A DNA stretch of 32,210 nucleotides, taken from IMG/VR virus record IMGVR_UViG_3300027743_000066, positions 1-32,210 of that record. The stretch is one strand, 5' to 3'. The stretch is from a virus. The translations under genes were made by a program, and so were the position numbers. This document shows, one piece after another, positions 1 to 32,210 of the stretch. The number at the start of each line of letters is the position of its first letter. Within the stretch, counting starts at the first letter, position 1. Under the pieces are notes generated by a model, which was given only the letters and a program-made list of their open reading frames with translations, made no database searches and was not told the DNA's origin.

Positions 1-723
1 GGAAGCCCCAAGTGCGCGCAACTGGGCATCGAGGCCCTGCGCCGATCGCATCGGCCCATAGCGTTTGTTCGAGGCGAGGAAATCGGCATATCCGGCCACG
101 CTGTCGGCGGGGCTGCTGAACTGGCGGAAACTGTCGTTGATCCTGACCCGCTTGCCGTTGATGACCTCCTCCGTGGAGAACGTTTTCCCGCCGCCCTTGC
201 CGTGGCTCTTGATGCCGAAATAGTTGTTTCCGGGCGCGTGCTTGCCCCAGCCGGTTTCCTGCGCGGCCTGCGCGACGATGATGCGGGGATCGACGCCAAT
301 GCGCGCCCCTTCCTTGATCGCGGCGGGCATAAGCGCGGCAACAAAATCCGCCCTATTGCCAGACAGGTTCACAGCCTTGGCATTTGCCCCTATGTCTATA
401 TCCCCTCCGACCCCACCCGCCGCCGCATCCGCACCGCCGCCGCCCGTTATGGGATCGTCACCACCGCCACCACCAAAATCGAACATCTCCGACAGCTTGG
501 CCTGCTCCGCTAACAGCCCCTCCTGCCCCTCATCGATGCGGCGCTGATCGATCCGCGCGCCAATGCCCTTGCCGAGGTCGGCCAGCGCGCTGCCCCAGCC
601 GGTCAGGCCACTGTGGCCAATGTCGCCAAGCATCGCCCTGACCTGCTCGCGGGCGGCCTCAAGCTCTTCCTGCGTTTTGTATTTCGTGTTGCCGCCGAAG
701 ATGAAGGACGGGATTGAGGCCAT
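1..723 (-). CDS. Virion-associated peptidoglycan hydrolase, GH73 (FlgJ-like glucosaminidase), partial
   Basis: The frame is open through the window edge, so the C terminus is missing; at least 241 residues are visible. Residues 1-80 form a charged, probably virion-anchoring N-terminal part. A Gly/Asp/Ala-rich linker follows at about 82-112. A glucosaminidase domain starts at about 120, with the motif AQAAQETGWGK (putative catalytic Glu156) and NNYFGIKSHGKG. These match the GH73/FlgJ family, which cleaves the glycan strands of peptidoglycan. Its place at the end of the tail-gene series, with no holin next to it, suggests a role in cell entry rather than lysis; that is an inference. The N terminus MASIP also begins the tail-fibre protein. 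Confidence 0.85.
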   Translation of the reverse strand, partial: MASIPSFIFGGNTKYKTQEELEAAREQVRAMLGDIGHSGLTGWGSALADLGKGIGARIDQRRIDEGQEGLLAEQAKLSEMFDFGGGGGDDPITGGGGADAAAGGVGGDIDIGANAKAVNLSGNRADFVAALMPAAIKEGARIGVDPRIIVAQAAQETGWGKHAPGNNYFGIKSHGKGGGKTFSTEEVINGKRVRINDSFRQFSSPADSVAGYADFLASNKRYGPMRSAQGLDAQLRALGAS

Positions 724-740
724 GTTCGTATCCTTCAGAC

Positions 741-1166
741 TCAGAAGCCTTTGTTGTATGCGCCCTGGCCTTGAAAACTGTTAAAGGCATTGCGGTTGTT
801 CATCGTCTGTCTGCCTCTCAACAGAGCCAGCCTGTCGTCCTGGCCCCACTGCGAGAGCGGCACCCCGCCCGCCCCTGCAGCCCCTGCCGCAGCGACTGGG
901 ACCGGAGCCGGGCCGGTCGGCGGCGGCACATAATTAAAGCCGGGCATTTGCGCCATGCGCGCCATCTGCCCGTCGCCGCCTTGGCCCATCAGCCCTCCTG
1001 AAGCCGGAGCCGCGGAAGCCACGGGAGCCGCCACGGCAGGCTGCCCCATCAGCGGATTGGTCCTGAATGTCGCCCCGGCGTTGCCGAGACTGAGCCCGCC
1101 TGGAGCGACGCTCCCCTGCATGGTCTGCGCGATCTTCGCCAGCTTCTGTTCCCATGGTGTCGGCAT
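741..1166 (-). CDS. Hypothetical Ala/Gly-rich virion-region protein
   Basis: This 141-residue protein is rich in Ala, Gly, Pro and Gln, with low-complexity stretches in the middle. No known domain is recognised. Its ATG shares a base with the TGA of the preceding S74-containing gene (TGATG), so translation is probably coupled. It sits between two virion genes, which suggests a minor virion or assembly protein; this is positional inference only. Confidence 0.7.
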   Translation of the reverse strand: MPTPWEQKLAKIAQTMQGSVAPGGLSLGNAGATFRTNPLMGQPAVAAPVASAAPASGGLMGQGGDGQMARMAQMPGFNYVPPPTGPAPVPVAAAGAAGAGGVPLSQWGQDDRLALLRGRQTMNNRNAFNSFQGQGAYNKGF

Positions 1167-2449
1167 CAGTTCCGTCCTCCGAAGAGTTTCGAGTAATCGA
1201 CCATCAGCATGCCGTCAGCGCCCCTCAGAACGGCATCAGGGCGCGTTTGCAGCACTTCCTGCGCCATCACCCCGACCTGCCGTCCGACGCCGTCTACAGC
1301 GTCCCTGTAGTCGAAGGCGTAGACATTGTGCCCGCCGACACGGCCGAGCGGCTCGATGTTGGTTTTCGCGCGAATGTCCGACTTGGCAATGACCGAGCCG
1401 AACAGGCTGCCAGCGCCGCTGACCATGTTGTTGTAGTTGGCGCTCTGCTGCTGGTAGGCGGCCGACTGGTTGGCGTAGTTCTGCTGCATCAGCCCTGCGT
1501 AATCGACGGTCGGCAGGGTCGGCATGTTGGCGCCTTGGTAGGGCTGCTGCGTGATCTGCCCCTTCCCCATCAGGGCAGTGATCTGCTGGATGGGCATGTT
1601 GATCGCGTTCTGCTGTTCCGCCAGCGCGTTCTGCCGTGCGGTGTTCTGCAGCCCGAACAGGTTCGACTGCGCCTGGTAGTTCGCGGTCTGGTTCGCGTTG
1701 TTGGCCGCCGTCTGCCGGTAGGCATTGTCGGCCATGCCCTGTGTGGCGGTGTTGTAGAAACCCTTGGCCGCAAGGTCCATGCCGACCAGCCTGGACTGCT
1801 CCTGGCCACCGGCCAGAATTGCGCTCATCCGGGCATCGTTCTCCTTGCGCCCCTGCTGGTCGATCCACCGATTATAAGCTTCCGACCCCGGCATCAGGCC
1901 CTGGTTGACAGCCTGCTGGTTGAGCAGTTCGCGATCCTGCTGAAGTTGCGGGTTCTGCCGCGCATTCAGCGCATCTTCGACCCTTTGCCGGTCGGCGCTG
2001 AAATCGTCGGCCCCGGCAATATCCGTCTTTAATGCAGGCCCGCCTGCAAAATTGCTGTATTTCGGCAGGTTGATGTTGGCCGTACTGCCTGCCTTCGGCA
2101 GTTTCGAATAATCAATCGGCGTCGAAACCGCTTTGCCAACATTGTTGATCAATGTCCCCGCGACAGCATTGACGCCCAGCCGGTTCGCCGCATCGCTGTT
2201 GTAGACGGCATTCTCCTTATCCGAATAGGTCTGGTAGGTCGAATAAGTCGGGACGCTGATGTTCTTCTTGAGGTTTTCATCCCAGACCGTCTGCGTGCCT
2301 GTTTGCTTACGGACCACAGAGCCGGTCGGCGTATACTCATTGATGTTCCCCAACGCGGCATTGGCCGTCGCCGTCGTGACATTTGAGGCCGTCTGGGCAG
2401 CCCCTTGAGCCTTGGGGTCTGGCGCTTTTGGCGGGTCTGGCGCACACAT
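1166..2449 (-). CDS. Virion protein with C-terminal S74 intramolecular chaperone domain
   Basis: The protein has 427 residues. The N terminus is Pro/Lys-rich and the long middle part is Ala/Gln/Asn-rich with helical character. The last 71 residues carry the S74 signature: SDIRAKTNIEPLG, then YAFDYRD, GVMAQEV and MVDYSKL. In this family the Ser-Lys pair (here Ser357 and Lys362) carries out self-cleavage after the chaperone has helped trimerisation. The start is supported by GGAGAA upstream of ATG. The body looks like neither a beta-helical spike nor a collagen fibre, so it could be an internal, ejection or needle-like protein; 'tail fibre domain protein' would be the usual label. Confidence 0.8.
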   Translation of the reverse strand: MCAPDPPKAPDPKAQGAAQTASNVTTATANAALGNINEYTPTGSVVRKQTGTQTVWDENLKKNISVPTYSTYQTYSDKENAVYNSDAANRLGVNAVAGTLINNVGKAVSTPIDYSKLPKAGSTANINLPKYSNFAGGPALKTDIAGADDFSADRQRVEDALNARQNPQLQQDRELLNQQAVNQGLMPGSEAYNRWIDQQGRKENDARMSAILAGGQEQSRLVGMDLAAKGFYNTATQGMADNAYRQTAANNANQTANYQAQSNLFGLQNTARQNALAEQQNAINMPIQQITALMGKGQITQQPYQGANMPTLPTVDYAGLMQQNYANQSAAYQQQSANYNNMVSGAGSLFGSVIAKSDIRAKTNIEPLGRVGGHNVYAFDYRDAVDGVGRQVGVMAQEVLQTRPDAVLRGADGMLMVDYSKLFGGRN

Positions 2450-2459
2450 GGCAATTCTC

Positions 2460-2924
2460 CTAATAGTTCAGGATCATGGTTTCAGCGATCGGGCGAAACC
2501 CCAGCCGCTTATAGAGTTTTCCGGCCCGAATGTCGGTTCCGGCCTGGCAGACAAAGCTCTTGGCTCCCTGCTCCTTCATGTGCTGGAGGAGAACCTTCAC
2601 AAGCCTTCGCCCAATGCCCTTGCGATGGTCTGGCCGGATGAAAATTGTGTCTTCGCGGGCATACGGCTCGCTGTTATGCATTGAATTTTGCAGATAGACG
2701 GTCGCGTGGCCGACCACTTCACTGTCGCAGCGCACCACGAAGCAGTGCAGATAGCCGCCCTCCGCGGCCTGAAAGTAAAGGTCAAGCCGGGGGTTGAACG
2801 CCCCCTGCGGAGGCAGCCCATCCGCTTCGAAACGCGCCTGCATTTCGGCGTAATGCTGTCGGGCCAGCGGCTCGATCTCGGGCCAGACGGTCGGGAAGTA
2901 TTCGCGGTTGATGGTATAGGTCAC
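2460..2924 (-). CDS. GNAT-family N-acetyltransferase
   Basis: The 154-residue protein has the GNAT fold pattern. A strand VVGHATVYLQN is followed by IFIRPDHRKGIGRRLVKVLL, which is motif A with the R/Q-x-x-G-x-G/A acetyl-CoA loop. It ends with AGKLYKRLGFRPIAETMILNY, a typical motif B and C-terminal strand. Such enzymes move an acetyl group from acetyl-CoA to an amine; the substrate cannot be read from sequence. The gene overlaps the preceding tail gene by four bases (ATGA). Acetyltransferases embedded in virion modules occur in several podovirus-like phages; a role in modifying host or virion proteins is speculation. Confidence 0.88.
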   Translation of the reverse strand: MTYTINREYFPTVWPEIEPLARQHYAEMQARFEADGLPPQGAFNPRLDLYFQAAEGGYLHCFVVRCDSEVVGHATVYLQNSMHNSEPYAREDTIFIRPDHRKGIGRRLVKVLLQHMKEQGAKSFVCQAGTDIRAGKLYKRLGFRPIAETMILNY

Positions 2925-4540
2925 GCCGAGGACTCCCCGGCCGCGACCTGAAGCACGCCCATGTCGATTTCCAGTTGCAGCGCCGTCGAGCCGCCCGATG
3001 TCACCACGCAGCCGAGCGCCATTGTATCGCCGGTCGCCCGCACGTTCTGCCGACGCTGGATCTTGCCCTTATTCGGGGCACCGGAGTCCCACAGCGCCTC
3101 ATCCCACTTGCCGACGTCCCAATCTGACGGAACCACACTGGTCTGCGTGGCGGGCGGCGAGGGCGGGTCGCTTCGGTCACCATTGGCGCGGGCGAACAGA
3201 TAGACGATCGGATTGACCCTGCCCTCGAAATACATGTGCGCCAGGGTCGCCTGCGCGCGCCGACCAAAGCCGCCGACCGGCAGGAAGTGACTGAGATACA
3301 CCGCCTTGAACGGCTGCCCGTCGTCGCCCCCCGTGACATCACCGGCCCAGATAACGCCATTGGCATCGCCAAAAAACAGCGAGCCCTGAATGGACCCATA
3401 GGCCCGCGCGCGCCAGTTCGAGATCATCGACCACTTGCCGGTCTTGATGTTCAGCACGAAACTCGTGTCCGGCTCCGCCGACGTAAACGGGAAACTGACG
3501 AAGATCAGGCCCCTTTCCGGCCAATGCGACAGCGACCAGCCAAACGACATCACCGCCGCACAGCGGCGCCACTCCTCATCGATGGGCCGCGAAATCAGGT
3601 CAAGCGAGAGGGTGTCGCTGCTGCGCTTGAAGACACTGGCGAGCGGAACGAGCCCCGACACGGTGGCGATCAGCATGTCGCCGCCCGCCTGGATGAAGGC
3701 ATTCTTGCCGAGCAGCCTGCCGATCGAATAGACGCCCTTCAGCGACCATGACGTGGCCACGGACGGGTCGTCGCCCTCGTAGACCGCGACTTCGCCCTCC
3801 GTCGAGACAAAGCAGCACAGCGCGGAGGGGCCATCGCCGCTTTCCAGCGACCAGGCAAAGCCGGTCAGCAGCCCGCCGCCCTTTTTCAGCACACCGCCAA
3901 GCGGAAACACCGCCGCCGCGCCGCCGATCGAGTTGACGCCGAGGTAGTAGGCATCCATCGTCCCGGACTTGATCAGAAACTGCCGCTGCTTGAACAGGAA
4001 CGCCGAGCCGATCTGCGACGATGTCGTGCCGTCCGTGAAGGTAATGGCAGGCGCCACGCCCCATGTCGTGCCGTCATAGACCTGGCGCGGGTCGGTGCCG
4101 TTAAAGGCGCACAGAAAGCTGCCGCCGGTCGTGGTGTGCTGGAAGGTGGTCCACTCGCCGCTGGTCATGCCGCCCAGCGAAACCGGCGTCGTGGCGGGCG
4201 GCGTGGGCGGGCTGGAGACATCGTAAATGGCGTCTGTCGTGGCGGCGAACATCTTCTGTACAGTCCCGAACTTATACGAAAACATCGAGCCGACAGGCGC
4301 CGGATTGACCAGGATGGCCTTCCTGAGCGAACCGCCGCGGATGCGCATGCCCTTCATGGTCGGGATCCAGTTGGTGGAAATCGACGCCGACCCTTCCGAA
4401 GCCTCCGAGATGCTGATGGTCGTCACCAGCCCGTTGATCGGTGCCGAATACACCATCGGCTGCGAGGACTGCTGGACTTTCGGCAGTTCCTTGCTGCGGT
4501 TGGTCGCAAAGACGCGCGCGGGGCGAACCGGCATGTCCAT
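2921..4540 (-). CDS. Large tail structural protein (nozzle / DNA-stabilisation-like)
   Basis: The 539-residue protein is rich in Gly, Ser, Thr and Val in short beta-strand-like segments. These include repeated aromatic-Gly pieces such as FLCAFNGTDPRQVYDGTTWG and MLIATVSGLVPLASVF. The pattern suits a beta-propeller-like tail hub such as T7 gp12 or P22 gp10, but no diagnostic motif is visible, so the function rests on size, composition and position directly after the two adaptor genes. Its ATG shares a base with the upstream TGA (TGATG). Confidence 0.7.
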   Translation of the reverse strand: MDMPVRPARVFATNRSKELPKVQQSSQPMVYSAPINGLVTTISISEASEGSASISTNWIPTMKGMRIRGGSLRKAILVNPAPVGSMFSYKFGTVQKMFAATTDAIYDVSSPPTPPATTPVSLGGMTSGEWTTFQHTTTGGSFLCAFNGTDPRQVYDGTTWGVAPAITFTDGTTSSQIGSAFLFKQRQFLIKSGTMDAYYLGVNSIGGAAAVFPLGGVLKKGGGLLTGFAWSLESGDGPSALCCFVSTEGEVAVYEGDDPSVATSWSLKGVYSIGRLLGKNAFIQAGGDMLIATVSGLVPLASVFKRSSDTLSLDLISRPIDEEWRRCAAVMSFGWSLSHWPERGLIFVSFPFTSAEPDTSFVLNIKTGKWSMISNWRARAYGSIQGSLFFGDANGVIWAGDVTGGDDGQPFKAVYLSHFLPVGGFGRRAQATLAHMYFEGRVNPIVYLFARANGDRSDPPSPPATQTSVVPSDWDVGKWDEALWDSGAPNKGKIQRRQNVRATGDTMALGCVVTSGGSTALQLEIDMGVLQVAAGESSA

Positions 4541-5145
4541 CAGGCAATCCCCCGATCCGCCTTGATTTCGCTCGCCAGAATGGCCTCGAACTCGGCCAGG
4601 TCATCGACGTAATCGAGCCCCTTTTGACGCTTCCAGCGCCACACCATGCCCTTCACCAGCAAATCCTCGTTGAACACCGTGGTGTCGTCGTCGGCGGCGA
4701 AAACTGGCCGGAAGTCGGTGCCGTTCGACTTGGCGACAAAGTGCCCGGAGACATAATTCAGCGTGGCACCCGCCGCCGCCACAGTCGGCACGATGTCGAT
4801 GGTTCCCCCCGAGCGATAATAATAGGGCTGCGACGAGCCAACCTGGCGCAGGACCGCCCATTCGCCGGTATTGGTGATTGGCCGCACGAAGACCCCCAGC
4901 GCCGAGACGATCATCGCGCCGGGAACCGGCCGGTGGTAATCCCCCGGCAGCGTATAGGGCGCACCCGCGATGCCCGCCGTCCTGATGAGCCGGTTCCAAT
5001 CGACGCGGTGAGCGATTTCCTCGCCAGCCTCCTGGGCGATGGTCAGCATGGTGCGGGCATCATCCGCGCCCGAGCCCGCGATTGCCGTAAAGCGGTCCAG
5101 CGACACCAGATCGGCAACTTCGTTGGTGGCGGTCAGCAGGCTCAT
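4540..5145 (-). CDS. Head-tail adaptor-like protein
   Basis: The protein has 201 residues. A helical N terminus is followed by a beta-rich middle (YTLPGDYHRPVPGAMIV, then GGTIDIVPTVAAAGATLNY). The C-terminal helix VFNEDLLVKGMVWRWKRQKG ends in an acidic/aliphatic tail. The sequence 'FxEDLLVKGMxWRWKxxKG' followed by an EFE-containing helix is typical of phage adaptor or tail-accessory proteins (P22 gp4 / SU10 adaptor type), which bind below the portal ring. It lies next to a second adaptor-like gene, overlapping it by four bases. Confidence 0.65.
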   Translation of the reverse strand: MSLLTATNEVADLVSLDRFTAIAGSGADDARTMLTIAQEAGEEIAHRVDWNRLIRTAGIAGAPYTLPGDYHRPVPGAMIVSALGVFVRPITNTGEWAVLRQVGSSQPYYYRSGGTIDIVPTVAAAGATLNYVSGHFVAKSNGTDFRPVFAADDDTTVFNEDLLVKGMVWRWKRQKGLDYVDDLAEFEAILASEIKADRGIA

Positions 5146-5732
5146 GGCGTTAAGTCCCTGTTGACGACGCGGGCGCGACCCCAGCGGGCGTTTTCATCGT
5201 TCAGCATGACGGTCGAAATCGCACTGTCCCGCATGGCCTCCGCGGCCTTGTACAGTTCCGGGTTTTTCCCCCAGATGCAAATCTCGCAAACCAGCGCGTA
5301 CAAATAGACGTTGTAGTCCAGGTCGAGCAGCCAGTTGGTCGGGTTGTCATAGGAAAGCGGCGGGATTTTCGCATAATAGGTCAGCGTCAGGTTGCCGCTC
5401 CACGGGCTTCCGAGACTGGCAACCGTGTTGCCGCTGATGACGAAATTGGTCTGCCTGATGTCGCCTGCGATATAGGCGCGGGCCTCGAGGAAGTCGGCCG
5501 GGAGGTTCGCCACGCCATCGACCACAGGCAGGACCGCCGTTGCCTCCTGGTAGGCGGTTCGCAGATTGCGGTTGAGCTTCGACTCGGCGAGGCGCAGCAG
5601 CACCGGAAAGATCGCGGCGGCATCATTGCGGCCGGAGTATTCACCGGCATCGACCAGCAGGTCGCTGTAGTTCACCTCGGAGTAAAAGACCGGAATATCG
5701 GGGCCGATGGGGCCTCCGGTGACGATTGTCAT
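5142..5732 (-). CDS. SU10-type adaptor protein
   Basis: The 196-residue protein has an N-terminal helix (FPVLLRLAESKLNRNLRT). Beta segments with NLPADFLEARAY and LTYYAKIPPL follow, then NWLLDLDYNVYLYALVCEI and a long C-terminal helix. The run 'YYxxIPPLS..NPTNWLLDxxxxVYLYA' is characteristic of the SU10 adaptor family that links portal and tail. It overlaps its neighbours by four bases on each side, which suggests coupled expression with the other connector genes. Confidence 0.75.
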   Translation of the reverse strand: MTIVTGGPIGPDIPVFYSEVNYSDLLVDAGEYSGRNDAAAIFPVLLRLAESKLNRNLRTAYQEATAVLPVVDGVANLPADFLEARAYIAGDIRQTNFVISGNTVASLGSPWSGNLTLTYYAKIPPLSYDNPTNWLLDLDYNVYLYALVCEICIWGKNPELYKAAEAMRDSAISTVMLNDENARWGRARVVNRDLTP

Positions 5733-6169
5733 GGCGCTTTGCTTTCCTCATCGACAACAGGCAGTGGCCCCATGTGCATGCCGTCCGCCCAGACGCGGAT
5801 CGGCGTCGTGATGTCCTCGGGATAGAGTACCTGAATGGCTCCCTCCTCGGTGGTGCCCTCGATGGCCCGCACGTCCTTGTTGGCGGTGGTCGTCGTGCCT
5901 GCGATGCGGCCAAGCAGTTCCGTTTCTTCTGGCTTCGGCTCAAGGATCCGGAGATTGACGTGGTACCAGTCATCCATGACCGGAGGGGTAAGTTCGTTGC
6001 CTTCCTCGTCATAGGTGCCGGGGGTGATGACGACAGGGCCAAGCGTGTCGATGCGAACGTGCTCAGCCGGGACCGGCTCGCCGTCGATGTTGGTGAGCCA
6101 GCCCTGCTCCTCGGCATAGGCCCGCCAGACTTCCTTAGTTTCGGCTCTGATCAGGTAGTCTATGGACAT
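5729..6169 (-). CDS. Hypothetical tail-region protein
   Basis: The 146-residue acidic protein has no recognised domain. A GTG lies directly before the chosen ATG. The ATG is preferred because it shares a base with the TGA of the tail-fibre gene, the junction form used throughout this block. The position between fibre and adaptor suggests a minor tail or fibre-attachment protein, by inference only. Confidence 0.7.
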   Translation of the reverse strand: MSIDYLIRAETKEVWRAYAEEQGWLTNIDGEPVPAEHVRIDTLGPVVITPGTYDEEGNELTPPVMDDWYHVNLRILEPKPEETELLGRIAGTTTTANKDVRAIEGTTEEGAIQVLYPEDITTPIRVWADGMHMGPLPVVDEESKAP

Positions 6170-9100
6170 CACAGTGTGCTCATGGTGACGAGTTCGGCAT
6201 TGGTGGCGCGGCGGGGGAGGTACTTCAGGCTCTTGAGATGGCTGTTGAGGTGCTGTTGCGCCGTAGCCCGCTGCCCGAAATGCAGCGCCGTGGACGTGAA
6301 TGCGTAATCGCTGGACGCAGAGGTGACGACTGCTGCCCCATTGGTGCTGCCATCAAAGTTGCCTGCGATGAACGCAACGGCTATCTTGTTGTTTGCGCCA
6401 GCGAGGTAGCCAGTCATGGCCGCCAGACCGCCTGCATACCACCCTGTCTGCCCCGGCTTCCCGACACCTATGTAGCTACCCGCCGATGTTGGCCCCAAAG
6501 CCACGGCCTTGGCGGTTACTGGGGTGCTGGCGATATCGATAAACTCAGCCACCAACGATCCCGCAGTCGTGCTGTATGGGAACTGCGCTATCGGCAGCGT
6601 GACTGCGTCATTCGCCCGCGTCACCTGCGCCGTGGTGGTCGGGATGTAGCTGGTCGGGAACGCCCCGGCCTCAAGCTGCGCGCCCCAGATAGTGATCGAG
6701 CCCATTGCTGTAGCACTCTGAACCGCATCCAGAGCACCAGCCCCAAGCGAGGGATAAAGGGTGGTGGCAACTATTGTGTTTGCGCCATCATCCGTCAACG
6801 TCATCCACACCCGCCAGTAATCACCGCAGCTTTGTGACCCACACGTACTAGCGGTGCCGTTTGCCACACTCTGGGAAAACACTGCCCCGGTAGATGTGTC
6901 CAGACGGACTTCAGCGGTCTTTACTGTTGTACCCCCGGTGCAGGCTACTCTGAGGGACGGAAACCGTGTCGATGAGGGGATGTTGTCTTTCTTCACATAG
7001 AGCGAAGCAGTTACCGTCGCGCCAGCAGACTTCACTGTGTCGCTTTGGATGACGCCACCGAAACCAATGGTGTTAATGTCGCTGGCGAGATCAGCCGTCA
7101 ACGTTCCGTCTGGCGCGATTGCTGTGTTGGCAGTCACCGTGGTAGCGCTTGTTTTTGTCCAGCTTGCGTTGTCGAACGTCTGCGATTGCAGTAGCAGATT
7201 CGTCCGCGCCTCTTCGATCAACACGCCGAGCGGTGCCTTGGTGAGCGGGTCGTGGTCGAGCGGGAGACGGTAGGCGGCGGCTGTCGTGGTCGGGACGTAG
7301 CCGCCGTCGTGACAGGGCAGGCGCTGAAGCTGTGCGCCCCAGACATGAAGTGTCAGCCCAATCGTGCCAGCCGTAGCTAGGGTGTCAGCGGAGGCCAGCC
7401 GGATATAAACACTTTCACCACCCACTGTCGTGTAGGTGACAGAACACCGGTACCAGCTATTGCCGACGCTCTGGATAGTCGCCGATGCGACAAGACTTTC
7501 CTTCGTTCCTACCGCGCCGGTTGCAAGATTGAACCACGTCCATAAATTGGTGGTTGATCCACCGGAAGAGCCGAGGATGGCGACCCATGTTGCGGTTCCC
7601 GCCTTCAGATAGACGGAATAAGTATGCTGACCGGCAACTGTCGTCACTACCTGGTTAGTGCCGGAAGCACTAGTCGCAGTCGATGTCAGTGTCTCCGCCG
7701 TCAGCGTTCCATCAGGGGCTACCTGTGTATCTGCGGTCACAGTGGCGGCGGTTTTTACCCACGACGCATTGTCGAACGTCTGGCTCTGCAACAGGATGTT
7801 ATGTGGCGCGTAGCGCAGCACACCGTCATTGCCCCAGACCAGCTTCGGGTTGGCCCCGGTGTAGGTCAGCAGGTTCGACGGCGTGGTGTTGATGGCGTTG
7901 GAGACACGGACCAGCTTGATGCCGCCGAAGGTCATGCCCATGTCGTTGGCCGTAGCACCAACCAGCGACACCCAGACGTTAGAGTAGGGGACTGCAAAAG
8001 TTGTAAGAAGTTGGTAAGTGCCGGGGTTGGGGGTAAACGCACCAATGTTTACCGCTGTGATGTTGGTACTGGCGGCAATCGTGCCCAACCGAAATGCAAC
8101 TTGCGCCGCTACAGATGACGTTTTCGATACGATATCGACATAGCACTGATAAATGCCGGGGCCGTTGGTTATCTGCTTGGAAATATAACTAGGATTGCTC
8201 GCGACATAGGTGACGGAAACCGTACCGTCGCCTGGCGCGACCACACCTGTCGCGCCGCCTGCCTCATAAACCGTCCAACCGGCTGCGATCAGCGCCGTCT
8301 CGTCGGCGTAGTCGAACTTGTCCTCCCACTCGAAAACCGCCGCCGTCTCCCTGACGACAGCCGAGCGCCGCGTGAAGTCAATCGCCAGCCCGTTGGTCTC
8401 GCTGCCGAGCAGATAGTCCGCCGCCGACTTGCCGTGGCTGTCGGCCCACCACGGATTGACGTAGGTCATCAGGCCGAGCGTCGAAACCGATGTATCCATC
8501 CACATCCGGCCGGTCACGGGCACATCGGGCGCGGTCGGGCCAACATGGGCAACAGCCGGTCCACCCGGCCCCGGCGCTCCTGTCTGTCCTGTGGCCCCCT
8601 GCGGCCCCGTCGCCCCTGTCGGCCCGGTGGGTCCAGCAGGAACGCCAGCCCAGACCTTATCGCCGCGCAAGTAGGTCGAAACCGTGCCGCCGCCCGGAAG
8701 TAAAGGCTCCTTGGCGGCAAGGTCCGTTACCAGATTGTTGACCTCGGCCTGCGCGTGATTGTGCGCGGCGGGCGTAAAGGCCGAAGGAATGCCGGTCAGC
8801 GTCGAATAGGCGTGGGTGTGCGCGACAGGAGCAGCCCCCAGCGTCGTCAGCATGGCCCCCGTCGAGGCGTCGTCCAGCACCGTCCTGGCGGCCGCCGTGA
8901 CCACCGAACTGTCGAACATCCACGTCAGGCCCACGTCGGAGACGACAATGTCCCCCTTGTCGCCATTGGTAACGCCAGCGGTCGAGGATGCCGTCACTGC
9001 CGCCGTGACGAACCCCGTGGTGGCGATCGAGGTGTCATTGTCGCCGGGCGTCGGCGTCGGAGCCTGCGGGTTTCCCGTGAAAACAGGAGAGGCCAGCGGT

Positions 9101-9528
9101 GCCTTGGCGAGCAGTGCCACGTCCAGCGTGGCTATCTCGTTGATGGTGTGGCCGTGCGGCGCAGGCGCGAATGTCGCCGGAATGCCCGTCAGGCTGGCAT
9201 AGGTATGGCTGTGGACGGTCGGGGCCTTGCCAGCCAGGTCGGTCGTCAGGTTGGTGATGCCGCTCTGTGGAATGGGCAGAGTCGGTGGGAATGTGGCGGG
9301 ATCGCCGGTAATATCACTCCACGCGATCGGCACAGTTGGCGGAAAGGTGGCGGGCTTGCCTGTCACGTCGTCCCAGGTCGGCGGTGCGGGTGCCGGAAGC
9401 GGCGCAATGGGCAGGATTGCGTCCTTCAGAGAGGCTGGGGAAAGGGCGACATCGTCGCGCAGACCGGCCTCGGCCTCTGCCTTGGTGGCGGTGGGCAGAG
9501 TATGGGTATGCCAAGGGATTGAGGCCAT
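6169..9528 (-). CDS. Tail fibre / receptor-binding protein with collagen-like segment
   Basis: The protein has about 1119 residues. The first 290 residues hold repeated HTH-containing fibre units (PATFPPTVPIAWSDITGD, THSYASLTGIPATF-like, HTHAYSTLTGIPSAF). A collagen-like GPTGPTGATGPQGATGQTG stretch follows at about 296-325. Beyond it lie beta-rich domains with two copies of a module opening LLLQSQTFDNASW, typical of carbohydrate-binding fibre domains, and a C-terminal LamG-like part. An ATG further upstream exists, but MASIPWHTHTLP is preferred because it forms TGATG with the preceding stop. The central part is less GC-rich than its neighbours, consistent with domain exchange. It probably recognises the host surface. 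Confidence 0.85.
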   Translation of the reverse strand: MASIPWHTHTLPTATKAEAEAGLRDDVALSPASLKDAILPIAPLPAPAPPTWDDVTGKPATFPPTVPIAWSDITGDPATFPPTLPIPQSGITNLTTDLAGKAPTVHSHTYASLTGIPATFAPAPHGHTINEIATLDVALLAKAPLASPVFTGNPQAPTPTPGDNDTSIATTGFVTAAVTASSTAGVTNGDKGDIVVSDVGLTWMFDSSVVTAAARTVLDDASTGAMLTTLGAAPVAHTHAYSTLTGIPSAFTPAAHNHAQAEVNNLVTDLAAKEPLLPGGGTVSTYLRGDKVWAGVPAGPTGPTGATGPQGATGQTGAPGPGGPAVAHVGPTAPDVPVTGRMWMDTSVSTLGLMTYVNPWWADSHGKSAADYLLGSETNGLAIDFTRRSAVVRETAAVFEWEDKFDYADETALIAAGWTVYEAGGATGVVAPGDGTVSVTYVASNPSYISKQITNGPGIYQCYVDIVSKTSSVAAQVAFRLGTIAASTNITAVNIGAFTPNPGTYQLLTTFAVPYSNVWVSLVGATANDMGMTFGGIKLVRVSNAINTTPSNLLTYTGANPKLVWGNDGVLRYAPHNILLQSQTFDNASWVKTAATVTADTQVAPDGTLTAETLTSTATSASGTNQVVTTVAGQHTYSVYLKAGTATWVAILGSSGGSTTNLWTWFNLATGAVGTKESLVASATIQSVGNSWYRCSVTYTTVGGESVYIRLASADTLATAGTIGLTLHVWGAQLQRLPCHDGGYVPTTTAAAYRLPLDHDPLTKAPLGVLIEEARTNLLLQSQTFDNASWTKTSATTVTANTAIAPDGTLTADLASDINTIGFGGVIQSDTVKSAGATVTASLYVKKDNIPSSTRFPSLRVACTGGTTVKTAEVRLDTSTGAVFSQSVANGTASTCGSQSCGDYWRVWMTLTDDGANTIVATTLYPSLGAGALDAVQSATAMGSITIWGAQLEAGAFPTSYIPTTTAQVTRANDAVTLPIAQFPYSTTAGSLVAEFIDIASTPVTAKAVALGPTSAGSYIGVGKPGQTGWYAGGLAAMTGYLAGANNKIAVAFIAGNFDGSTNGAAVVTSASSDYAFTSTALHFGQRATAQQHLNSHLKSLKYLPRRATNAELVTMSTL

Positions 9529-9983
9529 CAGTCGTTCTCCAGCCACTTCCACGTCGTGCCGTTGCGAATCTTCACGATGGTGACGGAAGCACATCCAAAT
9601 TCACGGGCCAGAACAGACGGCCGCTGGCCCGAAAACTTCGCACGTCGAGCCTGCTCTTCCGTCAGTTTGACATTCCAATGCTGCTTTCCCCTAGGCCAAC
9701 GCCGATGATCGACGGCGTGCTGCATGTTGTCCTTATGGGTTCCGATAAAGAGATGATCGGGATTGACGCAAGGGCGAACATCACACTTGTGCAGGACGTA
9801 CTTGCCTTCAGGAATTTCGCCGCAGAACAGGCGATAGGAGATGCGATGAGCATCAACGGGTCCATGCCCGAACCTCATCCTCCCATATCCATAGGTGCCG
9901 AGGTTGGCCGTCCAGAGCCAGCACCCTGAATTGGGTTCAGGCGATACCTTGTCCATGAAACGATCAACGATGCTATCCAACAC
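9528..9983 (-). CDS. HNH homing endonuclease (HNH_3 type with C-terminal HTH)
   Basis: The 151-residue protein starts with a PNSGCWLWTANLGTYGYGR segment. The HNH core is HRISYRLFCGEIPEGKYVLH, then CDVRPCVNPDHLFIGTHKDNM, with paired cysteines and the expected His/Asn residues. A C-terminal helix-turn-helix (LTEEQARR..VLAREFGCASVTIVKIRNG) should read the DNA target. Free-standing homing endonucleases of this form are common in phages and promote their own spread by cutting copies that lack them. It is placed between fibre and head genes and is related to two genes on the right side of the window. Confidence 0.88.
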   Translation of the reverse strand: MLDSIVDRFMDKVSPEPNSGCWLWTANLGTYGYGRMRFGHGPVDAHRISYRLFCGEIPEGKYVLHKCDVRPCVNPDHLFIGTHKDNMQHAVDHRRWPRGKQHWNVKLTEEQARRAKFSGQRPSVLAREFGCASVTIVKIRNGTTWKWLEND

Positions 9984-10305
9984 GTCCCCCTTTGGTGCGA
10001 AACTTGCTCAAATCCCTATCATTCAGGACGCGCCTGATGTGCTGCGCGTCCTGCTGAATGATAGCCTCATCGAGACCCGTTCCGTGCAACAAATTGTGGG
10101 GCAATGTCATAACTTTATGCCAATCTCCGGCCCAGCCTGACGGAGCCGAATTGAACTCAGCTTGAGCTTGGTCCAGCGTCTTCTGGACCTCATAATCCAC
10201 TCGGAAATGATCCATCCCATCCTGGTGCAGATGCCAGATGGTGCGGCCCAACTCCGCGTCGTGCGCGAAAAGCACCCACTCGCCGTCGCGGATTTCGTCA
10301 GACAT
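9973..10305 (-). CDS. Hypothetical phage protein
   Basis: The 110-residue protein includes WHLHQDGMDHFRVDYEVQKT and, near the end, DAQHIRRVLNDRDLSKFRTK. The tail 'xxRRVLND.D...FRT' recalls small proteins found near head genes of related phages, but no function is known to me. It overlaps the HNH gene by 11 bases and shares TGATG with the gene before it. Confidence 0.7.
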   Translation of the reverse strand: MSDEIRDGEWVLFAHDAELGRTIWHLHQDGMDHFRVDYEVQKTLDQAQAEFNSAPSGWAGDWHKVMTLPHNLLHGTGLDEAIIQQDAQHIRRVLNDRDLSKFRTKGGRVG

Positions 10306-10808
10306 CAGGCGTTACCCATAGTAGTTCTAAGCGGGTCGGCGCGCTCCGCCTTGTGATCCGAAAGCAGCTTCAGGGCCGTATCCATGTCCAGATACAGCAC
10401 CGCTCCGGCCCGAAAGCGCGCCTCCGGTATGATCTCGACGCCGACCTTGTCCACCTGCGGCGGCGGAACGATCGCCAGATCGCCGGGAACCTGCGGGTTA
10501 TCAATCACCTGCTGCGGCGTCGGCCAGTAATCGTGCGTCAGTTTGATGACGACCAGTTGCTCCTTCGGCCGTGGCGTCAAATTGGCCCTAGCCTTCGCGC
10601 GGGCTTCCATTTCCTGCAGCACGAGGCGGCGCTGGTGGGCGACATTGGCCGCATCGACCTCCTCGTCTGTCATGCCCTGCACCTGCGCCTGAAGGTAGGC
10701 GGCAATCTCGGCGTCGGTCGGCGGGCGGGTCACGACTTGCGACATGTGTGCACTGGGGTCGGGCTCCGGACCCGTGATTATATCTTTCGGCTTGTAGGGG
10801 GCTGCCAT
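10305..10808 (-). CDS. Hypothetical head-region protein, paralogous C terminus to the gene at 10930-11412
   Basis: The 167-residue protein has a Pro-rich N terminus, a charged helix (QRRLVLQEMEARAKARANL) and a C-terminal segment LYLDMDTALKLLSDHKAERADP. The last part matches the end of the next gene upstream (LPPNEAIKLLDERRAERSDP), so the two share a small domain. A clear AAGGAG lies before the ATG. Its position just after the capsid genes suggests a head-associated role, unproven. Confidence 0.72.
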   Translation of the reverse strand: MAAPYKPKDIITGPEPDPSAHMSQVVTRPPTDAEIAAYLQAQVQGMTDEEVDAANVAHQRRLVLQEMEARAKARANLTPRPKEQLVVIKLTHDYWPTPQQVIDNPQVPGDLAIVPPPQVDKVGVEIIPEARFRAGAVLYLDMDTALKLLSDHKAERADPLRTTMGNA

Positions 10809-10887
10809 TCAAAGAACTCCTTGTGCGGGGTGGTTTGCAGGGATTGTGGGTGCCGAACAGATTTCCTTGGGAGGAGGTCATCCGGCA

Positions 10888-10908
10888 CCCGCCCACCCCG
10901 CAGGCGGG
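10888..10908. other. Stem-loop in a 121-base gap between two head-region genes
   Basis: CCCGCC and GGCGGG pair around a nine-base loop. There is no T-run on either strand, so it is more likely an RNA-processing or attenuating hairpin than a full terminator. No convincing gene is seen in the rest of the gap. Confidence 0.35.
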
Positions 10909-10929
10909 CATCAGGCAAGTAAGTAGGGC

Positions 10930-11412
10930 CTACTTGCCGGACTTCGCGGTCTTCAGGTGCTCGCCGGAATCCTCGACCTTCGGCGGGTCGGAACGCTCCG
11001 CGCGGCGCTCGTCAAGCAGCTTGATCGCCTCGTTCGGCGGCAGGTCCAGTTCCTCGCCATGCGCGTGAAGCAGGCCCTGGCCATCGCGCCAGTCCATCAG
11101 AAGCCGGACCTTGGTCAGCTTCTCCGGCTCGCCCTTGATGGTCGAACGCGGCACTGAGGTCTTGGTGGTCGTCGTCTCGGTGGTGTCCTCCACGATGCCG
11201 GACGGATAGCGCAGGATGTCGGCGGTGGAGAAGATATCAACCTTCCTGCCCTGCTCCGAAATCTCGACCGCCTGGGCGTGCGCCTCCCGCGGATCGCGCG
11301 GGGCCGGAGCCGCACCCTTGCCAGCGGTGGCATCCCGCTCGGCGATTTCCTGTGTGGTCAGTTCGCGCTCGGCGCCAACTGTAACTGTGGTTGTGTCTTT
11401 GGCCATAGCCAT
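10930..11412 (-). CDS. Hypothetical head-region protein with shared AxKLLxxxxAERxDP motif
   Basis: The protein has about 160 residues. The start is placed at MAMAKDTTT because GGAG precedes it; a longer frame would run into the capsid gene. The N-terminal half is polar and Ala/Arg-rich. The C-terminal half reads KVRLLMDWRDGQGLLHAHGE, then LDLPPNEAIKLLDERRAERS, paralogous to the gene downstream. It follows the capsid gene by 59 bases. The position fits a head decoration, completion or neck factor, but no family is recognised. Confidence 0.7.
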   Translation of the reverse strand: MAMAKDTTTVTVGAERELTTQEIAERDATAGKGAAPAPRDPREAHAQAVEISEQGRKVDIFSTADILRYPSGIVEDTTETTTTKTSVPRSTIKGEPEKLTKVRLLMDWRDGQGLLHAHGEELDLPPNEAIKLLDERRAERSDPPKVEDSGEHLKTAKSGK

Positions 11413-11471
11413 ATTCTCCAGAGGGATGAGGAAAAACGGGCTCCAGAAAGCCCGCCACATATCGAATGGCG

Positions 11472-12464
11472 TCACGTCGCCGCGGTCAGGCCAAAGATGT
11501 CAGCGACCACGCCATGCGCGGCCTCGTTGTCCACCTTCAGGCAACCCTCGCCGATGATGACGGTCTTTTCGGCGTCGCCGGTCTTGGCAACGTCCGGCAC
11601 CTTGTGGATCTTGCGCAGCCACTCCCACGACATCATGTCCGGATCGATAAAGAAGGCGCGACGAGCCACAGCGGCGGAAACCGCCATGACCCGGTTCGGC
11701 TTCACCGTGATGGTGCCATACGGTCCTTCGTACACGTCAGCGTTGCTGATCAGCGTCTTGGTGCCGCTCTTGTCGGCATTGTAGCGGAAGGCTGCCACGG
11801 CCGGATCGGACATGAACGAAACAAACACGCTCTTGATGTAGGGCGAAACCACGAGGCTCCTGACATCGGCACCAGCCGAATAGGCCGTCCCGGCCACCTG
11901 GTCCATCAGCGCCTTGGTGAACGCCCGCTGCGTGCCAAGTCCTTCCGGAACCGTCAGGCCGGTGCCCTGCGAGAAGCCGCCGTTGGTGCCGGAGCCGCCG
12001 CGGGACACGTTGGTCACCAGCCACGATGGCAGGCCGCCCGATACACGCGAAGCGCCCGCCACCGAGCCGACGTTGGACACGATGCTGAACTCAACATCTT
12101 TCCTGATCTCGATGCCCTTCTTGACGGTGTTGCGCTTGGTTTTTTCAGCGTCCCCAGCGTTCTTGATCGCCTCCTGAGTCTCGGAGACGATAAAATCTTT
12201 TCTAAAAATTTGCGTGTAATTTCCGACTCTTACGACCGGCGTGACGGCGCCGAACGTGAATTCCGCGCCCTCTTCCTGAACGTTGGCACCAGGCGCTGTC
12301 AGGGCGTCGATCGCCCACTCGGGGTGCGTGCTATCGACCGACCCCTTGCCGATCATCGAGTAAATCGGGGTATCCTCGGGCGTAATCCAGCGGACCACGT
12401 TGTCGAGGCTTTCCCGGTTCGCTTTCGCGGATGTTGAGATAAACGTGTTGGCTACGGCGGGCAT
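11472..12464 (-). CDS. Major capsid protein (DUF5309 / SU10-like)
   Basis: The protein has 330 residues. The N terminus MPAVANTFISTSAKANRESL, followed by WITPEDTPIYSMIGKG and then EGAEFTFGAVTPVVRVGNYT, is the hallmark of the DUF5309 (SU10 major capsid) family with an HK97-like fold. The middle has the E-loop/helix region (QIFRKDFIVSETQEAIKNAG) and the C-terminal half has RRAFFIDPDMMSWEWLRKIH. AAGGAG lies eight bases before the ATG. The gene follows the scaffold and is preceded by a strong hairpin. Confidence 0.9.
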   Translation of the reverse strand: MPAVANTFISTSAKANRESLDNVVRWITPEDTPIYSMIGKGSVDSTHPEWAIDALTAPGANVQEEGAEFTFGAVTPVVRVGNYTQIFRKDFIVSETQEAIKNAGDAEKTKRNTVKKGIEIRKDVEFSIVSNVGSVAGASRVSGGLPSWLVTNVSRGGSGTNGGFSQGTGLTVPEGLGTQRAFTKALMDQVAGTAYSAGADVRSLVVSPYIKSVFVSFMSDPAVAAFRYNADKSGTKTLISNADVYEGPYGTITVKPNRVMAVSAAVARRAFFIDPDMMSWEWLRKIHKVPDVAKTGDAEKTVIIGEGCLKVDNEAAHGVVADIFGLTAAT

Positions 12465-12474
12465 ATGCCTCGCT

Positions 12475-12498
12475 CCTTCGATTGGAGTTCATCGAAGG
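12475..12498 (-). promoter_or_regulatory. Hairpin overlapping the capsid gene ribosome-binding site
   Basis: CCTTCGAT and ATCGAAGG form a perfect eight-base-pair stem with an eight-base loop directly upstream of the capsid ATG. The proximal arm contains the AAGG of the Shine-Dalgarno AAGGAG. It could stabilise the capsid mRNA or control access to the ribosome-binding site. Confidence 0.5.
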
Positions 12499-12519
12499 GT
12501 CAGCAAAGACTTGACCAGG

Positions 12520-13536
12520 CTAGTCGAAATCGACCAGCAGGGCATCCTTCAGCGACCCCGACTTCTGCAATCGGGCCACGCGTTCCTTCTGCCGTCTGAA
12601 TTTCTGCTCCGAGGGCTTCGTTGCACGCCGCTCCAGGCTTTTGGTTGGCGGCACGTTCTGGACCTTCTTTGAAGCGTTCTTCGCCCTCGATTCCGACTCA
12701 AGCCCCTTGTAGGCGTAATGGCTCAGGAGGTAAAAACGGGAGTCTGTGTTCCCGTTGATTTCCTGGTCATTGAACCCCAGATGCTTGGCGGCCGCGCGGG
12801 CCTTGGCATTCGCTTCTTCACGCTTTTTCGGGTTTCCAAGCTCAGGCATATAGGCGACAAGCGCGGCATTCTCCGCCTTGTACTTCTCGTCCCGCTCCTG
12901 AGCGGTGAGTTGCCCCTGTGCCTGTTTGGCTTGTTGGCCCATGGCTGTGATGGAGGCCAGTTGCTCCATTGCCGCCTCATGCATGGCTTTCGCCTGATGA
13001 TAAGAGGCAACGATATTCGGATCGTGAGAAAACAGCAGGGAACGATCGGGCTCATCCGGCAAATGCTGCGCCAGATGATCCACCAAGGCGTCAAACACCC
13101 CGTTGACCTGATTGGATTGCGCAATCACACTGCGGCGGGCCTCGCCCACTTCGGCAGTTTTCATGCGATAATCGCGCTCGCGCAGATTGCCGTTCACCAG
13201 TTCCTTCACGGTTGACTGGGTGCCGTCTGGCAGAGTTACGAGGGCCTCGAGGTCGTTCGGCGCCAAGACTCTAGGCTTGGGTTGGCCGTCTTCGTCATCG
13301 TCCGGGTCTTCGTCTTCCGAGCCGTCTCCATCGTCTTCGTCCCCATCGGGGTCTTCTTCCGGAGCGTCGGGGTCGTCTTGATCGGGTTCCCTGGGTGGTT
13401 GCTCGTCGTCCGGGTTGGCCTCGTCGGCTCCGTCCAACGTATCATCGAAATCCAGGGCACTGGCCTCGTCAAGAGAAAGGCCAGTTTCGGCGTAATTTGA
13501 AGCTCCAGAGGGGGCTGGTGTGGCTTCAGTCGGCAT
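12520..13536 (-). CDS. Capsid scaffolding protein
   Basis: The 338-residue protein has a very acidic low-complexity region (about residues 28-85, runs of D and E). Predicted helices with AEVGEARRSVIAQSNQVNG and AMGQQAKQAQGQLTAQERDE follow, and the C terminus is basic (RRQKERVARLQK). Its place directly upstream of the capsid gene, its high charge and its helical content fit a phage scaffold, which templates the procapsid and then leaves. AGGAAAA precedes the ATG. Confidence 0.8.
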   Translation of the reverse strand: MPTEATPAPSGASNYAETGLSLDEASALDFDDTLDGADEANPDDEQPPREPDQDDPDAPEEDPDGDEDDGDGSEDEDPDDDEDGQPKPRVLAPNDLEALVTLPDGTQSTVKELVNGNLRERDYRMKTAEVGEARRSVIAQSNQVNGVFDALVDHLAQHLPDEPDRSLLFSHDPNIVASYHQAKAMHEAAMEQLASITAMGQQAKQAQGQLTAQERDEKYKAENAALVAYMPELGNPKKREEANAKARAAAKHLGFNDQEINGNTDSRFYLLSHYAYKGLESESRAKNASKKVQNVPPTKSLERRATKPSEQKFRRQKERVARLQKSGSLKDALLVDFD

Positions 13537-13574
13537 GTAGGCGTTTTCCTAACATCTCGTTTGGCGTCAGCGGC

Positions 13575-13826
13575 TTAGGCGGGCGCTCTCGATGAGGGTC
13601 GCTCTTCACGAGTACCACTGTTGGCGGCGATTTCCAAGGCATCTCGCAATCTTCGGATGGCCCGCACGTTCGCAAGTGCCTCAGTGCGGAAATCATGCGC
13701 CCCCGGCACCGCCATCACGGCCGCATCGACCTCGTTGCGCTCCAGATCGGCGAGCAACTCAGTGACCAGCCTGTCCTGCAGCAGGGTTCGCGCCGCTGCC
13801 TGCTTTTCGGTTGGCTCCATGCTCAT
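13575..13826 (-). CDS. Hypothetical small helical protein
   Basis: The 83-residue protein is mostly helical, with conserved-looking KQAAARTLLQDRLVTELLAD and an FRTEALANVRAIRRLRDALE helix. No family is recognised. Its translation start lies inside a duplicated copy of the portal gene end, which supplies the G-rich Shine-Dalgarno and the ATGA. Confidence 0.65.
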   Translation of the reverse strand: MSMEPTEKQAAARTLLQDRLVTELLADLERNEVDAAVMAVPGAHDFRTEALANVRAIRRLRDALEIAANSGTREERPSSRAPA

Positions 13827-13857
13827 TGAAACGCCCCCCCGATCCTCTTGCTGCTCA
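13823..13857 (-). repeat. Direct repeat of the portal gene 3' junction (copy 2)
   Basis: This stretch repeats 14138-14171 with a single extra C in the run of Cs. On the coding strand it carries AAGAGGA, a G-run and ATGA, so each copy provides the ribosome-binding region and start codon of the next gene. One copy ends the portal gene and the other begins the 83-residue gene. Confidence 0.85.
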
Positions 13858-13956
13858 GCGTCCTAGCGCGAACTCCATCTGCAGCTTCTCGCAGCAGCAC
13901 GAAGATGGCCAGGCCCAGGAAATCGGCACCATCTGTCCGTCGAGCAGGATGACCAC
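13855..13956 (-). CDS. Candidate tiny ORF (33 residues, GTG start)
   Basis: GAAGG lies five bases before a GTG that opens a frame reading VVILLDGQMVPISWAWPSSC, followed by CCEKLQMEFALGR. The upstream codons in the same frame (LSGQKAF) have no good start. The piece EKLQMEFA also occurs in the portal C terminus. An alternative frame, starting with ATG at 13981 (MAKWTEGVCGHPARR...), covers the same DNA and reads less like a natural protein. A single-base change near the start may have damaged the original gene. Which frame is used is uncertain. Confidence 0.35.
   Translation of the reverse strand: MVILLDGQMVPISWAWPSSCCCEKLQMEFALGR
13866..13892. repeat. Second portal-derived repeat
   Basis: Twenty-six of 27 bases match 14293-14319 inside the portal gene, in the frame that encodes EKLQMEFA in both places. 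Together with the junction repeat it suggests this gap contains collapsed portal 3' sequence. Confidence 0.75.
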
Positions 13957-13973
13957 AAACGCCTTCTGTCCAC

Positions 13974-14141
13974 TTAGCCATCAGATGATCCTGAAACCGC
14001 TCGCTTGAGTGCATTTCGGCTAGTCACCATTCGAAAGCCATCCTCGAACTCGACAAGGCAGGAGTTCATCGTGCCCCGTGCCAGCACATTGCATAGTTGG
14101 CCCTTCCTGCCTTGCCTGTCCCATCGGTAGATGTAAGTCAT
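13974..14141 (-). CDS. Small hypothetical protein (55 residues)
   Basis: The ATG overlaps the portal stop as ATGA. The product begins MTYIYRWDRQGRKGQ, continues with NSCLVEFEDGFRMVTSRNAL and ends KRAVSGSSDG. The compact beta-like pattern with a basic N terminus looks like a genuine small phage protein. No function is known to me. It lies inside the segment bounded by the duplicated portal junction. Confidence 0.65.
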   Translation of the reverse strand: MTYIYRWDRQGRKGQLCNVLARGTMNSCLVEFEDGFRMVTSRNALKRAVSGSSDG

Positions 14142-14171
14142 TGAAACGCCCCCCGATCCTCTTGCTGCTCA
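14138..14171 (-). repeat. Direct repeat of the portal gene 3' junction (copy 1)
   Basis: This is the original copy, covering the last portal codons (EQQEDRGAFQ, stop) and the overlapping start of the next gene. See copy 2 at 13823-13857. Confidence 0.85.
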
Positions 14172-16540
14172 TTCTCCTTCATGAACAGTTCCTTCGAATA
14201 GTCCTCGACCCGGCGCCGATCGTCAATCTCGGCCTGCCGCTCGCGGGCCTGCTCCTGTATCCGCATTTCGATGTGCTTCAAGGCAATCTCGTGCGCGAAC
14301 TCCATCTGCAGTTTCTCGCGCTCCCACGCCATCTTCTGCTCCTCGATCGCCTGTTCTTTCTGCAGTTCGGCGAGTTTCACCTGCAAGTCGGCCTGCATCT
14401 GCTCACGCTCGACCGCCGCCTCGCGGGCAATGCGCGCCTGCTCTAGAGTGGCCTCCTTCTCCATCTCCATCTGGACCTTCTGCGCGTCGGCCTGGCTCTT
14501 CTGGCCCTGAACGGCCATATTGGCCTCGCCCTTCACCTTCTCGACTGCAATGGCGCTCTCCGCCGCCAGCCGGGCCGCCTTTTCCTGCGGGTCTTCTTGG
14601 CTCGCCTTCTGCTGCTTGCGCTGTTCCAGCTTCTGCTCGTCGGGTTTCGTGAAATACGAGGTCACACTGGGCAATCCGGTCGCCTGGACCGCCTTCTGAA
14701 CCCCATTCCACAGGTTTTCCGGGCTCACGAAGGGGTTGTCGTCGGCCCCCATCGCCATCAGGAACTTCTCTTGAAGTTGCAGGACGAAGCCGATCGCCGC
14801 CATGTCGCGCTCGCGGGTTCCTGCGCCAAGGCCGGTATTCACCTTGCAGCCCATCTCGCCGTTCCAGTTGCGCGGATCGAAAGTGACCCACTTATCCGTC
14901 AGCCAGACCGTGCGCGGCTTGTCCTGGTGCTGCACGATGAGGCGCAACAGGCCCTTGAACATCTTCTCCAGCCCGCCGCGGGCCACCGTGCGCACCATCT
15001 GTTCGGTCTGGCCGATGCCCTGCTGCTCAATCAGCGCCGTCGCCTTGGCGGTCACGTTCTGGAGCGCATCAGGGGCTAGACCACTTGAAGCGTCGGAAAT
15101 TCCGGTGCGATCCTCCAGCACGGAGTCGATGTAGGGCAGCATGGCGAACGCATCCTTGGTGACGTTCGGCACCTGAAGGTAGCTCACGACGTCATTCGCG
15201 TTCGATCCCGCCTTGGCAATGATCGGCTCGCCGAACCTCCGGTTGTAGAACGCATCCGGGTTTTTAATACTGCCCTCGACATAGACCGGCGTCTGGTTGT
15301 TCTGGCTGTAGATGTTGTCCAGCGTCGAGCGCCACAGCACCGTCTTGATCTGCTGCAGGTCGGCCACATCATCAGTGATCGACTGACCCTCCCACTGGTG
15401 CGGGCGGCGCTCGATCTTGATGTCCTCCAGCGGCGCGTCGTCCCACATCTCGTTTTCGAGGATGTTGTCCTCGGTGAGCGCCCCGGCAATGACAATGCGC
15501 CGCAGTTCCGCAATGCCGTCGTCGTCATAATCCACCCGCACATAGAGGTCGTAGTAATCGATCTCCTCCGTGGCCGGGGAATAGGTCTTGCCGTCCTCGA
15601 GGTTGCGCCTGCGGGTCTGCTCCGCCTGCTCCTGCTCGTCCTTGTCGTCAGAGAGCGGCAGTTCCATCACCTGGTCGTAGTCATAGCCCATCGCAATGAG
15701 GTCTGAGCGCGTGACCTTCTCCACAGTCCCGACGAGTTGCGCCGTCTCGATCGATAGCGCGTCGGGATGGATGAGGAACTGCTCGCGGGGATAGCAGGCC
15801 AGTTTGACCTGGCGGCTCTTCTTCATGATCTTGACGCGGACGTCATGCAGGATCTCTGGAACCATCGTCGGCTCGCCGGTCTGCGGGTCAATGCCCGGTC
15901 TGCCAGTCTGTGGATCGATGCTCTGGACCTCGACCTCTGCCTCATACTGGCTGTGCTCCAGCACCTCGACCTCGTCCGGGGTCACCAGCATCTGGAACGC
16001 CGCCTCGTCGAGGCCGGTAAAGCGTTTTTCGCTGACTTTCGTCTTCTCCTCGTGCCACCACTTGAGGATGCCGTTGCGCTGCAGCACGGCGTCGTGCATC
16101 GCGTCATAGATGGCGTCATAGCCGGAGGTTTCGGGCAGGATCACGTCATTGACATAGATGGTGGCCTGCTCGTGGTACGCCTCGTCGCCCTCTTTGGTTG
16201 GGATGTACTCCACCACCTGGTCATTGCCGAGAATGGTGCGGACGAGGCTCGGCATGACCTTCTTGATGACGGCGCGCAGATCTTTCGAAATGACTTTGCT
16301 TCGGCCGACATCGCTCGGTGTGTCCGGCATTTTGCCGTCGAAATATTCCTGGGCTCTTTCTCTCGTTCGGAGCGTCCCGCCGTCCGTATCGTCGTCCCTT
16401 GCCACCTCGCTTTCGCGAACAAGCTCTGAAACAAGGGCCGCGAGGTCGGAGTCTGACATCTCCTCAGACTGGCCTCCCGGGCCGTTGCCGCCCGCCTGCG
16501 GGTCGATCGATCCTAAGCGGGGCTTATAGCTTCGGGCCAT
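14138..16540 (-). CDS. Portal protein (P22/SU10-like)
   Basis: The 800-residue protein forms the dodecameric portal through which DNA enters and leaves. Family features include the N-terminal RERAQEYFDGKMPDTP, then GRSKVISKDLRAVIKKVMPS. Further on come VEYIPTKEGDE, ILKWWHEEKTKVSEKRF and EIDYYDLYVRVDYDDDG. The stem-clip region with EDRTGISDASSGLAPDALQN is typical of large P22-type portals. Residues from about 620 to 790 are a long charged coiled coil (KEATLEQARIAREAAVEREQ), as in the P22 barrel. It is followed by duplicated fragments of its own 3' end. Confidence 0.92.
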   Translation of the reverse strand: MARSYKPRLGSIDPQAGGNGPGGQSEEMSDSDLAALVSELVRESEVARDDDTDGGTLRTRERAQEYFDGKMPDTPSDVGRSKVISKDLRAVIKKVMPSLVRTILGNDQVVEYIPTKEGDEAYHEQATIYVNDVILPETSGYDAIYDAMHDAVLQRNGILKWWHEEKTKVSEKRFTGLDEAAFQMLVTPDEVEVLEHSQYEAEVEVQSIDPQTGRPGIDPQTGEPTMVPEILHDVRVKIMKKSRQVKLACYPREQFLIHPDALSIETAQLVGTVEKVTRSDLIAMGYDYDQVMELPLSDDKDEQEQAEQTRRRNLEDGKTYSPATEEIDYYDLYVRVDYDDDGIAELRRIVIAGALTEDNILENEMWDDAPLEDIKIERRPHQWEGQSITDDVADLQQIKTVLWRSTLDNIYSQNNQTPVYVEGSIKNPDAFYNRRFGEPIIAKAGSNANDVVSYLQVPNVTKDAFAMLPYIDSVLEDRTGISDASSGLAPDALQNVTAKATALIEQQGIGQTEQMVRTVARGGLEKMFKGLLRLIVQHQDKPRTVWLTDKWVTFDPRNWNGEMGCKVNTGLGAGTRERDMAAIGFVLQLQEKFLMAMGADDNPFVSPENLWNGVQKAVQATGLPSVTSYFTKPDEQKLEQRKQQKASQEDPQEKAARLAAESAIAVEKVKGEANMAVQGQKSQADAQKVQMEMEKEATLEQARIAREAAVEREQMQADLQVKLAELQKEQAIEEQKMAWEREKLQMEFAHEIALKHIEMRIQEQARERQAEIDDRRRVEDYSKELFMKENEQQEDRGAFQ

Positions 16541-16552
16541 GATCTGCCTCCT

Positions 16553-17356
16553 TCATTCCGCTGCCACCAGCAAAAGAACCTGCTGCACAGGCTCGGGAAC
16601 GCGGGGGGCGATAAACAAGTCCGGTTGTGCATATGCCTTGCGAATGCGCTCACAAGCGATATCGAATGACCGCTCGTCAAGTTCGATGCCGATGAACCGC
16701 CGACCTGTTTTAACACAAGCAACGCCGGTCGTGCCCGACCCCATGAATGGATCAATCACCAGCGCACCGCGATCCGTGACACTCACAAGCTCCTGAAGAA
16801 GGGTAACCGGCTTTTCCGCAATGTGGTCCTTGTCATCACCGCCCACCGGGGCAAACGACAAAACGTTTTGGGGTGACTTTTCACCTTCGACGGGAACACC
16901 ATGCGAGGCATACACCACATATTCAGCCGACGACGAGAAGCGCCCCCGCTGCATCCGAACGCCGGGTTTCCACCATGTCACAAGGTTACGCCACACCCAA
17001 CCACCACACTGAACGGCATCCGTGACGGTGGGAAGTTGCCTCCAGTCCGTGAAGATCAGACACACTGCCCCCGGCTTGGCGATCTGATGCAAGCGTCCTA
17101 GCCACATCGTTGACCAGACGAGGAACGCCCGCTGATCCCGATTGTCTCCGGAGAACTCGTCACGTGATGTGAAGACCGCGCTCGTCTGGACGTATTTGGT
17201 GCTGGTCTTCTGCGATCTATCGCCCCGGAATTGCCCGCCGCTGCTGTAGGGCGGATCAGTCACAACCGCGTCTACCTTGCCGAGCAGCGGGAGGATTTCC
17301 AGACAATCCCCAAGCAGGAGCCGACAATCGCCGATGATTTCCTCGCGTCGGATCAC
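16553..17356 (-). CDS. DNA adenine-N6 / cytosine-N4 methyltransferase
   Basis: The protein has about 267 residues from a GTG start preceded by AGGAG; the GTG overlaps the upstream stop as GTGA. The catalytic motif VVTDPPYSSGG lies at about 31-41 and the AdoMet-binding DPFMGSGTTG near 202-211, followed by RRFIGIELDERSFDIACERI. The order (DPPY first, FxGxGTT last) places it in the beta group. It transfers methyl groups to A-N6 or C-N4 of a target that cannot be read from sequence. No paired restriction enzyme is seen, so it is probably an orphan anti-restriction methylase inserted between terminase and portal genes. Confidence 0.9.
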   Translation of the reverse strand: MIRREEIIGDCRLLLGDCLEILPLLGKVDAVVTDPPYSSGGQFRGDRSQKTSTKYVQTSAVFTSRDEFSGDNRDQRAFLVWSTMWLGRLHQIAKPGAVCLIFTDWRQLPTVTDAVQCGGWVWRNLVTWWKPGVRMQRGRFSSSAEYVVYASHGVPVEGEKSPQNVLSFAPVGGDDKDHIAEKPVTLLQELVSVTDRGALVIDPFMGSGTTGVACVKTGRRFIGIELDERSFDIACERIRKAYAQPDLFIAPRVPEPVQQVLLLVAAE

Positions 17357-17556
17357 ATCTTCTCCTTCCGGGGGCGTTTGGTCTTCAGGTGATCGAGCGC
17401 GGCGCGCAGATGGGCTCTGGAGGCGGGCTCGTTGGGATCGAGCGTGATACCGATGTTGAACAGCACCCAACGGAGGTCTTTGAAGGAACGGCAGCCAAGC
17501 TTCTCCAGCTTGGTGTAGAGGGCGTCCTCATCGGCGAGGTCGGCCTCAGTGGGCAT
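17353..17556 (-). CDS. Hypothetical small protein
   Basis: The 67-residue protein has a helical N terminus (ALYTKLEKLGCRSFKDLRWV) and a basic C terminus (LKTKRPRKEKM). No family is recognised. It overlaps both neighbours at start and stop. Its ATG sits inside a duplicated copy of the terminase gene end. Confidence 0.65.
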   Translation of the reverse strand: MPTEADLADEDALYTKLEKLGCRSFKDLRWVLFNIGITLDPNEPASRAHLRAALDHLKTKRPRKEKM

Positions 17557-17580
17557 CAGATGATCTTCGTCGGGTTGTAG
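17554..17580 (-). repeat. Direct repeat of the terminase 3' junction (copy 2)
   Basis: It matches 17772-17798 in the CATCAGATGATCTTCG block and again in GGGTTGTA, with two mismatched bases between. On the coding strand each copy encodes YNPxKII, then stop and the overlapping ATG of the next gene. Confidence 0.75.
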
Positions 17581-17774
17581 GTGCTCACGAGCGGGGACCA
17601 GCGGGGGCCGAGTTTACGGAGGGCATAGCGGGCTCCGGGCCAGTACTTCCTGTTGTCGCGCCAAGTCTCGACCTTGCCGGGCTGCGGACCCCAGAGATAG
17701 CGACACGGACCCCAGAGATCGCGATTGTCTGGCGGCAGGAAGCGATTGGGTTTGGCAGCCTGGTATCGTTTCAT
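17556..17774 (-). CDS. Small hypothetical protein ending in a terminase-like YNPTKII
   Basis: The protein has 72 residues from the ATG that shares a base with the terminase TGA. It is basic and Trp-rich, with an internal repeat (DLWGPCRYLWGP) encoded by two copies of GGACCCCAGAGAT 21 bases apart. Its last residues, YNPTKII, copy the terminase C terminus YNPPKII. It thus appears as a cassette bounded by a duplicated gene junction. Function unknown. Confidence 0.65.
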   Translation of the reverse strand: MKRYQAAKPNRFLPPDNRDLWGPCRYLWGPQPGKVETWRDNRKYWPGARYALRKLGPRWSPLVSTYNPTKII

Positions 17775-17798
17775 CAGATGATCTTCGGAGGGTTGTAC
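17772..17798 (-). repeat. Direct repeat of the terminase 3' junction (copy 1)
   Basis: This is the end of the large-terminase gene (YNPPKII, stop) plus the overlapping ATG of the following small gene. It is the presumed parent of the copy at 17554-17580. Confidence 0.75.
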
Positions 17799-19159
17799 TT
17801 GATCACGGTCGATCGTTCCACATCGGCAAATCGAAGCATCATTAGCGCGTAGCGGGAGGCGCTGATAGTGTCGTCTCTTTCTTTGACAACTTTTCCATCC
17901 TTGCGATGGTACATGCGGCGCTCCTCGAGCCATGTGCCGCAGGTCGAGAACACCTTCCATCGACCGGTGCGCATGCGGTCGAGCATATCCATGAGGCCCG
18001 CCTCGACGCTGTTGCTGCCGTCCTCGAATGTGGCCTTCACGGCCGTGAAGTTCAGTCCCTGCGCTCGGTACTGTGCGGCGAGGTTCTCGCCTGCGGCTGT
18101 ATCGTTCAATCCATCATGGGGCCATGCCCACGGGAGCCACGGTCCCCATGCCTTCATCGCCGCGGCGTGGAAGACGGGCGTCTGTTCTCGTTGGCGATAG
18201 TCAGCCGTGAGATAGACGATGTCGTTGTCGCGGTCCCACGCAAGGCGCGTACAGCTTGTCGGATGATCCCAGCCAAAATCAATGCCGCCGATCTGAGGCC
18301 AGTGTCGGGGGACCGGAAAAGGGGCGACAATGATGTTCTCCTCGAGCACAGGGAAGATGAGGCCGGAGCCGAGCGTCGGAATGCCGAGCGTCCGTGCTTC
18401 GCGCTCGTGGGCCGGGTAGCTGTCGATGATGCGCTGACGCTCTGAAGCCGTGTAATGCAAGGCGTCGGCGATGGTCATCGTCACACGGGCTCGATCCGCT
18501 GACGCTTCCAGGAAGAAGCGGGCGACGACGGCCGACATGCCCTTCAGCGGGGTGAACGTCTGGTAGACCATGCCGCCAGTGGCGTTGGTTCTGGTAATGC
18601 CCTCGAAATAGACGTCCTCGGGTGGCTCTTCATCGAACCAGACGACGTGGACGGTGTTGGCCTGCCATTTGGAGCGGCCCTGGTCGTATGACTTCAGGTA
18701 GAGCGTAGAGAGGCCGCCTGACGCATGCTTGACGGTGACGGTGTCGAGGGCGTTCGAGACGCCCATACGGCGTGTACGGGCTGCTATGGCCTGCTGAGGG
18801 ATAAACCCGGTGCCCCAGTTCTCCTCCTGATCGGGTGGGCCGACGAGGAGGCGTTGGACGCCGTCGCGGGTGAGTTCGGCGCTTTCACTGCCCGCGATGG
18901 CGATGATGGGGTGGTCGAAGGTACGGCCGGTCCACCAGTCGGGATAGGAGCCGGTGAGGTGCATGGCGAGTTCCGCGGCGCCTGCCATTGTCTTGCCAAG
19001 CTGGTTGCCTGCGACGAAGAGTCTTTCGCGAACGGGGAGTGCATGGAACTCGAGTTGCTTGGGATAGGGGGTGTAGTGCTTGAGGCGGTTAGTGTTCCGT
19101 CTCCGGGTCAGTTCTGTCGCTATCTGGGTTTCGATCGCGTCTTGCTGCTCGAAGGGCAT
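17774..19159 (-). CDS. terL: Terminase large subunit
   Basis: The protein has about 461 residues if started at MPFEQQDAIE; upstream ATGs at 19186 and 19213 would extend the overlap with the small terminase. Walker A is GNQLGKT (51-57), Walker B is VVWFDEEPP (172-180), and the coupling motif region is TFTPLKGMSAVV. The RNase-H-like nuclease domain opens with GGIDFGWDHP (catalytic Asp294), with later acidic residues around SNSVEAGLMDML. It drives DNA packaging into the procapsid and cuts concatemers. No strong ribosome-binding site marks any of the three starts. Confidence 0.93.
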   Translation of the reverse strand: MPFEQQDAIETQIATELTRRRNTNRLKHYTPYPKQLEFHALPVRERLFVAGNQLGKTMAGAAELAMHLTGSYPDWWTGRTFDHPIIAIAGSESAELTRDGVQRLLVGPPDQEENWGTGFIPQQAIAARTRRMGVSNALDTVTVKHASGGLSTLYLKSYDQGRSKWQANTVHVVWFDEEPPEDVYFEGITRTNATGGMVYQTFTPLKGMSAVVARFFLEASADRARVTMTIADALHYTASERQRIIDSYPAHEREARTLGIPTLGSGLIFPVLEENIIVAPFPVPRHWPQIGGIDFGWDHPTSCTRLAWDRDNDIVYLTADYRQREQTPVFHAAAMKAWGPWLPWAWPHDGLNDTAAGENLAAQYRAQGLNFTAVKATFEDGSNSVEAGLMDMLDRMRTGRWKVFSTCGTWLEERRMYHRKDGKVVKERDDTISASRYALMMLRFADVERSTVIKYNPPKII

Positions 19160-19445
19160 CGAGAGCGCCCACGAGGAACTCGTCATCGAACTGGTCGAGC
19201 TTGTTTGTGACATCGGCGCTCATCGCTATCGCTTTGCCGTAGGCTCTGTCTAGGATTTCCTGAGCGGCGTTGAGACGGTCGGAGGTTTTCTCGTCGTCTG
19301 AGTTGAGAACCTTGGCGAAATAGGCGAGGGCGCCGTCTGCGTGTTCGCGGGCCATTGCGCCGATGCCTTTGGCTCTACCAGCGGGATTTCCGGACTGGCC
19401 TTTCTTGAAGCCTTTGCCGATGAGTTGGGGTGGCTGGGAAGACAA
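19089..19445 (-). CDS. terS: DUF5681 protein, probable terminase small subunit
   Basis: The 118-residue protein has the DUF5681 signature GKGFKKGQSGNPAGRAKG at 11-28. Helices LNSDDEKTSDRLNAAQEILD and RAYGKAIAM follow, with a charged tail. DUF5681 proteins often sit directly before large terminases and probably recognise phage DNA. It overlaps the large-subunit gene, which supports the assignment. The gene symbol is inferred from position. Confidence 0.75.
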   Translation of the reverse strand: MSSQPPQLIGKGFKKGQSGNPAGRAKGIGAMAREHADGALAYFAKVLNSDDEKTSDRLNAAQEILDRAYGKAIAMSADVTNKLDQFDDEFLVGALDALRAARRDRNPDSDRTDPETEH

Positions 19446-19454
19446 GTTGTACTC

Positions 19455-19820
19455 TCATTGCTGTGAATTGGCATGCTGCGCTGCAACATGAGTTGCCTTC
19501 ATGGCTGCGTTACGGATTGTTCTGTCGTGATTGAGTTCGCGATAGAAGGCTTCACGGAGGTCGAGTTCAGTGACCATTTCGGAGGCGATCTTTTTCCAGC
19601 GGTTTGCGGCATCTTCCTGGGGGCGCCAGGTTGTTTCGAAGCGGCGTTGGCCTGAGTAGTAGAGTTGGCGGGTCCGTTCGGTGCTGAGGCCGAGGAGTTT
19701 GCCGATTTTAACGAAGGTGAGGCCGTCGTGGTCGCGCAGGTCCATGACGTGGCGACGGCGGTTGTCGGCCTCGGCGCGGGCGATGTGGTTTTTGTTGGGT
19801 TGTCCGTTCCGTTTTGTCAC
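19455..19820 (-). CDS. Helix-turn-helix DNA-binding protein
   Basis: The protein has about 121 residues from a GTG preceded by AGGA; a second GTG lies 39 bases further upstream. A sigma-region-4-like helix-turn-helix (GLTFVKIGKLLGLSTERTRQ) follows a basic N terminus rich in Arg. The C-terminal helices include MVTELDLREAFYRELNHDRT. It is the first gene of the packaging block and could be a second DNA-recognition component or a late regulator; both are inferences. Confidence 0.7.
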   Translation of the reverse strand: MTKRNGQPNKNHIARAEADNRRRHVMDLRDHDGLTFVKIGKLLGLSTERTRQLYYSGQRRFETTWRPQEDAANRWKKIASEMVTELDLREAFYRELNHDRTIRNAAMKATHVAAQHANSQQ

Positions 19821-19971
19821 GGGGTGTCCTGAGCTTGAGAACGTGACGCGCTGCAACACCTGAAGCCGTCCCTCAATGTCATCCCTTTAGGCATTGGGGC
19901 GGCGGGGGATGACACCGACTGCGGATTGCAAGCCTTCCATACGCGTCACGCCCGTTGGCCTAAGCAGAGCA

Positions 19972-19999
19972 AGATTAGCACTGTTAGGCGGGTGGTCAA
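19972..19999 (-). promoter_or_regulatory. Candidate promoter for the packaging/virion block
   Basis: TTGACC and TAATCT lie 16 bases apart on the minus strand, in the roughly 175-base stretch without a good gene before the HTH gene. It overlaps the end of the small upstream ORF. Confidence 0.4.
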
Positions 20000-20220
20000 A
20001 CAATTGTTTTGTGGGTCGGGTGGGTTTGCCGGGGTGTGCCGCGGTGGTGGGCCTCGCCGGTTTCCTCGGCTTCGCTGGCGATATTGGCGGCCTCGTACAT
20101 CAGGCAGAGCGCGCAGACATCGAAGCGGAGGGCGATTGTGAAGCAGGCCTCGGTGAGCGCCTCGACGGCCCGTCCCATTGGGGTATTATGGTCCTGGGGG
20201 TTATCGGCGGTCATAGACAT
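19996..20220 (-). CDS. Hypothetical small protein with CxxC
   Basis: The 74-residue protein has a helical core TEACFTIALRFDVCALCLMY followed by EAANIASEAEE and a His/Thr-rich tail. The CALC pair could bind metal, but nothing else supports this. It overlaps the preceding gene by about 20 bases. Translation may start at the second Met. Confidence 0.55.
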   Translation of the reverse strand: MSMTADNPQDHNTPMGRAVEALTEACFTIALRFDVCALCLMYEAANIASEAEETGEAHHRGTPRQTHPTHKTIV

Positions 20221-20410
20221 CTCCTGAGAGTCGGATGTGTTCCTCGACGCAGTGGCGGACGCGGCGGTAGTACTCCTCGTGCATGAGGTCTGGGTGCTGC
20301 GTTGAGATGGCGGCGTAGAGGATAGCGAGGAGGTGGTGGGCTTCGCGATCGCAGGCGAAGCACTCCTCGAGGCGGGTCATGGCGCGGGCTGTTGCGACTG
20401 GGTCGGTCAT
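20201..20410 (-). CDS. Hypothetical small helical protein
   Basis: The protein has 69 residues from MTDPVATARAM; the ATG overlaps the upstream stop as ATGA. It is helical, with Cys-x-x-Cys-like spacing (ECFACDREAHHLLAILYAAI) and EEYYRRVRHCVEEHI. No family is recognised. It belongs to a run of four tiny coupled genes. Confidence 0.6.
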   Translation of the reverse strand: MTDPVATARAMTRLEECFACDREAHHLLAILYAAISTQHPDLMHEEYYRRVRHCVEEHIRLSGDVYDRR

Positions 20411-20514
20411 GTGTGGATCCAGAAGTAGGTCATGATGGCGACGACGGCCCATAGCAGGGCTGCGACGACGAAGAGCCAGACACATCCGATGGCGCGGCCG
20501 TCCTGTTCGCTCAT
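20407..20514 (-). CDS. Tiny single-span membrane protein (35 residues)
   Basis: The sequence MSEQDGRAIG is followed by a hydrophobic span (CVWLFVVAALLWAVVAIMTY) and a short FWIHT tail. It overlaps both flanking genes as ATGA. The polar N terminus plus a single span suggests a type of small inner-membrane peptide; a holin accessory or exclusion role is possible but unproven. Confidence 0.6.
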   Translation of the reverse strand: MSEQDGRAIGCVWLFVVAALLWAVVAIMTYFWIHT

Positions 20515-20618
20515 TGGAGGCCCTGTGGCGGCACGAGGATGAGGATGAGCATGACGATCACGGCGAAGGTGAAGACGGCTCCCACGATGAACAGCTTGAT
20601 GGGGCGTGGGTCGCTCAC
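20511..20618 (-). CDS. Tiny single-span membrane protein (35 residues, GTG start)
   Basis: AGGA lies eight bases before a GTG. The product MSDPRPIKL continues into the span FIVGAVFTFAVIVMLILILV and a PPQGLQ tail. Its TGA overlaps the ATG of the next tiny membrane gene. The two genes form a pair of equal length. Confidence 0.6.
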   Translation of the reverse strand: MSDPRPIKLFIVGAVFTFAVIVMLILILVPPQGLQ

Positions 20619-20672
20619 GGTTGCGTTCCTTCGAACTGTGCTAGTGTCGGCCGCTCGAAGGAGGGCCGCACC

Positions 20673-20888
20673 ATGATCTCTGCGCTGTTCACATTGTTGA
20701 TATATCTGGTCATTTTCGGCGTCCTGTGGTGGGCCGTTGATTTTGCGATTGCCAATCTACCGATCAGTGATCCGCCTGCACGGTTCATCAGGATTGCGCT
20801 GGTGGTGGTGTTTGCGCTGGTGTTCATTGCCCTGCTGTTGAATCTGGTTGGGGTGAGCACGGGTGTGGATCTTCCAAGGCTGCGATAA
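20673..20888 (+). CDS. Two-span membrane protein encoded against the local gene direction
   Basis: AAGGAGG lies eight bases before the ATG. The 71-residue product has two membrane spans (about 4-27, SALFTLLIYLVIFGVLWWAV, and 42-60, ALVVVFALVFIALLLNLVGV) joined by a polar loop, and a short tail. Small proteins of this form recur in rhizobial phages and prophages. The gene runs opposite to its neighbours, is divergent from the tiny membrane pair, and its end overlaps the end of the methyltransferase gene by 65 bases on the other strand. Confidence 0.75.
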   Translation: MISALFTLLIYLVIFGVLWWAVDFAIANLPISDPPARFIRIALVVVFALVFIALLLNLVGVSTGVDLPRLR

Positions 20889-21811
20889 TCGCCCTGCCGA
20901 TCAGTTCGGGGATTTGCGGCACTACGGCGTTTCCGAGTGCTTTAAGTCGGTCCACCCGCTGGGGAACCCCATGAGCCACTCGACCCACGTCGGGTTCAGT
21001 TGGCCACGCCCGTCCGCCACCAGGACCGCGTAATCCAGCCTGTCGTTCGAACGATCGGCCCCATTCTGGCGCGTCAACGCCCCGACTGATGCGCCCTTGT
21101 ACATGGCCACGGTCGGCGTTGGCCACATTCGAACCAGGTCCGCCAGATTGGCCCCATATGTCATGGTCCCGGCCTTGTTTGTCCGGTTGCCCCTCTCGTT
21201 TAATAACCTCCCCGCTGTAGCATCCGTCACTCTCGGCGTTGGCCATTGCGCCAGAAAGTTGCGCGGCGAGCGACCCTGAGAGCGGAGCGCGATCGCCTTC
21301 GTGTTGGCCTCCGGGGTAGGCAACAATCCAGAGCCGGTCTCGTCTGTGAGGCGCACCAACGGCAGAAGCTGGTATGCAGTGCCATTCCGCATCGTACCCG
21401 ATCGCGGCCAGGTCTCCGAGAACCCGGTCAAGCCCTCGATGAAGCAATGCTGAGACGTTCTCCACGATGACGTAAACGGGTCGTAATTCGCCAATGAGCC
21501 GGGCGTATTCGGACCATAGGCCGCTGCGCTCCCCGTCAATGCCTGCACCCTTGCCCGCAAAACTGATGTCCTGGCACGGGAACCCTCCGCAGATGACATC
21601 GACGGCAATTCCGTCTCGGCGAAGAGCATCGGCTGTGAGGGTTCGGACATCGTGGTATTGCCTCACGTTGGGCCAGTGCTTTGCCAGCACCTTGCGGCAG
21701 AACGGCTCGATTTCACAGAAGGCGACGGTTTCAAAGCCGCCGGTGCGTTCAAGGCCGAGGGAGAAAGCCGCCGATGCCCGAAAAAAGATCCAGCACATTA
21801 AGCTTTCCCAT
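20824..21811 (-). CDS. dcm: DNA (cytosine-5-)-methyltransferase, frameshifted near its N terminus
   Basis: AAGGAGGG precedes an ATG that opens MGKLNVLDLFSGIGGF, the AdoMet-binding motif I, and then hits a stop. The continuation (FSLGLERTGGFETVAF...) lies in the +1 frame. Removing one T from GGCTTTCTCC restores a normal gene. Later motifs are intact: GGFPCQDISFAGKGAG with catalytic Cys (IV), VIVENVSALL (VI), PHRRDRLWIVAYP (VIII) and RLKALGNAVVPQIPELIGRA (X). The enzyme methylates C5 of cytosine. Either a real mutation, a sequencing error or an unrecognised +1 recoding site explains the break. A shorter in-frame product from MCWIFF would lack motif I. Confidence 0.85.
20922..21650 (-). CDS. Overlapping-frame ORF within the cytosine methyltransferase gene
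   Basis: A 242-residue frame lies wholly inside the methyltransferase gene. It reads MLFAETELPSMSSAEGSRAR early, ETWPRSGTMRNGTAYQLLPL in the middle, and two WPTP segments before LNPTWVEWLMGFPSGWTDLK at the end. Proteins with SWPTP repeats and an LNPxWVEWLMGxPxGWT ending are widely annotated in phages, which argues for more than chance. It may be a true dual-coding gene or simply the shadow of conserved methyltransferase DNA; no ribosome-binding site settles it. Confidence 0.4.
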   Translation of the reverse strand: MSEPSQPMLFAETELPSMSSAEGSRARTSVLRARVQALTGSAAAYGPNTPGSLANYDPFTSSWRTSQHCFIEGLTGFSETWPRSGTMRNGTAYQLLPLVRLTDETGSGLLPTPEANTKAIALRSQGRSPRNFLAQWPTPRVTDATAGRLLNERGNRTNKAGTMTYGANLADLVRMWPTPTVAMYKGASVGALTRQNGADRSNDRLDYAVLVADGRGQLNPTWVEWLMGFPSGWTDLKHSETP

Positions 21812-22241
21812 TCGGCATCCCTCCTTTCGTGATGTTTGTGATCTTGTCGTCGTATTTCCAATGGCAGGACCGGCACATCGCGGCGTAGTCCTCAATGTCC
21901 TCGTAGCGCCCTGACAGATTGGCGTAATCGTAATGCTCCGCGCGTTCGGTCCCGCAAACGGTGCATTTGGAAGGCTTCCCAAATCGAGAGTAGAGGCGAC
22001 GATGAAAGGCATATTTGCTCGCCTCATCGCCCTTCCATGTGTGGTTCTGTTCACCCCACTGATCGCGTTTGGCGGCAACGCGCGCCTGAAGGCCATGCCG
22101 CCGCATCAGGTTGAAGATGACCTTCTGTGTGGTGCCAATCTCAACCGCGATCTCATGCTGTGTCGCGCCTCCGTCGTAGAGGAGGCGAACTGCTTCCACC
22201 ATGTCCGCTGGATATGTCTTGGGCTTGGCTCCTCTGGGCAT
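21798..22241 (-). CDS. HNH endonuclease with N-terminal HTH
   Basis: The protein has 147 residues from MPRGAKPKTY, two bases after the previous stop. An HTH (VRLLYDGGATQHEIAVEIGT) is followed by a Cys-rich HNH-type domain: CTVCGTERAEHYDYANLSGR, then AAMCRSCHWKYDDKI. Two CxxC pairs should bind structural zinc. It differs from the other HNH proteins here by having the HTH in front. Its end overlaps the methyltransferase start, so the two may have moved together. Confidence 0.82.
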   Translation of the reverse strand: MPRGAKPKTYPADMVEAVRLLYDGGATQHEIAVEIGTTQKVIFNLMRRHGLQARVAAKRDQWGEQNHTWKGDEASKYAFHRRLYSRFGKPSKCTVCGTERAEHYDYANLSGRYEDIEDYAAMCRSCHWKYDDKITNITKGGMPNGKA

Positions 22242-22243
22242 TT

Positions 22244-22507
22244 TCAGAGGGCCTGGAGGTTGATGGCGACGGCGAGCCGCTCGACCTCGTCGTAGAGTGT
22301 ACGGACATTGGCCGTACGGGTTTGCCAAGCCTCAGAGGCACCGTAGAACGTCCTGTAGGTGTGGCCGCTGGGTTTATCGAGCCGAGGGGCCAAACGCGTC
22401 ATACGGCGCTCTACGTCGCGCAGAAGGTCCATCAGTTCGACATACTGCTGCAGAACCTCGCGGGCGGCCTTGCGATCGAGCTTTGGGGCAATGAGGGTGT
22501 CGCTCAT
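22244..22507 (-). CDS. Hypothetical helical protein
   Basis: The protein has 87 residues from MSDTLIAPKLDRKAAREVL, whose ATG overlaps the previous stop as ATGA. It has helical, probably coiled segments (LQQYVELMDLLRDVERRMTR) and ends VERLAVAINLQAL. No function is recognised. Confidence 0.65.
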   Translation of the reverse strand: MSDTLIAPKLDRKAAREVLQQYVELMDLLRDVERRMTRLAPRLDKPSGHTYRTFYGASEAWQTRTANVRTLYDEVERLAVAINLQAL

Positions 22508-22737
22508 GAGTTCGCCTCGTCCTGCCAATCGGCGAGTTCGAGCCAATAGATCACCTCGGGAAGCAGGCGGTCGAGTTCCTCCTCGGAAACATGCGACAGC
22601 ACCTTCACGCGATCACGCAGCGAGTGGTTAGGCGAGGGATGCTTGCGCAGGTACTCAGCCAATTCGTATGCGTGTTCCTCGCGCTGTTTCTGGTCGTCGT
22701 CGTAGGGGTGGTTGGGCATGTCGAAGTGGTCGCTCAT
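22504..22737 (-). CDS. Hypothetical acidic protein
   Basis: The 77-residue protein starts MSDHFDMPNHPYDDD. It is rich in Asp, Glu and His, and its C-terminal half is helical (SEEELDRLLPEVIYWLELAD). It overlaps both neighbours as ATGA. No family is recognised. Confidence 0.65.
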   Translation of the reverse strand: MSDHFDMPNHPYDDDQKQREEHAYELAEYLRKHPSPNHSLRDRVKVLSHVSEEELDRLLPEVIYWLELADWQDEANS

Positions 22738-22853
22738 GCGGCCACCAGGAGCACAGGCGGAACGAGGGCGACGACGGTCACCATCCACCAGTCGGTTTCC
22801 GGAATGGCAAGTTTTACAGCGGCAATATAGCCGAGAAACAACAGGTAGCTCAT
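22734..22853 (-). CDS. Tiny membrane protein (39 residues)
   Basis: The start follows AAGGAA six bases upstream. MSYLLFLGYIAAVKLAIPET is followed by DWW and a second hydrophobic run MVTVVALVPPVLLVAA. It probably spans the membrane twice as a short hairpin. It is the first gene after a good promoter, so it may be well expressed. Confidence 0.6.
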   Translation of the reverse strand: MSYLLFLGYIAAVKLAIPETDWWMVTVVALVPPVLLVAA

Positions 22854-22878
22854 GACGGGTTCCTTGGTTGAAGCCATA

Positions 22879-22906
22879 ATCATATAGGCAATTTCCTACA
22901 AGTCAA
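22879..22906 (-). promoter_or_regulatory. Promoter with palindromic operator in the spacer
   Basis: TTGACT and TATGAT lie 16 bases apart on the minus strand. The spacer contains the near-palindrome TAGGAAATTGCCTA. The -35 box overlaps the stop codon of the upstream gene. It should drive the leftward run beginning with the 39-residue membrane protein. A related element occurs in the promoter before the secreted peptide gene. Confidence 0.6.
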
Positions 22907-23103
22907 TCTTCCGGCTTCGCCTTTTCCCGAAAAAACTGGCTCAGGAAGTAGAACAGCGCCACCGTCAGCACGCCGGACCCCAGCGAAAGCCACAGATCGA
23001 ACTGCCTGGACTCGTGGCTCTCAAACGTGAAGGCAATGAGGATGCCGATCGTGCCGAGGATGCCGAGCACGATGGTCAGCGAGTGATCGCGCCAGAACTT
23101 CAT
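22903..23103 (-). CDS. Two-span membrane protein (66 residues)
   Basis: MKFWRDHSL is followed by a span (TIVLGILGTIGILIAFTF), a polar loop ESHESRQFD, a second span (LWLSLGSGVLTVALFYFLSQ) and a charged tail FFREKAKPED. Two spans with a charged tail would suit a class II holin, yet it is far from the lysin-like gene. The start overlaps the stop of the tiny gene before it. Confidence 0.7.
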   Translation of the reverse strand: MKFWRDHSLTIVLGILGTIGILIAFTFESHESRQFDLWLSLGSGVLTVALFYFLSQFFREKAKPED

Positions 23104-23201
23104 GTCAGTCTCGGCCCCATGATCTGCCAGACAATCCACAGGATCGACGCCAGCACGATGGCGTAGAGCACGACGACTGTCACGACGTACGAGAACTTCA
23201 T
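23100..23201 (-). CDS. Tiny single-span membrane protein (33 residues)
   Basis: MKFSY is followed by VVTVVVLYAIVLASILWIVW and QIMGPRLT. The ATG shares a base with the TGA of the preceding gene and the stop overlaps the next ATG. It is adjacent to a two-span membrane gene, so the pair may act together. Confidence 0.6.
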   Translation of the reverse strand: MKFSYVVTVVVLYAIVLASILWIVWQIMGPRLT

Positions 23202-23353
23202 CCCTTGCGCTTGCTGCCCTTGCGGGCCTTCGCCTTGTCGGCGGCGACGAACTCGCTGGCGACCCGCTGGGGAATACCGAGCTTCTTTGCGAACTTCGGA
23301 TCGTGCGCCGCGGCGGCCATCGTGCGCTTCTGCTTCGGGGTCTTGCTAGGCAT
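23198..23353 (-). CDS. Small basic conserved phage protein
   Basis: The 51-residue protein starts MPSKTPKQKRTMAAAAHDPK. It continues with FAKKLGIPQRVASEFVAADK and a Lys/Arg-rich tail. The form 'MPSKSxKQxRxMxAxAHxPxFAKKxGVPxxVAxEFVxAD' is common in many phages. It is of unknown function and possibly binds nucleic acid. Confidence 0.75.
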   Translation of the reverse strand: MPSKTPKQKRTMAAAAHDPKFAKKLGIPQRVASEFVAADKAKARKGSKRKG

Positions 23354-23831
23354 GGGAGTTCTCCTTTGCGTAGATGGTGCCGAGCGCGGCCGACCACGTT
23401 GCCCCGACCGGCAACTCGCCCGCCTTCGACAGGCTCTTGAACTCATCAAAACTCACGTTCTTGTGCAAGACCGCGCGACCGGCGAAGCGATCGAGCGCCT
23501 GCTGCTGCTTGATCTGGAACGGCGCCGGGCCGGTGCTGCGATACGGCTCGATCGGCGCGGCAATGCGCTTGACGTCGCGCAGCGGCAGCACATCCTGGAT
23601 GCGGCGCGCCTCGCGCATGAACTCGGGCATCGAGGGGGCGAAGGTAAAGCCCTGCCCCTCGACCGTTCCGGCTTGAAAGTTCTTGCAGGCTTCCTGTGCC
23701 GCCCGATCGCTAATGCCGTCCGTTTCGAGTTGCTGGCGGTAGGTCGATAGTGCGGCCTTTAAATCCTTCGCGTTGCTCTGCGGAAAGACGTTCCACATTG
23801 CCATGATGTCGGCCGCTGTCTTCTTGTCCAT
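23346..23831 (-). CDS. Hypothetical replication-region protein
   Basis: The 161-residue protein is preceded by AAGGAAA. Helical N terminus: ADIMAMWNVFPQSNAKDLKA; the middle has MPEFMREARRIQDVL; the C terminus ends SKAGELPVGATWSAALGTIY. Its start lies 122 bases inside the end of the replication-initiator-like gene. By position it might be a helicase loader or partner of the initiator, as lambda P is for O, but no AAA+ or loader motif is visible. Confidence 0.65.
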   Translation of the reverse strand: MDKKTAADIMAMWNVFPQSNAKDLKAALSTYRQQLETDGISDRAAQEACKNFQAGTVEGQGFTFAPSMPEFMREARRIQDVLPLRDVKRIAAPIEPYRSTGPAPFQIKQQQALDRFAGRAVLHKNVSFDEFKSLSKAGELPVGATWSAALGTIYAKENSHA

Positions 23832-24531
23832 TGTCGTTTCCTTGGTTGCTAAAGTTTTCGTCGAGCCACTCGCCGAGAATGTCGCCGTTGTCCTTCTTGC
23901 CGCCGCGCACCGTCTGGTCCTCCCAGCGATCCTGATTGAGCCAGGTCGCCGGGTTGCACCAGTTGCGATCGTCGCGCTTGTTCACGTAACGCTGCAGCCC
24001 AGCCATGATGACATCGACCTCGGCCCGCGTGACCGCCTTGTCCCATGCCTTCCTGCCAGCGCCCTTGCCGGTTTTGTTCGGGTACAGGCTCCAGAACGCA
24101 TCGAACGCCTGTTGCGCTAACGTTTGCAAACGTTGGCTAACGTTGGGCTGCAACTCAGGGTCGGGCTGTAACGTGACGTCACGTGACGTCACGTGACTAG
24201 GCGTCTTACTTTCAGACGTTTCAGACGCCTTAAGACGCGATTCAGACGCTTTAAGACGCTGGTAATAGCGCGCATTGCGCTCCTGGCGGGCCGTCCGCTG
24301 CCGCGCCTCCTTGAAAATCTCCAGAACCCCAACAATCTGAGCAGCCGTCAGCCCAAGTGTTTCGAGTTTGCGGATCAGGTCGAGGGGCATGGCGTCTTTC
24401 GCTGTTTGCGGGTCGAAAATCGGCCGTCCGTGGGCTGCTAGTGCTAACTCATCTACCTTCACTAGGCTTTTGACTGTTGGTGAGTTCTGAGCGAAGGGCA
24501 AAGGAGGACTAAGCCCCGTGCCTTGCGACAT
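23710..24531 (-). CDS. Replication initiation protein-like (phage O-like C-terminal domain)
   Basis: The protein has 273 residues. The N-terminal half contains LDLIRKLETLGLTAAQIVGV and a basic stretch. The central region is low complexity and includes RLKASE repeats encoded by the iterons. The C-terminal domain reads AFDAFWSLYPNKTGKGAGRK, then AWDKAV and NPATWLNQDRWEDQT, the pattern typical of phage replication O-like proteins. It should bind the repeats lying inside its own gene and start leftward replication. The end overlaps the next gene by 122 bases. Confidence 0.75.
   Translation of the reverse strand: MSQGTGLSPPLPFAQNSPTVKSLVKVDELALAAHGRPIFDPQTAKDAMPLDLIRKLETLGLTAAQIVGVLEIFKEARQRTARQERNARYYQRLKASESRLKASETSESKTPSHVTSRDVTLQPDPELQPNVSQRLQTLAQQAFDAFWSLYPNKTGKGAGRKAWDKAVTRAEVDVIMAGLQRYVNKRDDRNWCNPATWLNQDRWEDQTVRGGKKDNGDILGEWLDENFSNQGNDNGQEDSGRHHGNVERLSAEQREGFKGRTIDLPPATRNGRH
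24119..24259. repeat. Iteron/palindrome cluster inside the initiator gene: putative replication origin
   Basis: The cluster holds a perfect 16-base palindrome AACGTTTGCAAACGTT. Tandem ACGTGACGTC units follow, each containing the palindrome GTGACGTCAC. Then come five TTMAGACG(C) repeats starting at 24211, 24220, 24230, 24241 and 24251. Lambdoid phages carry their origin iterons inside the O gene in the same way. Confidence 0.6.
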
Positions 24532-24713
24532 CCGAGGTTCAGCCCCTGCCCTGCACGATCCTGACTGCCGGAGCCGTCCGTCGCTTTGGGGGCCAGGACG
24601 TATCAGTCCGCCTGACCTTAGCCACTACTATTCGGGATCCTGATAATCCCGGCAGACGACCCTTTGGCTTACGGAGTGGGTCTTGTCTTTGTCTGCGCCC
24701 CATACTAAACATG

Positions 24714-24739
24714 ACGTTATATCCATTTGGATACAACGT
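24714..24739. promoter_or_regulatory. 26-base near-perfect palindrome, probable repressor operator
   Basis: The arms ACGTTATATCC and GGATACAACGT are complementary except at one position and are separated by ATTT. Such dyads are typical binding sites of dimeric phage repressors. No clear promoter boxes were matched beside it. Confidence 0.55.
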
Positions 24740-24777
24740 TCTGGCTGGTATCCGTCTTCAACCGAACAGCCAAATCG

Positions 24778-24805
24778 AAGCCTCGGCCCCCACCGGTCGG
24801 GGCTT
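24778..24805. terminator. Bidirectional hairpin terminator candidate
   Basis: AAGCC pairs with GGCTT and an inner GCCCC pairs with GGGGC. Rightward, TTCTTCGTTT follows; leftward, CGATTT follows. It lies 145 bases beyond the end of the leftward DUF1064 gene and could stop that transcript. Confidence 0.5.
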
Positions 24806-24873
24806 CTTCGTTTAGAAAACATCACATCACGCCGAAGCGCAAACGGATCTTCACCCGGCTTACGAAATCTCCG

Positions 24874-24882
24874 TTATCCACA
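24874..24882 (+). promoter_or_regulatory. Perfect DnaA box
   Basis: TTATCCACA matches the strong DnaA-box consensus exactly. A single box may occur by chance, but it lies between the replication gene and GCGCAATT repeats. Confidence 0.55.
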
Positions 24883-24917
24883 GGTGGGATACTAGTCGGC
24901 AAGCCCAATTGCCCGGC

Positions 24918-24949
24918 CGCGCAATTCACCCGCGCAATTCCGCGCAATT
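24918..24949. repeat. Three CGCGCAATT direct repeats
   Basis: CGCGCAATT begins at 24918, 24931 and 24941, with a related CCCAATT just before. The last copy runs into the stop codon of the nuclease-like gene. They may be iterons or regulator sites. Confidence 0.5.
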
Positions 24950-25319
24950 AATCCGCAAGCTCGATCGTAATCCCCAGAAACGCCTCAACCAGCTTCTTCT
25001 TGAGCCGGAACACAGGCGTCTGAACGCCCTTCACGTCAATTACCCGCCGCCTCTTCTCCGCCACGTCCCAGAACGTGAAGTCCGCCTTCCAGGTCGTGAT
25101 CACCTGCCCCTTCGGACCGAACACCACGAACGGCTCCTGCATCTTCACGTCGGTCACCTCACCGAGTCGGTCACGGAGTTTAAGCTGGGAATAGTACGCC
25201 GCCTCAGCCTTGCTATCGAAAGCAATTCCATCGACCCACGTCCGCTTGGCACCGTACTTGTGCAGCCGCTTCTTGCCCTCCGCCAGCGCCGCAGCCCACA
25301 GGTCACTCTGCACGGTCAT
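24948..25319 (-). CDS. DUF1064 PD-(D/E)XK nuclease-like protein
   Basis: The protein has 123 residues. It matches the DUF1064 pattern: KYGAKRTWVDGIAFDSKAEA with acidic residue Glu39, then VITTWKADFTFWD with Asp80 and VIDVKGVQTP with Asp95 and Lys97. The order Glu...Asp...DxK fits a PD-(D/E)XK nuclease core. Phage members are thought to act on recombination or replication intermediates. It overlaps the next upstream gene by four bases. Confidence 0.82.
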   Translation of the reverse strand: MTVQSDLWAAALAEGKKRLHKYGAKRTWVDGIAFDSKAEAAYYSQLKLRDRLGEVTDVKMQEPFVVFGPKGQVITTWKADFTFWDVAEKRRRVIDVKGVQTPVFRLKKKLVEAFLGITIELAD

Positions 25320-25573
25320 GGCTTGTCCCTCAGTTGCCGCGCCGCAATCGACGCCGCAACACGCTCCTGAAAACGACGCTTGCGGGTAGCCTCCCGATCA
25401 GCCTTGGCCACCGCCCGTTCAGCCTTGGCGACATCAGCGGCCTTTGCCGCAAGCACGGCCTCGACAGCTTCAAGACGCGCCTCAAAACGCGCCAGCGCCG
25501 CGGCCTGGTCCTGATAGGCGCCAGCAATCCGCTGGTAGCGGGCCTTCCAGCGCGTTTCTTCATCGTCAGGCAT
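25316..25573 (-). CDS. Hypothetical coiled-coil protein
   Basis: The 85-residue protein is almost entirely helical and Ala/Arg-rich (FEARLEAVEAVLAAKAADVA, then KAERAVAKADREATRKR). It is probably a coiled coil. It overlaps the Cro-like gene and the DUF1064 gene. No family is recognised. Confidence 0.65.
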   Translation of the reverse strand: MPDDEETRWKARYQRIAGAYQDQAAALARFEARLEAVEAVLAAKAADVAKAERAVAKADREATRKRRFQERVAASIAARQLRDKP

Positions 25574-25763
25574 CCGCCTTCGCCCGCGCCTTCATGGCGT
25601 CCAGCACCCGGCGCTTGGTCGCCTCGCGCGGCTCTCGGCCGGATCGAAGGTCAGCTACGAAGTTGGGATCGCTCGCGTAATCGCGGCCGAACGTCGTTGC
25701 CGACAGGCCGTGGTCCTGCATGTATTGCTCGACGCGCTTGCGGAATGTGGTCAAAGTCATCAT
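25566..25763 (-). CDS. Small Cro-like DNA-binding protein
   Basis: The protein has 65 residues (ATGATG start; either Met possible). The sequence TLTTFRKRVEQYMQDHGLSA, then TTFGRDYASDPNFVADLRSG and REPREATKRRVLDAM, follows the compact HTH family often found beside phage control regions of rhizobia and Rhodobacterales. It probably represses the divergent promoters next to it. GGAGG lies upstream of the start, inside a hairpin. Confidence 0.75.
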   Translation of the reverse strand: MMTLTTFRKRVEQYMQDHGLSATTFGRDYASDPNFVADLRSGREPREATKRRVLDAMKARAKADA

Positions 25764-25766
25764 GGC

Positions 25767-25797
25767 TGTTGGTAACCTCCAACAAAAAAAATGTCAA
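25767..25797 (-). promoter_or_regulatory. Leftward promoter and SD-containing inverted repeat of the Cro-like gene
   Basis: TTGACA and TACCAA lie 17 bases apart on the minus strand. TGTTGG and CCAACA form an inverted repeat (25767-25784) around the GGAGG site, with the ATG three bases further on. A transcript from this promoter would start at or next to the ATG, so the dyad is more likely an operator than an mRNA hairpin. Confidence 0.5.
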
Positions 25798-25843
25798 TGT
25801 ACGAAAATAATCATTGACGAGCGTGTTGGGAATGTCCTACACG
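25793..25843 (+). promoter_or_regulatory. Rightward promoter of the peptide/early operon with operator-like dyads
   Basis: TTGACG (25814-25819) and TACACG (25838-25843) have an 18-base spacer containing TTGGGAATGTCCTA. GTCAATG and CATTGAC (25793-25818) form a dyad that joins the two divergent -35 boxes. The AT-rich stretch between them is the least GC-rich short segment nearby. Confidence 0.55.
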
Positions 25844-25874
25844 TTCAGCCATCGTCAACCAAGGAAATGGACCC

Positions 25875-26009
25875 ATGAAGAAACTGATTATCGCCCTCGC
25901 CGCCCTGACCGCTTTGGGCAGCATCGCCTACGCTGGTACCTGCAACAGCAACTGCCGCTGGGTCGGAAACCCGGTGAATCAGTGGCAGTGCACCCAGACC
26001 TGCAATTGA
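25875..26009 (+). CDS. Secreted four-cysteine peptide (44 residues)
   Basis: AAGGAA lies before the ATG. The signal peptide MKKLIIALAALTALGSIAYA has a basic start, a hydrophobic core and an AYA cleavage site. The mature part is about 24 residues and holds four cysteines in the pattern CNSNC - 11 residues - CTQTC. This CX3C...CX3C spacing resembles disulfide-stapled helical hairpins. The product should be exported to the periplasm or beyond. It is the first rightward gene from the control region, so it could be expressed early or in lysogeny, for example in exclusion or host interaction; the role is unknown. Confidence 0.75.
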   Translation: MKKLIIALAALTALGSIAYAGTCNSNCRWVGNPVNQWQCTQTCN

Positions 26010-26025
26010 GTTAGGCGGGGGAGAA

Positions 26026-26061
26026 GGGGGATGCGGGCAAGGCCACTCGCTCACATCCCCC
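26026..26061 (+). terminator. Hairpin after the peptide gene (terminator or attenuator)
   Basis: GGGGGATG and CATCCCCC form an eight-base-pair stem with a 20-base loop, followed by the weakly T-rich GACTGCTTCTTTC. It could partly separate the peptide gene from the downstream operon. Confidence 0.45.
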
Positions 26062-26091
26062 GACTGCTTCTTTCAACCAAGAAAGACGGCC

Positions 26092-26286
26092 ATGAAACAA
26101 CACATTCACGTTTCGAGCAAGAGCTATCGCCTGCCGCACGCGCCCTCCTACGTGGTGTTGGTGATGCCGGAAGGCGCCGAGCGGGGCGAATATTACCGGG
26201 TCGGCGCATACGCCCTGAACCGGCTGGAAGAGGGCGACACGCCCGACGATCTGGGCCTTGAGCCCATCAATGCGGAGGACGAGTGA
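26092..26286 (+). CDS. Hypothetical small protein
   Basis: The 64-residue protein opens MKQHIHVSSKSYRLPHAPSY. It continues with VVLVMPEGAERGEYYRVGAY and an acidic tail. No domain is recognised. A CAACCAAGAAA leader lies upstream and the stop shares a base with the next ATG. Confidence 0.65.
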   Translation: MKQHIHVSSKSYRLPHAPSYVVLVMPEGAERGEYYRVGAYALNRLEEGDTPDDLGLEPINAEDE

Positions 26287-26552
26287 TGGCTTACGCTATC
26301 GACGAAATGCTGGATACGCTTGAGAAGAAAAACGAGGCACTCGAAGACGAAGCCAACCGCCTCGCTCAGGAACTCGACCTTCGGCAGTCGGAACTGCGCC
26401 GTGCGCGCGCCGCTCTGGAGGAATGCCTCGAATATTTCCAGGAACGCCAGGACGGCGAGTACATCGACGGGAAACCGGTCGGAAACCAACCCATGCGTAT
26501 GGCTTCTATGATTGAAGAGGCTCTAGGGAGAGGAGGCCGGTATGGCCTCTAA
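26286..26552 (+). CDS. Hypothetical coiled-coil protein
   Basis: The 88-residue protein has a long heptad-like helix (MLDTLEKKNEALEDEANRLA, then QELDLRQSELRRARAALEEC). A C-terminal part GKPVGNQPMRMASMIEEALG follows. ATG is preferred over an in-frame GTG three bases earlier because it forms TGATG. No function is known. Confidence 0.65.
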   Translation: MAYAIDEMLDTLEKKNEALEDEANRLAQELDLRQSELRRARAALEECLEYFQERQDGEYIDGKPVGNQPMRMASMIEEALGRGGRYGL

Positions 26553-27024
26553 ACTGACTAAGGACGGCGAACCCTTTCGCTTCTATTGCGACGTGGTTTT
26601 GCCCTACGACGGCGACGAATGCTTGATCTGGCCCTACGGGAGAACTGGTCGAGGCTATGCCAGAGTGCGGGCGGATGGAAAGGAACAGTACGTCTACCGG
26701 CTTCTCTGCGAGGAACGGGACGGGCCTCCTCCGACGCCAAAGCATCAGGCAGCGCACAGTTGCGGTAAGGGACGTGCGGGCTGCGTTAACAAGCGCCACG
26801 TCCGTTGGGCCACTCGCTCCGAGAACGAAGCCGACAAGGTTCTGCACGGGACAAGCAATCGCGGCTCCCGCCAAGGGGGAGCAAGGCTTACGGAAGCGGA
26901 CGTTCTTAAAATCAAGTCCATGAAGGGACAGTTCACAACCACCGAAATTGCGAGGCAGTTCGGTGTCGCCCGAATGACGATTGGGTGCATCTTTAACGGA
27001 AGGTCATGGCGTCATGTCGGATGA
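26542..27024 (+). CDS. HNH homing endonuclease (HNH_3 type), paralogue 1
   Basis: The protein has 160 residues, with GGAGG before the ATG. The N-terminal segment has DECLIWPYGRTGRGYARVRA. The HNH core is HQAAHSCGKGRAGCVNKRHV, followed by RWATRSENEADKVLHGTSNR. A C-terminal HTH reads TTTEIARQFGVARMTIGCIF. It shares this layout with the genes at 28801 and 9528, so it is probably a free-standing homing endonuclease. Confidence 0.88.
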   Translation: MASKLTKDGEPFRFYCDVVLPYDGDECLIWPYGRTGRGYARVRADGKEQYVYRLLCEERDGPPPTPKHQAAHSCGKGRAGCVNKRHVRWATRSENEADKVLHGTSNRGSRQGGARLTEADVLKIKSMKGQFTTTEIARQFGVARMTIGCIFNGRSWRHVG

Positions 27025-27202
27025 AATCGATAGCTCGCACAACGAATACATGGCCCGCAGTGCCATCCGCGCCCTGCTCCAGGAGCACCACGGCAATCGC
27101 TTCACTGTCGAGGCGAAACTCTCAATCTGGATCATGGAAGAATACCGAGCTTGGCTCGGCCCCGCAGCACATCCCGCAGCACATAAGGATAAGACCCCAT
27201 GA
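27014..27202 (+). CDS. Hypothetical small protein
   Basis: The 62-residue protein opens MSDEIDSSHNEYMARSAIRA and continues LLQEHHGNRFTVEAKLSIWI. Helical and acidic, with no recognised family. It overlaps the HNH gene by 11 bases and the next gene by four. Confidence 0.6.
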   Translation: MSDEIDSSHNEYMARSAIRALLQEHHGNRFTVEAKLSIWIMEEYRAWLGPAAHPAAHKDKTP

Positions 27203-27852
27203 GCACGCTAGACCCCCGCATCGAAAAACTCCGCGTCGAGTATGGTCTCGAGAGGACCGATTTCTGGGAGTTGCCGCAGAAGAAAGGCACATGGCTGGTG
27301 AAGCATTCCGCCCTCGAAACGGTCGCGGCCAAGGCCAACATCACCTTCGACCTGCCGGAAATCATCGAGGCGCGCACGGCCGACAAGATCGCCGTCATTG
27401 TCGCCCGCGGCTTCAGGGGCGAGCGTTCCGAATGGTCGTTCGGCGAAGCCTCCCCGCTTAACAACAAAAACTCATATCCTTTCGCGATGGCCGAAAAACG
27501 AGCCAAAGACCGCGTGATCCTGAAACTGGCCGGGTTGCATGGGCTGGTCTACAGCGAGGATGAAATAGCCGACGAGGAACCGCGCCGGTCGAGCGCCTCC
27601 CTGAAGCGCGAAAGCTCGTGGCCGCAGTTCGCGCCGGAACTGGCCGAGGTGTCGAACGAGATCCAGCTACAGAACTTCGTTGCCGCTTGGCGCAAGATCG
27701 CGATCGACGAGCAGTGGAACGCCTCGTTCAAGGAGACGGCAAAAGACCTCATTGACGGCAAGCGGGCCGAACTGGCGAAGCCTGTGGCGGATGATGATAC
27801 ATTCCCCGGCGACAAGCCGAACGCCTACGAGAGCGCCTTCAGGGCAGGCTGA
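27199..27852 (+). CDS. Conserved phage protein, probable DNA recombination/annealing role
   Basis: The protein has 217 residues. The N-terminal domain has WLVKHSALETVAAKANITFD, ADKIAVIVARGFRGERSEWS and, further on, NSYPFAMAEKRAKDRVILKL before AGLHGLVYSEDE. The 'YPxxMAEKRAxxRxxLxLxGLxGxVYSEDE' pattern occurs in phage proteins near recombination genes and resembles Rad52-like annealing proteins. The C-terminal third is variable and charged. The function is inferred from this resemblance and from its place in the early operon. Confidence 0.6.
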   Translation: MSTLDPRIEKLRVEYGLERTDFWELPQKKGTWLVKHSALETVAAKANITFDLPEIIEARTADKIAVIVARGFRGERSEWSFGEASPLNNKNSYPFAMAEKRAKDRVILKLAGLHGLVYSEDEIADEEPRRSSASLKRESSWPQFAPELAEVSNEIQLQNFVAAWRKIAIDEQWNASFKETAKDLIDGKRAELAKPVADDDTFPGDKPNAYESAFRAG

Positions 27853-28268
27853 TGGCAAAGAAGCCTGACAAGCCCGTCTATGCGTACATCCGTCAGGGCG
27901 ACACGCTCGTCCCTGAGATGGACATGGACAAGCGCGCCCTCGACGGCGTGGCCCAAGGCCAGCGGGTGCGTGTGGAAATCAGGGAATGGCGCAACCTAGA
28001 CCGCCTGCGCGCCTACTGGGCAATGCTGCATGACGTGGTGGTGGCAACTGAGGCCGCCCCCGTGGCTGAGAAGCTGCACGAAGTCCTGAAGCTCGAGACC
28101 GGCTTTGTTGACACCATCCGCCTTCCCAACGGGATGCGCGTTGCCATCCCGGCGTCTATTGCGCTCGACAAGATGGACGAGCCGGACTTCATCACCTTTT
28201 TCCAGAGCGCCGAGCGGTGGCTTGCCGCCACCTACGGCTATGTTCCAAAGCCAGAAAGGGTGAAGTGA
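27852..28268 (+). CDS. DUF1367/NinB-like early protein
   Basis: The protein has 138 residues. The core WRNLDRLRAYWAMLHDVVVA is followed by EKLHEVLKLETGFVDTIRLP and FITFFQSAERWLAATYGYVP. This N-x-x-x-x-R-x-YWAML...LH..LKL arrangement is seen in DUF1367 and NinB-related phage proteins that take part in recombination. The match is by eye and of moderate strength. It is joined to both neighbours by TGATG. Confidence 0.6.
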   Translation: MAKKPDKPVYAYIRQGDTLVPEMDMDKRALDGVAQGQRVRVEIREWRNLDRLRAYWAMLHDVVVATEAAPVAEKLHEVLKLETGFVDTIRLPNGMRVAIPASIALDKMDEPDFITFFQSAERWLAATYGYVPKPERVK

Positions 28269-28447
28269 TGGAACGCCCATATCACGAAAAGGCGAAGCTT
28301 GAGGCCGAACTCGCCGAGGCGCGGGCGCAGATCGCGGAAAAGGATGCGGCGCTGCGGAAGATCGCGGAGAGCGGTGAATACACGACAGGCGACGGCCATG
28401 CGGACTGCGTTGCCATCGCGAAAGCCGCCCTTGGAGGTGCGTCATGA
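28268..28447 (+). CDS. Hypothetical small coiled-coil protein
   Basis: The 59-residue protein contains the helix LEAELAEARAQIAEKDAALR. It then has TTGDGHADCVAIAKAALG, a common ending in phage early ORFs. The ELAEARAQIA part is repeated in the gene two places downstream. Function unknown. Confidence 0.65.
   Translation: MERPYHEKAKLEAELAEARAQIAEKDAALRKIAESGEYTTGDGHADCVAIAKAALGGAS
28307..28337 (+). repeat. 31-base direct repeat encoding ELAEARAQIA (copy 1)
   Basis: Thirty of 31 bases match 28734-28764. Both copies lie in frame in different small coiled-coil genes, pointing to recent duplication or recombination. Confidence 0.8.
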
Positions 28448-28626
28448 ACGACAAACTGGAAGCCCTTTTGAATGCCCTGACGAAAGGGCGCAAGCAACTC
28501 GACCAAGACGGCATCATGGTTGGCGTATCGCGACAGGCTTTGGATGAAGCAATAGCGAGGATCAAACACCTGACCGAGGCATTGGAGCGGCGCGGAGAGA
28601 TACTCTACGGGCGAGAGGACGATTGA
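28444..28626 (+). CDS. Hypothetical small helical protein
   Basis: The 60-residue protein opens MNDKLEALLNALTKGRKQLD and has a C-terminal helix ALDEAIARIKHLTEALERRG. It overlaps the preceding stop as ATGA. No family is recognised. Confidence 0.6.
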   Translation: MNDKLEALLNALTKGRKQLDQDGIMVGVSRQALDEAIARIKHLTEALERRGEILYGREDD

Positions 28627-28814
28627 TGGGCATCACCTTTGGCGACCACCTCATTGACAGCGGCTACCACGACATCACGCCGGAACAGGAGCGCAGCATG
28701 ACCGACGAACAGGAAATCCTGAAACTGGCGCTGGAACTCGCGGAGGCGCGGGCGCAGATCGCGGCCCTGAAAGAACAGCTTGCGAAAAAGGAGGGCGGCG
28801 ATGCGGTACTATAG
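28626..28814 (+). CDS. Hypothetical small coiled-coil protein
   Basis: The protein has 62 residues. A short N-terminal part (MGITFGDHLIDSGYHDITPE) precedes a helix LKLALELAEARAQIAALKEQ, which carries the shared repeat. Its end overlaps the next HNH gene and supplies that gene's AAGGAGGG site. Confidence 0.6.
   Translation: MGITFGDHLIDSGYHDITPEQERSMTDEQEILKLALELAEARAQIAALKEQLAKKEGGDAVL
28734..28764 (+). repeat. 31-base direct repeat encoding ELAEARAQIA (copy 2)
   Basis: This is the partner of 28307-28337, with one mismatch. Confidence 0.8.
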
Positions 28815-29280
28815 GGACTATCCAGCCCGCAATTTCATACGTGATGTTGCCGTGTCCTACCAAGGGGACGATTGCTTGATTTGGCCCTTCGTCCGACGCG
28901 GAAACAACGGCTATCCCATCCTTTACGAACACGGCAAAAAACGTGGAGCGCATAGGTTTGTTTGCATCGGAGCGCACGGGGAGCCGCCGACGCCCCGGCA
29001 TGAGGCGGCGCATCTATGCGGGAAAGGCCACTTGGGTTGCGTCAATCCTCGCCACCTTGCGTGGAAGACGCCCAAGGAGAACCAAGCCGATAAGATCATT
29101 CACGGCGTTCACAATCGCGGTGAGCGCAACGGTAATGCCGTTCTAACAGCAGAGAAGGTGCAGGAAATCCGCAGCCTTAAGACAACAATGCCTCGAAGGG
29201 AGTTGGCCAAAATCTACGGCGTCACGCCTCAAACCATAAGCAAGGTCACAACAGGAACAGGATGGAGCCACATTCCATGA
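28801..29280 (+). CDS. HNH homing endonuclease (HNH_3 type), paralogue 2
   Basis: The protein has 159 residues from MRYYRDYPARN, after AAGGAGGG. DDCLIWPFVRRGNNGYPILY precedes the HNH core HEAAHLCGKGHLGCVNPRHL, then AWKTPKENQADKIIHGVHNR. The C-terminal HTH is RRELAKIYGVTPQTISKVTT. It is clearly related to the gene at 26542 and carries all the expected Cys, His and Asn residues. Confidence 0.88.
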   Translation: MRYYRDYPARNFIRDVAVSYQGDDCLIWPFVRRGNNGYPILYEHGKKRGAHRFVCIGAHGEPPTPRHEAAHLCGKGHLGCVNPRHLAWKTPKENQADKIIHGVHNRGERNGNAVLTAEKVQEIRSLKTTMPRRELAKIYGVTPQTISKVTTGTGWSHIP

Positions 29281-29453
29281 CCCGCTATGACGACATGCTC
29301 GACAAAGGCCCGGAGCCGGGTCCGCGCCGCACCAAGATGCTGCGGCTGGAGGACATGGACGGCTACACGCTTGGCTATCAGGAATGGTTTGTCGATGAGG
29401 ACGGCTATCCTACCCACCCCGTGGAGGCTGAAAATGATCCCGACACGCTTTAA
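29277..29453 (+). CDS. Hypothetical acidic protein
   Basis: The 58-residue protein is acidic, including MLRLEDMDGYTLGYQEWFVD and a Pro/Glu-rich tail. No family is recognised. It overlaps both neighbours. Confidence 0.6.
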   Translation: MTRYDDMLDKGPEPGPRRTKMLRLEDMDGYTLGYQEWFVDEDGYPTHPVEAENDPDTL

Positions 29454-29850
29454 GGGCACCTGCCACTTCTGCGCCCGCGAACTCGACACCCGCGAACCCG
29501 GCGTTCACCAGTACGTCCACGGCTGGGTGAAAAACCGCCAGGGCGGTGGCGGCCACGGTGTCTCGCTTCCCGAGCGGGAACAGCGGTGGGCGCATGCCTG
29601 GTGCATCGATCGGTTATCGTCCGGCACCTTTGGTCAGGAGGCGCTGTTTGGAGCCAGTACCCTAAAGGTAACCGAAGCCCCAGGTCCCGAAAGGAAACCG
29701 GCTCCGACCAACGCCAGCCTGGATGAGGGCAGGCTGCAGCACGTCTGTAACGTCTGCGGCGGACATGCCCCGTTCGGCATCGGCGTGGCTCTGAAGGAAG
29801 GCGATCTGGGTCTGTGGTACTGCCGCGCCCATCTGCCCGCGCCTGAATAA
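29434..29850 (+). CDS. Zinc-finger-like phage protein
   Basis: The 138-residue protein starts MIPTRFKGTCHFCARELDTR with a CxxC. HQYVHGWVKNRQGGGGHGV follows, then WAHAWCIDR, which could complete a first metal site. Near the end HVCNVCGGHAPFGIGVALKE and GLWYCRAH give a second Cys/His cluster. The protein should bind zinc, with an unknown partner. It is the last gene of the rightward operon before the convergent RTX gene. Confidence 0.72.
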   Translation: MIPTRFKGTCHFCARELDTREPGVHQYVHGWVKNRQGGGGHGVSLPEREQRWAHAWCIDRLSSGTFGQEALFGASTLKVTEAPGPERKPAPTNASLDEGRLQHVCNVCGGHAPFGIGVALKEGDLGLWYCRAHLPAPE

Positions 29851-29854
29851 AAGA

Positions 29855-29881
29855 AACCGGCCCGCAGGGAGAGGGCCGGTT
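29855..29881 (-). terminator. Intrinsic terminator of the RTX gene
   Basis: AACCGGCCC and GGGCCGGTT form a nine-base-pair stem. On the minus strand TTTCTTTTATT follows, as expected for a rho-independent terminator of the leftward gene. Rightward there is no T-run, but the stem may still slow the convergent transcript. Confidence 0.8.
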
Positions 29882-29903
29882 GAATGGGGTCATGTGACAA
29901 AGA

Positions 29904-30815
29904 TCAGATAACGTAGAAATCGTTCGCCGTCAGATCAAGGGCTGGCTGCAGATGCGCGAACACAGTCGCGTGGCCGGAGGCCGAGCCGTTGGCGTCGTAG
30001 ATCAGGTCGCCTGTCGAGTCATCATAGACAATGCGGGTCGCCAGCGTGGTCGCCACATCACCAACCTCGAAGCGGAAGTTCGCCAGCGGTCCATCAAACG
30101 GCAGTTCGTGGAACAGGCCGAGCGCGTTGTCCAACTGGATGATGTCGCGGTTGGTGTTGAAGTCGTAGATCGACGCCGCATTGGCGGCACTCGGCGCGCT
30201 GTTGAAGACGATCGTATCCCAGCCGCCACCAGTGAAGATGTCGTCCAGGCCGCCACCGCCATTGAGCTTGTCGTTGCCGTCGCCGCCCGACAGATTGTCC
30301 GCACCGGCGCCACCGTTCAGGCGGTCGTTGCCGATCGAGCCGAGAATGCTGTCGTCGCCGGAGCCGCCAGCCAGATTGTCGTTGCCGTACTCGCCGAGCA
30401 GCAGGTCGTTGCCCGCCTCGCCCGAGATGCTGTCGTTGCCCCAGCCGCCCCACGTCGTGTCGTCGCCGGAGCCGCCCCAGATGAAATCGTCGCCGAGGTC
30501 GCCAGCCAGCCGGTCGTTGCCGACGCCGCCATAGAGGCGGTCGTTGCCCCATCCGCCGACAAGGGTATCGTTGCCCGCATCGCCAAACAGCACGTCGTTG
30601 CCGCGACCGCCGCCAATGGCGTCGTTGCCGTCGCCGCCGCGCACGACATCGTTGCCGTCGTCAGCAAGGATGTGGTCGTTGCCAGCGCCGCCGAAGATCA
30701 GGTCGCCGCCGCCGTCGCCGAAGATGCGATCGTTGCCGCCGAGACCGTTGATGTAGTCGGACGCGAACGTGCCGACGAGAACGTTGGCAAGGTTATTGCC
30801 GATGATAGCTGCCAT
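29904..30815 (-). CDS. RTX (hemolysin-type) calcium-binding protein, probably type I secreted
   Basis: The protein has 303 residues. After MAAIIGNNLANVLVGTFASD come 20 uninterrupted nine-residue RTX repeats (about 26-205; GGxGxDxLx type, such as AGNDTLVGGWGNDRLYGG). These coil into calcium-binding beta rolls. The C terminus (YDFNTNRDIIQLDNALGLFH, ending in DLTANDFYVI) has the acidic/aliphatic form of type I secretion signals in rhizobial RTX proteins. No catalytic domain is present. No secretion genes are in the window, so a host ABC exporter would be needed. Opposite strand, own terminator and unrelated function make it moron-like cargo. Confidence 0.88.
   Translation of the reverse strand: MAAIIGNNLANVLVGTFASDYINGLGGNDRIFGDGGGDLIFGGAGNDHILADDGNDVVRGGDGNDAIGGGRGNDVLFGDAGNDTLVGGWGNDRLYGGVGNDRLAGDLGDDFIWGGSGDDTTWGGWGNDSISGEAGNDLLLGEYGNDNLAGGSGDDSILGSIGNDRLNGGAGADNLSGGDGNDKLNGGGGLDDIFTGGGWDTIVFNSAPSAANAASIYDFNTNRDIIQLDNALGLFHELPFDGPLANFRFEVGDVATTLATRIVYDDSTGDLIYDANGSASGHATVFAHLQPALDLTANDFYVI
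30201..30740 (-). repeat. Twenty tandem 27-base RTX units
   Basis: These are degenerate 27-base units, one per RTX nonapeptide. GC-rich and imperfect, they are a likely site of slippage and copy-number change. Confidence 0.85.
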
Positions 30816-30938
30816 TGGAGTAAGCCCCTTGAGCCATGTGAAATTTGCCGACGGACTTTGCCACAAATCCCTGCGTCCTGAAAGGATGACGTAGGACTAG
30901 ACAAAATGTCAGGAGGTGTCAGGAGGGTTCAAAGTAGG

Positions 30939-30970
30939 TACTTGCCAACAAGTATTGCTAGTTCTACATG
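30939..30970 (+). promoter_or_regulatory. Promoter with TACTTG/CAAGTA operator
   Basis: TTGCCA and TACATG lie 17 bases apart. A perfect inverted repeat TACTTG-CCAA-CAAGTA overlaps the -35 box. It should control the rightward 128-residue gene. The rest of the 190-base gap shows only a doubled TGTCAGGAGG. Confidence 0.5.
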
Positions 30971-31005
30971 AGTGACTGCCCACTTCCGGGCAAGGAGAAC
31001 AGCAA

Positions 31006-31392
31006 ATGAGCAAGGCACTAAGCGCCCCCCGCGCACCGGGGGTGAAATCGGTCGCACAGCGCAACACCGAACGTGTGGTATTCCGGCATGCTTCGATTGT
31101 TGACGAGGTGGACACCGTCATCGATCTGATCCTCGAAGACCCTGAGTACATCGAGGGGTGGGAAATGCACAACGACGTTGTCTTCGATGATGAAAGCACC
31201 GAAGGCGACGTTGAAATCGACAAGGTCCGTCTTGCCGATATGGTCATCAAGAAGGCCAACCGCAACTTCCCGCAGATCGATGCAGCCACCACGAAGCGCG
31301 TCAAGCAGGCCGTGCAGGCCGCGCTGCGCCGCAACAAGGGCAGTGTCAATCAGCGCCGTCTCCGCATCGCAACGAAGACAGCAGCCGAGTGA
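31006..31392 (+). CDS. Hypothetical protein
   Basis: The protein has 128 residues after AAGGAG. A basic N terminus (MSKALSAPRAPGVKSVAQRN) precedes an acidic middle (VIDLILEDPEYIEGWEMHND, then FDDESTEGDVEIDKV). The C terminus is strongly basic (AVQAALRRNKGSVNQRRLRI). The basic tail could bind nucleic acid. No family is recognised. Confidence 0.65.
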   Translation: MSKALSAPRAPGVKSVAQRNTERVVFRHASIVDEVDTVIDLILEDPEYIEGWEMHNDVVFDDESTEGDVEIDKVRLADMVIKKANRNFPQIDAATTKRVKQAVQAALRRNKGSVNQRRLRIATKTAAE

Positions 31393-31401
31393 CAAAAGGA
31401 C

Positions 31402-31424
31402 GGGGGCGCATCGCCGCGTCCCCC
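31402..31424 (+). other. Stem-loop between the two rightward genes
   Basis: GGGGGCGC pairs with GCG-T-CCCCC with one bulged base. No T-run follows, so it may be a weak terminator or processing site. Confidence 0.35.
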
Positions 31425-31456
31425 TCATTCACCGAGCAGGGAAAGACACCCTTCAC

Positions 31457-32210
31457 ATGAACATATCCAATCGCATGACAGTGCTAGCCGCAGAACTTCA
31501 GAAAGCGGAAAGCCGTCGCGCCACGGGGCGCATGGAGCAGATAGAGGGTGACCTTGAGATTGGTCGCGTCCTGCTGGAAGCGCGGGGCCTTTCTGCTGAC
31601 CATGCCGAATTTGGCAAATGGCTGGCAGAGGCTGGGAGTACTGTCAGTCATCATGATCGCGCTGCCTATATCGCTATGGCGGCGGACCCTGAACGGTTCC
31701 GCGCTGTTCTGGAGAAGACCGAGCGCCGTTCTATCCAACTCATCTACGAGAAAGAGTTCAAGACCCCTTTTACTAGTGCTAGTAAAAGCCCCTGTCACAA
31801 GCCGAAACAAGCGCCGAAGATGGACAAGGCGGTGCATGCCATCGAACGCCGGGAACAGGCAGGAGAGCCGGTCACCCGCGAGGCCATCGTTGCTGAGGCT
31901 GGTGTCTCGCGCGGTATCGCCGACAGCGCCCTCGCCGCCCACAAGGCCAGCGCCAAACCCGACCCAGATGCTGTCGTCCTGTCGATGAGCGCGCAGGAGA
32001 AGCTGGACGCCCACAAGCGCAAACTGGAGAAGGAGTTCGAGTACCGGGTTCAGACAGAGGTCATCAAGCGCAGCGAGCAAGCGGAGGCTCGTCTAAGGGC
32101 GCGCTGGGACGAGCGGTTAGGCGCTTTGGAGAAGGCGTGGACCCGTCGCGACAAGGTTTTCACAAAGGCCGAGTTCGGCACGATCCTCAAGGTGCTGCAC
32201 CCGGACGGAA
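31457..32210 (+). CDS. DUF3102-like phage/plasmid protein, partial
   Basis: The frame is open to the window edge, with 251 residues visible. The N-terminal part EGDLEIGRVLLEARGLSADH, then AEFGKWLAEAGSTVSHHDRA, resembles DUF3102-type proteins of phages and plasmids. A middle HTH-like stretch reads VTREAIVAEAGVSRGIADSA. A charged coiled coil (KLDAHKRKLEKEFEYRVQTE) leads to FTKAEFGTILKVLHPDG at the cut end. It is likely a DNA-binding regulator or replication accessory; the family call is tentative. Confidence 0.6.
   Translation, partial: MNISNRMTVLAAELQKAESRRATGRMEQIEGDLEIGRVLLEARGLSADHAEFGKWLAEAGSTVSHHDRAAYIAMAADPERFRAVLEKTERRSIQLIYEKEFKTPFTSASKSPCHKPKQAPKMDKAVHAIERREQAGEPVTREAIVAEAGVSRGIADSALAAHKASAKPDPDAVVLSMSAQEKLDAHKRKLEKEFEYRVQTEVIKRSEQAEARLRARWDERLGALEKAWTRRDKVFTKAEFGTILKVLHPDG

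Follow-up and report, generated by a model that had tools for sequence, protein, structure and literature searches.

What does a gene of only 44 codons and a stop, standing at the head of a rightward operon in a phage genome, encode, and what might its product do for the virus? The gene lies in a 32,210-base virus contig, analysed here over its whole length (the window), whose left arm encodes portal, scaffold, coat and tail proteins along with a terminase. This terminase shares 73% identity with those of the Rhizobium phages RHph_N3_2, RHph_N2, RHEph18 and RHph_Y25, and the host of the virus is a Rhizobium-like bacterium. An original prediction, made from the letters of the DNA, had read the gene as encoding a secreted four-cysteine mini-peptide comparable to alpha-hairpinins, and we evaluated that reading against a related contig, against a large collection of viral contigs and against structural models.

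The gene and its control region

The mini-protein gene occupies 25875..26009 on the + strand, and its translation, MKKLIIALAALTALGSIAYAGTCNSNCRWVGNPVNQWQCTQTCN, was split at a predicted cleavage site placed by eye into a signal peptide, MKKLIIALAALTALGSIAYA, and a mature part, GTCNSNCRWVGNPVNQWQCTQTCN. The predicted signal peptide (residues 1-20; 25875..25934, + strand) has a KK pair, a hydrophobic core and an AYA cleavage motif, whereas the mature part (residues 21-44, 24 aa; 25935..26006, + strand) is a predicted beta-hairpin with cysteines at 23, 27, 39 and 43, that is CX3C-X11-CX3C, tryptophans at 29 and 37 and a net charge of +1. The translation thus bears out the proposed combination of an export signal (by eye) with some 24 mature residues in this cysteine spacing. 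GC3 of the gene is 0.80. A filter for a signal peptide plus CX3C..CX3C, applied to 785 kb of phage DNA fetched as loci found via neighbouring genes, passed nothing beyond the window gene, its ortholog and a GTG-start ORF that is unconvincing.

That ortholog lies in a related IMG/VR contig, 3300020020_000100 (L002/L009), at L009 1029-1157, and its peptide, MKKLIFALTALTVLGSATAYAANCTTRCNWVFKTWTCTETCY, is 57% identical to the window peptide. The two contigs also have in common the control region, the divergent gene (69% identity) and the next two genes (52% and 79%), and a neighbour-gene scan with the 26286-26552 product recovered this same related contig alone. Two indels, of 3 nt and 9 nt, separate the peptide genes without breaking the frame, and all four cysteines and both tryptophans are retained in L009. 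Comparison by NG86 gave dN/dS of 0.10/0.40 for the signal peptide, which is the best conserved stretch, and 0.42/0.54 for the mature part (few codons), a pattern that reads as a scaffold being kept while other residues change. Since start codon, ribosome site, signal, the four cysteines, both tryptophans, stop and hairpin are all preserved in the related contig, and the indels leave the frame intact, 25875-26009 is a real gene.

In the window, as had been proposed, the mini-protein gene is the first rightward ORF beyond a divergent control region; in L009 it is the second gene of the operon, with a small gene (~83 codons) between promoter and peptide, such that the first-gene position holds for the window and is no fixed rule. 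A rightward promoter probably lies at 25814..25843 on the + strand (TTGACG at 25814-25819, 18 nt, TACACG at 25838-25843) and is conserved in L009 as TTGACG-N17-TACATG, and a leftward promoter of the divergent gene probably lies at 25775..25797 on the - strand (TTGACA at 25792-25797, -10 near 25770), with a 22-nt offset between the TTGACA and TTGACG boxes that is exactly kept in L009. Since no sigma-70 site in the control region passes a crude consensus scan, we infer the rightward promoter rather than assign it. The divergent gene itself (25566..25763, - strand, 65 aa) had no Pfam or PHROG family match, and so it is from position that its product is taken as probably a small control-region regulator, of undescribed type.

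Nine nucleotides upstream of the mini-protein ATG stands a Shine-Dalgarno-like AAGGA, within a leader, CAACCAAGGA (25856..25865, + strand), that also precedes L009 genes. This ten-base leader, CAACCAAGRA, has four copies in the window against 0.05 expected, at 22861-22870 and 23839-23848 on the - strand and at 25856-25865 and 26074-26083 on the + strand. Two of the four stand before the mini-protein gene and the next operon gene (26092..26286, + strand, 64 aa, no assigned function, 52% identity in L009), and in the window's phage group the element may extend the translation-initiation signal or have a regulatory function. Between these two genes is an RNA hairpin 3' of the stop (26017..26070, + strand; core 26026-26061) that stops right before the CAACCAAGAA leader of the next gene. 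The proposal of a hairpin here held up well (-33.2 kcal/mol, z -3.2, with z -4.5 at the equivalent place in L009), but it has no U-run and is therefore not a canonical terminator, and a terminator scan found no terminator-like site at 26017-26070. Elsewhere in the window, a recombinase-like gene (27199-27852) is 85% identical to L009:1950-2693 over residues 120-217 with differing N-terminal parts, and is thus modular; the N-terminal part of the window version resembles hundreds of other viral contigs.

Related peptides in other phages

Scanning degenerate DNA patterns over 2.9 million IMG/VR viral contigs, with filters for frame, stops and a signal peptide, added roughly a dozen distinct proteins, 39-45 aa long, or ~14 distinct sequences in all with L400 included. 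Their layout is a signal peptide, CxxxC, 4-9 residues, CTx[TS]C and one last residue, and inter-arm loops across the family measure 4, 6, 8, 9 and 11 residues, two relatives having the 4-residue loop. The peptides carry charges of 0 to +2, are rich in Thr, Ser, Asn and Gln, and come from contigs with differing neighbouring genes and GC ranging from 36% to 65%. M1, the four cysteines and the Thr after the third cysteine are invariant in the alignment (A5), the Thr partly through selection because one search pattern required it. Scans 1 and 8 set no stop requirement, and all members found there end one residue past the last cysteine. The family was recovered by patterns built on cysteines, and scan 2 returned 19 in-frame matches against 8.4 expected (~2x chance); members were separated from chance by their signal peptides and by shared features absent from the patterns, not by scan counts.

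Genes as short as this one escape annotation, and no family in Pfam, NCBIfam, PHROGs or PADLOC covers the members, with no Rfam match above gathering. Searching the members against cultured phages and plasmids by tblastn, which is insensitive with such short queries, gave no credible match, and a looser viral scan showed no in-frame member among the 119 stretches listed. Two candidates were rejected, namely L084 (returned by the one scan of genome contigs), a 338-aa ORF with the signal peptide alone in common, and PHROG 20687, which covers residues 1-19 only and whose model matches 11 of 14 control genomes. Near 4586-4714 of L213 (- strand) lies a tandem pair of small AT-rich ORFs that overlap, one of them with a signal-like start and several cysteines (CTTCCYGNNCNTSC); these were judged doubtful and excluded, and are possibly distant family members or another cysteine-rich pair. 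A 251-aa ORF at L415:6026 and L416:4666 is made up almost entirely of repeated C-x-x-C / CT-G-C units (MMTCINTCNGCSEECTNGCTGCGACTTACN...) and is a chance pattern match. Every member found lies on a contig of uncultured origin, and prophage or host DNA may be present in some of these contigs. With genes of this kind in some twelve uncultured phages that are unrelated to one another, the peptides look to be a phage accessory family that has so far been overlooked.

Evaluating where these genes lie, we found early or control-region placement in the window, L009, L106, L153, L222, L238 and L252. The L106 member sits in an operon of small genes, after which comes a Sak-like annealing protein, that of L153 directly 3' of a repressor-like gene and 5' of a primosomal gene, and that of L252 after a gene resembling ERF recombinase by eye; the members of L222 and L238 come first beyond a divergent region, across which L238 encodes a DNA polymerase. 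Four further members (L094, L186, L204, L208) are near large structural-looking genes, those of L094 and L186 adjoining small coiled-coil membrane proteins with no PHROG family match; two (L093, L121) are near an endolysin-like gene and then a terminator, L093 being also near an integrase; and the L165 and L400 members are in accessory stretches. The gap after the gene holds a hairpin or clear terminator in L093, L121, L165, L204, L238 and L400, and none in L106, L153, L222 and L252. No common neighbour gene among the members points to a target. Conservation in related phages, on which the original prediction had staked its reading, came out divided, in that no such ORF occurs in two cultured Rhizobium relatives of the window phage and the gene is present in one closely related contig and in many phages unrelated to it. 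Given this absence from two related Rhizobium phages and the early, late or near-integrase placement elsewhere, the mini-protein gene behaves as accessory, exchangeable cargo.

Predicted fold of the mature peptide

AlphaFold2 with the family alignment revealed a predicted beta-hairpin for the window peptide (strands 23-30 and 36-43, block pLDDT 78-84), as did AlphaFold2 for L222 (strands 25-30 and 37-42), and the modest overall scores (pTM ~0.3, mean pLDDT ~70) are to be expected for a signal peptide and some 24 residues. The C23-C43 and C27-C39 pairs suggested earlier proved compatible with a beta register, both summing to 66, and this nested register, which does not depend on the model, makes a facing pair of W29 and W37 in the window and of W30 and W35 in L009 despite loops of 11 versus 8. 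GN, GG, QG, PG or GA lies exactly at the hairpin centre in eight of ten distinct even loops (permutation p of 0.008 for any Gly, 0.001 for Gly count and 0.002 for centred GN), and loop length is even in 8/10 by group, a parity that is suggestive only by itself. The mature part is predicted to be held as a beta-hairpin by two nested disulfides. Metal binding via four free cysteines seems unlikely in an oxidising periplasm. Searching the PDB by sequence gave no significant match and Foldseek with the L222 model no match; with the window model, the first PDB match was alvinellacin at a non-significant E of 6.1, which is a likeness of form and not evidence of homology.

The alpha-hairpinins of plants are secreted like the window peptide and share its 4C motif, defined as CX3C-X4-20-CX3C (PMC11591084), and it was from this motif that the comparison had been drawn. 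They are helix-loop-helix peptides, however, whereas AlphaFold2 gives strands and no helix in the mature parts of the window and L222 peptides. The Thr-rich arms, the loops of 4 residues (which could hardly join two helices), the Gly turns centred on the loop and the Trp-Trp register also speak against a helical hairpin, such that this fold is scarcely credible here and the comparison had to be given up.

Possible roles and relation to known systems

The reading we favour, if with somewhat less than even confidence, is that of an exported, disulfide-locked beta-hairpin binder in the envelope of the infected cell, with exclusion or inhibition as its preferred job. The mini-protein would be exported by Sec and its signal cleaved, freeing the 24-residue mature part, which host disulfide machinery would oxidise in the periplasm so that C23-C43 and C27-C39 clamp a single hairpin, the cross-strand Trp pair adding a clamp in the window/L009 branch. 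Expression would be early, from the control-region operon, in the window and several relatives. As one of an unnamed, moron-like accessory peptide family spread over unrelated phages, the product would be a rigid, protease-resistant binder at the periplasm or surface, with a turn varying in length and sequence, and would block an envelope step or enzyme for the benefit of the phage, in the Spackle manner of superinfection exclusion. Computation supports the gene, its conservation, the export signal, the family, the beta-hairpin model and the accessory distribution; oxidation, location, target and the exclusion role we infer. Exclusion or envelope modification seems the most plausible class of role, and an exclusion or inhibitor role is favoured because early expression and exchange between phages fit it, with the four members near late structural genes and the two near an endolysin-like gene being a poorer fit to exclusion.

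Those late-placed members bear on a different job, that of an envelope or lysis helper, in which a small periplasmic factor tunes lysis or protects the wall in phage development. The coiled-coil membrane proteins adjoining the L094 and L186 members and the endolysin-like gene near those of L093 and L121 would suit it, but the window and at least six others place the gene in early or control-region operons and the adjoining membrane proteins match no PHROG family, which leaves this role quite improbable. It is also unlikely that the peptide is a released, antimicrobial or bacteriocin-like beta-hairpin acting against competing cells. Its size, cysteine layout and predicted fold are those of the nested-disulfide peptides of animals, alvinellacin is its top (non-significant) shape match, and its +1 charge is just inside the range of 1 to 8 given for beta-hairpin antimicrobial peptides (PMC13001179), yet members range from 0 to +2 and are Thr/Ser/Asn/Gln-rich rather than amphipathic, and next to the mini-protein gene we noticed neither an immunity gene nor one for dedicated export.

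Placement next to a divergent control region raises the thought of a secreted signal by which infected cells or lysogens communicate, encoded at the region controlling lysis and lysogeny, as with the arbitrium peptide precursor AimP, which is also small, exported and encoded close to a phage control region. The likeness to AimP is confined to the signal peptide, however (NCBIfam model, residues 1-22 only, 13.4 bits versus a cut-off of 35, E 0.068), and the mini-protein has a four-cysteine mature part; with no AimR-like receptor among the flanking genes scanned and late-region members that lack adjoining regulators, we consider communication very unlikely. A chance ORF or leader sequence without peptide function could account for the high dN in the mature part, but hardly for frame-keeping indels that retain four cysteines and two tryptophans, a GC3 of 0.80 and a dispersed family of the same layout, and we regard it as highly improbable.

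If the favoured reading of an exported envelope binder is true, a rigid scaffold of 18-24 residues with a variable turn, swapped among unrelated phages, would be a cheap means of altering the host envelope, and the family is a directly testable set of peptides for the function of small exported phage proteins. The peptides may also resemble Bowman-Birk inhibitor loops or ice-binding Thr arrays, and neither likeness enters the reading given here. T4 Spackle is an early, exported, disulfide-containing periplasmic superinfection-exclusion protein (PMC7677548), and the mini-protein would be like it in being an early phage gene with a cleaved export signal and a small disulfide product, in the window by prediction; the T4 protein folds as an alpha-helical bundle of 75 residues with a single disulfide, and has no sequence or fold relation to the mini-protein.

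In build, the phage peptides are like the eukaryotic beta-hairpin peptides alvinellacin (PDB 2LLR; 22 residues, two disulfides), capitellacin, the tachyplesins and gomesin, being secreted and having ~17-24 residues, four cysteines and two disulfides, with the phage hairpin and disulfides predicted. The class is defined by a single hairpin of 11-25 residues with one disulfide or more; the window mature part has 24 residues, and its hairpin, backed by the turn statistics, and its disulfides are again predicted. Unlike these eukaryotic peptides, those of the phages have charges of 0 to +2, are Thr-rich and come from a precursor that adds a signal peptide only, without a BRICHOS domain. Natural beta-hairpin antimicrobial peptides are catalogued so far from five eukaryotic phyla only (2026 review, PMC13001179). 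It is possible, though we hold this as doubtful, that a class of beta-hairpins with two nested disulfides evolved independently on the prokaryotic side and that phages carry it as exchangeable cargo acting on the bacterial envelope or between cells.
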